Shown: in pieces, positions 1 to 64,000 of the stretch | How positions within the stretch are numbered: the stretch's first letter is position 1 | Layout: every line of letters starts with the position of its first letter | DNA from: Aureimonas mangrovi | Lineage (GTDB): Bacteria > Pseudomonadota > Alphaproteobacteria > Rhizobiales > Rhizobiaceae | Length of the DNA: 64,000 bases | Direction: 5' to 3' | Assembly: GCF_014058705.1 (NCBI RefSeq) | Contig: NZ_CP059692.1 | Location: forward strand, 563,001-627,000 | Notes under the pieces: generated by a model | What the model was told of the DNA's origin: nothing | Databases searched by the model: none | What the model saw: only the letters and a program-made list of their open reading frames with translations | Program-made: the position numbers and the translations under genes

Positions 1-1
1 G

Positions 2-91
2 ACCGTGGCGAACGCGGTCGCAAGAGCGTTTGCCGCGCGCCGCGAAGACGGGGCGGTTGTGGAAAGCCTCGATGTCATGGGTTCAGCGTAG
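2..91 (+). CDS. C-terminal end of an unidentified protein (partial)
   Basis: An open frame enters from the left edge and ends at a TAG. It gives about 29 residues, ending with the residues ESLDVMGSA. Codon choice (GC-rich third positions) fits the genome, and the gene would converge on acnA. The fragment is too short to place in a family. It may be a chance open frame. Confidence 0.35.
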   Translation, partial: TVANAVARAFAARREDGAVVESLDVMGSA

Positions 92-130
92 AGACGCGCC
101 CCCTGCACGACCAGTCAAATGAGGGTGACA

Positions 131-154
131 GGCCGGGCGATTTCGCGCCCGGCC
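131..154. terminator. GC-rich hairpin between convergent genes
   Basis: A perfect 9-bp stem (GGCCGGGCG paired with CGCCCGGCC) closes a 6-nt loop, about 75 bp past the acnA stop and 40 bp past the partial plus-strand gene. There is no clear T run on either side, so termination efficiency is uncertain. Confidence 0.45.
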
Positions 155-228
155 CGGAGCATCCACTCGAAGACCGCTTCCGGTCCCGGAACGTCAGATG
201 CGGGTGTTCGACGTGCCTGTGAGGCTCG

Positions 229-2997
<2,769 letters not shown>

Positions 2998-3308
2998 GGG
3001 GCTCTCGTTCCTTCTCGAACCAAAGTGATGTCCGAAAGGCGAACGCCCCCCGCGCCGGGCGTGGCGCGAAGAAAAAATGCGGGTACGACCATTTCCGCCC
3101 GTCCGCCTCGAAGCCGGCTGACGCTGGCTACATGAGATCGGCGCTATGACTCCACGCCGGTCGCTGGAGTGGTTGGCCGCCTTATAGGCAAGTTTGTAAT
3201 CCCTATAAAGGGGCCTTCGCGCACAATCGCGATCTTCTCTTCCCGTCCGTTCCAGCGCCGCGCAAGCACGGCTTGCGTTTCCCCCTTCGGCCCGACAAGA
3301 GAGACGCC
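2998..3308. promoter_or_regulatory. acnA/ccmA divergent intergenic region
   Basis: This 311-bp spacer contains no gene. Its clearest feature is an inverted repeat at 3180-3211: CCTTATAGG, a 13-bp spacer, then CCTATAAAGG. The arms contain TATAAG-like (minus) and TATAAA-like (plus) sequences that could be back-to-back -10 boxes or a shared operator. No good -35 box is seen, so the assignment is tentative. Confidence 0.4.
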
Positions 3309-3959
3309 ATGCGCGCGATCACTCTCACCCTGTCCGGGCTGGTGGCGGGCCGGGGCGGGGAGGCGACCTCGGCCCCGGTCGACCTCGTCCTGCACGAGGG
3401 CGCGGCGCTGATCGTGACGGGCGCGAACGGAGCCGGCAAGTCGACGCTCCTTCGCACCATCGCCGGGCTCATCCCGCCGCTCGCCGGCCGCACGAGCGTC
3501 GAAGGGGCGCTTGCGCCGGACGGCGAGCCGGCGCGGCATCCTCGCGAGATCGCCCATCTCCTCGGCCACCGAAACGCGCTGCGCGCCGACTCGCGGCTCG
3601 GCGCCGAACTTGCCTTCTGGCACGGCTTCCTCGGCGGTGCCCGTGAGGAGCGGATAGACGCCGTCGAGGCGGCGCTTCGAGCCGTCGGGCTCGGCGGGCT
3701 GTCTTCGCTCGACGTCGGGCATCTGTCGGCCGGCCAGCAGCGCCGCGCCGCGCTGGCACGTCTCCTCGTCTTGCATCGGCCGCTCTGGCTGCTCGACGAG
3801 CCGACCGCCGCGCTGGACACGGCGGGGCAGGCGCTCTTCGCCCGGCTCGCGAGCGCGCACCTGTCGGCGGGCGGTCTCGTCGTCGCGGCCACGCACCAGC
3901 CGCTCGGGCTGGACGGCCTCAGCCTGCATCTCGGCGCACCGGCGCGCCAAGCCGCATGA
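3309..3959 (+). CDS. ccmA: Heme exporter ATP-binding protein CcmA
   Basis: ATPase of the CcmAB(CD) complex that releases heme-loaded CcmE during cytochrome c maturation at the inner membrane. The ABC ATPase signature is complete in 216 residues: Walker [10 protein letters not shown] at 38-46, signature LSAGQ at 139-143 and Walker B LWLLDEP at 159-165. The ATG at 3309 is chosen over an in-frame TTG at 3273 because an AAGAGAG ribosome site precedes it and the family N-terminus begins here. The stop overlaps the ccmB start as ATGA, which indicates translational coupling. Confidence 0.96.
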
Positions 3960-4609
3960 TCGCGCTGATCCGGCGCGATGTGGCGGCGCATCTGTCCGGG
4001 GCCGGCGGCGCGGCGACGGGCCTCGTCTTCTTCCTGGCGGTGGTCGCGACCATGCCCTTCGCGCTCGGGCCGGATCTCGCTCTCCTCTCGCGCCTCGGCC
4101 CCGCGATCCTGTGGATCGGCGCGCTCCTGTCGACGCTCCTCGCCCTCGACCGGCTGTTCCAGGCCGATCGCGAGGACGGCTCGCTCGATATTCTCGTCTG
4201 CGGTCCCGTGCCGCTCGTCCTCGTCGTCGCGGCCAAATGCGCCGCGCTGTGGCTCGCCTGCGTCCTGCCGCTCGTTGTGGCTAGCCCGCTCTTCGGTCTG
4301 TTCCTCGGGCTCGGCCCGGAGGCGATGGCTCGCGTCTTGGTCACGCTCCTCGCCGGCACGCCCGCGCTCGTCTTCATCGGCGCTGTGGGCGCAGCTGTGA
4401 GCGTGTCGCTGCCGCGCGGCGGCCTCCTCGTCTCGGTGCTCGTCCTGCCGCTCGCGATCCCGGTCCTCATCTTCGGCATCAGCGCGGTGGAGGCGGCCGG
4501 GCGCGGCCTGCCCTTCGCGCCGCCCTTCCTGATCCTCGCCGCGCTCAGCCTCCTCTTCGCCGTGGTCGGCCCGCTTGCCGCGGCCGCCGCGCTTCGCCAC
4601 ACCGACTGA
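3956..4609 (+). CDS. ccmB: Heme exporter membrane protein CcmB
   Basis: Permease subunit of the CcmAB complex for cytochrome c biogenesis. The 217 residues contain about six hydrophobic segments and few charges, with the family-like start [13 protein letters not shown]. It overlaps ccmA by 4 bp. The usual partner ccmC follows only after an intervening acetyltransferase gene. Length and context agree with CcmB. Confidence 0.95.
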   Translation: MIALIRRDVAAHLSGAGGAATGLVFFLAVVATMPFALGPDLALLSRLGPAILWIGALLSTLLALDRLFQADREDGSLDILVCGPVPLVLVVAAKCAALWLACVLPLVVASPLFGLFLGLGPEAMARVLVTLLAGTPALVFIGAVGAAVSVSLPRGGLLVSVLVLPLAIPVLIFGISAVEAAGRGLPFAPPFLILAALSLLFAVVGPLAAAAALRHTD

Positions 4610-4620
4610 CGAGAGCCATC

Positions 4621-5061
4621 ATGACCTTGCCCGAGGGCTACACGATCAACGACGAGACGCCCGCCATCGACGACTTCCGGCGCCTGCGCAAGGAGACGGG
4701 ACTCAGCGAGAAGACGCAGGAAGCCGCCGAGCGCGGCCTGCCGAACACCTGGGCCGGCGTGGTGGTGCGCCACGAGGGCCACGCGATCGGCATGGGCCGC
4801 GTCATCGGTGACGGCGGCTGCCATTTCCAGGTCGTCGATATGGCGGTGGACCGCGCGCATCAGGGCAGGGGGCTCGGCAAGGCGATCTTCGCGCGGCTCG
4901 TCGCGGCGCTGGAGGAGCGAGCGCCCGACAGCGCCTATGTCAGCCTCATCGCCGACGGGGACGCGAAGCATCTCTACGCGCAGTTCGGCTTCGACCCGGT
5001 GATGCCCGCCTCGATCGGCATGGCGCGGTGGATCGGCGGGCGGCCGCCCAAATCGGCGTGA
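4621..5061 (+). CDS. GNAT family N-acetyltransferase
   Basis: A 146-residue protein with the GNAT acetyl-CoA site: the loop RAHQGRGLGKAIF around residue 80-90 matches the Q/RxxGxG/A pyrophosphate-binding motif and is preceded by the strand VVDMAVD. The substrate is unknown. It sits 11 bp after ccmB and 37 bp before ccmC, on the same strand, so it is probably co-transcribed with the cytochrome c maturation genes although it is not a known ccm component. It is likely a lineage-specific insertion into the operon. Confidence 0.9.
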   Translation: MTLPEGYTINDETPAIDDFRRLRKETGLSEKTQEAAERGLPNTWAGVVVRHEGHAIGMGRVIGDGGCHFQVVDMAVDRAHQGRGLGKAIFARLVAALEERAPDSAYVSLIADGDAKHLYAQFGFDPVMPASIGMARWIGGRPPKSA

Positions 5062-5098
5062 TTTGCCGCGCCCTTCGGAAGGTTCTAAGGAACGCTTC

Positions 5099-5857
5099 AT
5101 GAGCGACATCGCCGCCAGCCGCTGGAGCGTCTCCGCGCTCGCCAACCCGACCCGCTTCATGGGCCTGTCGGCGCGCGTGCAGCCCTTTGTCTATGCGGCC
5201 GCTGCCTTGCTCCTCGGCGCCGGTCTCTGGCTCGGCCTCACAGCGCCGGACGACTACCAGCAGGGCGCGACGGTCAAGATCATGTTCGTCCACGTGCCCT
5301 TCGCGTGGCTCTCGATGATGGTCTGGACGATCATGAGCATCTCGGCGCTCGGCGTCCTCGTCTGGCGTCATCCGCTGGCCGAAGTCGCGATCAAGGCCGC
5401 AGCGCCGCTCGGCGCGACCTTCACCGCGCTCGCCCTTCTCACCGGCTCCATCTGGGGCCGGCCGATGTGGGGCACGTGGTGGGTGTGGGATGCGCGGCTG
5501 ACGAGCGTCTTCGTCCTCTTCCTCATGTATCTCGGGCTGATCGCGCTGACTCGCGCCTTCGACGAACCGGGCCGCGCCGGGCGCCCGTCGGCGATCCTCG
5601 TCCTCGTCGGCTTCATCAACATCCCGATCATCCGCTTCTCGGTCGATTGGTGGAACACGCTGCACCAGCCGGCGAGCGTCATCCGCGCCGACGGCCCGGC
5701 GATGGCAGCCGTCTATCTCTGGCCGCTGCTCCTGTGCGCCCTCGGCTTCTCGCTCCTGTTCTTCGCCCTGCACCTGACGGCGATGCGCACCGAGATCGTG
5801 CGCCGGCGCATTCACGCGCTGTCGCGCCGCACGGCGCGCACCAGCGAGGCCGGCTGA
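5099..5857 (+). CDS. ccmC: Heme-handling protein CcmC
   Basis: Inner-membrane protein that presents heme to CcmE. The 252 residues have about six membrane segments and the tryptophan-rich heme-binding motif WGTWWVWD at 124-131. Conserved periplasmic-loop histidines are seen in MFVHVPFAW (His 65) and in NTLHQPAS. The ATG at 5099 is preceded by TAAGGA; an upstream in-frame start would lengthen the protein beyond family norms. The stop overlaps the ccmD start (TGATG). Confidence 0.97.
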   Translation: MSDIAASRWSVSALANPTRFMGLSARVQPFVYAAAALLLGAGLWLGLTAPDDYQQGATVKIMFVHVPFAWLSMMVWTIMSISALGVLVWRHPLAEVAIKAAAPLGATFTALALLTGSIWGRPMWGTWWVWDARLTSVFVLFLMYLGLIALTRAFDEPGRAGRPSAILVLVGFINIPIIRFSVDWWNTLHQPASVIRADGPAMAAVYLWPLLLCALGFSLLFFALHLTAMRTEIVRRRIHALSRRTARTSEAG

Positions 5858-6021
5858 TGGGCGGCGCCTATTTCGGCTTCGTCGCCTCGGCCTACGCGAT
5901 CCCGGCCCTCGCGCTCATGGCGCTCGGCGCCTGGACCTTCCTCGACGCGCGCGCCGCGCGCCGCGACCTGAAGCGGCTGGAGGAAAGCGGCGCGGCGCGG
6001 CGGCGGGGCGGCGAGCGATGA
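5857..6021 (+). CDS. ccmD: Heme exporter small subunit CcmD
   Basis: A 54-residue protein with one N-terminal membrane helix (about residues 9-30) followed by an arginine-rich cytoplasmic tail, the classic CcmD plan. It helps release holo-CcmE from CcmABC. The start overlaps the ccmC stop by 1 bp and its own stop overlaps the ccmG start by 4 bp, so all three are translationally coupled. Sequence conservation in CcmD is low; the call rests mainly on position, size and topology. Confidence 0.9.
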   Translation: MGGAYFGFVASAYAIPALALMALGAWTFLDARAARRDLKRLEESGAARRRGGER

Positions 6022-6605
6022 GCGCGCAGGAAGCGATTCCGCGCCGCAGGCGGGGTTGGCTCGTGGCGCTGCCGCTCCTCGTCTTCGGGGCGCTCGCCGC
6101 GATCTTCCTGACGCAGCTTCTCTCAGGGCGCGACCCGCAGACGCTGCCCTCCGTGCTCGTCGGGCGGGCGGCGCCCGCCACCAGCTTGCCGGCGCTCGAA
6201 GGCCTCGCAGATGACGCCGGCGCCGTTCCCGGCCTCGATCTGCCGGCTGGCGGCACGGGCGAGCCGACGCTCGTCAACGTCTTCGCCTCCTGGTGTGGGC
6301 CGTGCCGCGTCGAGCATCCGATGCTGATGGCGCTGGCGGACCACGAAGGGCTGGCACTGACCGGGATCAACTACAAGGACCGGCCGGCGCAGGCGCTTTC
6401 CTTTCTCGACGAACTCGGCAACCCGTTCGACGCGGTCGGCGTCGACCCATCCGGCACGTCCACGATCGACTGGGGCGTCTACGGCGTGCCGGAGACCTTC
6501 CTCGTCTCGGGTGACGGCACGATCCTGTGGAAGCAGACAGGGCCGCTCACGCCGCAGGCGATCGAGACCGGCCTCCTGCCGGCACTGCGCGCCGCGGGGC
6601 AGTAG
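6018..6605 (+). CDS. ccmG: Thiol:disulfide interchange protein CcmG (DsbE family)
   Basis: Membrane-anchored thioredoxin-fold protein that keeps apocytochrome c cysteines reduced for heme ligation. The 195 residues comprise an N-terminal anchor (about 14-35) and a periplasmic domain with the active site SWCGPC (Cys 93 and Cys 96). The cis-proline region GVPETFLV is typical of DsbE. It is the last gene of the ccmAB-GNAT-ccmCDG operon and ends directly against the stop of a minus-strand small gene. Confidence 0.96.
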   Translation: MSAQEAIPRRRRGWLVALPLLVFGALAAIFLTQLLSGRDPQTLPSVLVGRAAPATSLPALEGLADDAGAVPGLDLPAGGTGEPTLVNVFASWCGPCRVEHPMLMALADHEGLALTGINYKDRPAQALSFLDELGNPFDAVGVDPSGTSTIDWGVYGVPETFLVSGDGTILWKQTGPLTPQAIETGLLPALRAAGQ

Positions 6606-6737
6606 TCACAGACAGAAGGTGAAGATCGCGTCGCCCCAGATGGCGGCGCCTTGCGCGTCCCAGGCCCATAGGCCGAGGGCGATCGCGAGGATCGCGCCAG
6701 CGTGCATGAGGATCGAGGTTCTGCGTGTGACGCTCAT
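6606..6737 (-). CDS. Small membrane protein (43 residues)
   Basis: A 43-residue ORF whose ATG overlaps the stop of the upstream MFS gene as ATGA, suggesting translational coupling. It has a short basic N-terminus (MSVTRRTS) and one strongly hydrophobic stretch (about residues 9-25, then AAIWGDAIFTF). I recognise no family. The coupling and single-helix topology suggest an accessory of the transporter, but this is inference. It abuts the ccmG stop with no spacer. Confidence 0.55.
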   Translation of the reverse strand: MSVTRRTSILMHAGAILAIALGLWAWDAQGAAIWGDAIFTFCL

Positions 6738-7957
6738 CGCCCGCCCTCCATCGCGATCCGGGCGACGGGCGCATCGCGGATCGGCCAGTTGAGGATGCCC
6801 GCCGCCACCGCGAAGACGATCGAGGCCGTCCAGGCCCAATCGTAGGAGCCGGTGATCTCGTAGGCAAGGCCCGCGGCCCAGGCCCCGAAGAAGGCGCCGA
6901 CTTGGTGGAACAGAAAGACGATCCCGAACAGCATCGACAGATAACGCACGCCGAAGATCTGGCCGACGAGCCCGCTCGTCAAAGGCACGGTGCCGAGCCA
7001 GAGGAAGCCCATCGCGCAGGCGAAGAGCGTTGCCGAAAGCGGCGTGAACGGCATCGACAGGAACAGCCCCATCACCACGGCGCGGCCGAGATAGATGCCG
7101 GCGAGGACGTATTTCTTGCGCAGCTTGTCCGCCGAAAGTCCGAAGACGTATGAGCCGAAGATGTTGAAGAGGCCGACGAGCGCGAGCGCGCGCGCACCGA
7201 TCGCCGGATCCAGACCCTTGTCCGTCAGGAAGGCGGGGAAGTGCGTGGCGATGAAGGCGATGTGGAAGCCGCAGACGAAGAAGCCGGCGTTGAGAAGCCA
7301 GAATCCCGAATGGCCGCCCGCCTCGCGCAGCGCCTCGCCGAAGCGCTGTTCGGAGGCTGCGCCGGACGCCGCCTTGGGGCGCCCGGATATCCCGATCGCG
7401 AGCGCGGCCATCGTGGCCGCGAGAACGGCGAAGATCATGAACGTGCCGCGCCAGCCGAATCCGTCGATCAGCCATTGCGCGACGGGCACCAGCAGGAACT
7501 GGCCGAAGGAGCCGCCGGCCGTGACGATGCCGGTGGCAAGGCCGCGCTTTTCCGCCGGCACCGCACGCGCCGCCGCGCCGATGACGACGACGAAGGTGAC
7601 GCCCGTCATCGCAAGGCCGATGAGGAAGCCGAGCGTGACGTTGAGCCCGAGCGCCGAGGCACTGTTCGCTGCCAGCACGAGGCCCCCCGCATAGAGGAGC
7701 GCGCCGACCGCGCCGACGCGGCCCGCGCCATGCTTGTCGGCCAGGGCGCCAATGAAGGGCTGGGCGAGACCGAGAACGAGGTTCTGCACCGCGATGGCGA
7801 GGCCGAAGGCCTCGCGCCCGACGCCGATCTCGAGTTCGATCGGGCGCATGAACAGGCCGAAGGACTGGCGCATCCCCATCGCGATCGTCACGATCGTCGC
7901 CGCGCAGACGAGGACGATCCACGGGTTGCGGGCCGCAAGGCTCGAAGAACGGGTCAT
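6734..7957 (-). CDS. Major facilitator superfamily transporter
   Basis: A 407-residue protein with about 12 hydrophobic segments and the MFS loop 2-3 signature region, seen here as GALADKHGAGRVGAVG. The family-like beginning NPWIVLVCAATIVTIAMGMRQSFG resembles the oxalate/formate antiporter-like and monocarboxylate-like MFS branch. The substrate is unknown. It overlaps the MarR gene upstream (4 bp) and the 43-residue gene downstream (4 bp), forming a three-gene unit that is probably MarR-controlled. Confidence 0.93.
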   Translation of the reverse strand: MTRSSSLAARNPWIVLVCAATIVTIAMGMRQSFGLFMRPIELEIGVGREAFGLAIAVQNLVLGLAQPFIGALADKHGAGRVGAVGALLYAGGLVLAANSASALGLNVTLGFLIGLAMTGVTFVVVIGAAARAVPAEKRGLATGIVTAGGSFGQFLLVPVAQWLIDGFGWRGTFMIFAVLAATMAALAIGISGRPKAASGAASEQRFGEALREAGGHSGFWLLNAGFFVCGFHIAFIATHFPAFLTDKGLDPAIGARALALVGLFNIFGSYVFGLSADKLRKKYVLAGIYLGRAVVMGLFLSMPFTPLSATLFACAMGFLWLGTVPLTSGLVGQIFGVRYLSMLFGIVFLFHQVGAFFGAWAAGLAYEITGSYDWAWTASIVFAVAAGILNWPIRDAPVARIAMEGGR

Positions 7958-8364
7958 GCGCGCAGATCCTCCATCCGCTCGAGCAGCGCGACGAGGCGCT
8001 GCCCTTCCTCGCCCAACAGATCGTCGATCCGGCCCTGCGCCTCGCGCCAGAACGGCATTGCGTCCGCGATGGCGTTGCGGCCCGCGTCGGTCAGCGCCAC
8101 GCGCCGCTCGCGCTGGTCGCGGCCCGGCTCGTGCGCCACGAGGCCACGCGCCTCCAGCGGGCGCAGCGTGCGGCTGAGCGAGGAGCGCTCATGCGCCGTC
8201 ACCTCCGCCAGCGCGCTGATCGAGGACGGCCCGAGCCGCGAGAGCGTGCGCAGGAGCGAGAACTGCGCGGTCGTCAGGCCACTCGGCGCGAGCGCGCTGT
8301 CATAGACGCCGGTCAGGATGCGCAGGGAGCGCCGGACGCGGGAGCAGGTGCAGGGACGGTCCAT
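7954..8364 (-). CDS. MarR family transcriptional regulator
   Basis: A 136-residue winged-helix regulator. The segment SISALAEVTAHERSSLSR is the helix-turn-helix and GRDQRERRVALTDAG is the beta-wing with the MarR D-x-R-x-x-x-(V/L)-x-L-T motif. The N-terminal CTC at residues 5-7 could be redox- or metal-responsive. The ATG at 8364 is preferred to an in-frame TTG at 8400, because that TTG is part of a good -35 box and the interval holds a -10 box. The message would then be leaderless. It likely controls the downstream MFS gene, whose start overlaps its stop. Confidence 0.92.
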   Translation of the reverse strand: MDRPCTCSRVRRSLRILTGVYDSALAPSGLTTAQFSLLRTLSRLGPSSISALAEVTAHERSSLSRTLRPLEARGLVAHEPGRDQRERRVALTDAGRNAIADAMPFWREAQGRIDDLLGEEGQRLVALLERMEDLRA

Positions 8365-8369
8365 GTTTG

Positions 8370-8400
8370 GTGCATATACACGCACCTCCGTCGCCGTCAA
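8370..8400 (-). promoter_or_regulatory. MarR operon promoter with overlapping palindrome
   Basis: On the minus strand, TTGACG (8395-8400) and TATATG (8373-8378) are separated by 16 bp. The near-perfect palindrome GTGCATATACAC (8370-8381) covers the -10 box. The predicted transcription start falls within a few bases of the ATG at 8364. A palindrome over the -10 box is where an autorepressing MarR protein would be expected to bind; the binding itself is inferred. Confidence 0.6.
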
Positions 8401-8437
8401 TGTGCGGGGCGGCGGCGAGGCCGCCCCGGCGCTTCGG

Positions 8438-9298
8438 TCAGGCGGTGGCCTGGGCCTCCTCGGCCGTGCGGCGGATTTCGGCGACGAGGTCCGGCTCGAG
8501 GCCGAGGCGCGAGGCGAGGAAGTCGAGATAGGCGCGCTCGGCCGGATGGTCGGCGTCCACCGCCAGGATCGAGGCGAGATAGATCTCGACGGCGACCTCG
8601 GGGCTCGTCGCAGCCGCGACCAACTCGTCGATCGACTTCGGCCGGCGCATCTCGTCCATAAGGAGGCCCTTCTCCTCGGAATCGAGCTGGAGGTCGTCGA
8701 CCTTGCCGAAGATCGCCTCCTCCTCCTCGCGATCGATATAGCCGTCGGCCTTGGCCGCGGCGATCATCGCCGAGAGAAGCAGGCGCGCGCGCGCATCGGC
8801 CTCGCTTTCGGCCGGCAGGAAGCGCGTGCCCTCGGCCGAGGGCACCTCTTCGGAGACCGGGCGCGGGAGCTGGCCCTGCGCGTTGACGCCCTGCGGCGAG
8901 TGTCCGCCGACGGGTCCGCCCTGTCCCTGCTGCGCCTGATAGTTCTGCCAGGCCTTGTAGCCGAGGCCGGCCACCAGTGCGAGGCCGCCGACCTTCAGCG
9001 CCGTGCCCCCGAGCTTCTTGGCGCCCTTGCCCTTCAGGAGATAGCCGGCGAGGCCGCCGGCCAGAGCGCTCGCGCCCGCCGTGCCCACGCCGCCGCGCCC
9101 CAGGGAGCCCGCGATGTCGGAGAGACCGCCCGAGAAGCTTCCGCCGCCCTGGCTGCCGCGCGCGCCCGAGCCGCCGAGCGCGCCGCCGATGATCTTGTCG
9201 AGCCCGCCGGGCAGCGAGCCGCCGCTGGCCCCTGTGCTGCCGGGTCGGCCCTTCCCGGAGCCGAGGAACTGGTCGAGAAGTCGCTGCGCGTCGATCAT
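8438..9298 (-). CDS. DUF533 (TerB-like, YebE family) protein
   Basis: A 286-residue protein in three parts. The N-terminus (1-100) is glycine/serine-rich and low-complexity. A hydrophobic patch follows, around LALVAGLGYKAWQNYQ. The C-terminal helical half contains DADHPAERAYLDFLASRLGLEP, split by the acidic stretch DGYIDREEEEAIFGK, which resembles the TerB/DUF533 metal-binding fold. The domain start MIDAQRLLDQFLG is typical of the family. Function is unknown; envelope-stress association of YebE homologs is known but not shown here. Confidence 0.88.
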   Translation of the reverse strand: MIDAQRLLDQFLGSGKGRPGSTGASGGSLPGGLDKIIGGALGGSGARGSQGGGSFSGGLSDIAGSLGRGGVGTAGASALAGGLAGYLLKGKGAKKLGGTALKVGGLALVAGLGYKAWQNYQAQQGQGGPVGGHSPQGVNAQGQLPRPVSEEVPSAEGTRFLPAESEADARARLLLSAMIAAAKADGYIDREEEEAIFGKVDDLQLDSEEKGLLMDEMRRPKSIDELVAAATSPEVAVEIYLASILAVDADHPAERAYLDFLASRLGLEPDLVAEIRRTAEEAQATA

Positions 9299-9371
9299 GA
9301 GGGCCTCACGGTTGTTTCGTCGTGGAAGGCCAAGTGGGAAGGCAATTGCGGCGCGGCAAGGCGTGGGATCG

Positions 9372-10007
9372 CTATTCCGGCAGGGCGTGCCGCTTCAGGA
9401 GCGGGATCTGGAACATCATGAAGCCGATGGTCAGCGGCATCGTCGCCCAGACCTTGAAGGCTACCCAGAAGTCGGTCGAGGTCGTGCGCCAGACCACCTC
9501 GTTGAGGACAGCGAGGAGGATGAAGAACAGGCCCCAGCGCAGGGTCAGCTTCGACCAGCCTTCCCGGTCGAGCTTGAAGGCCTGATCGAAGACGTAGCCG
9601 AGAAGCGGCTTGCCCATGGCGAGGCCGCCGAGAAGGATCGCCGCGAAGAGCGCGTTGACGATCGTGGGCTTCATCTTGATGAAGAGCTCGTCCTGCAGCC
9701 AGAGCGTCAGCGCGCCCATCGCCAGAACGAAGACGCCCGAGACGATCGGCATCACCGGCAGGGTGCGGGTCAGCGCATAGGAGACGGCGAGTGCGGCCAC
9801 CGTCGCGACCATGAACAGGCCCGTCGCCACGAAGAGCGGACCGCCAAGGGTCCCGAGCGCCGGAAAGCTTTCAACGATCCACTCGGCGCGTGAATTGGCG
9901 AAGAAGAAGACCGCCAGCGGCCCGAGCTCCAGCGCGAGCTTCAGGAGCGGGTTCATCTCCGGCTTGCCCGGGGCGTTCGGCGCCTGTTCGACGATGCGCT
10001 CGCTCAT
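9372..10007 (-). CDS. yciB: Inner membrane septation protein YciB (IspZ)
   Basis: A polytopic inner-membrane protein of 211 residues with about six hydrophobic segments. The family N-terminus ([19 protein letters not shown]) and C-terminal region ([19 protein letters not shown]) are easily recognised. It is implicated in septation and envelope integrity. In Hyphomicrobiales it normally follows ftsY; here an L-lactate dehydrogenase gene lies between them. The stop is 74 bp before the start of the DUF533 gene on the same strand. Confidence 0.95.
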
Positions 10008-10088
10008 GGGGGTGTTCCTTGGGGTCTGGCGATTCCGCTCGCGGGCATATGGGAGGCGATGGCGCCGATTTTCAGGCCGCGCCGATCC

Positions 10089-11291
10089 TCAGACGGTTCC
10101 GGGCGCAGCCGCCCCGCGCAGGAAGAGGGCGGGGTCGACGCCCGGATAGGTGCCCGGCACGAGCACGTCCTTGCCGACATTCAGGATGTCGCGGTGGCCG
10201 CACAGCGCCATCGTGACGTCGAGTTCCTTGCGGATGATCTCGATCGCCTTCTCGACGCCCGCCTGCCCGCCGGCGCCGAGGCCGTAGAGGAAGGCGCGGC
10301 CGATGAAGACGCCCTTCGCGCCGAGGGCGACGGCCTTCAGGACGTCCTGCCCGGAGCGCACGCCGCCATCCATCAGCACCTCGATGCGATCGCCCACCGC
10401 CTCGACGATAGCCGGCAGCGCGGCGATCGAGGAGAGGGCGCCGTCGAGCTGCCGGCCGCCGTGGTTGGAGACGATGAGCGCATCGGCGCCGCTGTCGGCT
10501 GCCCTCACGGCGTCTTCCGCGTCCATGACGCCCTTGAGGATCAGCTTGCCGCCCCAGTAGTCCTTGATCTCCTTCACGTCGTCCCACGACAGAGCGGGGT
10601 CGAACTGCTCGGCCGTCCAGGCCGAGAGGGAGGACATGTCCGATACGCCCTTGGCGTGGCCGGCGATGTTGCGGAACGTGCGCCGCTCGGTCTTCGACAT
10701 CGCGAGGCACCAATGCGGCTTGGTGGCGAGGTTCAGGATGTTGGCGAGCGTCGGCTTGGGGGGCGTCGTCAGGCCGTTGACGATGTCCTTGTGGCGCTGG
10801 CCGAGGATCTGGAGGTCGAGCGTCAGCACGAGCGCCGAGCAGCCGGCGGCGCGCGCGCGGTCCATCAGCGAGCGGGCGAACTCCCGGTCCTTCATGACGT
10901 AGAGCTGAAACCAGAACGGCTTCGTGGTGTTCTCGGCGACGTCCTCGATGGAGCAAACGCTCATCGTGGAGAGCGTGAAAGGGATGCCGGCCTTCTCGGC
11001 AGCCTTCGCGGCGAGGATCTCGCCATCGGCGTGCTGCATGCCGGTGAGGCCGGTCGGGGCGAGCGCCACCGGCATCGCGACCTGTTCGCCGATCATGGTC
11101 GAGGCGAGCGAGCGGTTGCGCATGTCCACCGCGACGCGCTGGCGCAGGCGGATCGCGGCGAAGTCGGTCTCGTTGGCGCGATAGGTGGTTTCGGTCCACG
11201 AACCCGAGTCGGCGTAGTCGTAGAACATGCGCGGCACGCGGCGCTTGGCCTTGATGCGCAGATCCTCGATCGTCGTCACCGGTCTCGGCAT
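10089..11291 (-). CDS. lldD: L-lactate dehydrogenase, FMN-dependent (alpha-hydroxy acid oxidase family)
   Basis: Oxidises L-lactate to pyruvate, passing electrons to quinone from the membrane surface. The 400-residue TIM-barrel protein has the family landmarks: the start MPRPVTTIEDLRIKAKRR, the FMN-binding VALAPTGLTGMQH, and the active-site segment SNHGGRQLDG (around 272-281) holding the catalytic His and the substrate-binding Arg. The ATG at 11291 follows a GAGGGAGA ribosome site. Other alpha-hydroxy acid substrates (glycolate, mandelate) cannot be excluded. It is inserted between ftsY and yciB, which are neighbours in related genomes. Confidence 0.92.
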   Translation of the reverse strand: MPRPVTTIEDLRIKAKRRVPRMFYDYADSGSWTETTYRANETDFAAIRLRQRVAVDMRNRSLASTMIGEQVAMPVALAPTGLTGMQHADGEILAAKAAEKAGIPFTLSTMSVCSIEDVAENTTKPFWFQLYVMKDREFARSLMDRARAAGCSALVLTLDLQILGQRHKDIVNGLTTPPKPTLANILNLATKPHWCLAMSKTERRTFRNIAGHAKGVSDMSSLSAWTAEQFDPALSWDDVKEIKDYWGGKLILKGVMDAEDAVRAADSGADALIVSNHGGRQLDGALSSIAALPAIVEAVGDRIEVLMDGGVRSGQDVLKAVALGAKGVFIGRAFLYGLGAGGQAGVEKAIEIIRKELDVTMALCGHRDILNVGKDVLVPGTYPGVDPALFLRGAAAPGTV

Positions 11292-11344
11292 GGCGTTCTC
11301 CCTCTTACGTGTTTCGCGCACTTGCGAGCCGCGAGGCCCTCGCG

Positions 11345-13092
11345 TCAAGCCGCGCGGCCGGCGATGGCGTCGGCGAAGTCCTTCGCCCTGAAGGGCTCAA
11401 GATCGTCGATGCCTTCGCCGACGCCCACGAAGAACACCGGCAGCTTGTGCCGGGCGGCGATGGCGACGAGGATGCCGCCGCGCGCCGTGCCGTCGAGCTT
11501 GGTCATCACGAGGCCGTTGACGCCCGCCACGTTGCGGAAGATCTCGACCTGTTGGAGCGCGTTCTGGCCGGTGGTGGCGTCGAGCGTCTGCAGGACGGTG
11601 TGCGGCGCGTCCGGAGTGCGCTTCTGCAGAACCCGCACGATCTTCTCCAGCTCGGCCATCAGCTCGGCCTTGTTCTGAAGCCGCCCGGCGGTGTCGATGA
11701 TCAGGACGTCCGAGCCGTTGGCGACCGCTTCGTCATAGGCCTCGAAGGCGAGGCCCGCCGCATCCGCGCCGATCTGCTTGGCGACGACCGCCGAGTTCGT
11801 GCGCTCGCCCCAGATCTTCAGCTGCTCGACGGCGGCGGCGCGGAAGGTGTCGCCGGCGGCCAGCGTCACCTTCATGCCGCCGCGCGTCAGCTTGGCGGCG
11901 AGCTTGCCGATGGTCGTCGTCTTACCGGTGCCGTTGACCCCGACGACGAGGATGACGTGCGGCTTCACCGACAGGTCGAGCTCCAGCGGCATGGCGACGG
12001 GGGCGAGCGCCTTCTCCACCTCTTCGGCGAGGATCGTGCGCACCTCCGCGCCGGTGATCTCCCTGCCGAAACGGCCCTCGGACAGGCGGTCGGTGATCTT
12101 CGTCGCGGTCTCGACGCCGAGATCGGACTGGATCAGCACGTCCTCGAAATCCTGCAGCGTCTCCTCGTCGAGGCGGCGCTTGGTGAAGAGCGATGTGATC
12201 TGGCCGGACAACTGGCCCGAGGAGCGCGACAGGCCCTCGCGCAGGCGCTGGAACCAGGGCGTCTGAACGGCCGGGGCTGCAGGCGCGGCCGGCGCCGCCT
12301 CGCGCAGGCGCCAGCCCTCGGCCGGCGGCGGCGCGGGCACGGGCGCAATGCCGGGCGCGGCGGCAAGTGGCGTTTCCTCCATGTCGAGGCGATCGGGCGA
12401 ACCGGCCTGTGGGTCCGCTTCCGGCTCGCCCTCCTCTTCGGGCTCCAGCGGTGCATCGAGCCAGGCGAACTCGTCGCGCCCGCTCTCCTCGTCGTCGGCA
12501 TGCGTATGGGGCTCGCCAGCGGCGGCCGCCGGGGCGATCGCGCCGCCGTCTTCCTCGATCAGCGCCTCCTGCGCCTCGTCCAGGGCGAGGGGCTGCTCTT
12601 CCCCCACGGTCTCGGTCGCGGCTGCGTCCTCGTCGAGGAAGGAAAAATCAGCCTTCGGTTCCTCCGCGGGATCGGCCGGCTCGTCGAGCCAGTCGAATCC
12701 GGGCGAGGCGCCGGTCGGCAAGGCCTCGGACGCGACCTCGTCGTCCGTCTCGGGTGGCAGCGGCTCGTCGAGGAAGCTCGTTCCGGAGACAGTTTCCGGC
12801 TCTGGATCGCTCAGGATTTCAGAGTTTTTTTTTCCGTCGTCGCTCCGAGGGGAGCGGAAGCGGGCAGCGGCTCGATGCCACCTTCGTCCGGCGCATTCGG
12901 GTCCGCGCCGGCTTCGGTGTCCGTGTCGGTCGAGGCCGCCGCCGGGTGGTGAGCGTCGTTGTCCGGCGAGGCCGGCGTCTTCGCGCCGATGTCGGGCGCC
13001 GCGACGAGGTTCTCCTTCTCGGCGCGCCGATCGGCCTCCGGCGCCTGCCCGAAGGAGAAGATGCGACGGAAGAAGCCTTGTTGCTCGGCCAT
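11345..13092 (-). CDS. ftsY: Signal recognition particle receptor FtsY (with -1 frame change)
   Basis: Receptor that docks the SRP-ribosome complex and hydrolyses GTP together with Ffh. The gene reads in two frames. From the ATG at 13092 the first 93-residue frame (start MAEQQGFFRRIFSFGQ) stops at 12811. The FtsY body runs one frame back, from the run of nine A residues (12825-12833 in plus coordinates) to 11345. Joined, they give about 582 residues: a long acidic A domain (to about 275) with four LDEP-like motifs, then the N and G domains with VNGTGKTTT, DTAGRLQ and MTKLDGTARGG. FtsY is essential, so a slippage mechanism or a sequence error is more likely than a dead gene. It is in an operon with dapF and mtaB. 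Confidence 0.9.
12825..12833 (-). other. A9 slippery run in ftsY
   Basis: Nine consecutive A residues on the coding strand, in an otherwise GC-rich gene, at the exact point where the FtsY reading frame moves by -1. The zero-frame codons are GAA AAA AAA ACT, giving an A AAA AAA heptamer. A stop codon follows shortly in the zero frame. Adding one A restores a single ftsY frame. Confidence 0.85.
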
Positions 13093-13127
13093 GGGGCGTT
13101 TCGTCCTCTCGGGTCTTCCGTTGTCGG

Positions 13128-14414
13128 TCAGGCGGCAGCGGCCTGGATCGGCGCGCCGACGAGGCGCGTCTCGTCCACGCCGGTGATGATAGCGTCCACA
13201 ACCTCGCCGGGGAGGCCGAAGTTGAGTTTCACGAAGGTGAAATCTTCCGCGCGGCCGAGGCCCTCGCGCTCGACGAGCACACGCTGGCGCGTGCCGAGGC
13301 GGCTCTTCAGATGCGCCCGGACGGCATGATCCCCGGCAGTGCGCAGACGCGCGGCGCGCGCCTTTGCCACAGCCCGGTCCACCTGCGGCATGCGGGCGGC
13401 GGGCGTGCCCTCGCGTGGGCTGAAGGGAAAGACGTGGAGATGCGTTAGCCCGCATTCTGCAACGAGCTTCAACGTGTTGTCGAACATCGCCTCCGTTTCG
13501 GTCGGGAAGCCGGCGATGAGATCGGCGCCGTAGACGATGTCGGGCCGGGCGCGCCGCATATCCTCGCAGAAGCGGATGGAATCGTCCCGGCTGTGCCGGC
13601 GCTTCATGCGCTTCAGGATCATGTCGTCGCCGGCCTGCAAGGACAGGTGCAGATGCGGCATCACGCGGCGCTCGGACGCGACCGCCTCGACCAGTGCCTC
13701 GTCCGCTTCCACGGAGTCGATCGAGGAGAGGCGCAGGCGTTCGAGGTCGGGCACGTGGCGCAGGATCGACTGCACGAGGATGCCGAGCTTCGGCGCGCCC
13801 GGCAGGTCGGCGCCCCAGCTCGTCATGTCGACGCCCGACAGCACCACCTCGCGGTAGCCGTTGGAGACGAGGCGCCTGATCTGGTCCACCGCCGCGCCCA
13901 TCGGCACGGAGCGCGAATTGCCCCGCCCGTAGGGGATGATGCAGAAGGTGCAGCGATGGTCGCAGCCGTTCTGGATCTGCACGATCGCCCGCGCGCGTCC
14001 TTCGATGGCGTCGACCATGTGGCCGGCCGTCTCGGTCACGCTCATAATGTCGTTGACGAGAATTTTTTCCTGCGCCGAAACGCCGAAATCAGGCAGGGCG
14101 CGATAGCTCGCGGCCTTCAGCTTGTCCTCGTTGCCGAGAACGGCGTCGACCTCGGCCATGTCGGCGAAGCTCGCCCCGTCGGTCTGCGCGGCGCAGCCGG
14201 TGACGACGATGCGCGCGTCTGGGTTCTCGCGCCGCGCGCGGCGCACGGCCTGGCGCGCCTGTCGCACGGCCTCGGCGGTGACGGCGCAGGAGTTGATGAG
14301 GATCGCCTTGCGGCCGTCCTCTCCGAGCCCCGCCGCGCCGGCCTCGCGCTTCATCACCTCGGCCTCGTAGGTGTTGAGGCGGCAACCGAAGGAGACGACT
14401 TCGACGCCGCTCAT
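13128..14414 (-). CDS. mtaB: tRNA (N6-L-threonylcarbamoyladenosine(37)-C2)-methylthiotransferase
   Basis: Radical SAM enzyme that methylthiolates t6A37 in ANN-decoding tRNAs. The 428 residues contain the N-terminal UPF0004 domain ([14 protein letters not shown], with a second cluster ligand in VTGCAAQ), the radical-SAM CxxxCxxC motif in CDHRCTFC around 150-158, and a C-terminal TRAM-like segment. The start ATG overlaps the dapF stop (ATGA). It lies 35 bp upstream of ftsY. MtaB is preferred over MiaB because of the VVSFGCRLN start and the dapF-ftsY context. Confidence 0.96.
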
Positions 14415-15289
14415 GCCGCGACCTCGTCGCGCGCGAAATCGCCGGTGACGGCGTCGAGCGTGCCGGACCATTCCCATTCGGCCGGGCCGGTCATCACGAC
14501 ATGGTCGTCGTCGCGCCATTCGATCAGGAGATCGCCGCCCGGCACCGTGACGGTCACGATGCGGCTTGTGCGTCCGGTACGCGCCCCGGAAACGGCGGCG
14601 GCGCAGGCGGCCGAGCCGCAGGCGCGTGTCAGCCCGACGCCGCGCTCCCAGGTGCGGATCGTCATCGTCTCGGGGCTCGTCACCTCGGCGATCGTGATGT
14701 TGGCGCGCTCGGGAAACAGCGGATGGTTCTCGAGCACCGGGCCGAAGCGGTCGAGCGCGTAGGACCAGACGTCCGCTTCCACCCAGAAGATCGCGTGCGG
14801 ATTGCCCATCGACGCGACGGAGGGCGAATGCAGCACCGGCGCATCGATCGGACCGATCTGCAGTTCGATGGCGCGCGTGTCCGCGAATTCCTCTGACAGA
14901 GGAATTTTGTCCCACGTGAAACACGGTACACCCATGTCGACAGCGATCAGCCCGTCTTCGCGTTCGCGCGCGTCAAGGATGCCGGCGCGCGTCTGGAAGA
15001 CGAACTCGCGGCGCCCCGTCTCGGCGGACAGCGTCTGCACCACGCAGCGCGTGCCGTTGCCACAGGCGCCGGCTTCCGATCCGTCGGCATTGATGATGCG
15101 CACATAGGCATCGGTGCCGCTGGTGACCGGATCGTGGATCGCCATGATCTGGTCGAAATGCGTCTCGGCGCGGGCGGCGAGCGCCCGTGCAGCTTCAGGC
15201 GTGATGCGGTCGGCGCGCGCGCGCATGTCGGCGACGAGAATCTCGTTGCCGAGCCCGTTCATCCTCGCGAAGGGAACCGGTGCGCTCAT
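14411..15289 (-). CDS. dapF: Diaminopimelate epimerase
   Basis: Converts LL-DAP to meso-DAP for lysine and peptidoglycan synthesis; cytosolic. The 292 residues include both catalytic cysteine motifs, ACGNGTRC around residue 75-80 and ACGSAAC around 225. It is the first gene of dapF-mtaB-ftsY, all overlapping or closely spaced. The coding region around residues 120-135 is unusual in base composition: it holds a 21-bp palindrome (14886-14906) and a near-consensus parS site (14908-14923), both described separately. Confidence 0.97.
14886..14906. repeat. Perfect 9-bp-arm palindrome inside dapF
   Basis: AATTCCTCT, a GAC loop, then AGAGGAATT form a perfect inverted repeat. It is AT-rich inside a GC-rich coding sequence and ends one base before the parS-like site. 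As RNA it would be a stable hairpin; as DNA it could be a protein site. No family of sites is recognised. Confidence 0.6.
14908..14923. promoter_or_regulatory. Candidate parS (ParB centromere) site
   Basis: TGTCCCACGTGAAACA matches the conserved bacterial parS palindrome TGTTTCACGTGAAACA at 14 of 16 positions, with the central CACGTG and the whole right half intact. ParB nucleates on such sites near the replication origin. This one is inside dapF. No other CACGTGAAA match was seen in the window. Function is inferred from the motif only. Confidence 0.6.
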
Positions 15290-15334
15290 GGGCGCCTATA
15301 TGGCAAACCCTTGGCCAAGACGCCAGCCGAGCGG

Positions 15335-16435
15335 CTATCCGGCGTCAAACAGCTTCTTGAGGCCGTGCGGCTGTGAGCGGTGGAACTGCGGAGGCGCCGT
15401 GATCGAGGCGCGGAGCTCGGCCGCCGCGTGCCAGGGCCAGCGCGGATCGTAGAGCATGGCGCGCGCGAGCGCGATCGCGTCCGCCTGGCCGTTTACGAGG
15501 ATGCCTTCGGCCTGCGATGGCTCCGTGATGAGCCCGACCGCGATGACCGGGATCGAGACGGCGTCTTTCACTTTCCTTGCGAAATCGACCTGATAGCCGG
15601 GGCCGAGCGCGATCTGCTGGCCCGTGGAAACGCCACCCGAGGAGACGTGGATCGCCGCGCAACCGCGCTTTTCCAGCTCGCGCGAAAGCGCGACGGTCCC
15701 CTCGACGTCCCAGCCGCCGTCCACCCAGTCAGAAGCCGAAAGGCGGATCCAGACGGGCTTGTCGGCCGGAAAGGCCTCGCGCACCGCCTCGAACACCTCC
15801 AGCGGGAAGCGCATGCGGTTTTCGAGGCTTCCGCCGTACCTGTCGGTCCGCTTGTTGGCGAGCGGCGAGAGGAACTGGTGCAGGAGATAGCCGTGGGCGC
15901 CATGCACCTCGATGCCGGCAAGGCCGAGCCTGTCGGCGCGCCGGGCGGCCTCGGCGAAGTCGCGCCTGATCTTGTCGAGCCCGGCCTCATCGAGTTCGAG
16001 CGGCGCATTGTCGGCGTTGTTGTGGGGCACAGGCGAAGGCGCCACGGTCTGCCAGCCCTTCGGATCGCCCGGGGCGATCTGCGCCCCACCGTCCCAGGGG
16101 CGCGCGGTGGAGGCCTTGCGCCCGGCATGGGCGAGCTGGATCGCGACCGGCATGTCCGAATGCAGGCGGATCGAGGCGAGGGTGCGGGCGAAGGCCGCCT
16201 CCGTCTCGTCGTTCCACAGGCCGGCATCGGCATAGGTGATCCGCGCTTCGGGCGAGACGCCCGTCGCTTCGACGATGAGGAGCCCCGCGCCGGACTGCGA
16301 GAGCGTGCCCAGATGCATCAGGTGCCACTCGGTCAGCGCTCCGTCTCGCGCCGAATACTGGCACATCGGCGCGATGACGATACGGTTCTTCAGCGTCAGC
16401 TCGCCGATCGAGAGCGGCTGGAACAGATGGCTCAT
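15335..16435 (-). CDS. namA: Old Yellow Enzyme family NADH:flavin oxidoreductase (NamA/YqjM-like)
   Basis: FMN-dependent ene-reductase, NAD(P)H-linked, of the YqjM subgroup. In 366 residues it shows the N-terminal barrel APMCQYSA with the subgroup-typical Cys 25, the active-site HxxH in EVHGAHGYLLHQFLSP, and LANKRTDRYGGSLENR. The physiological substrate is unknown; YqjM homologs reduce enones and nitro-compounds. It lies upstream of dapF on the same strand with a 45-bp gap and may be transcribed with it. Confidence 0.93.
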   Translation of the reverse strand: MSHLFQPLSIGELTLKNRIVIAPMCQYSARDGALTEWHLMHLGTLSQSGAGLLIVEATGVSPEARITYADAGLWNDETEAAFARTLASIRLHSDMPVAIQLAHAGRKASTARPWDGGAQIAPGDPKGWQTVAPSPVPHNNADNAPLELDEAGLDKIRRDFAEAARRADRLGLAGIEVHGAHGYLLHQFLSPLANKRTDRYGGSLENRMRFPLEVFEAVREAFPADKPVWIRLSASDWVDGGWDVEGTVALSRELEKRGCAAIHVSSGGVSTGQQIALGPGYQVDFARKVKDAVSIPVIAVGLITEPSQAEGILVNGQADAIALARAMLYDPRWPWHAAAELRASITAPPQFHRSQPHGLKKLFDAG

Positions 16436-16511
16436 GAATGCCTCGGAAACTTGTGTCGTTGAGCTTCAATGTCGGCGCGGGGCGTGGCGGTTCAAGGTCT
16501 TGGCGGCGCGC

Positions 16512-17606
16512 TCAACTCTCCCAGTCGGTGCCGATCGGATCGCGCTGAAGTTTGCGGCCGCCTTCCTCGATCTCGCGAGCCTCCTGCCGGTCGTCCCGGT
16601 CGGCCTCGTCCGGCATCTCGACCTCGCCCTCCTCGTATTTTCCGAGCGCGAGCTTGAAATACATCGGGAAGTGATCCGACCCGGCGAAGTGCAGGCGCGC
16701 CATCTCCACGAGCTGGAAGCGGCGGTCGTGGAAGAGATGGTCGAGCGGCCAGCGCATGAAGGGATAGCGCGCATCGAACGTGTTGTAGAAGCCGCGCCCG
16801 ACGCGCGGATCGAGAAGTCGCGAGAGGCGCTGGAACATGCGCGTCGTCGCCGACCAGGCGACGTCGTTGAGGTCGCCGATGACGAGGCAGGGCATCCTGT
16901 CCTTCTCGACGAGACGGGCCACCACCACGAGTTCGGCGTCGCGCCCCAGGGAATCGACGGCCGGCACGGGCGGCTCGGGATGCACGCAATAGAGCCGGAA
17001 TGGCCGCCCGTCCTTCAGCTTCACCGTGGCGATGATGGACGGAATCTCGTCCATGACGAGGTATTTGACTTCCGGGTCGACAAGCTCGAGCCGCGAGAAC
17101 AGGATCATGCCGTAGGCGTTGGCGAGCGGGTGGGAGACAACGTGCGGATAGTTCTCCCGCAAAGGCTCCAGCGCCTCGACCCAGCGCTGGTCCGTCTCCA
17201 TGAAGAGGGCGATGTCGGGGTCGCAGTCGCGGGTCGTCGCCAGCGCCTTGGCGAAGTCACGGTTCGATTCCTTGACGTTGAAGGAAAGGATCGAGACGGT
17301 TTCCGGTCCATTCGGATCGCCCTCCCAGTTTGCCGACTGCTTGCGCCGCAGCGGCGTGAACTGCACGATCGCGAAGCCCTGTGCGACGATCGAGGAGATC
17401 AGCACCACGACCAGTATCGAATCGAGCGGCCCGTCCGGGAAGGCGAAGAGCACGGCCACGAGCAGGACGACTGCCAGGACGCAGATCTGCAGGCGCGGAA
17501 ACGAAAAGACCCGCACGGCGCCGTGCGGGACATGGATGAAGGACACAACGGTCGCGAGCCCGACGAGTGCTGTCAGGACAAGAATGACGATCGAGCTGAC
17601 GGCCAA
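16512..17606 (-). CDS. Membrane-anchored endonuclease/exonuclease/phosphatase family protein
   Basis: A 364-residue protein. Three N-terminal hydrophobic segments (about 4-25, 37-58 and 62-84) are followed by an EEP catalytic domain with SFNVKESN, the metal-site GDLND (about 243) and the terminal GSDHFP His (about 310). The domain faces the periplasm if the topology follows other membrane-bound EEP proteins. The C-terminal 40 residues are highly charged. The start is a TTG with AGGAAA upstream, so the exact N-terminus is uncertain. The substrate is unknown. Confidence 0.85.
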   Translation of the reverse strand: MAVSSIVILVLTALVGLATVVSFIHVPHGAVRVFSFPRLQICVLAVVLLVAVLFAFPDGPLDSILVVVLISSIVAQGFAIVQFTPLRRKQSANWEGDPNGPETVSILSFNVKESNRDFAKALATTRDCDPDIALFMETDQRWVEALEPLRENYPHVVSHPLANAYGMILFSRLELVDPEVKYLVMDEIPSIIATVKLKDGRPFRLYCVHPEPPVPAVDSLGRDAELVVVARLVEKDRMPCLVIGDLNDVAWSATTRMFQRLSRLLDPRVGRGFYNTFDARYPFMRWPLDHLFHDRRFQLVEMARLHFAGSDHFPMYFKLALGKYEEGEVEMPDEADRDDRQEAREIEEGGRKLQRDPIGTDWES

Positions 17607-17986
17607 GATATGCGTTTCCTATTCCCCGAGCGGACGGGGAAGAGGCGCCCTGTCCCGCTGAACACAATGCGTCTCACGCTATCGCGATCCGTCGCTGCCA
17701 TGAAAACGCCGCGATGTGAAACGCGCAAGACTGTCCTGGGCGGCCATTCGCGGCCTTCTTGACTTTTTCGGCCCCGTGCGGTTGAAGTCCCGCACACATC
17801 CGCGACCCATGTCCGCGATCCGCCGACCGTGCCCCTCGACGAGAGCCGCACGGAGGCCACCCTCCGCCAGCGAGTTTCGCCCGCGGAGGCGTTCGGCTTT
17901 TGGCGGTGAGCGGCTCGCATCGGACGCGGTTCGTCACCATTCTGACGGGTTCTGGCCCGAACCCGCCGAGTGGAAAGGTATCGCCG
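17607..17986. promoter_or_regulatory. Intergenic region upstream of ffh
   Basis: About 380 bp between divergent genes. No convincing ORF is seen. A TTGACT box near 17759 could be a -35 element for ffh, and GGAAAGG just before 17987 is its ribosome site. I looked for a 4.5S RNA gene here and did not find its conserved loop. Confidence 0.35.
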
Positions 17987-19546
17987 ATGTTCGCATCTCT
18001 CCAGGACCGCCTCGGGTCCATCCTGAACGGCCTCACCGGCCGCGGCGCGCTGTCGGAGGCTGACGTCTCGGCCGCGCTGCGAGAGGTGCGCCGCGCGCTT
18101 CTGGAAGCCGACGTCGCGCTGGAGGTCGTGCGCTCCTTCACCGACCGGGTGCGCCAGAAGGCGGTCGGCGCGGAGATCCTGAAGTCGATCAAGCCGGGCC
18201 AGCAGGTCGTCAAGATCGTCCATGACGAGCTGGTCGAGACGCTCGGCTCCGAGGGCGTGGCGATCGACCTCAACGCGCCGGCGCCGGTCACCATCATGAT
18301 GGTCGGCCTTCAGGGCTCCGGTAAGACCACCACGACCGGCAAGATTGCCAAGCGCTTCACCGAGAAGCAGAAGAAGCGGGTCCTGATGGCCTCGCTCGAC
18401 ACTCGCCGCCCGGCCGCGCAGGAGCAGCTTCGCGTCCTTGGCGAGCAGACGGGCGTTTCGACGCTGCCGATCATCGCCGGGCAGGGCCCGGTCGAGATCG
18501 CGCAGCGCGCTTCGCAGGCCGCCAGGCTCGGCGGCTACGACATCCTCATCCTCGACACGGCCGGCCGAACGCATATCGACGAGCCGCTGATGGTCGAGAT
18601 GGCCGAGATCAAGGCCCGCTCCACCCCGCACGAAATCCTGCTCGTCGCCGATGCGCTGACCGGTCAGGACGCGGTGAATCTGGCCCGCTCCTTCGATGAG
18701 CGCGTCGGCATCACCGGCATCGTCCTCACCCGCGTCGACGGTGACGGTCGCGGCGGCGCCGCGCTGTCCATGCGCGCCGTCACCGGCAAACCGATCAAGC
18801 TGATCGGCGTCGGGGAGAAGATGGACGCGCTCGAGGATTTCCATCCCTCGCGCATCGCCGACCGCATCCTCGGCATGGGCGACATCGTCTCGCTCGTGGA
18901 GCGCGCCGCTGAGAACATCGACGCCGAGCGCGCGGCGGCGATGGCCAAGAAGATGCAGTCGGGGAAGTTCGACCTGAACGACCTCGCCGACCAGATCGGC
19001 CAGATGCAGAAGATGGGCGGGCTCGGCGGCCTGATGGGCATGATGCCGGGCGTCGCCAAGATGAAGGACCAGCTCGCCGGAGCCGGTCTCGACGACAAGC
19101 TGCTCAAGCGCCAGCTCGCCATCATCTCCTCGATGACGGCCTACGAGCGCGCCAACCCCGACGCGCTGAAGCATTCGCGCAAGAAGCGCATCGCGAGCGG
19201 TTCGGGCACTTCCTCGGCCGACATCAACAAGCTTCTGAAGATGCACCGCCAGATGGCGGACATGATGAAGTCGATGGGCGGCAAGGGCGGCAAAGGCGCC
19301 GGCATCATGGGCAAGCTCATGGGCGGGCTCGGCGCCAAGATGGGGATGCCCGGCGGCGGTCTGCCCGGCGGCATGCCCGACCTGTCCAAAATGGATCCCA
19401 AGCAGCTCGAGGCGATGGCCAAGGCCATGCAGGGCGGCGCGGGCGGGGGCGGGCTGCCGCCGCTGCCCCCCGGCTTCGGAGCCGGCGGCGGTCTGCCGGG
19501 GCTCCCGGGCGGAGGCTTCCCGGGCCTTCCCGGCAAGAAGAGATAA
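17987..19546 (+). CDS. ffh: Signal recognition particle protein Ffh
   Basis: GTPase that binds signal sequences and 4.5S RNA and targets ribosomes to FtsY. The 519 residues include the N domain, a G domain with [13 protein letters not shown] (about 107-119), [10 protein letters not shown] and [10 protein letters not shown], and a methionine-rich M domain (about 300-430). The C-terminal 70 residues are glycine/proline/methionine-rich low-complexity sequence, common in alphaproteobacterial Ffh. The ATG at 17987 has a strong GGAAAGG ribosome site and matches the family start [10 protein letters not shown]. It leads into rpsP. Confidence 0.98.
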
Positions 19547-19634
19547 GGCGCCGCGAGGCGCTTTCGAACCACAGACAGAACCCGAACAGCGAAGACCCGC
19601 CGCAAGGCGGCCGAACAACCAAGGAAGAACGACA

Positions 19635-20048
19635 ATGTCCCTGAAGATCCGCCTGGCGCGCGCCGGCTCCAAGAAGCGCCCCTACTACCACATCGTCATC
19701 GCCGACGCCCGCTCGCCGCGTGACGGCCGCTTCATCGAGCAGGTCGGCTCGTGGAACCCGATGCTGCCGAAGGACGCCGAGCGCGTGACGCTCAAGGACG
19801 AGCGCATCAAGCATTGGCTCGGCGAGGGCGCCCAGCCGACCGACCGCGTGCTGCGTTTCCTCGACAAGGCCGGCATCGCCAACCGCGCGGAGCGCTCCAA
19901 CCCGACGAAGGCGCTTCCCGGTAAGAAGGCGCAGGAGCGCGAGGCCGAGCGCAAGCAGCGCGAGGAGGACGCCAAGGAGGCGGCTGCTGCCGCCGCTGCC
20001 CAGGCGGAAGCTCCGGCCGCCGCCGAGGGCGAGGAAGCTTCGGCCTGA
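19635..20048 (+). CDS. rpsP: 30S ribosomal protein S16
   Basis: Small-subunit protein needed for 30S assembly. The first 85 residues match S16 ([20 protein letters not shown], then GSWNPM). The remaining 50 residues are an Ala/Glu/Lys-rich extension, typical of alphaproteobacteria and probably disordered. An AAGGAAG ribosome site precedes the ATG. It follows ffh by 88 bp and is followed by a terminator, so the classical rpsP-rimM-trmD operon is split here by a GGDEF gene. Confidence 0.98.
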
Positions 20049-20081
20049 CGCTGCGGCAGATCGCATAATCGACTTCGAGAG

Positions 20082-20110
20082 CGGCGCCTTCAGGCGCCGT
20101 TCGTCTTTTA
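20082..20110 (+). terminator. Rho-independent terminator after rpsP
   Basis: A 7-bp stem CGGCGCC / GGCGCCG closes the TTCA loop and is followed by a T-rich tract (TTCGTCTTTT). It lies 34 bp past the rpsP stop. Confidence 0.8.
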
Positions 20111-20155
20111 CAGACTATAGTCTCGATGATTCGAATCGAGGGGCGAGACGGCCGT

Positions 20156-21649
20156 ATGTCGAAACCGCATGCCGCAACCCAGGTCCTTGCGAAGGCGGAG
20201 ACGGACCTGTTCGAACTCGCACCGATCGCGCTGTGGCTGGAGGACTATTCCGACATCCGTGCGCTCTTCGACGAATGGCGCGCGGCGGGCGTCACCGACC
20301 TTCGCGCCCATCTGGCCGCCGACGCCTCGCGCGTTCACGCCTGTTCGAGGGCGATCCGCATCCTAGCGGTCAATTCCCGCACGCTCGAACTCTACGAGGC
20401 CGAGGACGAGGCGCAGCTGAGGGCCAATCTCGACCGCGTCTTCGCTGGCGAGATGCAGCAGACGCATGTCGAGGAACTGGTCCAGCTCTGGAGCGGGGCG
20501 ACGGGCTTCACCAGCCACGCCGTCAACCACACGCTGACCGGCCGGCGGCTCGACATCCAGCTCAAGGCGCGAATCCTGCCGGGCCATGAGGGCGACTGGG
20601 CCCGCGTCCTTCTTTCCACCGAGGACGTCAGCGAGCGCGAGGAGGCCCGCCGGCGCCTCGCGCGCTCTGACGCCTATGCGCGCGGCCTGTTCGAGCATTC
20701 GCCGATCTCGCTCTGGGTCGAGGATTTCTCGGCGATCAAGCGGCTGATCGAGGAGGTGCGCTCGCGCGGCGTCGAGGACTTCCGCACCTTCACCGACGTC
20801 CATCCCGACTTCGTTGCCCGCTGCATGAGCGAAATCCGCGTCATCGACGTCAACCGCCATACGCTGGACCTGTTCGCGGCACCGTCCAAGGCCGTGCTCC
20901 TGTCGCGGCTCGGCGAGGTTTTCCGCGACGGGATGGAGACCCATTTCCGCGAGCAACTCATCGACTTGTGGAATGGCAAGCTCTTCCAGAGCCGCGAGGT
21001 GATGAACTACACGCTGAACGGCGACGAGCTGCATGTCCACATGCAGTTCTCCGTGCTGCCGGGCAACGAGCACGACTGGTCCCTCGTGCAGGTGGCCCTC
21101 ACCGACATCACGGCCCGCAAGAAGGCCGAGGCCTATCTTGAATATCTCGGCAAGCATGACGTCCTGACCAAGATCTACAACCGCTCCTTCCATGCCGACG
21201 AGCTGAACCGGCTGGAGCGCAAGGGGCCGTGGCCGGTGACGGTGATCATCGCCGACCTCAACGGGCTGAAGGAGGTGAACGACGGCCTCGGCCACGCGGC
21301 GGGCGACGCGCTCTTGCGCCGGGCCGGCGAGGTCCTCAGCGAAGCGGTATCCAAGCCTTCCCACGCGGCGCGCATCGGTGGCGACGAATTCGCCATCCTG
21401 ATGCCGGCCAGCACGGAGGCCGACGGCGCGCTGCTCATCGAGGAGATCGAGAAGCTCGTCGCGGTCAACAATTCCTTCTATCCCGGCACGCCGCTCGTCT
21501 TCTCGCTGGGCGCGGCGACGGCCGAGCGCGGCGAGCGGCTGGAGGACACGGTGAAGGTTGCGGATGCGCGCATGTACGAGGCCAAGCGGCGCTACTATGC
21601 CGAGGAAGCACCCGAGCGGCGGCGCAGCTTCGGCGTGCCGCAGGCTTGA
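20156..21649 (+). CDS. Tandem-PAS diguanylate cyclase
   Basis: Predicted to make cyclic di-GMP. The 497 residues contain two similar PAS-type modules that look like an internal duplication (FELAPIALWLEDYSDI near 18, FEHSPISLWVEDFSAI near 180; each ends in an EDVSEREEARRR- or TDITARKKAEAY-like linker). A GGDEF domain follows, with an intact RIGGDEF active site near residue 408. The usual RxxD inhibitory site upstream of GGDEF is absent. No membrane segment is seen, so it is likely cytosolic. The ATG at 20156 has GAGGGGCGAG upstream; an ATG at 20126 would add 10 residues. It interrupts the rpsP-rimM order. Confidence 0.93.
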   Translation: MSKPHAATQVLAKAETDLFELAPIALWLEDYSDIRALFDEWRAAGVTDLRAHLAADASRVHACSRAIRILAVNSRTLELYEAEDEAQLRANLDRVFAGEMQQTHVEELVQLWSGATGFTSHAVNHTLTGRRLDIQLKARILPGHEGDWARVLLSTEDVSEREEARRRLARSDAYARGLFEHSPISLWVEDFSAIKRLIEEVRSRGVEDFRTFTDVHPDFVARCMSEIRVIDVNRHTLDLFAAPSKAVLLSRLGEVFRDGMETHFREQLIDLWNGKLFQSREVMNYTLNGDELHVHMQFSVLPGNEHDWSLVQVALTDITARKKAEAYLEYLGKHDVLTKIYNRSFHADELNRLERKGPWPVTVIIADLNGLKEVNDGLGHAAGDALLRRAGEVLSEAVSKPSHAARIGGDEFAILMPASTEADGALLIEEIEKLVAVNNSFYPGTPLVFSLGAATAERGERLEDTVKVADARMYEAKRRYYAEEAPERRRSFGVPQA

Positions 21650-21709
21650 CCGCACGCCCGGCCTGCGGCCAGAAGCAGCGGTTCCGATTTCTGCGACCCG
21701 AGATCCGCC

Positions 21710-22270
21710 TTGGCTGACAGCGCCCCGACCAACCCCGTCCTCCTCGCCACGATCGGCGGCGCCCACGGCATCCGCGGCGAGGTGCGCGTGCGCTCCTTCA
21801 CCGAGGACCCGGAGGAGATCGGGGCCTACGGGCCTCTCTTCGACGGCAAGGGCCGGCGCTTCACCGTCAAGAGCGCCCGCGCCCAGAAGAACGTCGTCGT
21901 GGTGCGGTTCGCCGAAGTGGGCGACCGCAACGCCGCCGAGGCGCTGAACGGCACCGAACTCTTCGTCGACCGCTCCGTGCTGCCGGCCGAGGGCGAGGAC
22001 GAGTTCTATCTTTCCGACCTCGTCGGGCTCGTGGCCCGCACCACCGGCGGCGCGGTGATCGGCGAGATCGTCGCCTTCCACGATTTCGGCGCCGGTGACA
22101 TCCTCGAGATCGCGCCCGAGGGCGGCGCGAGCACGATGATTCCGTTCACCAAGGAAGCGGTGCCGGAGATCGACCTCGACCTCGGCTTCATCCTGGTCGA
22201 GCCGGTCGCGGCTGGGCTGGAGGGCGCGGTCGAAGTCCGGGAAGGCGACGGAGAGGGAGAAGACGCATGA
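21710..22270 (+). CDS. rimM: Ribosome maturation factor RimM
   Basis: Binds S19 and assists 16S rRNA processing and 30S head assembly. The 186 residues have the N-terminal RimM beta-barrel ([21 protein letters not shown]) and the C-terminal PRC-barrel ([11 protein letters not shown] and [19 protein letters not shown]). Translation apparently begins at a TTG, because no ATG or GTG is available just before the conserved domain. The stop overlaps the next start (ATGA). It works with the adjacent trmD product in translation-apparatus maturation. Confidence 0.96.
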
Positions 22271-22569
22271 TCGTCGTCGCGGGCTATCTGAGGTTTTCGC
22301 CCGAGACGCTGGATTCCCTGCGTCCGCTTGCCCGCGAGACGGTGGAGATGACGCGCGCCGAAGCGGGCTGCATCGTCTACGCCTTCAGCGAGGACATGGC
22401 CGAGCCGGGGCTCCTGCGCATCTACGAGGAATGGCAAAGCGCCGCGCATCTCGACGCGCACGGGCAGACGCCGCACATCGCGGCCTGGCGCGCCGCGCTC
22501 GCCGAGGTCGAGATCATCGATCGCGAGCTGAAGCGCGTTGCCGTCGACGGCTTCTCGCCCTTCGCCTGA
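22267..22569 (+). CDS. Antibiotic biosynthesis monooxygenase (ABM/YgiN-like) domain protein
   Basis: A 100-residue single-domain protein of the dimeric alpha/beta barrel type. The ABM signature is visible in [17 protein letters not shown], then [16 protein letters not shown]. YgiN-type homologs act on quinols, but the substrate here is unknown. It overlaps rimM by 4 bp and trmD by 1 bp, so it is translated as part of that operon. It is not a standard member of the rimM-trmD unit elsewhere. Confidence 0.9.
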
Positions 22570-23255
22570 TGCCGTTCCGCGCTTCCCTCGTGACGCTCTA
22601 CCCGGAGATGTTTCCCGGACCTCTCGGCGTCTCGCTCGCCGGCAAGGCGCTGGCGCGGGGCGACTGGTCTCTCGACACGACCCACATCCGCGAGTTCGGC
22701 GAGGGCAGGCATCGCATGGTGGACGACACGCCGTCCGGCGGTTCGGCCGGCATGGTGCTGCGCGCCGACGTCCTGGCGCGCGCCATCGACGCGGCGTCCC
22801 CCGAGGGCGACACGCGACCGCGGCTCCTGATGAGCCCGCGCGGGCGCCCGCTCGATCAGCGCCTCGTGCGCGAACTGGCGGCCGGCGAGGGCGCCGTGAT
22901 CGTCTGCGGGCGCTTCGAGGGCGTCGACGAGCGGGTGATCGAGGGGCGCGGGCTGACCGAGGTCTCGATCGGCGACTATGTGCTCTCCGGCGGCGAGATG
23001 GCGGCGCTGGTGCTTCTCGACGCGGTGGTGCGGCTCCTGCCTGGCGTGATGGGCAACGCCGCCTCCGGCGAGACGGAGAGCTTCGAGGGCGGGCTCCTGG
23101 AACACCCGCACTACACGCGGCCCGCCGTTTGGGAGGGACGCGAGATCCCGGCGGTTCTCTCCTCCGGCGATCATGGCGCGGTGGAGCGCTGGCGCCGCGA
23201 TCAGGCCGAGCGGCTCACCGCCGAGCGCCGTCCCGATCTTCTGCGCCGCCGCTGA
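22569..23255 (+). CDS. trmD: tRNA (guanine-N1)-methyltransferase TrmD
   Basis: Methylates G37 of tRNAs with G36, preventing +1 frameshifts. The 228-residue SPOUT-fold protein has [14 protein letters not shown], the trefoil-knot AdoMet site [14 protein letters not shown] and [16 protein letters not shown]. The ATG overlaps the previous stop (TGATG). Its last 41 bp overlap the end of the convergent EamA transporter gene, an unusual tail-to-tail overlap. Rather short compared with family members of about 230-255 residues, but complete. Confidence 0.97.
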
Positions 23256-24150
23256 CGGATTTTCTGCGCGGCGTCCAGATCGAGACGAGGCGCCTTTCGC
23301 GCGGCATGCGCACCTTCTCGCGCAGCCATGTGAGGAGGCCGGCGAAAATGATGATCGCGATGCCCACGAAGGACAGGGCGTCCACCGGCTGGTCGAAGAC
23401 GAAATAGGTGAAGGCGACGGCCCACAGCATCTGCGAGTATTGCGGCGGGGCGACCTGGCTCGCTTTGGCGCGGCCGGCGGCGATCATCAGCGTGGCCTGC
23501 GCGACGGCAGCCAGAAGGCCGTAGGACAGGAGCCACATGACCTGCCGCCCGTCCGGCATGGTGAAGGTCGGCGCCATCAGCGCGCCGTTGATGAGAAACG
23601 GGCCGACGAGCCCGGCGCCGAAGAGCGAGATGCGCTTCTCGCGCGTGCCGAGATACCGGTAGATCACCACGGAGACGGCGGCGGCGAGCCCGGCGAAGAT
23701 CGCCGCGACATGGCCGATGTCGAGGACGCGGAAGCCGGGCCGCAGGACGACGAGGACGCCGACGAAGCCGAGGACGACGGCCGCCCAGCGCCAGGGACCG
23801 ACCTCCTCCTTCAGGAACACCACCGACAGGATGGTGACGAAGAGCGGCATCAGGAAGATCAGCGCGAAGGCTTCGGGCATGGGCAGGCGCGTGAAGGCGA
23901 CGACGCTTGTCAGCATGCCGACCGTCATCATGACGCCGCGGGTGATCCAGAGCGGCCAGCTCACGGTGGAAAAGATGTCGGAAAGCTTCTCGCCGCGCGC
24001 GGCGACGACCGGCAGGAGCAGGAAGCCGAGGAGCGAGCCGGTGAAGGCGACCTGCGCGGAGGGGATCGTGCCGTAGAGCAGCTTGATCGAGGCGTCCGAC
24101 ATCGCGAACAGGCCGTAGGCGACGAAGGCGAGGAAGACGCCGTTGGTCAT
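23215..24150 (-). CDS. EamA-family (DMT) transporter
   Basis: A 311-residue drug/metabolite transporter with ten hydrophobic segments in two EamA repeats (first beginning [20 protein letters not shown], second around [20 protein letters not shown]). The substrate is unknown. The 30-residue cytoplasmic tail is strongly basic, and its coding end overlaps trmD by 41 bp on the opposite strand. It is not obviously linked with its plus-strand neighbours and was probably inserted into the trmD-rplS interval. Confidence 0.92.
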
Positions 24151-24416
24151 GGTTGGAGCCTTTCGGGCTGATCCGGAACCGCTCTGCGTCCCGTCCATCC
24201 GGTTTGCGGCCGTCGGTTGCCCGCGAGCGTCGGCTTGCTCGGCCGTAGTCCCGCTGCAATCATCGCAACCCTCATCGCGGATCGGCCTGAACGGCTCCCG
24301 TCGCCGCTGGATGTTTCGGACGATGACTGCCCGAAGCCCCCGCCGCCCGCAAGCTGCCGGATCGCATGGCGGCCCTGCGCCCGCCGCCAGGCTGCAGCCG
24401 GGATCGGCGGACGGGT

Positions 24417-25175
24417 CTACATACTGATAAAATAGTAGGCCGAGAGCAGAAGCCCGATGACGACGACGAGGGCGCGCACATAGGCCTGTGGCACGCGCTT
24501 GGCGATCCACACGCCGCCGTAGCCGCCGAGCGCGACGCCAGGCATCGCCGAAAGGGCGTAGGTCCAGGCCACGATGCCGCCGGAGACGAAGACGAGGATG
24601 GCCACGAGCGAGATGACGTTGGAGAGGAGGTTCTTGATCGAGTTCAGCCTGTGGTACTCGCCGCGGACGGTCAGCCCGAGGGTGGCGAGCATGATGATGC
24701 CCATGCCCGCCTGGAAGAAGCCGCCGTAGATCGCGGTGAAGAACTGGACGACCGGGCTCTTCCAGTCCGCCCCGGAGGAGGGCGTGGCGTCCTGCGGTCG
24801 GGGGGCGGGCTTCAGATAGGGGCCCGCGGCAAAGACCGCCGTGGCCGCCAGCAGGAGCCACGGGACGAGAACTCTGAACTGCGCGTTGTCGAGCGACACG
24901 AGAATGAAGGCGCCGGCAGCGGCGCCGAACATCGAGACGAGCGCGAGGACGAGGGCGCTGCGCCAGATCTTCTTCAGATCGCTCCAGTAGGCGAGCGTCG
25001 AGGTGACGTAGCCGGGGAACTGCGATACCGCCGAACTCGCCGAGGCCGAGATCGGCGGCAGGCCGGCCAGCGTGTAGGCCCCGAAGGTGAGGAAAGTGCC
25101 TCCGCCCGCGATGGCGTTGATCGCACCCGCCAAAAGGCCGGCAACGAACAGAAATGCGATCGTCAATACATCCAT
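24417..25175 (-). CDS. TSUP (TauE/SafE) family membrane permease
   Basis: A 252-residue permease of the sulfite/organosulfonate exporter superfamily. The defining N-terminal repeat is clear in AGAINAIAGGGTFLTFGAYTLAGL, and the second-half signature is FQAGMGIIMLATLG. About eight membrane segments are present. The substrate cannot be assigned (sulfite, sulfoacetate and others occur in the family). It is monocistronic, and a 266-bp featureless spacer separates it from the EamA gene downstream. Confidence 0.92.
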   Translation of the reverse strand: MDVLTIAFLFVAGLLAGAINAIAGGGTFLTFGAYTLAGLPPISASASSAVSQFPGYVTSTLAYWSDLKKIWRSALVLALVSMFGAAAGAFILVSLDNAQFRVLVPWLLLAATAVFAAGPYLKPAPRPQDATPSSGADWKSPVVQFFTAIYGGFFQAGMGIIMLATLGLTVRGEYHRLNSIKNLLSNVISLVAILVFVSGGIVAWTYALSAMPGVALGGYGGVWIAKRVPQAYVRALVVVIGLLLSAYYFISM

Positions 25176-25412
25176 CGACAGGCTCGGCTCCCTCGGGCGA
25201 AGCGTGCGAGCCGCCCTCTCCACCGCGGGATTATCGCGCGCCCGCCATGCGGGCAACCTCGGGCGGCGGCGATTTCGACCGAGAGGCGGCCGCTCTCGAC
25301 AAATGCCGACGGCGCGTGTAAGAGCGCGCGTCCCTCCTCGACAAAAACTTGACCGTCCCCGAACGGCCATGACCGGCAGAGCCGGCATGAAACCAAGATT
25401 GAGGCCAGTGCC

Positions 25413-25880
25413 ATGAACATCATCGCAGAGCTCGAAGCCGCCGAAGCGCAGCGCATCGAATCCATCCGCACCATCCCGACCTTTTCGCCCGGCGACACGC
25501 TGCGCGTGAACGTGCGCGTCACCGAAGGCACGCGCACCCGCGTCCAGGCCTATGAGGGCGTATGCATCGCGCGCTCGGGCGGTGGGCTCCAGGAGAACTT
25601 CACGGTCCGCAAAATCTCCTACGGCGAGGGTGTGGAGCGCGTCTTCCCGATGTACTCGCCGATGGTCGAGAGCGTCGAGATCGTGCGTCGCGGCCGGGTG
25701 CGCCGCGCCAAGCTCTATTACCTGCGCGATCGTCGCGGCAAGTCGGCCCGTATCGTCGAGGCCACCAACGCCCGCGCCCGCAAGCTGAACGACGATGCGC
25801 GCGTCGTCGCCGCCGAGGAGCGCGCCAAGGCGCAGGCCGAGAAGCAGGCCGCCAAGGAAGCCAAGGACGCCGCCGAGTAA
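25413..25880 (+). CDS. rplS: 50S ribosomal protein L19
   Basis: Large-subunit protein at the 30S-50S interface. The 155 residues show the family core ([20 protein letters not shown], then YEGVCIARS and [19 protein letters not shown]). The C-terminal 40 residues are an Ala/Lys/Glu-rich extension. It is normally the last gene of rpsP-rimM-trmD-rplS; here two minus-strand transporter genes separate it from trmD. A strong terminator follows. Confidence 0.98.
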
Positions 25881-25933
25881 GCTCGGCCGGACGTTCGGCG
25901 CTGGGTCTTTCGCCCGCGCCTGCGAAGTTCCTG

Positions 25934-25964
25934 ATGGCGGCCCGGCGGGCCGCCATTTTCGTTT
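25934..25964 (+). terminator. Rho-independent terminator after rplS
   Basis: A 10-bp stem, ATGGCGGCCC with GGGCCGCCAT, closes a GGC loop and is followed by TTTTCGTTT. It lies 54 bp past the rplS stop and is the strongest intrinsic terminator in this part of the window. Confidence 0.85.
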
Positions 25965-25989
25965 GCCGGGTTCATGCGGCGGCCATGCG

Positions 25990-26112
25990 ATGACAGGGAA
26001 CGACACGACGATCCGCGCCCTGTGCGCTAACGACCTCGCGGCCTGTCGCCGGCTGCGCGTCGACATCTGCCCGTTGAGGCCGGGCGAGCAGGGTGCTAGT
26101 TTGGAACGATGA
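25990..26112 (+). pseudogene. Possible GNAT acetyltransferase N-terminal remnant
   Basis: A 40-residue frame with TTIRALCANDLAACRRLRVD, which resembles the first strand and helix of many GNAT proteins (IRxLxxxDLxACxxLR). It then stops with no acetyl-CoA motif. Its stop overlaps the start of the next small frame. Interpreted as a decayed or truncated gene; it could also be chance. Confidence 0.3.
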
Positions 26113-26231
26113 TGATCTGCGCGCGCTCTTCCATGCGGCTGCCGACGACGCTGGGCTTCTCCCCGCTCGACGATCGCTTCCGCATGCCGGGCCGGTTCTT
26201 CTACCGGCGCCTGACGGCCCCCGGCCTCTGA
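26109..26231 (+). CDS. Hypothetical 40-residue ORF upstream of leuC
   Basis: A frame starting ATGATG, overlapping the preceding frame (ATGA), with TTGGAACG just upstream. The product MMICARSSMRLPTTLGFSPL... ends RRLTAPGL. I recognise no family. It could be a leader ORF for leuC or part of the same decayed locus. Evidence for translation is only the overlap. Confidence 0.25.
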   Translation: MMICARSSMRLPTTLGFSPLDDRFRMPGRFFYRRLTAPGL

Positions 26232-26335
26232 AGCGCATTGCCGGCCGCGAGCCGGCCTTCTCGCCTTCTGCAGACAATCAATGAGGCTATGCCGCAGCGC
26301 CGGATGCGCGCGCAACGCCTCGGGAGAAACGACAG

Positions 26336-27745
26336 ATGACCGCTGCACCCCGCACCCTCTATGACAAGATCTGGGACGACCACCTCATCGGCACCGTCGA
26401 CGGCGGCGCCGGTCTTCTCTACGTGGACCGCCATCTCGTCCACGAGGTGACGAGCCCGCAGGCGTTCGAGGGCCTGCGCATGGCCGGGCGGCGTGTGCGC
26501 AGCCCCGAGCGTACGCTCGCCGTCGTCGATCACAACGTAACGACCGCCGACCGCAGCCAGGGCATCAAGGACGAGGAAAGCCGCATTCAGGTCGAGGCGC
26601 TGGCCAGGAACGCGGCCGAGTTCGGCGTCGAGTACTATAACGAGCTCGACCGCCGGCAGGGAATCGTCCACATCATCGGGCCCGAGCAGGGCTTCACGCT
26701 GCCGGGCATGACGATCGTGTGCGGGGATTCGCACACCTCGACACACGGCGCCTTCGGCGCGCTCGCCCACGGCATCGGCACATCGGAAGTCGAGCATGTG
26801 CTGGCCACGCAGACGCTGATCCAGCAGAAGGCGAAGAACATGCTGGTGCGCGTCGACGGGCAGTTGCCCGAGGGCGTAACGTCGAAGGACATCATCCTTG
26901 CCATTATCGGCAAGATCGGCACGGCCGGCGGCACGGGCCACGTCATCGAATATGCCGGCGAGGCGATCCGCGCCCTTTCCATGGAAGGGCGGATGACGAT
27001 CTGCAACATGTCGATCGAGGGCGGGGCCCGCGCGGGCCTCATCGCGCCGGACGAAACGACCTTCCGCTATATCGAGGGCCGCCCGCGCGCGCCGAAGGGT
27101 GCGGCCTTCGAGGCGGCGGTCTCCTACTGGAAGACGCTGCACTCGGACGAGGGCGCCCATTACGACAAGGTCGTCGTGCTGGACGCCGCCAATCTGCCGC
27201 CGATCGTCTCGTGGGGCTCGTCGCCCGAGGATGTCGTCTCGATCGAGGGCGTCGTTCCAGATCCGGCCGAGATCGCCGATGAGGCCAAGCGCGCCTCCAA
27301 GAAGCGCGCGCTCGAATATATGGGCCTGACGCCCGGGACGAAGATGACCGACATCCCGGTCGACCGTATCTTCATCGGCTCCTGCACCAACGGGCGCATC
27401 GAGGATCTGCGTGAAGTCGCCAAGGTGGTCGAGGGTCGCAAGGTGGCGGACGGCGTCTCGGCAATGATCGTGCCGGGGTCGGGGCTCGTGAAGGCTCAGG
27501 CCGAGGAAGAGGGACTGGACGCGATCTTCCGGGCCGCCGGCTTCGACTGGCGCGAGCCAGGCTGCTCCATGTGCCTTGGCATGAACGAGGATCGCCTGAA
27601 GCCGCACGAGCGATGCGCCTCGACCTCGAACCGCAATTTCGAGGGCCGGCAGGGCTTCAAGGGCCGCACGCATCTCGTCTCGCCGGCGATGGCGGCGGCC
27701 GCGGCCATCGCGGGCCGTTTCGTCGACATTCGCGACTGGCGGTAA
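26336..27745 (+). CDS. leuC: 3-isopropylmalate dehydratase large subunit
   Basis: Isomerises 2- to 3-isopropylmalate in leucine synthesis with the LeuD subunit, whose gene is not in this window. In 469 residues the [4Fe-4S] ligands are Cys about 348 in GSCTNGR and the pair CSMC about 410-413. The family start DKIWDDHLI and the substrate segment [12 protein letters not shown] are present. An ATG with GGGAGAAA upstream is used. It converges with a GGDEF gene with only 20 bp between the stops. Confidence 0.98.
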
Positions 27746-27765
27746 CGCCGGCGCGCGAAAGCCGC

Positions 27766-28986
27766 TCAGGCGACGGCGAGCTTGGGAGCCGGACGACGAA
27801 GCCCGCCCGGATGGCCGATGCCGACGAGGTCCGGCAACACGATCTCCGAATCGGACGAGCACCAGCAGACCTGATCGCGGCCGCTGCTTTTGGCGAGGTA
27901 GAGAAGGCGGTCCGCCCTGAGGCTCGCCATCTCGAAGGTCTCGATGGGGCCGATGTCGGTCAGGCCGAAGCTGGCCGTGATGCGCGCGTCGGCCATCGTG
28001 CCGGGCCAGGCCATCGCGGCAAAGGAAGTGCGCAGCGCCTCGGCCGTCTGACGCGCCTCGCGCAGGCTCGTGCCGGCGAGGAAGACGGTGAATTCCTCGC
28101 CGCCGATGCGCCCGACGCAGCCGCGCTGCCGTGTGACGCTGAGAAGAAGCGTCGCCATCGCGCAGATCACGGCGTCACCGGCGGCATGGCCATAGTCGTC
28201 GTTCACCGTCTTGAAATGGTCGAGATCGACGGCCAGCACACAGCTCGGGATACCTTTCGGGCTGGCGGACTGCAGCCTCGCCACCTCCTCCTCGAAGCCG
28301 CGCCGGTTCAGCGCGCCGCTCAGTGCGTCGGTGGAGGCGGCGTGGCGCAACGCCTCTATCATGTCGCGACCGATCGCCATCAGTAGGACGATGGCGAAAA
28401 GGACGCCAGCCGTCGCGCCGCTCGCCTGAAGGGCGAAGCCCCAGACGGAATAGGCCCAACCCTCGATCGTGAGCGTCGGATCTGGGTAGAGAATGAGCGC
28501 GGCGGACTGCGCGACCAGAATGAGGGCGAACAGGATCGTCAGCCAGAAGAGTGTCTGGTCGGGCAGGTGCCGCAAGCGGCGCTTCATCGAGCGGGCGGCC
28601 GCAAGGAGAAGAAGCGCAACGCCGGTCTGCACCGCGACGAGTTCGGCTTCGATATGGCCGAAGCCTGCGACGGCGATCGTCGCGATCGTCAGGCTGCCCG
28701 CAATGACGCACAGGATGAAACCGCGATGGGCGGGCGTGCCCGAGCGATGGCCGGAGCCCATGCAGAAGGCAGCGAAGGCGCCGAGGAACAGCGCGTCCTC
28801 GAAGAGCGGCTTGAGAGCCGCCTGGGGTCCGGTGGGCAGGATCGTGATGCCGAAGGCTACCGCCGCGAGACCGAAGGCCGCGGCCCACCAGTAGGAGCCG
28901 ACCCCTTGTGTGCGAAGCAGCGCGAAGGCGCCCGAGAATGTCGCCAGCGCGAGAGGCACCACCCAGGCGAACGTCTCGGCGCTCAT
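27766..28986 (-). CDS. Membrane-associated diguanylate cyclase (GGDEF)
   Basis: Predicted cyclic di-GMP synthase. The first 200 of 406 residues form about six to seven membrane segments (from WVVPLALATFSGAFAL to LFAIVLLMAIGRDMIE). A GGDEF domain with the active variant RIGGEEF near residue 294 and the metal site VDLDHFKTVNDDYGHAAGD follows. No RxxD inhibitory site precedes the motif, so product inhibition may be absent. The ATG at 28986 has a GGAG ribosome site. The transmembrane sensor part is not a recognised named domain. Confidence 0.93.
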   Translation of the reverse strand: MSAETFAWVVPLALATFSGAFALLRTQGVGSYWWAAAFGLAAVAFGITILPTGPQAALKPLFEDALFLGAFAAFCMGSGHRSGTPAHRGFILCVIAGSLTIATIAVAGFGHIEAELVAVQTGVALLLLAAARSMKRRLRHLPDQTLFWLTILFALILVAQSAALILYPDPTLTIEGWAYSVWGFALQASGATAGVLFAIVLLMAIGRDMIEALRHAASTDALSGALNRRGFEEEVARLQSASPKGIPSCVLAVDLDHFKTVNDDYGHAAGDAVICAMATLLLSVTRQRGCVGRIGGEEFTVFLAGTSLREARQTAEALRTSFAAMAWPGTMADARITASFGLTDIGPIETFEMASLRADRLLYLAKSSGRDQVCWCSSDSEIVLPDLVGIGHPGGLRRPAPKLAVA

Positions 28987-29191
28987 AATCTCCGTCCTCG
29001 TCGGCGGCTTCGGCCGCCCGTTGCACCTAAGGAGCTTGTGCGGTTTTCCGCGGCGCTCTGCCCATACGTAATAATTCTTGCATTCGATATCTCTTTTCCC
29101 GGTTAATTCAACCAGGAGGAGTGTCGAGGCTGGTGTTTCTGGAGCTTCCAACCGCTTGACCGGCGCCGCCCTTGCAGGTCATCTGCCCCGC

Positions 29192-29662
29192 ATGGAACCG
29201 ATCGTGCCGGAAATCGACATCTCGCAGCTGCGCCTTAAGGACGCGCGCGAACTGGCGCCGCTCATCGCTGCCTACAATCAGGCCCTCTTTCGCGGGGCTC
29301 CCGGCGCGCCGGACACCTTCTACGCCGAGCAACTCCTCCAGGACCGCACCGGCGAGATCCTCGGTGCGCGGCTCGACGGGCGCCTCGTCGGCTTCCTCGT
29401 CTTCTACGATCTGCCGGACCCGTTCACGGGAATGCGTTCGGGGCTGGCCGACCACATCTACGTGGACCATCCGCAGCGCCGGAAGGGCATCGCCAAGGCA
29501 ATGGTGGACGTCCTCGCCGATCAGGCCGACGCACGCGGCTGGTCGCGCCTCGTCCTGCAAGCTCCGCGATCGGCCGATTCGGGCCGCCATCTGTACGAGC
29601 GCGTGGCCGAGCCCGCCGAATGGCTGAGCTACGTGATCCCCTTCGTGGAGCGCCGGCGCTAA
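29192..29662 (+). CDS. GNAT family N-acetyltransferase
   Basis: A 156-residue acetyltransferase with the central strand DHIYVDHPQRRKGIAKAMV (around 88-106), which contains the acetyl-CoA-binding RRxGxA loop. The domain begins ISQLRLKDARELAPLIAAYN. The ATG at 29192 is chosen because the domain starts about 12 residues later; an upstream in-frame start at 29078 would add a non-homologous tail. The substrate is unknown. It stands alone, 140 bp before sdhC. Confidence 0.88.
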   Translation: MEPIVPEIDISQLRLKDARELAPLIAAYNQALFRGAPGAPDTFYAEQLLQDRTGEILGARLDGRLVGFLVFYDLPDPFTGMRSGLADHIYVDHPQRRKGIAKAMVDVLADQADARGWSRLVLQAPRSADSGRHLYERVAEPAEWLSYVIPFVERRR

Positions 29663-29802
29663 TCGATTTTTGCCGCGTGCGGGCGCCACAAACGATGCCA
29701 GCCTCGATTGCGTGGCCGCGAACGGTGTTTTAGAAGCGCTCCAGCCGTCCCGGCCGCTCGACCGACGCGCGGCCCGCCGTCTCGCGTGGACAGGAGACCG
29801 AA

Positions 29803-30192
29803 GTGTCCGACATCAAATCCGCCCGCCCGCTATCGCCGCACCTGTCGATCTATCGATGGGCTCCGACGATGATGATGTCGGTGGCTCATCGTCTGACCGG
29901 CATGGCGCTCTACGGCGGCACTGTGCTCTTCGTGTGGTGGCTGGTCGCGCTTGCGAGCGGACCGGAGGCCTTCTCCTGGGCCTCGGGCTTCTTCGGCTCG
30001 ATCTTCGGGCGGGTGATCCTGTTCGTTTATTCCTTCGTGCTGCTGCACCACATGACCGGTGGCGTGCGCCATCTCATCTGGGACACCGGTACCGGCCTGC
30101 AGAAGACGACGGCGACGCGGATCGCGACTGTCACGCCGTTGATTTCGCTGGGGCTGACCGCCCTTCTCTGGATCGCGGTCTGGATCGTTTGA
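29803..30192 (+). CDS. sdhC: Succinate dehydrogenase cytochrome b556 subunit
   Basis: Membrane anchor of complex II. The 129 residues contain three helices, the family motif RPLSPHLSIYRW, SVAHRLTGM, and the heme-ligand His in HHMTGGVRHLIWD. Translation starts at a GTG with AGGAGA eight bases upstream. It is the first gene of the sdh locus; sdhD follows after 10 bp. Confidence 0.97.
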   Translation: MSDIKSARPLSPHLSIYRWAPTMMMSVAHRLTGMALYGGTVLFVWWLVALASGPEAFSWASGFFGSIFGRVILFVYSFVLLHHMTGGVRHLIWDTGTGLQKTTATRIATVTPLISLGLTALLWIAVWIV

Positions 30193-30202
30193 GGAGTTTC
30201 AC

Positions 30203-30595
30203 ATGAGCACCAGTCGGTCCAAGATGATCACACCGCTCGCACGCGTGCGCGGCTACGGTTCGGCCAAGAGCGGCACCGAGCATTTCTGGGTGAAGCGCGT
30301 CACCGCGATCTCCAACCTGTTCCTCGTCCTGTTCTTCCTCGGCTTTGTCGTGTCGATGCACGCCGAGAGCTACGAGACGGTTCGTGAGGCGTTCCGCAAC
30401 CCTTTGATCGCGCTCGTGATCGGGCTGCTTCCGGTCTCCTTCTCGATCCACATGCGGCTGGGAATGCAGACGGCGATCGAGGACTATTTCCAGGGCGGAA
30501 CGCGCATCGTCCTGCTTCTTCTCAACACCTTTTTCGCGGTCTTGATCGCCGGCGCAAGCCTGTTCGCGGTCGTCCGCCTCACTCTCGGAGCCTGA
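30203..30595 (+). CDS. sdhD: Succinate dehydrogenase membrane anchor subunit
   Basis: Second membrane anchor, providing heme b and quinone contacts with SdhC. The 130 residues have three hydrophobic helices, the start [20 protein letters not shown], typical of alphaproteobacterial SdhD, and the conserved His in [23 protein letters not shown] ribosome site precedes the ATG. It is 4 bp upstream of sdhA. Confidence 0.97.
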
Positions 30596-30599
30596 TCCC

Positions 30600-32456
30600 A
30601 TGGCCACCAACGGCGCCACCAACGGAACGGCCCAGCCGCATCGCACAGCCCCGGGCCAGAACGGCAAGGCCTACGAGTTCATCGACCACACCTTCGACGT
30701 GGTGGTCGTGGGGGCCGGCGGCGCGGGGCTTCGAGCGACCCTCGGTGCTGCGCAGGCCGGCCTTCGAACCGCCTGCATCACCAAGGTCTTCCCGACGCGC
30801 TCGCACACCGTCGCGGCGCAGGGCGGTGTCGCCGCTTCGCTCGGCAACATGGGCGAGGACAACTGGCGCTGGCACATGTACGACACCGTGAAGGGGTCGG
30901 ACTGGCTGGGCGATCAGGACGCCATCGAGTATCTGGTGCGCGAGGCCCCGGCCGCCGTCTACGAGCTCGAACATTTCGGTGTGCCCTTCTCGCGCACCAC
31001 CGAGGGCAAGATCTACCAGCGCCCCTTCGGCGGCATGACCACCGATTTCGGCAACGGACCGCCGGCCCAGCGCACCTGCGCGGCCGCCGACCGCACCGGC
31101 CATGCGATCCTGCACACTCTCTACGGCCAGTCGCTGCGCTATTCGTCGGAATTCTTCATCGAGTATTTCGCGATCGACCTCATCATGGATGAGGAGGGCG
31201 CATGCCGCGGCGTCGTCGCCCTGTGCATGGACGACGGCTCGATCCACCGCTTCCGCGCCAAGAAGACGATCCTGGCCACCGGCGGCTACGGCCGTGCCTA
31301 CTTCTCCGCTACCTCGGCGCACACCTGCACGGGCGATGGCAACGCCATGGTGCTGCGCGCCGGCCTGCCGTTGCAGGACATGGAGTTCGTGCAGTTCCAC
31401 CCGACCGGAATCTACGGCTCGGGCTGCCTGATCACCGAGGGCGCGCGCGGCGAGGGCGGCTATCTCACGAACTCGGAAGGCGAGCGCTTCATGGAGCGCT
31501 ACGCGCCTTCGGCCAAGGACCTCGCCTCGCGCGACGTCGTCTCTCGCTCGATGACGATGGAAATCCGCGACGGGCGCGGCGTCGGCAAGGACGGCGACCA
31601 CATCTTCCTGCATCTCGACCATCTCGACCCTAAGATTCTGCACGAGCGCCTGCCGGGCATCTCCGAGAGCGCGAAGATCTTCGCGGGCGTGGACGTGACC
31701 AAGGAGCCGATCCCGGTCATTCCGACCGTCCACTACAACATGGGCGGTATCCCGACGAACTATCACGGCGAGGTTCTGACCAAGAAGGCCGGCGACCCTG
31801 ACGCGATCGTGCCGGGCCTGATGGCTGTCGGCGAGGCGGCCTGCGTCTCGGTCCACGGTGCCAACCGCCTCGGCTCGAACTCGCTGATCGATCTTGTCGT
31901 CTTCGGCCGCGCCGCCGCTCTGCGCTGCGCCGAAACGGTCTCGGCCTCCGAGGACCAGGCACCGCTGCCGGCGGGCGCGGGCGACAATTCGCTGTCGCGT
32001 CTCGACCGCTTCCGCAACGCCAAGGGCGGCACGCCGACGGCGCAGCTTCGCGACCGGATGCAGCGCACGATGCAGTCGAACTGCGCCGTGTTCCGCACGG
32101 GCGAGGTGCTGGAAGAGGGCCACACCAAGATCCACGAAGTCTGGAACGCCTCGGACGACGTGTCGGTCACGGACCGCTCGCTGATCTGGAACACGGACCT
32201 CATCGAGACGATGGAGTACGACAACCTCATCAGCCAGGCGGTTGTCACGATGGACTCGGCGCTCGCCCGTCAGGAATCGCGCGGCGCGCATGCCCGCGAG
32301 GACTTCCCCGACCGCGACGACAAGACCTGGATGAAGCACACGCTTTCGTTCTGCGACACGCACGCCAAGACCGTGCGCCTCGACGACCGGCCGGTGCACA
32401 CCTACACGCTGTCGAACCAGATCGAGTATATCGAGCCGAAGAAACGGGTGTATTGA
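30600..32456 (+). CDS. sdhA: Succinate dehydrogenase flavoprotein subunit
   Basis: Catalytic subunit oxidising succinate to fumarate with covalent FAD. In 618 residues the Rossmann motif VVGAGGAGL (about 37-45) and the FAD-linking His 69 in [10 protein letters not shown] are present, and the substrate loop is [20 protein letters not shown]. The C-terminal [20 protein letters not shown] is typical. sdhB does not follow immediately: a vapD-like and an App1-like gene lie between. Confidence 0.98.
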
Positions 32457-32544
32457 TCGGAGAGCCTTCCGGCCGCATGCTTGCCGGCAGACGCGGAGAG
32501 CCGGAATGGCAACCATTTGCCACAACAGCAGAACGAGGGGGTCG

Positions 32545-32847
32545 ATGTTCGCGATCGTCTTCGATTTGGGCACCAATAGCGAGGTGTATGGCGGGCCGAC
32601 GTGGAACAACGCCTGCACTCAGGATCGCGATTTCCTGCGCAAGCGCGGCTTCGACCGCCAGCAGGACGGCACCAGTGTCGGGGTCGAGACGGTCGACGCC
32701 GTCTCCCGCGTCCTGACGATTCAGGATCCGACGGCCGAGTTCGACCGGTTCGCGCCCTCCGCGCGCGACATCCGCATGCTCAGGATCGAGGACAACACCG
32801 ACCTCATGCCTGCGGTCGAGCGGATAGCCAAACGTCGTTCGAACTGA
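32545..32847 (+). CDS. VapD-family protein (Cas2-like fold)
   Basis: A 100-residue protein with the VapD pattern: a first strand MFAIVFDLGTN, a central helix DRDFLRKRGFDRQQDG, and the family-defining end SARDIRMLRIEDNTDLMPAV. VapD proteins have a Cas2-like ferredoxin fold, and the Helicobacter pylori member is a purine-specific endoribonuclease; whether this one cleaves RNA is unknown. The ATG at 32545 follows GAGGGGG and is preferred to a start at 32506. It lies 88 bp after sdhA and 34 bp before an App1-type gene. No antitoxin is apparent beside it. Confidence 0.85.
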   Translation: MFAIVFDLGTNSEVYGGPTWNNACTQDRDFLRKRGFDRQQDGTSVGVETVDAVSRVLTIQDPTAEFDRFAPSARDIRMLRIEDNTDLMPAVERIAKRRSN

Positions 32848-32881
32848 CTGGCGGTATGCGAAAACCTCGGGCGCTCAACCC

Positions 32882-34039
32882 TTGAGTGATACTGTGCCGA
32901 AGCGTCGTGGCCTCTTGCGTAGGCTGCGCGGTGCCCGCTTCGCGCTGAAGCGGCGGTTGCGCCTGACGGACCGGCCGACGCTCGTCGCCTATACAGGGTT
33001 CGTCGAGAACGGGCGCGTGCGCGTGAAGGGCCGTGTCCTCGAGGACGAGGGCGTGTTCGACGCACCGCACTCAAATTCGGCGCTGCGCAATCTCTGGCTG
33101 ACGTTCAAGCGCTACGAGACTGACGAAATCGCCGGCGCACGGGTCTCTTGGCGCGCGGCCGGGCGCGAGGGCGCCGTCACGAGCGGTGAGGACGGCTACT
33201 TCCAGATCGAGATCGACAATCTCGCGCTCGACCCGAACGAGGCGCCCTGGCTGCCCGTGGAACTGACGCTCGAAACGGCGCGCCACTACGACTTCAAGCC
33301 GAAGCGTGCGCGCAGCCGCGTGCGCATCCTGTCGCCGCAGGCACGGTTCGGCGTCATTTCCGACATCGACGACACGATCATCCATACCGGCGCCTTCAAG
33401 ATGCTGCGGCACTGGCGCATCGTCACCGCCAACTCGCCCGAGGCACGCGCCGCCTTTCCGGGCGTCTCGCATTTCTACCGCGCGCTCTGCGCCGGTGCGG
33501 CGGGGCCGGAGACGAACCCGGTCTTCTACGTCTCTTCCTCGCCCTGGAACCTCTTCGACATCTTCCAGCGCTTCATGGCGCAGAAGGAGATCCCAGACGG
33601 GCCGATGCTCCTGCGCAACCTGTCCGAGGATGCGATGGGATGGCTCATGCGGCGCCATCACGGGCACAAGGATCGGATGATCGACCGCCTGATGGCGGCC
33701 TATCCCGAGCTCTCCTTTGTGTTGATCGGCGATTCGGGGCAGAAGGACGCGAGCATCTATGCGGGCGCCGTGCGCCGGCATCCCGGCCGTATCCTCGCCG
33801 TCCATATCCACGACGTTCGCCCGAGCGAAGCGCGCGGCGAGGTCGAGGACGAGGTGGAGCGCATCCGTGCGCTCGGCGTGCCGGCGACGCTCTCGCGCAC
33901 GCTGGCGCGCGCCGCCGAGCTGGCCGAGACGCTGGACCTTGCCGCCGCCGGAACGCGCGAGGCGGTGGTCGCCGAAATCGCCGCCGAGCGCGACAAGGCC
34001 GAGCGCTTCGGCCGCTTCCCCGTGATCGTGCAGCCGTGA
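32882..34039 (+). CDS. App1-type phosphatase (DUF2183) domain protein
   Basis: A 385-residue protein. After a basic N-terminus and a beta-rich region, the HAD-like catalytic motif VISDIDDTIIHTG appears near residue 158-170, followed by FYVSSSPWNLFDIFQRFM and FVLIGDSGQKD, the three App1/DUF2183 landmarks. Yeast App1 is a phosphatidate phosphatase; the bacterial substrate is not established. The start is TTG (32882) or a GTG four codons later (32894); neither has a strong ribosome site. It lies between vapD and sdhB in the sdh locus. Confidence 0.9.
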   Translation: MSDTVPKRRGLLRRLRGARFALKRRLRLTDRPTLVAYTGFVENGRVRVKGRVLEDEGVFDAPHSNSALRNLWLTFKRYETDEIAGARVSWRAAGREGAVTSGEDGYFQIEIDNLALDPNEAPWLPVELTLETARHYDFKPKRARSRVRILSPQARFGVISDIDDTIIHTGAFKMLRHWRIVTANSPEARAAFPGVSHFYRALCAGAAGPETNPVFYVSSSPWNLFDIFQRFMAQKEIPDGPMLLRNLSEDAMGWLMRRHHGHKDRMIDRLMAAYPELSFVLIGDSGQKDASIYAGAVRRHPGRILAVHIHDVRPSEARGEVEDEVERIRALGVPATLSRTLARAAELAETLDLAAAGTREAVVAEIAAERDKAERFGRFPVIVQP

Positions 34040-34184
34040 GGCCCGGGCCGGCGTCAATACGAGCCAAATCGTTTGAAGCCGGCGTGTGGCGAAACGCGAT
34101 GTTGCACCGCCCGCTCTTTCGTTTTAGGCCCATTCCAAAGAAGTCCGTCGGCGTCTGGCCGATCCCTGTCCCGGAACGAGAACC

Positions 34185-34964
34185 ATGGTCGAACTTGCCC
34201 TGCCCAAGAACTCGCGTCTCACCGAGGGCAAGGTCTGGCCGAAGCCCGAGGGCGCCAAGAACGTCCGCGAGTTCGGCATCTACCGCTGGTCGCCGGACGA
34301 CGGGCAGAACCCCCGCGTCGACACCTATTACGTCGATCTCGACGATTGCGGGCCGATGGTTCTCGACGCGCTGCTGTGGATCAAGAACAAGGTCGATCCG
34401 ACGCTGACGCTGCGCCGTTCCTGCCGCGAAGGCATCTGCGGCTCCTGCGCGATGAACATCGACGGCGCCAACACGCTCGCCTGCACCAAGGGCATGGACG
34501 AGGTGTCGGGCGCGGTGAAGGTCTATCCGCTGCCGCACATGCCCGTCATCAAGGATCTCGTCCCCGATCTGACGGTGCCTTATGCGCAGCTGACCTCGAT
34601 CCAGCCCTGGCTTAAGACGGAGACCCCCACGCCCCAGAAGGAGTGGAAGCAGAGCCACGACGACCGCGAAAAGCTGGACGGCCTCTACGAGTGCATCCTG
34701 TGCTTCTGCTGCCAGACCTCGTGCCCTTCCTACTGGTGGAACGGCGACCGCTATCTCGGCCCGGCCGTGCTCCTGCAGGCCTATCGCTGGCTGATCGATT
34801 CGCGCGACGAGGCGACGGGCGAGCGCCTCGACAATCTCGAGGACCCGTTCCGGCTCTATCGCTGCCACACGATCATGAACTGCACGCAGGCCTGCCCGAA
34901 GGGACTGAACCCGGCGAAGGCGATCGCCGAGATCAAGAAGATGATGGTCGAACGCCGCGTCTGA
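34185..34964 (+). CDS. sdhB: Succinate dehydrogenase iron-sulfur subunit
   Basis: Electron-transfer subunit of complex II. The 259 residues carry the [2Fe-2S] ligands in CREGICGSC plus a later Cys (about 80-103), then the [4Fe-4S]/[3Fe-4S] ligands in [17 protein letters not shown] and [17 protein letters not shown]. The start ATG follows a 145-bp gap after the App1-like gene, so sdhB may have its own promoter as well as read-through from sdhCDA. Confidence 0.98.
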
Positions 34965-35089
34965 CACGCGACGCCGGCGCAAGCGTTCATTTTTCGGCGA
35001 GCGGAGCTTCGCCCCTCCTGCCTGCCTTGTTCCGGGCCCAAACCGGGACCATCCTCGCAGCCTTCCATCCTTCGTTCGGGAGAACGGAC

Positions 35090-35710
35090 ATGCGGCAGGC
35101 CATTCTCGCAGCACTAACCGTGGCAGCGCTCGGCGCGCTCGCGGTCAGCCCCTCGCAGGCCGCTCAGAAGATGGCGGTCTTCGCCGGCGGCTGCTTCTGG
35201 TCGATGGAAAAGGCGTTCGACGAGGTGCCCGGCGTCACGCAGACCATTTCCGGCTTCTCCGGAGGCTCCGTTCCCGACCCGACCTATCGCGACGTCGTGC
35301 GCGGCGGCACCGGCCATGTCGAGGCGGTGCAGGTGACCTACGACGACCAGCGCGTGAGCTACGACCAGCTCCTCTCGGCCTACTGGCATGCGATCGACCC
35401 GACAGACCCGTCCGGCCAGTTCTGCGACAAGGGCCCGCAATACGAGACGGTGATCTTCGCGGGCGATGCCGCCGAGCAGGCGAGCGCGCAGAGCTCGAGG
35501 CAGGCGGTGGCCGCGGAGCTCGGCAAGCCTGTCGCGACGCGGATCGAGGCGAGCGCGCCCTTCTATGCGGCCGAGGCCGAACACCAGAACTTCCATGTGA
35601 CGAATGCCGCCCATTACCAGCGCTACGTGACCGGCTGCGGGCGCGAAGGCGCGCTCGCCCGCGTCTGGGGCGCCCGCGCTGCGGCCAAGACGCCAGCGCT
35701 GGCCGGCTGA
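35090..35710 (+). CDS. msrA: Peptide-methionine (S)-S-oxide reductase MsrA, exported
   Basis: Repairs methionine-S-sulfoxide. The 206 residues begin with a signal peptide (about 1-24, ending SPSQAA), then the catalytic motif FAGGCFWSMEKAF with nucleophile Cys 35. Later come GHVEAVQVTYD and the EHQNFH region. The signal peptide points to the periplasm, unlike the common cytosolic MsrA. An ATG at 35090 after GGGAGAA is used. The DUF302 gene follows after 2 bp and is probably co-transcribed. Confidence 0.94.
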   Translation: MRQAILAALTVAALGALAVSPSQAAQKMAVFAGGCFWSMEKAFDEVPGVTQTISGFSGGSVPDPTYRDVVRGGTGHVEAVQVTYDDQRVSYDQLLSAYWHAIDPTDPSGQFCDKGPQYETVIFAGDAAEQASAQSSRQAVAAELGKPVATRIEASAPFYAAEAEHQNFHVTNAAHYQRYVTGCGREGALARVWGARAAAKTPALAG

Positions 35711-35712
35711 TC

Positions 35713-36207
35713 ATGCCAAGAAGCGGGCTGTTCTTCGTCGCGCTAATGGCGCTTGTCGCGGTGTTCGTGGCGTCTCCGCACTCTCATGCGGCCGACCAGT
35801 GGGTGGTGCGCCAGAGCGCGCAATCGGTCGAGGAGACCGTAGACCGGCTGGAAGACGCCATCCGGCGCTCGGGTTCTGAGGTCCTGGCCGTCTTCGACCA
35901 GCAGGCTGCCGCGCGCGACGTCGATTTCCCGATGGAGGCGACGACGGTCGTCCTCTTCGCCCAGCCCCGCACCGTTTCGCCGCTGATCGCGGCCGATCGC
36001 CGTGCCGCCATCGACATGCCGCAGCGCATCCTCGTGTGGGAGGAGGGCGGCGTGACCTATGCCGGCTATGTCGATCCGATGACGCTGACGACGCGATACG
36101 ACATCGAGCGCAATCGCCCTGAAATCGCCTCGCTGCGCTCCGCGCTCGATTCGCTGCTGGAGGCGGCCATCAACCGGCAGGAACAGCGCTCGGCCGTCTC
36201 GCACTGA
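35713..36207 (+). CDS. Exported DUF302 domain protein
   Basis: A 164-residue protein with a signal peptide (about 1-26, ending SPHSHA) and a DUF302 domain: SVEETVDRLEDAIRRSG, then VLAVFDQQAAAR and TTVVLFAQPRTVSPLI. Its biochemical role is unknown. The start lies 2 bp after the msrA stop, and both products are exported, which suggests a shared periplasmic oxidative-stress context by association only. Confidence 0.9.
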   Translation: MPRSGLFFVALMALVAVFVASPHSHAADQWVVRQSAQSVEETVDRLEDAIRRSGSEVLAVFDQQAAARDVDFPMEATTVVLFAQPRTVSPLIAADRRAAIDMPQRILVWEEGGVTYAGYVDPMTLTTRYDIERNRPEIASLRSALDSLLEAAINRQEQRSAVSH

Positions 36208-36318
36208 CGCCGCTTCGGTTTCTCACGGAACCGCGAGCGCATTCCTTTGTTTTCTCGGTGCGAGAGACGCCGGCAAGAACCGGCGACTGAGCCGACACCA
36301 GCCGAAGGACTTCGAGAC

Positions 36319-36825
36319 ATGGCCAAGAAGGGCGCCGCCCCCGCGATCCATCCGACCAAGAACGAAATGAACGAGAACCTGCGCCGCTCGATGATCGAGC
36401 TCCTGCAGAAGCATCTCGCCTCCGCGATCGACCTCAGCTACGCGGCCAAGCAGGCGCACTGGAACGTCAAGGGCGCGAACTTCTATCAGGTTCACCTGCT
36501 CTTCGACCAACTCCACGATGAAGCCGAGGAGTATGTGGACACCATCGCGGAGCGGCTGACGGCGCTGGGCGGGCAGGCGCGCGGCACCGTGCAGGCGGCA
36601 AGCGAGGGTTCGATCCTGGAGCCGTACCCACTCGATATGGTCGATTCGATGGATCACCTGAAGCGGCTCGCGGACAATTACGCGACCTGGAGCGCCGCCC
36701 TGCGCGAAGCGATCAAGGAAAGTGACGAGAGCGGCGACGACCTGACGGCCGACCTCTTCACCGCTCTCGGGCGCGGCGTCGAAAAGTCGCTCTACTTCCT
36801 GGAGAGCCATTTCCAGCGGGCTTGA
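36319..36825 (+). CDS. dps: Dps family DNA-binding ferritin-like protein
   Basis: Twelve-mer mini-ferritin that oxidises iron with peroxide and protects DNA. The 168 residues include the dinuclear-site region QAHWNVKGANFYQVHLLFDQ and HDEAEEYVDTIAER. The N-terminus MAKKGAAPAIHPTK is lysine-containing and could contact DNA. The ATG at 36319 fits the family start. It is probably monocistronic: a 111-bp upstream gap and a bidirectional terminator after it. Confidence 0.96.
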   Translation: MAKKGAAPAIHPTKNEMNENLRRSMIELLQKHLASAIDLSYAAKQAHWNVKGANFYQVHLLFDQLHDEAEEYVDTIAERLTALGGQARGTVQAASEGSILEPYPLDMVDSMDHLKRLADNYATWSAALREAIKESDESGDDLTADLFTALGRGVEKSLYFLESHFQRA

Positions 36826-36846
36826 GACAGGCGAGAGCGTATAAAG

Positions 36847-36874
36847 AAAAAAGGCGCCTTCCGGCGCCTTTTTT
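36847..36874. terminator. Bidirectional terminator dps/tal
   Basis: AAAAAAGGCGCC, a TTCC loop, and GGCGCCTTTTTT make a symmetric stem with an A run on one side and a T run on the other. It would end transcription of both convergent genes. Confidence 0.93.
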
Positions 36875-36892
36875 GCTGTCCTGCGAAACGGC

Positions 36893-37546
36893 TCAGTCGA
36901 TGGTCTGGCCGGTCTTCTTCCAGTCGGCCACGAAGCTTTCCAGACCCTTGTCCGTCAGCGGGTGCTTGATCAGCGTCTTCAGCGTGGCCGGCGGCACGGT
37001 CGAGACGTCGGCGCCGAGCAGGGCGGCCTCGCGCACGTGGTTGGCGGTGCGGATCGAGGCGGCGAGGATCTCGGTCTCGAAGTCGTAATTGTCGTAGATG
37101 CGCCGGATGTCGGCGATCAGCTCCATGCCGTTGATGTTGGTGTCATCCAGGCGGCCGATGAAGGGCGAGATGTAGGTGGCGCCGGCCTTGGCTGCGAGCA
37201 GTGCCTGGTTGGCCGAGAAGCAGAGCGTCACGTTGGTCTTGAAGCCTTCGCCCGTCAGATGCTTGCAGGCCTTCAGGCCGTCGAGCGTCAGCGGCAGCTT
37301 GATGACGACGTTCTGCGCGATAGCGGCGAGAATCTTGCCCTCGCGCAGCATGCCGTCGAAGTCGGTCGCGGCGACCTCGGCCGAGACCGGGCCTTCGGTG
37401 ACGTCGCAGATGTCCTTGATGATCTCCTTGATCGGCCGGTTGGCCTTCAGGACAAGCGAGGGATTGGTGGTGACGCCGTCGATCAGGCCCGCGTCCTGCA
37501 GTTCCTTGATCTCGGCGATGTCGGCGGTGTCGACGAAGAATTTCAT
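36893..37546 (-). CDS. tal: Transaldolase (TalC/FSA type)
   Basis: Class I aldolase of the short 217-residue family acting in the non-oxidative pentose phosphate pathway. The start [20 protein letters not shown] and the Schiff-base lysine in [13 protein letters not shown] are diagnostic, with SPFIGRLDD and [19 protein letters not shown] after it. It could be a fructose-6-phosphate aldolase, because the two activities cannot be separated by reading alone. An AGGAGAG ribosome site precedes the ATG. It is divergent from priA. Confidence 0.95.
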
Positions 37547-37687
37547 GGCACTCTCCTGAAACTGGTGCGGTTGCCGGCTCCCGTCGGCTCCACGAAGGGT
37601 GAAGGCGGGTGGATTTGCCCGCTTCGCTCGGGCAGGGCATAGCACCGCTTGGTGCGAGGCTCCACATCAAGCTTGCACCCAAGCGAC

Positions 37688-39967
37688 ATGGCCGTCGTCT
37701 CGTCATATAGGATTCGTTCTTCCACCTTGCCCGCCCGCAACCTCAGGAAATCCGACAAGACCACGCCGACGGAAGGGCTTTTCGAGCCCGAGGCGCAAGC
37801 GCGGGCGCGCGTCGTGCCCGTCATGGTGCCGCTGCCGGCGCCGCGCGCCTATTCCTATGCGGTGCCGGAGGGAATCGAGGTCCGCCCCGGTTCCATTGTC
37901 GCCGTGCCGCTCGGGCCGCGGCTCGTGCCGGGCGTTGTGTGGGACGGAGAGGGCGAGGCGGTCAATCCGGCGCGCCTGCGAGAAATCGCCCACGCGTTCG
38001 AGTGCCCGCCGCTCCCTGAAAGCTCCCGTCGCTTCGTCGACTGGGTCGCGGCCTACACGATCTCGCCACCCGGCCTCGTCGCGCGCATGACGCTTCGAAC
38101 GCCCGTCGCCTTCGACCCGGAGCCGATGATCGACGCCCTGCGATTCTCCGGCGAGGCACCGCCGCGCATGACCGATGCGCGCTCGCGCGTCCTGGCGCTG
38201 GCGCAGGATGGGCAGGCCTGGACGAAGGCGGGCCTTGCGCATGCGGCCGGCGTCACGCCATCGGTGATCGACGGGCTGACCAAGGCGGGCGTCTTCGAGC
38301 CCGTGCGCCTGCCGCCGCCACCCGTCGTGCCCGAGCCCGACATCGGATACACCCGCGCCGAGCTTTCGGCCGGGCAACGCGAGGCGGCCGACCGGCTCGT
38401 CTGCGCGGTGGAGGCGGGCGGCTTCTCGACGACGCTTCTGGAGGGCGTGACGGGCTCGGGCAAGACGGAGGTCTATTTCGAGGCCGTGGCAAAGGCGCTC
38501 GAGAAGGGCCGGCAGGTGCTGATCCTCCTGCCCGAGATCGCGCTGACGCAGAGCTTCATCGACCGCTTCCATGCCCGTTTCGGCGCCGAGCCCGCACAAT
38601 GGCATTCCGACGCGCCGCCGCGCTCGCGCGAGAAGGTCTGGCGCCAAGTGATCGAGGGCCGCGTGCGGGTCGTCGCGGGGGCGCGCTCGGCGCTGTTCCT
38701 CCCCTTCACGGATCTCGGCCTCATCGTCGTCGACGAGGAGCACGACCCCGCCTACAAGCAGGAGGAGCGCACCTTCTACCATGCGCGCGACATGGCTGTG
38801 GTGCGCGCGCATCTGGAGGGCTGCCCGGCGATCCTCGCCTCGGCGACGCCCTCGGTGGAAAGCCGCGTCAACGCGCAGCGCGGGCGCTACGCGCATGTGA
38901 AGCTCGGCGAGCGCTTCGAGGCGGCGGCGCTGCCGGACCTTCACCTCGTCGACATGCGCCGTCATCCGCCCGAACGAGGCCGCTTCGTCTCGCCCGTCCT
39001 TTCGACGGCGATCGCCGAGACGCTGGCGCGCGGCGAGCAGGCGCTTCTCTTCCTCAACCGGCGCGGCTACGCGCCGCTGACGCTCTGCCGGGCCTGCGGC
39101 CATCGCTTCCAGTGCCCGCAATGCTCGACATGGCTTGTGGACCACCGGCTGCGCGGCCAGCTCCAGTGCCATCACTGCGGCCATGCCGAGCGCCGGCCCG
39201 ACGCCTGCCCGCACTGCGGCACGCTCGATCATCTCGTGCCGTGCGGGCCGGGCGTGGAACGCATCGCAGAGGAGATGCTGGCGACCTTCCCGCAGGCGCG
39301 CACGATCCTCCTCTCCTCCGACCTGCCGGGCGGGGCGCGGCGGTTGCGGCGCGAGCTCGATGCGGTTGCGGACGGCGAGGCCGACATCGTCATCGGCACG
39401 CAGCTCGTCGCCAAGGGGCATCACTTCCCGCTGATGACGCTCGTCGGCGCGGTGGATGCCGATCTCGGGCTCGCCAACGGCGATCCGCGCGCGGCCGAGC
39501 GCACCTTCCAGCTTCTTCATCAGGTGACGGGCCGGGCCGGGCGTTCCGGCCTGAAGAGCCGCGGCCTCATCCAGACCTTCCAGCCCGAGCATCCGGTGAT
39601 GCAGGCGATCGCGAGCGGCGACGCCGCACTGTTCTACGAACGCGAGATCGCCGAGCGCGAGCGGGCGGGCCTGCCGCCCTTCGGACGCCTCGCGGCCGTG
39701 ATCGTCTCGGCGAGCGACCGGCGCGCCGCCGAGGCGCATGGCCGCGAAATGCGCAACGCCGCGCCTTCCGGGTTCGACGTGGAGGTGCTGGGGCCGGCCG
39801 AGGCGCCGCTCTCGCTGCTGCGCGGACGCTACCGCTTCCGGCTGCTCTGCCAGGGGCCGCGCTCGGCCCGCCTGCAGGACTTCCTGCGAGCGTGGACAGA
39901 GGTCGCGCCGAAGATCCGCGGCTCGGTGCAGGTGCAGATCGACGTCGACCCGCAGAGTTTTCTCTAG
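37688..39967 (+). CDS. priA: Primosomal replication restart helicase PriA
   Basis: 3'-5' helicase that reloads the replisome at stalled forks. The 759-residue protein has the N-terminal DNA 3'-end-binding domain (VPVMVPLPAPRAYSYAVPEG), Walker A GVTGSGKTE (about 252-260), Walker B DEEHD (about 348) and the zinc-binding insert with CRACGHRFQCPQC and CHHCGH...CPHCG (about 467-511). The start is the ATG at 37688. The first 40 residues are not conserved, so a downstream non-ATG start is possible. Confidence 0.95.
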   Translation: MAVVSSYRIRSSTLPARNLRKSDKTTPTEGLFEPEAQARARVVPVMVPLPAPRAYSYAVPEGIEVRPGSIVAVPLGPRLVPGVVWDGEGEAVNPARLREIAHAFECPPLPESSRRFVDWVAAYTISPPGLVARMTLRTPVAFDPEPMIDALRFSGEAPPRMTDARSRVLALAQDGQAWTKAGLAHAAGVTPSVIDGLTKAGVFEPVRLPPPPVVPEPDIGYTRAELSAGQREAADRLVCAVEAGGFSTTLLEGVTGSGKTEVYFEAVAKALEKGRQVLILLPEIALTQSFIDRFHARFGAEPAQWHSDAPPRSREKVWRQVIEGRVRVVAGARSALFLPFTDLGLIVVDEEHDPAYKQEERTFYHARDMAVVRAHLEGCPAILASATPSVESRVNAQRGRYAHVKLGERFEAAALPDLHLVDMRRHPPERGRFVSPVLSTAIAETLARGEQALLFLNRRGYAPLTLCRACGHRFQCPQCSTWLVDHRLRGQLQCHHCGHAERRPDACPHCGTLDHLVPCGPGVERIAEEMLATFPQARTILLSSDLPGGARRLRRELDAVADGEADIVIGTQLVAKGHHFPLMTLVGAVDADLGLANGDPRAAERTFQLLHQVTGRAGRSGLKSRGLIQTFQPEHPVMQAIASGDAALFYEREIAERERAGLPPFGRLAAVIVSASDRRAAEAHGREMRNAAPSGFDVEVLGPAEAPLSLLRGRYRFRLLCQGPRSARLQDFLRAWTEVAPKIRGSVQVQIDVDPQSFL

Positions 39968-39980
39968 AGCGACCTTGTCT

Positions 39981-40033
39981 CTACGCATCAGGCTCTCCGA
40001 AAACCGGAACTGGTTTTCGAGCCGATGCTGTCG
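39981..40033 (+). repeat. Dispersed hairpin repeat, copy A
   Basis: A 53-bp element beginning CTACGCATCAGGCT and ending GCCGATGCTGTCG, with an inner stem CGAAAACC / GGTTTTCG. It is related to copy B at 50863-50915. The two copies differ in the loop and stem, but both fold. This resembles a known abundant intergenic repeat class of Hyphomicrobiales genomes. It lies just past the priA stop. Confidence 0.75.
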
Positions 40034-40106
40034 GCACACGTCGCAGGCTTCGCGAAGGGAAGGGGGCGTAAGCCTCGACCTCAGACACACGGAGCGCCGC
40101 CGAGCG

Positions 40107-40505
40107 ATGCAATTCTCCCTGCCATTGTATGCGGCCGACTGGCTGCCCTTCGTCGCGGCGGCGCTGACGACGCTTTTCGGCCTCGCCGCGCTTCTGGCGC
40201 CGCGCGTGGTGTTGATGGCGCTGCACCTCGACACCGCGCCGGCGCACCCCGAGGCGGTGGCCGAGATTCGTGGCACGCTCGCCGGCTTCTGGCTCGGAAC
40301 GGGCATTGTCGCGCTTCTCTTCTACGATCAGCCCTTCCTGCAGATGACGCTCGGCGCCGCGTGGCTCTTCACGGGCTTCGGGCGCCTGATGTCGATTCTC
40401 TTCGATGCCGGCGCGACCGTCGCCAACTGGGCGCTTCTGGCGCTGAACGCCGTTCTGGCGGCCCTGTGCCTCGCGCCCGTCCTCGGATTCGTCCCCTTCG
40501 GCTGA
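40107..40505 (+). CDS. Small four-helix membrane protein (DUF4345-like)
   Basis: A 132-residue, very hydrophobic protein with four predicted helices (about 12-32, 52-72, 78-98, 104-126). The segment EIRGTLAGFWLGTGIVALLF resembles the DUF4345 family signature; the function is unknown. The ATG at 40107 begins MQFSLPLYAADW. It stands between priA and the atp operon, separated from priA by the hairpin repeat. Confidence 0.75.
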   Translation: MQFSLPLYAADWLPFVAAALTTLFGLAALLAPRVVLMALHLDTAPAHPEAVAEIRGTLAGFWLGTGIVALLFYDQPFLQMTLGAAWLFTGFGRLMSILFDAGATVANWALLALNAVLAALCLAPVLGFVPFG

Positions 40506-40734
40506 ACCGTCTCGCCGCCGCATGGGCGGGATGGGTGGAAATCAGCCCGCAAACCGCGTCATAGCGCGGTTGTCGGGCTCGGATCGCTATGCTAGACGAC
40601 CCCCCATCGGCAGCGCGGGCGCCCGAATGCGGCGCGCCCATGCCATGTTTCAGGGATCGGTTTCGAAAGGCCGGCGTGCTCCGCAGGGGGGCTGCACCGG
40701 GTTCGAACGTCAAGCGAGAGAGAAGCGGTCGTCC

Positions 40735-42827
<2,093 letters not shown>

Positions 42828-42868
42828 TCGACCGCGCCGGCCTCTAAGACGGAGACGAGACGACCGAC

Positions 42869-43753
42869 ATGGCTTCGCTCAAGGATCTGCGAAACCGCAT
42901 CGCTTCGGTGAAGGCGACGCAGAAGATCACCAAGGCCATGCAGATGGTCGCGGCGGCCAAGCTGCGCCGCGCCCAGGATGCGGCCGAGGCTGCGCGCCCC
43001 TATTCGGAGCGCATGGCCTCGGTGATGGCCAACATCGCCAGCGCGATGGATGCCGGAGAGGCGCCCGCGCTGATGACCGGCACGGGCGAGGACAAGACGC
43101 ATCTTCTGATCGTCTTCACGGCCGATCGCGGGCTGTGCGGCGGCTTCAACGCGCAGATCGCGCGCCTGGCCCGCGAGCACATCCGACGCCTCGAGGCCGA
43201 CGGCAAGACGGTGAAGATCATCACCGTCGGCAAGAAGGGCTACGATCTCCTGCGCCGCGATCACGGTGGCAAGGTCATCGAGCGGATGGACTTCCGTGAC
43301 ACCAAGACGGTGGGCTTTGCGAATGCCGAGGACGTCGCCGACAAGGTGATGGACCTCTTCGCGGCGGGCGAGTTCGACGTGGCGACGATCTTCTACTCGG
43401 AGTTCGTCAACGTCATCACCCAGAAGCCGACGGCCCAGCAGGTGGTCCCGGCCGTCGTCGAGGCCGAGGGCGACGTACCCGAGGCGACCGTCGGCGGTGC
43501 GCTCTACGAGTACGAGCCGGAGCCCGAGGCGATCCTCGCGGATCTTCTGCCGCGTTCGATCAAGATCCAGATGTTCCGCGCGCTTCTCGAGAACGCGGCT
43601 TCCGAGCAGGGCGCCCGCATGAGCGCGATGGACAACGCCACGCGCAATGCCGGGGACATGATCAACCGCCTGTCGATCTCCTACAACCGGCAGCGCCAGG
43701 CGCAGATCACGACCGAGCTCGTCGAGATCATCTCGGGCGCCGAGGCGCTCTGA
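42869..43753 (+). CDS. atpG: ATP synthase F1 gamma subunit
   Basis: Central rotor shaft of F1. The 294 residues show the N-terminal coiled coil ([20 protein letters not shown], then [14 protein letters not shown]), GLCGGFNAQ and the C-terminal [19 protein letters not shown]. All parts are at the expected positions. It sits between atpA and atpD with a 102-bp gap before atpD. Confidence 0.99.
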
Positions 43754-43843
43754 CGAAAAGGGCGGCCGGCTCGCCGGTCGCAGGGCATGCTAGAGGGCGA
43801 CGGAGGCTTGAGGCCGGACCGGCGCCGCGAAAGACGGTTCTAA

Positions 43844-45307
<1,464 letters not shown>

Positions 45308-45311
45308 TCCG

Positions 45312-45509
45312 ATGGAGCGCGGCGACCTTCGCATCGAGGACGCCGTCAACGAGGCCTGTCCGTGGTCGGGAAAACCGATCATGGCGGACGCTCTCACCAC
45401 CTACAAGGGCGCGGTCGTCGGGTTCTGCAACCCCGGCTGCCGCGACAAGTTCGACACCGCGGCCCGCCATTTCGAGGCCGCTCTGACCAGGCAGGCGACC
45501 CGTGGCTGA
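45312..45509 (+). CDS. Small Cys-containing (YHS/TRASH-like) protein in the atp operon
   Basis: A 65-residue protein with the core EACPWSGKPI...GFCNPGCRDKF: cysteines at 16, 39 and 43 in a C-x22-C-x3-C arrangement like small metal-binding YHS/TRASH domains. Homologs at this location are sometimes labelled glutathione S-transferase, which this fragment does not support. It starts 4 bp after atpD and overlaps atpC by 8 bp, so it is translated with F1 genes. A role in metal sensing or ATP synthase assembly is only a guess. Confidence 0.8.
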   Translation: MERGDLRIEDAVNEACPWSGKPIMADALTTYKGAVVGFCNPGCRDKFDTAARHFEAALTRQATRG

Positions 45510-45906
45510 CAGCTTCAAGTTCGAACTCGTTTCCCCCGAGCGGCTGCTTCTGTCGGAGCAGGTGAGCGCCGTCATCGCGCCGGGCACCGAAGGCTACATG
45601 ACCGTCATGGCGAATCACGCGCCGCTGATGGCGACGCTGAAGCCGGGCGTGGTGCAGGCGACGCTGGCAAGCGGGGGCGAGCGCCGCATCTTCATCCAGG
45701 GTGGCTTCGCCGACATCAATCCGGAAGGCTTCACGTTACTTGCCGAGCACGCGATCTTCGTCGAAGACCTCGACGCGGCCGATCTCGACCAGCAGATCCA
45801 GAACGCGCGCGAGGACGTCACGGACGCGGAAACAGACGCGGTGAAGATGCGCTCCGAGAAGCGCCTCGCCGATCTTCTCAACGCTCGCGAGGCGCTGAAC
45901 GCCTGA
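45502..45906 (+). CDS. atpC: ATP synthase F1 epsilon subunit
   Basis: Regulatory rotor subunit. The 134 residues have the beta-sandwich start FKFELVSPERLLLSEQVSAV and GYMTVMANHAPLMATLKPGV, then a C-terminal helix pair. A GTG start overlaps the preceding small gene by 8 bp. It ends the operon and is followed by an intrinsic terminator. Confidence 0.97.
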   Translation: MADSFKFELVSPERLLLSEQVSAVIAPGTEGYMTVMANHAPLMATLKPGVVQATLASGGERRIFIQGGFADINPEGFTLLAEHAIFVEDLDAADLDQQIQNAREDVTDAETDAVKMRSEKRLADLLNAREALNA

Positions 45907-45932
45907 CCCGTTGGGCACAGGCGGAAACGACG

Positions 45933-45960
45933 AAGGCCGGCGATTGCCGGCCTTTTTATT
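45933..45960 (+). terminator. Rho-independent terminator after atpC
   Basis: AAGGCCGGC, a GATT loop and GCCGGCCTT form a 9-bp stem followed by TTTATT. It also has an A-containing left arm and could act on the converging rppH transcript. Confidence 0.9.
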
Positions 45961-45992
45961 TGGTGCAACGCGCGAGGATCGCCTGCCGGGCG

Positions 45993-46511
45993 TCAGGCGC
46001 GTTCCAGATACCGAAACCCCGCGATGACCTGCTCGTAGACCGCGCGTTTGAAAGGCACGACGAGGTCGAGCACCTCGTCCATCGTCTTCCAGCCCCATTC
46101 CTCGAACTCGGCCGTGTGGCCGCCGGGCGGCGGTGCGATGCGGATTTCGCTCTCCGGCCCGGTCAGGCGGAAAGCGAACCACTTCTGCGTCTGGCCCTTG
46201 AAGCGACCTTTCAGAGCGACCCCGACGAGTTCGGGCGGAAGATCGTAGTCGATCCAGCCGTCGCTCTCGGCCAAAAGCTCGACCGATTCGATGCCAGTTT
46301 CCTCGTAGAGCTCGCGCTTGGCGGCAGGCAGGGGCTCTTCACCCTCGTCTATCCCGCCCTGCGGCATCTGCCAGAGCTTCACCGCGCCATCCATCTCACC
46401 CTTCGGCTCGACGACGCGCTTGCCCACCCAGACCTTGCCAGACTCGTTCAGCACCATGATGCCGACGCAGGGGCGATAGGGGAGGTTGTTGAAATCGATC
46501 GGATCAGTCAT
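45993..46511 (-). CDS. rppH: RNA pyrophosphohydrolase (Nudix)
   Basis: Removes 5' pyrophosphate from RNA, triggering decay. The 172 residues have [24 protein letters not shown] and a complete Nudix box (about 53-75) with REL and [13 protein letters not shown] is the RppH/YgdP form. It is the last gene of the envC-ctpA-deacetylase-rppH series on this strand. Confidence 0.96.
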
Positions 46512-46568
46512 CGGGCGCTCCAGCGGGGATGCCGTGACCTATGGCCTCGACGCCGTGAAGGCAATGTG

Positions 46569-47792
46569 TCAGCGCAGCTCGGGATCGTAAGCAAGGGCGG
46601 AGACCGGCACGATCTCGACGCCGCGGCCCTGCGCCTCGCTCACCCACTCGGCGATCGCCGAGACGGATGTGTCGAAGGCGCTCGCGACGCCGATCGCCGA
46701 GCCCTGCGCGCGCGCCGAGCGTTCGAGGATGTCGAGCTCCGTGCGGATCGCCTCGCGGTCGCGCACGGCGTCCAGCAGGCGTTCGGCGCGCGCGAAGGGC
46801 ACGCTGCCGGCCATCGCGGCATCGCGCGCGGCCGAACGGGGCGAAGAGCCGTCGTCGAGATACAGAAGGCCGCGCCGGCCGACATCGGCCAGCACAGCGT
46901 CCATCGCTGCGGGCTCGGACGAAAGACGTGCGCCCATGAAGTTCATGACGCCGACATAGTTGGTCATGCGTGCCATTGCGCGGTGAAGGTCCGACAGGTC
47001 TCCTGCGGCGGCCGCCTCCGTCGTCAGCGTGTTCGCGCCGGGGGAGACGTTCGGGTAGCCGAAGGGCTCCATCGGCGCTTGGAGGACGAGCTCGTGGCCA
47101 TGCTGGCGGGCCTCGCGCATCCAGCGGTCGAGGCTGTTGCCGGAGGCGGCGAAGCCGAGTGTCACAGCGGGTGGCAGCGCGCGCAAGGCCGCCTGCGTGC
47201 CGGTCTGCGAGATGCCGAGGCCGCCGACGACAAGCGCGATGCGCGTGCCGGAGCCGGAGCCCGGCGCACCGGCGTAAACGTCGAGCGGACGACGACCGTC
47301 CGCCGCGCGACGCGGAAGGTCTCCGAAGGACGAAGCCTCGATCAGGGCGGCGTCGGGAATATGGGCCATGCGCGCGGGCTGGCGCAACGAACCCGGCTCC
47401 ACGACGCGGATCGAGCCGGTGTAGCTCTGATCGACCGCGAAGGGCGAGGCCTCCACGATGCTGACGCCCCCGTCGCCATTCATGCGGGTAATCGTCGGGC
47501 CGGAATCGCGTCGCGCTTCCATCGCCGTCGCCAGCGGGTCACTTTGTGGCAGCGCGGGGAGCGGCTGGCTGAAATGGGAGACGCGCTGAAAGTCGGGCTC
47601 GCGCAGCGCCGTCGCCAGCGAGCCGCCGAAAACAGCCAGCGCCAGCATCGCGACGACGGCCGGGCCTTTCCACGTGCGAGGGACTCGCGGCGTCTCGCGC
47701 CGTCCCATGCCAAGAGGCGCACCGAGATCATGCAACGGCGCGGTCTGCCGGCTGTCGCGCGAAAGGGCGTCGGTGGCGAGGGGAGAGGGCAT
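46569..47792 (-). CDS. Divergent polysaccharide deacetylase family protein
   Basis: A 407-residue protein with an N-terminal membrane anchor (about 50-68, PAVVAMLALAVFGGSLATAL) and a C-terminal YibQ-type divergent deacetylase domain: RIALVVGGLGISQTGT, LPPAVTLGFAASG, HGHELVLQAPMEPFGYPN and TNYVGVMNFMGARL. It probably acts in the periplasm on a cell-wall glycan; activity is uncertain. The start ATG at 47792 is approximate, because the first 45 residues are not conserved. Its position between ctpA and rppH is typical of Hyphomicrobiales. Confidence 0.9.
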   Translation of the reverse strand: MPSPLATDALSRDSRQTAPLHDLGAPLGMGRRETPRVPRTWKGPAVVAMLALAVFGGSLATALREPDFQRVSHFSQPLPALPQSDPLATAMEARRDSGPTITRMNGDGGVSIVEASPFAVDQSYTGSIRVVEPGSLRQPARMAHIPDAALIEASSFGDLPRRAADGRRPLDVYAGAPGSGSGTRIALVVGGLGISQTGTQAALRALPPAVTLGFAASGNSLDRWMREARQHGHELVLQAPMEPFGYPNVSPGANTLTTEAAAAGDLSDLHRAMARMTNYVGVMNFMGARLSSEPAAMDAVLADVGRRGLLYLDDGSSPRSAARDAAMAGSVPFARAERLLDAVRDREAIRTELDILERSARAQGSAIGVASAFDTSVSAIAEWVSEAQGRGVEIVPVSALAYDPELR

Positions 47793-47932
47793 GGACACTC
47801 CGCATGGCGCCGGATCGCCGCTCGGGCGGCCTTGATGTGCGGCTCGTGCGCATCCGGCCAGCGACCCTAGTCTTCGGGTCTGGTCCGAGCCTGACACGGC
47901 TGGGCTCGTGCCGGGCGGGTCGGACCGGAAAC

Positions 47933-47966
47933 GAGAAAGGCCCGGAGGGGTGTCCGGGCCTTTCTC
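47933..47966 (-). terminator. Terminator after ctpA
   Basis: A 14-bp perfect stem: GAGAAAGGCCCGGA pairs with TCCGGGCCTTTCTC around a GGGGTG loop, just past the ctpA stop. It has no long T run beyond TTTCTC, but the stem is very stable. Confidence 0.75.
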
Positions 47967-47980
47967 GATGTACTCTCAGA

Positions 47981-49324
47981 TCAGTTGGCGACCGAGGCTT
48001 CCTGCTGCGGCGGGAAGGCGGCGTGCGTTTCCTGGCCGTTGAGGAGGCGGAAGGCGTACTGGAGCTGGAGATCGTCGGCCATCTCGGGCGGCACGTAATC
48101 GAGCGAGCCGGAGCCCTCCTCGTTCTCCTCGGCACCGGTGATGTGCCCACGCAGGGAAGACTCGCCGCGGCGCGCGTCGAGGTCTTCCTGCGTGATGCCC
48201 ATCTGCTCCATGATCTCGGGCGGCAAGGGCTGCTCGACGACGATGTCCGGATTGATGCCGCGTCCCTGAATGGAGCTGCCGGACGGCGTGTAGTAGAGCG
48301 CCGTCGTCAGCCGCAGCGCGCCGTTCTGGCCGAGCGGAATGATCGTCTGAACGGAGCCCTTGCCGAAGGACCGCGAGCCGACGACCGTCGCGCGCTTCTG
48401 ATCCTGCAGGGCGCCGGCGACGATCTCGGAAGCCGAGGCCGAGCCGCCGTTGACGAGGACGACCAGGGGTTTGCCGTCGATCTCGTCGCCCGAGCGGGCG
48501 TTGTAGCGACGCGTCTCTTCGGCGTTGCGGCCGCGGGTGGAGACGATCTCGCCGCTCTCGAGGAAGGCATCGGTGACGCTGACGGCTTCGTCCAGGAGGC
48601 CGCCGGGGTTGCGGCGCATGTCGAGGACGTAGCCCTTCAGGTTGTCGCCCGCCTGCTCCTTGATGTCTGCGATCGCGTCTTCCAGGCCGACGGTGGTCTG
48701 CTCGTTGAAGCGCAGGAGCTTGATGTAGCCGATGTCGGCTTCCAGCGAATGGCGCACGGACGGCACACGGATTTCCGCGCGCTCGATGGTCAGGCGCACC
48801 GGTTGGGCCGCGCCCTCGCGGATGATGGTGAGGTCGACGGAGGTGCCGATGTCGCCCTTCATCCGGTCCACCGCCTCGGAGAGCGTCAGGCCCCGCACCT
48901 GCTCGCCGTTGATCTCGCCGATGAGATCGTTGGCGAGGACGCCGGCCTTGTCGGCCGGAGTGCCCTCGAAGGGGGAGATGACCTTGACCAGCTCGTTCTC
49001 CATCGTGACCTCGATGCCGAGGCCGCCGAACTGGCCGCGCGTCTCGGTCCGCATGTCGGCCGTCTGCTCGGCGTTCATGTAGGAGGAGTGCGGGTCGAGT
49101 GAGGTCAGCATGCCGTTGATCGCGGTTTCGATCAGCTTCTGATCGTCCGGCTCGTCCACGTACTGCGAGCGGACGCGCTCGAAGACGTCACCGAAGATGG
49201 CGAGCTGGCGATAGGTGTCCGATCCTGCGGCGTTCGCGACGCCGGAATGCGGCCCGACAAAGGCGGTCATCGCCGTCGCGCCCAGAAGCGCGCCCGCGAA
49301 GAGTACCGAGAGCTTACGAATCAT
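47981..49324 (-). CDS. ctpA: Carboxyl-terminal processing protease (S41 family)
   Basis: Periplasmic serine protease that trims envelope proteins. The 447 residues include a signal peptide (about 1-28), a PDZ domain (about 100-180, GIEVTMENELVKVISPFEGT), and the S41 core with catalytic Ser in VNGGSASASEIVAGA (about 293) and Lys in RSFGKGSVQT (about 320). The ATG at 49324 overlaps the envC stop by 11 bp, which suggests coupled synthesis; in E. coli-type systems such pairs regulate murein hydrolases. Confidence 0.96.
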   Translation of the reverse strand: MIRKLSVLFAGALLGATAMTAFVGPHSGVANAAGSDTYRQLAIFGDVFERVRSQYVDEPDDQKLIETAINGMLTSLDPHSSYMNAEQTADMRTETRGQFGGLGIEVTMENELVKVISPFEGTPADKAGVLANDLIGEINGEQVRGLTLSEAVDRMKGDIGTSVDLTIIREGAAQPVRLTIERAEIRVPSVRHSLEADIGYIKLLRFNEQTTVGLEDAIADIKEQAGDNLKGYVLDMRRNPGGLLDEAVSVTDAFLESGEIVSTRGRNAEETRRYNARSGDEIDGKPLVVLVNGGSASASEIVAGALQDQKRATVVGSRSFGKGSVQTIIPLGQNGALRLTTALYYTPSGSSIQGRGINPDIVVEQPLPPEIMEQMGITQEDLDARRGESSLRGHITGAEENEEGSGSLDYVPPEMADDLQLQYAFRLLNGQETHAAFPPQQEASVAN

Positions 49325-50870
49325 TCCCCGTCCTTCCCGAAGGTCCATCCGCCCACCAGGGGGCGGGATCGACCGGTTTGCCGTCCTTGCGGAATTCCAC
49401 GTAGAGCGAAGGCTCCGTTCCCGGAAGGTCCTGCGCGCCAGCGCTTGCCAGTCTTCTGGAACCCATCACGGCGACGGGTTCCCCCGCCAGCACGAACTGT
49501 CCCACATCGACGTCGATCTCGCGCATGCCCGCCAATACGATATGATAGCCATCGCCCGCGTTCAGGATCAAGAGCTGCCCGTAGGAACGAAACGGACCCG
49601 AATAGAGAATCCGTCCGTCCGCCGGCGCCGTGACGATGTCGCCCGCGCGGGACTGGAAGGTGGTGCCCTCGGTCCTGCGGCCGAAACCGTCGTCGTCGCC
49701 GAAGGCGCGCCTGACCGCCCCGACCACGGGACGAGTGAGAGTCCCCTTCATTGTCGAAAATGGGGCCGAGACGTCGAGCTGGGCCATGTCACGGCGAAGT
49801 GACGCTATATCGTACTGGGGACGTTCCGGTTCGGGAGGCTCCAGAGCCGCCAGCCGGCTCGCCTCCGCCTCGGCCGCAGCCTGCGCTTCGGCTTCCAGCG
49901 CCGCCGCCGCGCGCTCGCGTGCTTCCTCGAGCGCGGCGAGCCGTCGGGCCTCGGCTTCCGCGGCCTGACGCGCCGCGAGTTCGCGCGCCTGCTCCTCGGC
50001 AGCCTGCGCCTGTGCAAGATCGGTCTCCAGCGCGCCGATGAGATCCTGCAGCGAGTTCGCCTCGCCCGCGAGTTCGGCCGCCCTTCGGTTCATCGCCGCC
50101 AGCGCCTCGCGGCTGTCGGCCTCCAGCCGCTCCTTCTCGGCAAACAGGCGCTGGAGACGCGCTTCCTCCTCACGCTGGCGCGCGAGACCATCCGCGAAGG
50201 CGAGCTTGCGTGTCTCGATGCCTTCGCGAAGCTGCGCGAGTTCGGCAAGGTCGAGCGCCAGCGCGTCCGCCTCCTCGCGGATGCGCGGCACGACGGAGCC
50301 GAGGAGGATCGCGCTGCGCACCGAGCCGAGCGCGTCGTCCGGATGGACGAGGATCGCGGGGGCGGGCTTGCGCCCCATGCGCTGGAGCGCCCCAAGAACC
50401 TGGGAGAGCGTGCCGCGCCGGCGGCGCAGCGATTCCTGCACCTCGCCCTCGCGGGTGGCGAGTTCGTCGAGTTCGCTCTCGACGGCGGCCAGCTCCGTGC
50501 TCGCGTTCTTCTGCGCCTCGGCCGCCTCGATCATCGCCTCGCGGATGGCGTCGCGGTCCTGCGCAATTGCGGCGATCTCGGCGTCGAGCCGCTCGGCCGT
50601 CTCCTGCGTGAGGGTGATCCTGGAGCCGAGCTCCAGAAGCTCGTCGCGGGTCTTCTCGCGCGCGGCGGCGATGCGCTCGGCCTCGCCGATGATGTCGGCG
50701 AGCGCGAGAGGCGCATCGCCGCTCGGCTCGCCGGTCTCGGCATGCGCGACGGGGAGCGGGGTGCAGAAAAGCGCGGCGGCGAAGGACAGGGCGCGCGCGA
50801 TCGCGCAGCCAGAGCGTTGCGCGTCCCTCTGGACGCACGAGGGCCGCTCTCGCCCGTCGAACCTACGCAT
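49314..50870 (-). CDS. EnvC-like murein hydrolase activator (degenerate M23)
   Basis: A 518-residue exported protein: an N-terminal signal-like segment (about 14-40), a long coiled coil (about 50-365) rich in Ala/Glu/Arg, and a C-terminal M23/LytM fold (AGDIVTAPADGRILYSG, then YGQLLILNAGDGYHIVLAGM). The usual zinc-binding HxH region is not intact (LAGM instead of YAHL), as in EnvC-type activators, so it probably activates an amidase rather than cutting murein. The ATG at 50870 lies inside hairpin repeat copy B. The gene overlaps ctpA. Confidence 0.9.
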   Translation of the reverse strand: MRRFDGRERPSCVQRDAQRSGCAIARALSFAAALFCTPLPVAHAETGEPSGDAPLALADIIGEAERIAAAREKTRDELLELGSRITLTQETAERLDAEIAAIAQDRDAIREAMIEAAEAQKNASTELAAVESELDELATREGEVQESLRRRRGTLSQVLGALQRMGRKPAPAILVHPDDALGSVRSAILLGSVVPRIREEADALALDLAELAQLREGIETRKLAFADGLARQREEEARLQRLFAEKERLEADSREALAAMNRRAAELAGEANSLQDLIGALETDLAQAQAAEEQARELAARQAAEAEARRLAALEEARERAAAALEAEAQAAAEAEASRLAALEPPEPERPQYDIASLRRDMAQLDVSAPFSTMKGTLTRPVVGAVRRAFGDDDGFGRRTEGTTFQSRAGDIVTAPADGRILYSGPFRSYGQLLILNAGDGYHIVLAGMREIDVDVGQFVLAGEPVAVMGSRRLASAGAQDLPGTEPSLYVEFRKDGKPVDPAPWWADGPSGRTGNDS

Positions 50871-50915
50871 CAGGCTGTCCGAAAACCGAAAACGGCTTTC
50901 GGGCCGATGCTGTCG
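50863..50915 (+). repeat. Dispersed hairpin repeat, copy B
   Basis: A 53-bp element related to copy A at 39981-40033, sharing CTACGCATCAGGCT and GCCGATGCTGTCG ends. The inner stem is CGAAAACCG / CGGCTTTCG, with paired changes relative to copy A that keep the fold. It covers the presumed start codon of the envC-like gene on the opposite strand. Confidence 0.75.
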
Positions 50916-51100
50916 CACCGTTCCGTCCTATCCCGGTCCGTCTCACCCGCCCTCGTCCCATGCCGACCGCTTCATCCGCCATCCTGAATGCGCGGGGATT
51001 AAGTTTCGATCAACCAATTGCGCCCGACAATTGGTCGTGAAGCCTGCGCCGGCCTTGGCAGAGCATGCCGGACGGATGAGACGCCGATGAGGCGAGACGG

Positions 51101-51583
51101 TCAGGCCCGGTGGTAGGGGTGCCCGGAGAGGATCGTGGCCGCGCGGTAGAGCTGTTCGGCGACGAGGATGCGAGCGAGCTGGTGTGGCCAGGTCATGCGG
51201 CCGAGGGCGAGCACCATCGCCGCACCGGATTTCAGTTCGGAGGAGAGGCCATCCGGCCCGCCGATCACGAAAACCAGATCGCGCAGACCCTCGTCACGAA
51301 ACGTGCCGAGCCTTTCGGCGAACGGTTCCGAGCCGAGCGTCTTGCCGTCCTCGTCGAGAAGGGCGAGTGCGGCCTTTTCCGGCAGAGCCGCCAGAAGGCG
51401 AGCGGCCTCGTCCCGCTTGCGCTCGTCGGCGCTCGCGGCGCGCGATTCGGGAAGCTCGACGACACCCGCGAAATCGAGGCCGATGGACGGCCCCGCGCGT
51501 GAAAGACGGTCGAGGTAACGGTCCACCAGTTCACGCTCCGGCCCGCTCTTCATGCGGCCGACGGCCGCAAGCGTCAGGCGCAC
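51101..51583 (-). CDS. rlmH: 23S rRNA pseudouridine-1915 N3-methyltransferase RlmH
   Basis: SPOUT methyltransferase that modifies helix 69 of assembled 70S ribosomes. The 160 residues contain LALLDEDGKTLGSEPFAERL, FVIGGPDGLSSEL and the C-terminal MTWPHQLARILVAEQLYRA. A GTG start is used. It lies 46 bp after rsfS, a common pairing. Confidence 0.97.
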   Translation of the reverse strand: MRLTLAAVGRMKSGPERELVDRYLDRLSRAGPSIGLDFAGVVELPESRAASADERKRDEAARLLAALPEKAALALLDEDGKTLGSEPFAERLGTFRDEGLRDLVFVIGGPDGLSSELKSGAAMVLALGRMTWPHQLARILVAEQLYRAATILSGHPYHRA

Positions 51584-51629
51584 GGGCTTTCGCCCGCGCC
51601 GCGTGTCATGTCGGAGCGGCGCATCCGTC

Positions 51630-52019
51630 TCAGTGGACGGTCGCGTCGCTCTTGGAGGCCACGGTCTCCGCCACGGTCCACATCTTCTCGATATTGTAGA
51701 AGGCGCGGACTTCCGGGCGGAAGATGTGGACGATGAGATCGCCGGTGTCGATCAGCACCCAGTCGCCGCTCTGCAGCCCCTCGACCTTGGCGGAGCCGAA
51801 GCCGGCTTCCTTGAGGTCTCGCAGGAGATGATCGGCGACGGCGCTGACATGACGGTGCGAGCGGCCACAGGCGATGACCATGTGGTCGGCCAGGGCGGAC
51901 TTGCCGGCGAGGTCGATGGAGACGATGTCCTCAGCCTTCGAATCGTCGAGACTGGAGAGCACACGGTCGAGCGCGTCTTGCACGGCGCGGTCATCGCCGG
52001 CGGGCGCGTCTGAAGGCAT
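51630..52019 (-). CDS. rsfS: Ribosome silencing factor RsfS
   Basis: Binds L14 and blocks subunit joining under nutrient limitation. The 129 residues show the family core SKAEDIVSIDLAGKSALADH, ACGRSHRHVSAVADHL and GDWVLIDTGDLIVHIFRPEVR. It is 121 bp downstream of nadD, with a hairpin in the gap, and 46 bp upstream of rlmH. Confidence 0.97.
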   Translation of the reverse strand: MPSDAPAGDDRAVQDALDRVLSSLDDSKAEDIVSIDLAGKSALADHMVIACGRSHRHVSAVADHLLRDLKEAGFGSAKVEGLQSGDWVLIDTGDLIVHIFRPEVRAFYNIEKMWTVAETVASKSDATVH

Positions 52020-52088
52020 GTCGAAGACGGCCTTCGGTTCTGGCGCAGGTCTCAGAGGTGGCGTTCCTTCTTCAGGGCTGGTGCCAAA

Positions 52089-52108
52089 GTGGCGAACACT
52101 TTCGCCAC
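52089..52108 (-). terminator. Hairpin between nadD and rsfS
   Basis: GTGGCGAA, a CACT loop and TTCGCCAC form a perfect 8-bp stem after the nadD stop. On the minus strand it is followed only by TTT, so it is a weak or conditional terminator, or an RNA-processing site. Confidence 0.4.
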
Positions 52109-52140
52109 ATCAGTAAATGTGACAGCGGCACATGGCGTTT

Positions 52141-52755
52141 TCAAGTCGCTGCACGCAGCGCGGTGGACGAGAGCGAGGAGCGCGGACCGTGCAGGTAGAC
52201 CCAGGACGGGGCCGCGCGCGAGGGGAGGGAGGCGGCCAGAGCCTCGGGAAGGCGGGCGCGCCGAAAGCGCTGCGCCAACGGCGCGTAGAGCGGTGAGAGC
52301 GTCGCGTCGGGCCGGTCGACGACCGCGATCGGCACGGTGGTCGCGATGCGCTCCCAATAGCGCCAGTGATGGAAACCGGCCAGACTGTCAGCCCCCATCA
52401 CCCAGACGAAGGCGACGTCAGGGTTGCGCGCGCGCAACAGGGCTAGGGTGTCGGCCGTGTAGGCGCTGCGCAGACGCGCCTCGAAGCCGGTTACGACGAT
52501 CCGCCGGTCCTGCGACAGGGCGCGCGAGGCGGCGATGCGCTCGGCCAGAGGCCGAAGCTGGCCCCGATCCTTCAACGGATTGCCGGGCGTCACCATCCAC
52601 CAGACACGGTCGAGCCCGAGGCGACGGAGCGCGGTCTCGGCGACGAGGAGGTGGCCCCCATGCGGCGGATTGAAGGAGCCACCGAAGAGGCCGATGCGCA
52701 TGCCCGCCTCGCAGGGTGGAATGCGCAGATCGCTCGTGAGAAGGTCCAACGTCAC
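52141..52755 (-). CDS. nadD: Nicotinate-nucleotide adenylyltransferase
   Basis: Adenylates nicotinate mononucleotide in NAD synthesis. The nucleotidyltransferase motifs are [11 protein letters not shown] (near residue 26), [10 protein letters not shown] and the C-terminal SSTALR. The GTG at 52755, overlapping the proA stop as GTGA, is chosen over the ATG at 52701 because related Hyphomicrobiales proteins have an N-terminal extension of about this length (here [17 protein letters not shown]). The resulting protein is 204 residues; the shorter form would be 186. Confidence 0.93.
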
Positions 52756-54027
52756 GGGCGCGTCTGGCCGGTCCCGCGAACGCGGTAGTTGAAGCTCGTG
52801 AGTTGCTCGACGCCCACCGGACCACGCGCGTGCATCTTGCCGGTGGCAATGCCGATCTCGCCGCCGAAGCCGAACTCGCCGCCGTCGGCGAACTGCGTCG
52901 AGGCGTTGTGAAGGAGGATCGCCGAATCGATGCCTGACAGGAAACGCTCGGCCGTCGCCGCATCGTCGGTGACGATCGCCTCGGTGTGGGCGGAGGAGAA
53001 GCGCTCGATATGGGCGATCGCGCCCTCGACGCCGTCGACCAGCGCGACGGAGATGATCGCATCGAGATACTCGGTGGAGAAATCCTCCTCGCTCGCGGGC
53101 AACGCGGCGGGGAAGAGCGCGCGGACCTCCCCGGTGCCGCGGATCTCGCAGCCGGCAGCGGCCAATGCTTCCAGCACCGGGACGAGGTGGGTGCCGGCGT
53201 CGGCGCGGTCGACGAGCAGCGTCTCCGCCGAGCCGCAGATGCCGGTGCGGCGCATCTTGGCGTTGACGGCGATGTCCTTTGCCATCTCGAGATCGGCCGC
53301 GCGGTCGATATACAGGTGGCATAGCCCCTCGAGATGAGCGAAGACCGGCACGCGTGCTTCCGTCTGCACACGCGCGACGAGGCTCTTTCCGCCGCGCGGC
53401 ACGATGACGTCCACCGTTCCGCCGAGCCCTTTGAGCATCTCGCCGACCGCCGCGCGGTCCGGCGTCGGCACGAGCTGGATCGCATCCTCGGGCAGGCCCG
53501 CCTCCCGCAGCCCCGCCTGCAGCGCGGCGTGGATGGCGCGCGAGGAAGCGAGCGAATCCGAACCGCCGCGCAGGATCACCGCGTTGCCGGCCTTGAGGCA
53601 GAGGGCACCGGCATCGGCCGTCACGTTGGGGCGGCTTTCATAGATGACGCCGATCACGCCAAGCGGCGTGCGCACGCGGGAAATCTCCAGCCCGTTCGGC
53701 CGCGTCCAGCGCTCTGTGACGGCGCCGACGGGATCGGCCAGGTCGGCCACGTCACGCAGCGCCTGCGCGATGGCGGCGATGCGGTCCTCGGTCAGCGTCA
53801 AACGGTCGACGAAGGCGGCGGCCATGCCGGCCTCATGCGCGCGGGCAAGATCCTGCGCATTCGCGGCGAGGATGTCGGCCTTCGCTGCTTCCACGGCCTT
53901 CGCCATCGCGGAGAGGGCTGCGTCCTTCGTCTGCGTCGGTGCCGTCGCCAGCACCCGAGCGGCCGCCTTGGCGCGGCGCCCGAGCTCCGCCATCAGAGCC
54001 TCGACGATCAGCGCCGCCCCGTTGCCG

Positions 54028-54035
<8 letters not shown>
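52752..54035 (-). CDS. proA: Gamma-glutamyl phosphate reductase
   Basis: Second step of proline synthesis, giving glutamate semialdehyde. The 427-residue aldehyde dehydrogenase-fold protein has [20 protein letters not shown] and the catalytic Cys-containing segment in [14 protein letters not shown]. It overlaps proB by 8 bp upstream and nadD by 4 bp downstream. Adjacent proB supplies its unstable substrate, so coupled translation makes functional sense. Confidence 0.97.
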
Positions 54036-56273
<2,238 letters not shown>

Positions 56274-56849
56274 TTAGCGGTCGCCGCGCGCAGTGGAAAG
56301 GGTGGCGGGGTCTTTGGCGAAGACGACCCGCGACGTGGCGAGCGGCAGGCCGAACTTCGACACCACCACATGGTTGCGTACGGTTCCGCCCGCCTGACCA
56401 CGCAGATGGTGGCGGAAGCGGAAGGTGCGCGCGCCGCCGCCAGGCGCGTGCCCCTCATAATCAAGGACCACGCCCGAGGTGCTCGAGGCACCGGACACGG
56501 GCACGGCTGGGGCGAGCGCCCCATCCGACATCTCGGTCTCGACCGTTCCCGAGACCGCGCCCGACGGGGACACCGCAAGCTCCCAGACCTGCAGCCGCTC
56601 TCCGTCGGCGAAGGCGAAGCGCTCCTCCAGTCTCAGGCTGTCTCCCTCCACCGTGCCCTCAAAGCGCGCGGTGAACGGCTCCTCGAACATGGCGAGGGTG
56701 AGGATCGACCCTTCGATGACGCTCCGCCCGGCGAAGAAGGCGGCGAGGTCGAACGCCTCGCCGTCCTGCGAAGGCTGGCGCGCCTGCCAGAAGAGCGCCG
56801 CCGCGAACGCGAAGACAGCCGCGACGGCGAGGAGGGCGAGTTGTTTCAC
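56274..56849 (-). CDS. DUF3833 family exported/anchored protein
   Basis: A 191-residue protein with an N-terminal hydrophobic anchor (about 3-20, LALLAVAAVFAFAAALFW) and a DUF3833-type beta-rich domain: FFAGRSVIEGSILT, RFEGTVEGDSLRLEERFAFADG and HLRGQAGGTVRNHVVVSKFG. The role is unknown. The start is probably the GTG at 56849, overlapping the upstream GNAT stop as GTGA; an ATG four codons earlier (56861) is the alternative. It lies 30 bp upstream of obgE. Confidence 0.8.
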   Translation of the reverse strand: MKQLALLAVAAVFAFAAALFWQARQPSQDGEAFDLAAFFAGRSVIEGSILTLAMFEEPFTARFEGTVEGDSLRLEERFAFADGERLQVWELAVSPSGAVSGTVETEMSDGALAPAVPVSGASSTSGVVLDYEGHAPGGGARTFRFRHHLRGQAGGTVRNHVVVSKFGLPLATSRVVFAKDPATLSTARGDR

Positions 56850-57409
56850 CGCCCGCCCCATTCCTTGAGCGACTGCCAGCAGCGCCGGTCCATCCGGTAC
56901 GTCTCGCTCGCCACGCGACCGACCGTGCGCGACACGTCCATTCCAGTGCCGGCATAATGGAAGCCGCACTTCTGGATGATGCGTCGCGAGGCGGCGTTGA
57001 CGACGCGGCACCGCACCTCGATGCATTGGGCGCTGAGCGCTCCGAAGGCTTTGTCGATGGCGGCCTGCGCCGCCTCCGTCGCGTAGCCCTCGCCCCAGAA
57101 CGGGCGGCCGAGCCAGTAGCCGAGTTCGAAGCTTGTCACCGCCCTTTCACGCGGCTGGAGCCCGACGACGCCGATGAAGGTGCCCCGCTCGCGGAGCGTG
57201 ACCGCGAAGGCCCGCTCCTCCCCGAGGCCGGCAATGAAGGCGTCGGCATCCTCCAGCCGGTAGGGATGGGGTATGCGGGCGGTCATCTCGGCGATGTGCC
57301 GGTCGTTCGCCAAGGTGGCGATGGCCTGCGCATCGGTCTGGCGCACCGGCCGCAGCAGCAGCCTGCGCGTGAGAAGACACTCTTCGTCCTCGATCGTCTC
57401 TTCGCTCAT
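56846..57409 (-). CDS. GNAT acetyltransferase (RimJ/RimL-like)
   Basis: A 187-residue enzyme of the RimJ/RimL type. It has the N-terminal LTRRLLLRPVRQTDAQAIATL, GYWLGRPFWGEGYATEAAQA (the acetyl-CoA loop WGxGYA) and the C-terminal NAASRRIIQKCGFHYAG. The target is unknown; RimJ/L homologs acetylate ribosomal protein N-termini, which would fit the neighbouring L21/L27 genes, but position is weak evidence. It is separated from rpmA by a terminator. Confidence 0.93.
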   Translation of the reverse strand: MSEETIEDEECLLTRRLLLRPVRQTDAQAIATLANDRHIAEMTARIPHPYRLEDADAFIAGLGEERAFAVTLRERGTFIGVVGLQPRERAVTSFELGYWLGRPFWGEGYATEAAQAAIDKAFGALSAQCIEVRCRVVNAASRRIIQKCGFHYAGTGMDVSRTVGRVASETYRMDRRCWQSLKEWGGR

Positions 57410-57433
57410 CGATTTTCCCTCCAGGAACGCGAA

Positions 57434-57461
57434 AAGGGGAGATGGCGGCCCATCTCCCCTT
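57434..57461 (-). terminator. Rho-independent terminator after rpmA
   Basis: AAGGGGAGATGG, a CGGC loop and CCATCTCCCCTT form a perfect 12-bp stem. On the minus strand it is followed by TTCGCG with a TTTT run. It separates rplU-rpmA from the GNAT gene. Confidence 0.85.
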
Positions 57462-57540
57462 CTTTCCGCTTCCCTGGCCCGATGAGGGTCTCAGGTGAGC
57501 GCCGGGTCGGTGGGACGCCGGCGCTCGAACTGCACCTGCG

Positions 57541-57810
57541 TCATTCGGCGGCTTCGGCTTTCGGCATCACGGCGACGTAGGTTCGCCCCTGCGACTTGCG
57601 CTGGAACGCGACGGTGCCGTCGGTGAGGGCGAACAGCGTGTGATCACGGCCGATGCCGACACCCGCGCCCGGATGCCAGCGCGTGCCGCGCTGACGAACG
57701 AGGATGTTGCCGGCGATGACGTTCTCGCCACCGAACTTCTTCACGCCGAGGCGCTTGGACTCGGAATCGCGACCGTTGCGGGAAGAGCCGCCTGCTTTCT
57801 TGTGTGCCAT
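57541..57810 (-). CDS. rpmA: 50S ribosomal protein L27
   Basis: Large-subunit protein reaching the peptidyl-transferase centre. The 89 residues begin [20 protein letters not shown] and contain [16 protein letters not shown] and [18 protein letters not shown]. It is encoded 109 bp downstream of rplU, the standard pair. Confidence 0.98.
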
Positions 57811-57919
57811 CGTTCAGTCTCCTGATCGTCTCCGGCGGCCGGGCTCGAAGGCCTCGCGGCGCGCCGCTTTCGTTTCAAATCTCGTTGCGCAAGGGCCGCG
57901 TCGGCGGCCTCTCTACGTC

Positions 57920-58429
57920 TTACGCCTCGTCGGCGCCCTCTGCCTTCTTCTTGGTGGCGCGGGGCTTCTTCGCAGCCGCCTCGGTCGCGGTCTCGTTCGT
58001 CTCGGCGTCTGCCTTTTTGGTCGCACGCTTCGGCTTCTCGGCCTTGGGTGCCTCGTCCGTCGCGCTCTCGGTCACAGCCGGGGTTTCGGCGGCGGCGGCC
58101 TTCTGCTCCTTCTTCGAAGGCTTCTGGCCCTCGGTCAGGATCTCCGAGATGCGGATCAGGGTCAGGTCCTGGCGATGGCCGCGCGTGCGCTTGGAGTTCT
58201 GGCGGCGGCGCTTCTTGAACGAGATGACCTTCGGGCCACGGACCTGATCGACGATCTCGGCGACGACGGACGCGCCGGACACGAAGGGCGCACCGATGGA
58301 GGTGCCGACCATCAGGACTTCGGCGAAGGAGACAGTGTCCCCAGCCTCGCCCGCCACCCGTTCGATGGTGAATTCGTCGTTGGCGGCGACGCGGTACTGC
58401 TTGCCACCCGTCTTGATGACTGCGAACAT
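57920..58429 (-). CDS. rplU: 50S ribosomal protein L21 with a long basic tail
   Basis: The 169-residue product has the L21 core in residues 1-105 ([14 protein letters not shown], then [20 protein letters not shown] and [17 protein letters not shown]). It is followed by about 65 residues of Ala/Lys/Glu/Thr repeats such as [10 protein letters not shown] and [11 protein letters not shown]. Typical L21 is about 103 residues, but such tails are common in this order. The ATG at 58429 fits the family start. The promoter lies about 95 bp upstream. Confidence 0.97.
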
Positions 58430-58521
58430 GAGAATCTGCCTTTGCGATGCCGGCTCTGGCGGACGAGCCACCGGGCGGCCTTTTTGTGGTTCTTGGATGA
58501 CGCCCTTCGGGCACCGCGCGT

Positions 58522-58550
58522 TGCATAGCCGCATCGGCCTGTGCGGTCAA
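58522..58550 (-). promoter_or_regulatory. Promoter of rplU-rpmA
   Basis: On the minus strand TTGACC (58545-58550) and TATGCA (58522-58527) are separated by 17 bp. The leader to the rplU ATG is about 85 nt, long enough for a ribosomal-protein autoregulatory fold, though no specific leader motif is recognised. Confidence 0.7.
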
Positions 58551-58893
58551 GGCTGAGCGGTGGCGCGGCATCGGCGACGGGGCAAGCTTTCTCCCATGCC
58601 CCTTGCCTTGGTGCCTCGCTCGATCCGCCCCGAAAGCTTCGCTCGACGATCCGTTCCGAGGACCATGCGATGGCCTCGCGCGCCTTTCGTCGGGACGATG
58701 GGCGGGGCCTTCTCCACCGCCCTTATCCTCAGCCGATTTCCGGTGCTGCTTGCGGCAGCGGCGTCTGGCCTACCGAGCCGGTTCGCAGTTGTGCACCCCG
58801 GCCGGTGCGGCTTGGCAAGCGCATATCTCCTCTTGCGAAATGCCGTCCGGCTTTGATATGGGAGCGCTCGCGTCTCAGGGCGCCATGACCACG

Positions 58894-58917
58894 GGGGCTT
58901 CGGCCCCTTGCTTTTTC
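58894..58917 (+). terminator. Intrinsic terminator with UUCG tetraloop
   Basis: GGGGC, the stable TTCG loop and GCCCC, followed by TTGCTTTTTC. It faces the plus strand, only 29 bp before the tRNA gene, while the nearest upstream gene is on the other strand. It may end an unannotated small RNA. Confidence 0.8.
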
Positions 58918-58945
58918 GGGCAGCGTGATGCTTCCCGCCTCGGAC

Positions 58946-59035
58946 GGAGAGGTGGCAGAGTGGTTGAATGCACCGCACTCGAAATGCGGCATGCCTGCAA
59001 GGGCATCGGGGGTTCAAATCCCTCCCTCTCCGCCA
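58946..59035 (+). tRNA. tRNA-Ser(CGA)
   Basis: A 90-nt class II tRNA gene with encoded CCA. The acceptor GGAGAGG pairs with CCTCTCC. The anticodon stem CCGCA/TGCGG holds the loop CTCGAAA with anticodon CGA, which reads UCG. A long variable arm (GCCTGCAAGGGC) is typical of serine tRNAs, and the T loop is TTCAAAT. It is the boundary between the conserved backbone and the accessory cluster to its right. Confidence 0.97.
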
Positions 59036-59317
59036 GCACAAGCCATTGATTTCGAACGAGAATCTGAGCGATTCCGGCTCATTTTCTAAGCCCGCTGGTT
59101 GCCTATCCCTAACAGCTGCTACGTTCAAAGCCACAACCGAGGCACAGCGGCAGCGAAATTTGTCTGGCGAACACGCTGACGAAAGTCCGATTGAACCGCT
59201 AACGCCGGCTGTGGTGCAGCGCAGGCGCTCCGTAGCCGTGGTTGATACAGCTGGCGCTGGGGAGTTCACGTCCATCTTCGCGAACGTAAGGGGCGCGGCC
59301 AGTCCGGATGTGTTCGT
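59036..59317. other. Spacer after tRNA-Ser
   Basis: 282 bp of lower-GC sequence with no convincing gene. A weak hairpin with a T tract at 59065-59087 (TGAGC / GCTCA, then TTTTCT) may terminate the tRNA transcript. No integrase gene and no duplicated tRNA 3' end are visible here. Confidence 0.4.
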
Positions 59318-60073
59318 TCAGAAAGGATAGGCTCGAGCACCCAGCGTATAAGAAAGACGGCGTGCTGCCACGTGCAGTTCGGTGACCGTCGCTGGCACGG
59401 ATGCTGCTGTCAGAGCATGCTGGGGTGCCACGATCCCAAAAGCAGCTACCAGACATTCACGATAACCGAAGATTGGCACTGCACAAGCTGCCAGGCCCGG
59501 AACGGTTTCGCCTCGCGCTTCGGCCCACCCCCGCCCCCGGACCATTTCGAGTTCACCATGCCATTGGCAAGGATCGGTGATCGTCTTCGGTGTAAGCCGC
59601 CGGAGTTCCAATTGTGCTGCTGGAGTGGCGCTTTCGTTCGGAGAAAACGCGACCAGCGCTTTCCCGGACGCAGTCGCGTGCAGCGCTAATGGCACGCCCA
59701 CACGCCATTGCGTGTCCTCGAAGTGACGTCCTTCGAACGCGAGAATATGGCGACAAACGCTCCCGTCTCTCACGCTTATGAATACTGAATGTCCTGTGGA
59801 CTCCGAACATCCGCGCATGATGGGCAGGGCTGCTCTGGTGATGGGACTTTCTGCAACAAACCGGATGCCGATAGAGAAGCTCTCGATCCCCACGGAATAC
59901 CGTCTCGTTCTCGGATCTTGCGCGAGATAGCCCGTGTCACGAAGCGCGGAGAGGATGCGGGATGCATGACTTTTCGTAAGCCCTGCCGCTTGCGCCACGT
60001 CCATCACACCGAGAGGGGTGCTTGCATCCTTGAAAAGGCTCAGGATCCGTAGGCCGGCTTGGATCGACTTCAT
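59318..60073 (-). CDS. IclR family transcriptional regulator
   Basis: A 251-residue regulator with an N-terminal winged helix (MKSIQAGLRILSLFKDAST, then VMDVAQAAGLTKSHASRILS) and the C-terminal effector domain (GHSVFISVRDGSVCRHILAF, PLALHATASGKALVAF). IclR proteins sense small catabolic substrates. It is divergent from the ABC importer operon and probably regulates it through the shared 281-bp region. Base composition is less GC-biased than the backbone genes. Confidence 0.93.
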   Translation of the reverse strand: MKSIQAGLRILSLFKDASTPLGVMDVAQAAGLTKSHASRILSALRDTGYLAQDPRTRRYSVGIESFSIGIRFVAESPITRAALPIMRGCSESTGHSVFISVRDGSVCRHILAFEGRHFEDTQWRVGVPLALHATASGKALVAFSPNESATPAAQLELRRLTPKTITDPCQWHGELEMVRGRGWAEARGETVPGLAACAVPIFGYRECLVAAFGIVAPQHALTAASVPATVTELHVAARRLSYTLGARAYPF

Positions 60074-60089
60074 AAGACATCCTGCGGAA

Positions 60090-60117
60090 ATGCGTAATCA
60101 ACTGGCAAGTCACGCAT
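60090..60117. promoter_or_regulatory. Candidate IclR operator
   Basis: An inverted repeat ATGCGT ... ACGCAT with 16 bp between the arms lies 17 bp upstream of the iclR start. It is positioned to be bound by a dimeric regulator and to repress iclR. Binding is inferred only. Confidence 0.4.
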
Positions 60118-60127
60118 CAATTCCGAC

Positions 60128-60156
60128 CATAATGAGTAAAGTATAAGCAACGTCAA
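60128..60156 (-). promoter_or_regulatory. Promoter of the iclR gene
   Basis: On the minus strand TTGACG (60151-60156) and ATTATG (60128-60133) are separated by 17 bp, about 55 bp upstream of the iclR ATG. The palindrome at 60090-60117 lies just downstream of the predicted start of transcription. Confidence 0.55.
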
Positions 60157-60354
60157 GAAAACATCTCCAAAGCCGCTTGACGGCGGCGCACGCAGCCGCA
60201 ACGCTCCATCAAAGCAACAGTGTTTCCTATTTCGCAACTCGTCAATGCCGAGACGATCGTCAGTTTCGCCTCTTCAGCAGATTGGTTCACCCGCGTTGTT
60301 CGCTCCAGTCGATAATCTGCTGGAGCTTTTCCATGGACATAAGGAACTCCCCAG

Positions 60355-61347
60355 ATGCCAAAGAGCTTAGCCAGTTTCTCAGCGGCACTTCTCGTCTTCG
60401 GCGCAGGCGCGGCTGGAGCGCAAGATCTCGAGCCTGTGGCGTTCCAGACGGATTGGATCCCGTCCGGCGAGCATGCGGCCTATTACGGAGCCTGGGAGAA
60501 GGGAATCTTCGCTGAGCATGGCCTCGACGTGACGATCACGCGCGGCTACGGCTCAGGCGATACCGTTATCAAGCTGGCATCGGGAAGCTTCGACTTCGGC
60601 GTCGCCGACGTGGGCGCTGTTCTGACGGGCCGTGCGCGTCAGGACGTTCCCGTCAAGGTCGTCTCGACCCTCTACTCCCACTCGCCTCATTCCCTCTTTG
60701 TCCTCGAAAGTTCCGGGATCACCGGCTTCTCGGACCTGGACGGCAAGCGTATCGGCATCACCCCGGGTAACAGCCACCGCGTCTACTTCCCCCATATCGC
60801 AGAGCAGTCGGGGACCGACGCTTCTTCGATCAACTGGGTCAACATGGATGGTGGTGCGATGGCCACTCAGCTGATCGCGGGCAATATCGATGCGGCCCCG
60901 TTCTATTCCATCCATCATTACTACCAGAACAAGGCCGCCGAGAGCGCTGGCGAGTCGATCGTGGTCTTGCCCTTCGTCGAGGCTGGGTTCGAGATCTACG
61001 CGGCCTCTCTGATTACGTCCGATCGAACGATCGAGGAGCGTCCCGAACTCGTCTCTCGGTTCGTTGCCGCTGTTCACGAGGCGTTCGAATGGGCGCGGGA
61101 CAATCCTGAGGAGGCCTGCGAACTTCACGTCCAGCGGGTGCCCGAAGTGGCGATGGACGATTGCATGGGGTCGCTGAGTGCGACGTTGGAATTCGTGTTC
61201 AACGACCATTCGCGCGAGGCCGGTCTGGGCACTGTCGACGCCGAGCGTCTCGCTACGACCTGGCAGGCCGTTGCAGAAGCGGAAGGTCTGGATCTCGATT
61301 GGGATCCCACCCAAGCCTTCGACACGTCTTTCCTGCCGTCAGAGTAG
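60355..61347 (+). CDS. ABC transporter substrate-binding protein (NMT1/SsuA-like)
   Basis: A 330-residue periplasmic binding protein. A signal peptide (1-23, ending GAGAAGA) precedes a two-lobed fold with FQTDWIPSGEHAAYYGAWEK, GDTVIKLASGSFDFGVADVG and GKRIGITPGNSHRVYFPHI. This is the NMT1/ThiY/SsuA class that binds aromatic or heterocyclic or sulfonate-type ligands; the ligand is unknown. The ATG at 60355 follows AAGGAA. It is the first gene of the importer-amidohydrolase operon. Confidence 0.93.
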   Translation: MPKSLASFSAALLVFGAGAAGAQDLEPVAFQTDWIPSGEHAAYYGAWEKGIFAEHGLDVTITRGYGSGDTVIKLASGSFDFGVADVGAVLTGRARQDVPVKVVSTLYSHSPHSLFVLESSGITGFSDLDGKRIGITPGNSHRVYFPHIAEQSGTDASSINWVNMDGGAMATQLIAGNIDAAPFYSIHHYYQNKAAESAGESIVVLPFVEAGFEIYAASLITSDRTIEERPELVSRFVAAVHEAFEWARDNPEEACELHVQRVPEVAMDDCMGSLSATLEFVFNDHSREAGLGTVDAERLATTWQAVAEAEGLDLDWDPTQAFDTSFLPSE

Positions 61348-61348
61348 G

Positions 61349-62125
61349 ATGAGCGGGATGATCTCGATCAATGGCGTCTCGAAGAGTTTCGAGACGCGAA
61401 ATGGTTCATCCGTGATCGCGTTGGACAACATCCAGCTGGACGTGGATCTCAACAAGTTCGTCTGTCTGGTCGGGCCGTCCGGCTGCGGAAAGTCGACCCT
61501 TCTGAGGCTTGTCGCAGGGCTCGTGCCGCCGACGCGGGGAAGCGTGTCCATCGAGGGCTCCACGGTCGAGTCGCCGCGCGCCGAAACCGGGATCGTGTTT
61601 CAATCTCCTACTCTGCTGCCGTGGGCGACGATCCTCGAGAACGTTCTCTTTCCGTCGCGGATGATGAACATCTGCACGGAACAGTCGGTCGAGCGTGCGC
61701 GCGAGCTCCTTACTTTGGTCGGCCTTGCCGATTTCGTGGATCGCTATCCGCGTGAACTGTCCGGGGGCATGCAGCAACGCGCGGGCATCTGCAGGGCGCT
61801 TGTCCACGATCCTCAGATCCTGCTGATGGACGAGCCGTTCGGTGCACTCGACGCACTGACGCGCGAAGAGCTCACCATCGAACTGCTCAGGATCTGGTCC
61901 GAGGCGCCTAAGACCATCCTGTTCGTCACACATTCCATTTCCGAGGCGGTCCTTCTGGCCGACCAGGTCGTGGTGATGTCGCCGCGTCCTGGTCGTATCG
62001 CCGAGGTGATCGACGTCGACCTTCCGCGTCCCCGAACCTTCAGCATGGAGTCCCGCGATGAGTTCCAAAAGTGCACCCAGCGCATCCGGGCTCTCATATT
62101 CGGAGACCGAGCCCAGGCCGCGTAG
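61349..62125 (+). CDS. ABC transporter ATP-binding protein (SsuB/TauB-like)
   Basis: A 258-residue ABC ATPase with Walker A GPSGCGKST (42-50), the Q-loop VFQSPTLLPWAT, signature LSGGMQQR (about 137-144), Walker B LLMDEPFGALD (about 157-167) and the H-loop VTHSISEA. It energises the importer formed with the flanking binding protein and permease. The start is 1 bp past the previous stop, and its end overlaps the permease gene by 68 bp, a long overlap. Confidence 0.95.
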   Translation: MSGMISINGVSKSFETRNGSSVIALDNIQLDVDLNKFVCLVGPSGCGKSTLLRLVAGLVPPTRGSVSIEGSTVESPRAETGIVFQSPTLLPWATILENVLFPSRMMNICTEQSVERARELLTLVGLADFVDRYPRELSGGMQQRAGICRALVHDPQILLMDEPFGALDALTREELTIELLRIWSEAPKTILFVTHSISEAVLLADQVVVMSPRPGRIAEVIDVDLPRPRTFSMESRDEFQKCTQRIRALIFGDRAQAA

Positions 62126-62897
62126 GTTGAAGAAGCTTCCCAGTTGGGCACAGGAGGCGCTGACGCCCCTGATCGTCATGGTTGCTCTCGTTGCCGTATG
62201 GGAGGCGAGCGTTCACCTGTTCGCCATTCCGGGCTACCTTTTCCCCGCACCCAGTGCGATCTGGGAGGCCTTGCAGGCCAACGCAGCGAACGTGGCCGGC
62301 CATACCCTGGCGACGGGTCGAACCATAACGTTTGGCTTCATCGCCTCGATCGTGGTCAGCCTGCCGCTTGCCGTTGCCATAACCTCGTCGCGAACGATGG
62401 CAAACGCCATCTATCCCTTTCTGGTGCTGACGCAGTCGATTCCGAAGGTCGCATTGGCCCCGATCCTGGTCGTGCTGATGGGCGCGAACGAGATGCCGCG
62501 CGTCGTGATCACGTTCCTTGTCGCCTTCTTTCCGTTGGTTCTCGCGATCGCGGCGGGGCTTCAATCGGTGCCGGTCGAACTGATCGAACTAGGGCGGGCC
62601 TGCCGCGCCAACCGATGGAAGGAGCTGGTGCGTATCCGTCTTCCCTACGCGGTGCCGTTCATCTTCTCGGGCTTGAAGGCAGCCATCACGCTGTCCGTGG
62701 TGGGCGCGGTGGTGGCCGAGTTCGTCAACGCCGATCGCGGCCTTGGCTATCTGATCGTCACCTCCACGGCGTTCTTCCAGGTGTCGTTGGCTTGGGCCGC
62801 CCTGATCGTCCTCTCGGTTCTCGGCATTGCCCTGTTTCAGATCGTCGCTCTGGTCGAGCGGCTGGCATTTCCATGGGCGAGCGATGCGGCTCGCTGA
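62058..62897 (+). CDS. ABC transporter permease (SsuC/TauC-like)
   Basis: A 279-residue permease with about six membrane segments and the EAA-like cytoplasmic loop ELIELGRACRANRWKELVRI. Its family-typical features include TGRTITFGFIASIVVSLPLA and SVVGAVVAEFVNADRGLGYLI. The ATG at 62058 gives a 25-residue basic leader and overlaps the ATPase gene by 68 bp; a later start would shorten the overlap but lacks a good ribosome site. It works with the two preceding genes. Confidence 0.94.
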   Translation: MSSKSAPSASGLSYSETEPRPRRLKKLPSWAQEALTPLIVMVALVAVWEASVHLFAIPGYLFPAPSAIWEALQANAANVAGHTLATGRTITFGFIASIVVSLPLAVAITSSRTMANAIYPFLVLTQSIPKVALAPILVVLMGANEMPRVVITFLVAFFPLVLAIAAGLQSVPVELIELGRACRANRWKELVRIRLPYAVPFIFSGLKAAITLSVVGAVVAEFVNADRGLGYLIVTSTAFFQVSLAWAALIVLSVLGIALFQIVALVERLAFPWASDAAR

Positions 62898-62921
62898 GCA
62901 TATCGATAAGGCACGAATGAC

Positions 62922-64000
62922 ATGACGACTTCGACGGTTATTCGCGGTGGACTGGTCCTCGACGTGGATCGCGGCACCGCCGACGCACGCGATATCCTTG
63001 TCCTGGGGGATTCGATCCTGGCCATTGGGGCGCCCGGAATGGACGCGCCGGACGATGCGCAGATCATCAACGCCTCGCGGCGCCTGCTGCATCCCGGTCT
63101 GGTCAACGCCCATACGCATGGTCATGGGGTTCTCGCCAAGGGGATGGGTGATCTCTGGACGCTTGAACTCCTGCTTAATGCCGGACCTTGGATCGGTGGC
63201 GGCCGGCTTCTGGAGGACAAATACCTTTCGACCTTTGTCGGGGCCGTCGAGATGCTGATGAAGGGCTGCACGGCGGCCTACGACCTGACCGCAGAGTTTC
63301 CACTACCGACAGTGGACGGTCTGCACGCCTGCGCTTCGGCCTATGCCGACGCCGGAATGCGTGCCGTGGTCGCCCCTATGGTGGCGGAGTATTCGTTCTA
63401 CGAAGCCATTCCGGGCCTCATGGAGGCGATCCCGGAGAATCTACGCGGCGAGGTTGAGCGCTTCCGGCTGGCCCCTCGCGAAGCGTGCCTTTCGGTCATG
63501 CGTGATGCCGTCCAGCGATGGCCGTTGGATCACGAGATCGTTCGCCCGGCGATCGCTCCGACCATTCCGCATCATTGCTCCGACGAATTTATGCTCGGCT
63601 GCGCCCGGATAGCCCGCGAGCATGGGCTTGGGTTGCACAGCCATGTTCAGGAATCGAAGGTGCAGGTCATAACTGGGATGCGGCGCTACGGGCGCACGCA
63701 GACGGCGCATCTCGACTCCCTCGGTCTGCTTGGGCCCGACTTCACGGTGGCGCACGGCGTGTGGCTGGACGACGAAGACATGCGTATCCTCGCCGGACAC
63801 GGAGCATCCGTTGCGCACAACCCGAGCAGCAACATGCGCCTGGGCAGCGGCCTTGCGGACGTGCGCACGATGATGGACCTCGGCGTGAACGTCGGCGTCG
63901 GCACAGATGGAGCGAATTGCTCGGACAACCTGAACATGTTTGAGGGGATGCGTCTTGCCTCGCTCGTTTCAAAGAGCCGCTCACCGGACACGTCCGTTTG
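62922..64000 (+). CDS. Amidohydrolase (cytosine/chlorohydrolase-type deaminase), partial
   Basis: At least 359 residues, open at the right edge of the window. Metal-dependent amidohydrolase motifs are in order: HTHGH (His 64 and 66), LHSHVQESK (about 238-246), AHGVWLD (about 274), HNPSSNMRLGSG (about 307) and GTDGANCSDN with the catalytic Asp (about 328). This is the TrzA/AtzA/MTA-deaminase/cytosine deaminase branch. With the importer it suggests uptake and deamination or dechlorination of a heterocyclic nitrogen compound; the substrate is unknown. Confidence 0.92.
   Translation, partial: MTTSTVIRGGLVLDVDRGTADARDILVLGDSILAIGAPGMDAPDDAQIINASRRLLHPGLVNAHTHGHGVLAKGMGDLWTLELLLNAGPWIGGGRLLEDKYLSTFVGAVEMLMKGCTAAYDLTAEFPLPTVDGLHACASAYADAGMRAVVAPMVAEYSFYEAIPGLMEAIPENLRGEVERFRLAPREACLSVMRDAVQRWPLDHEIVRPAIAPTIPHHCSDEFMLGCARIAREHGLGLHSHVQESKVQVITGMRRYGRTQTAHLDSLGLLGPDFTVAHGVWLDDEDMRILAGHGASVAHNPSSNMRLGSGLADVRTMMDLGVNVGVGTDGANCSDNLNMFEGMRLASLVSKSRSPDTSV

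Follow-up and report, generated by a model that had tools for sequence, protein, structure and literature searches.

An A9 run joining a small protein to the SRP receptor FtsY in Aureimonas mangrovi and its relatives is a probable site of transcriptional slippage

In Aureimonas mangrovi, the SRP receptor gene ftsY is divided between two reading frames that meet at a run of nine A residues, and the same division recurs in related species. From its conservation, we take this run (A9) to be a conserved recoding site and not an error, and we consider it likely, with a probability of about 0.68, that it serves programmed transcriptional slippage. RNA polymerase would slip on A9 during transcription, so that mRNA with nine A would yield a protein of 93 aa, here called X, consisting of a membrane-targeting-like segment and a conserved core, while mRNA with one extra A would yield a 582-aa X-FtsY fusion, the sole source of full-length FtsY. 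The A9 site would in this way replace what in relatives are separate genes for X and FtsY.

Results

ftsY is split at an A9 run

The analysis concerns a 64,000-nt stretch of the A. mangrovi genome (the window), in whose positions all coordinates are given. An earlier note on this DNA had described ftsY as split by a frame change at the A run, with a zero frame of 93 residues from the ATG at 13092 to a stop at 12811, and with a protein of 582 residues once the frames are joined. All of this was confirmed in the sequence (Table 1). Exactly nine A lie on the minus strand between that ATG and the FtsY NG domain, and the downstream frame is -1 relative to the zero frame, with AAC (12826-12824) as its first codon and a stop at 11347-11345. 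The whole feature is 11345-13092, of which 12811-12840 is only the junction. The downstream part scored 311.1 bits against the TIGR00064 ftsY profile, above the curated cut-off of 260.7. The FtsY N-terminus targets the membrane, a function that we presume for residues 1-15 of the zero-frame ORF.

FtsY is essential in well-studied bacteria. A similarity search with an FtsY query detected no second intact ftsY in the one-contig genome of 3,485,124 bases, the sole other match (34% identity) being an ORF that corresponds to Ffh (17900-19546, plus strand). This ffh gene lies in the same window, about 5 kb from ftsY. The whole genome has only three A9/T9 runs, which argues that the one in ftsY is not there by chance; the other two were read as extragenic, one being a terminator-like T9 that follows an ORF taken for ribosomal protein S21, and the other lying between ORFs. 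The window has a GC content of 67%, and apart from A9 no stretch of A or T in it is longer than 6.

Table 1. Features of the ftsY locus in the window.
Feature	Coordinates	Strand	Description	Basis
Zero-frame ORF, 93 aa	12811..13092	-	Membrane-targeting-like N-terminus and small-protein domain X; stop just past the A run	
Residues 1-15 (MAEQQGFFRRIFSFG)	13048..13092	-	FtsY-type membrane-targeting-like segment, common to single-frame FtsY of relatives	
Conserved core of X, residues ~17-76	12865..13044	-	...TDTEAGA...DEGGIEPL	Alignments A2, A4 and A5; dN/dS
Possible hairpin upstream of the run	12841..12856	-	CGCTCC-CCTC-GGAGCG, 7-nt gap to the run	Weak evidence
A9 slippery run	12825..12833	-	Zero frame GAA AAA AAA ACT, includes the heptamer A_AAA_AAA	Sequence
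Third-frame stop TGA	12819..12821	-	A9 CTC TGA; would terminate products of the remaining frame	Sequence
Zero-frame stop TGA	12811..12813	-		Sequence
Downstream -1 frame, 493 aa and stop	11345..12826	-	FtsY acidic linker and NG domain	Sequence, domain profiles
SRP54_N and SRP54 GTPase (NG) domains	11363..12211	-		Pfam PF02881, PF00448

The split is conserved among relatives

We surveyed 110 FtsY loci (30 from 41 genomes and 80 named loci), from which 11 copies were removed; L042, for its part, is a copy identical to L004. In this survey, 33 distinct loci displayed a run of at least 8 A at the place of the junction. Four loci from further searches and one A11 locus (L128) brought the number of run-bearing distinct loci to 38, spanning Aureimonas, Aurantimonas, Jiella, Fulvimarina and Mangrovicella. 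The gene is split in 37 of the 38, including L162, whose contig stops 158 codons past the run, and always in the -1 direction. The run is A9 in 35 of these, A10 in one (L066, Fulvimarina manganoxydans) and A11 in one (L128). Since the A10 and A11 loci align without gaps to their near relatives L062 and L054, the longer runs arose by substitution, with the frame change kept.

The earlier note had proposed a comparison with close relatives, and would have counted single-frame relatives with no A run against its idea. In the 110-locus survey, 12 further distinct Aurantimonadaceae loci are of this kind, but all 32 distinct split loci have nine or ten A (the 12 being L014, L015, L017, L019, L051, L056, L063, L064, L067, L069, L071 and L073, of which L015 and L019 have copies in L047 and L052, respectively). 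No runless split locus was found in the 110-locus survey. The one unsplit run-bearing locus, L055 (Jiella flava, genome G428), has an A9 that is nevertheless in frame with FtsY, and its X core is partly gone. L058, from an uncultured Aurantimonas, is runless and single-frame with X still fused, and its nearest tree neighbors have a split A9. The "A9 split" label requires six changes on a tree built from 57 NG domains.

Sequence around the run favors slippage over ribosomal frameshifting

Slippage by RNA polymerase and -1 frameshifting by the ribosome would both yield an identical X-FtsY junction (...EKKNSE...). In the second case, which we think somewhat unlikely, tandem tRNA-Lys slippage on A_AAA_AAA would produce the fusion, and unshifted ribosomes would make X. 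We therefore give here the features of the site that bear on one or the other, starting with the run itself. Both of its Lys codons are AAA in 32/32 split loci (a tally that leaves out L055 and does not count the five later loci), and the downstream frame of these genes uses AAG 552 times and AAA 42 times, with no A run longer than 6 elsewhere. As the loci in this tally were selected for having the run, what counts most is that no split locus was found lacking it. The codon in which the run starts is GAA in 17/32 loci and CAA in 15/32, so variation is confined to the base outside the run. The A_AAA_AAA heptamer is in the zero-frame phase in 32/32 loci examined, as suits a ribosomal shift. A conserved homopolymer of at least 8 at a frame junction is a criterion for slippage, and 37/37 split loci have at least nine A. 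Since seven would suffice for a -1 shift on a ribosomal heptamer, this excess argues for slippage, as do the two lengthened variants (A10 and A11), in which the split is kept. The direction of the shift points the other way. According to parts of PMC3711429, where this is not a strict definition, a constant direction is a sign of ribosomal frameshifting and a mixed one of transcriptional realignment, and the direction here is -1 in 37/37 split loci, with one further locus in frame. Together with the in-phase heptamer, this constancy counts against slippage.

Stop codons cluster just after the run in both other frames. A stop is found within 20 nt in the zero frame in 75% and in the third frame in 72% of 32 loci, compared to 6% and 7.5%, respectively, at control sites elsewhere in these genes. 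When synonymous codons were resampled, stops within 27 nt were expected in 2.5 loci in the zero frame and 4.5 in the third frame, and were found in 25/32 and 23/32; both frames had one in 20/32 loci as against 0.4 expected, with the reservation that these loci are related and hence not independent. The enrichment of third-frame stops argues against ribosomal frameshifting, and would be understandable if slippage led into each of the three frames.

Downstream of the run, no stimulatory structure was detected on average over 32 loci (mean z of 0.01, for structures other than pseudoknots). A downstream stem-loop or an upstream Shine-Dalgarno stimulator is usual for -1 ribosomal frameshifting but not obligatory, so this result speaks for slippage only to a degree. 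Upstream, the picture is less uniform. A Shine-Dalgarno-like motif of the kind that could assist the ribosome starts 9-14 nt before the run in only 2/33 loci, one being the window, where GGAG starts 13 nt before the run, and the other L020, where the distance is 11 nt. The rarity of the motif counts against ribosomal frameshifting, and its presence in these two loci for it. In addition, GAGG begins 7 nt before the run in 11/33 loci, and L068 has an AGGAGG-like sequence 19-22 nt before it. A stem located 7 nt before A9 in Aureimonas shows apparent compensatory changes (16 sequences, 14 distinct), with 79.8% of cells paired versus at most 47.6% when slid, and over 32 loci the mean stem score at the hairpin distance was 10.2, compared to 3.4 at control positions. 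Tested against a synonymous-codon null, the upstream hairpin reached p<0.05 in only 1/33 loci, and it is absent from many Aurantimonas, Jiella and Fulvimarina loci. Most of its signal can be ascribed to the amino acids and GC-rich codons, and we keep the hairpin as a weak candidate.

Finally, tRNA-Lys(CUU) and tRNA-Lys(UUU) have separate genes, so that both Lys codons are served, which argues for slippage and against the tandem tRNA shift. This situation has been suggested, in the part of PMC5009743 dealing with Thermus dnaX, to maybe favor slippage on A9. The earlier note had listed slippage and -1 frameshifting side by side as options. Both stay as candidates, and the sequence favors transcriptional slippage without being decisive.

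X is a small protein with a life outside FtsY

By its pattern of substitutions, we judge that the zero-frame product X (~90 aa) is a real small protein under purifying selection. In the X region before the run, 11 pairs had dN/dS values of 0.05-0.31 and the twelfth, a near-identical pair, a value of 0; in 11/12 pairs the value was below that of the linker. Between clades (64 pairs), identity averaged 0.45 in the X region, compared to 0.31 in the linker and 0.85 in NG. A profile of the X region (A2) matched not only the fused copies but also short free-standing ORFs of ~74-82 aa, in genomes whose FtsY is without the X region, and a further alignment (A4) delineated a core common to fused and free X (...DxEAGA...GGI.PL). 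In two genomes of the window's genus (G005 and G013), free X retains the membrane-targeting-like start and is identical to the window's N-terminus at 63/76 and 59/73 residues, respectively. These matches indicate that X is a small-protein family in its own right, whose members are joined to FtsY here but stand alone in relatives. The idea in the earlier note that one gene could give full FtsY as well as a short peptide of the A domain was thus close as to there being two products, but the short one is not a mere A-domain fragment.

For the X members scanned, no significant family match was found in Pfam, NCBIfam or PHROGs, no match was found on plasmids, and the predicted fold is a low-confidence model (mean pLDDT of 61.8, pTM of 0.14). 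Beyond the family, X was detected in 3/397 genomes of the order, one of which (G672) is in another family, and in 1/289 genomes of the class, that one being the window's own. A second, weak match in G009 (E of 9.3e-4) was dropped as chance, since it shows no X motif and sits against a long ORF of the opposite strand. The neighbors of free X include no recurring family save a HAD-type hydrolase (ten ORFs beside nine loci, chosen by base composition). In G020, such a hydrolase is the next ORF downstream of both free X copies.

Free X was found in 2/36 genomes with the split fusion versus 15/16 genomes without X in FtsY (Fisher p of 4.6e-10, for species that are not independent), which suggests that split fusion and free X are nearly mutually exclusive. 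The 36 genomes are 16 of the genus, 16 named ones, G077, G172, G226 and G235. The 16 are G005, G011, G013, G014, G072, G118, G200, G208, G232 and the genomes of L051, L056, L063, L064, L069, L071 and L073, with the absence of X from FtsY in G200 and G208 judged from weak partial matches only. This comparison covers neither G017, G428 (L055), G094, G672, genus g65, L058 nor L067. The two genomes with both forms are G010 (L166) and G020 (L165 and L171), the latter with two free copies, whereas G011 lacks the fusion and a free X alike. In G017 (L020, whose gene is identical to L075 of Aureimonas fodinaquatilis), the split A9 is kept with a short N-terminus, the X core is lost and no free X was found. 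G017, G011, G010, G020 and Jiella flava (L055) fit a simple rule poorly.

X and ftsY are also found side by side or in one frame. In other ARRANGEMENTS, X is a separate gene whose end lies 26 nt ahead of the start of ftsY (G084 and G239, loci L206 and L208, genus g65); a third g65 genome, G176, has X, and its ftsY start was not matched within the stretch taken. G094 (L205) and G672 (L204) have the X core inside a single-frame FtsY. Four arrangements are seen in all: an unlinked X, an X gene 26 nt ahead of ftsY, a fusion in one frame and a fusion through A9.

The loss of X at run-bearing loci raises an alternative that would fit either mechanism, namely that recoding is real but X is a by-product, the site being a brake that limits the amount of FtsY. 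We regard this as improbable. G017, which is split, and L055, which is in frame, have lost the X core wholly or partly, and a search of G428 for free X, like that of G017, found none, as expected if only the brake mattered. A by-product would hardly be conserved at the dN/dS values given above, and X has a gene of its own in 15/16 genomes without the fusion.

Could FtsY instead arise by internal initiation past the run, with X a mere overlapping upstream ORF? The g65 genomes, where X precedes ftsY by 26 nt, demonstrate that a two-gene arrangement exists. Truncated FtsY is able to work in E. coli, and in-frame starts follow the run in 33/33 loci. Only seven of these 33 have a Shine-Dalgarno-like motif at such a start; the motif-bearing starts differ in place and are missing in the other 26, window included, so that no conserved internal start was found. 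Moreover, L058 and the single-frame relatives have the same N-terminus on FtsY, and initiation past the run would leave the run, the split and the upstream membrane-targeting-like segment without a reason for being kept, all of which makes this explanation very improbable.

The last option, a sequencing or assembly error (also raised in the earlier note), a recent frameshift mutation or decay, can be rejected, for although homopolymers are error-prone and a one-A indel would look alike in a single genome, the identical split occurs in 37 distinct loci, persists in the A10 and A11 variants, concerns a gene with no second copy in the genome and precedes an NG domain with dN/dS of 0.03-0.11 (12 pairs).

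Discussion

Several known systems resemble the arrangement that we propose for ftsY. In E. coli copA, a frameshift makes the small product. Parts of PMC10187127 describe copA/CopZ as one gene with two protein products, small and large, the small one usually having its own gene, copZ, in other bacteria; unlike what we favor for ftsY, this is ribosomal frameshifting, and in ftsY the shift would make the large product. Two further parallels come from dnaX. The Thermus thermophilus gene shares the sense-strand A9, the two tRNA-Lys and the near stops in both other frames, and it gives two products, tau and gamma, by transcriptional slippage (PMC5009743 and PMC1088944, in the parts concerned). Its long product is zero-frame and slippage gives the short one, whereas the long product of ftsY needs the shift. 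The latter is also the case in Chlorobi-type dnaX, with two ORFs and A7-A10, where the short product ends in the zero frame at the poly-A run (as laid out in parts of PMC3711429 and PMC5009743); the gene is a different one, and its runs go from seven to ten, whereas split ftsY loci have at least nine A in 37/37.

Frameshifting in chlD likewise makes a small and a larger subunit from one gene where others use a separate small gene (parts of PMC9227772), but these are the small and medium chelatase subunits of one enzyme, whereas X is outside the FtsY GTPase. In Blochmannia and Buchnera, frame may be restored at poly-A by slippage (parts of PMC3017870), but these genomes are AT-rich and carry over 100 long poly-A tracts within genes, unlike the GC-rich window and a genome that has three A9/T9 runs in all. 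A search of the open-licence literature on ftsY recoding and on frameshifts in Aureimonas and Aurantimonas retrieved no report of this site, and ftsY is not named in the main text of PMC3711429 or of PMC1088944, nor in part of PMC5009743.

From the features of the site and the history of X, we infer that it is RNA polymerase and not the ribosome that slips, that the cell makes useful amounts of both products and that X acts together with FtsY or close to it. A wider interpretation, which we offer tentatively and hold at less than even odds, is that a slippage site has united the gene of an orphan X with that of the SRP receptor while preserving both products, with X as a partner or regulator whose ratio to FtsY would be set by slippage. 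Membrane-protein targeting could in that case be sensitive to nucleotide pools or to transcription speed. The four X/ftsY arrangements suggest such a role for X, so far unrecognised, with respect to the SRP receptor.

Annotation in a single frame would probably miss a split FtsY or label it a pseudogene. If our reading is correct, a central targeting factor relies on recoding in most sampled members of one bacterial family, and a small protein, X, is linked to the SRP pathway. These bacteria would also offer a natural series for studying how a programmed slippage site arises and disappears: separate genes for X and FtsY, neighboring genes, fusion in one frame, fusion through slippage, and renewed loss.
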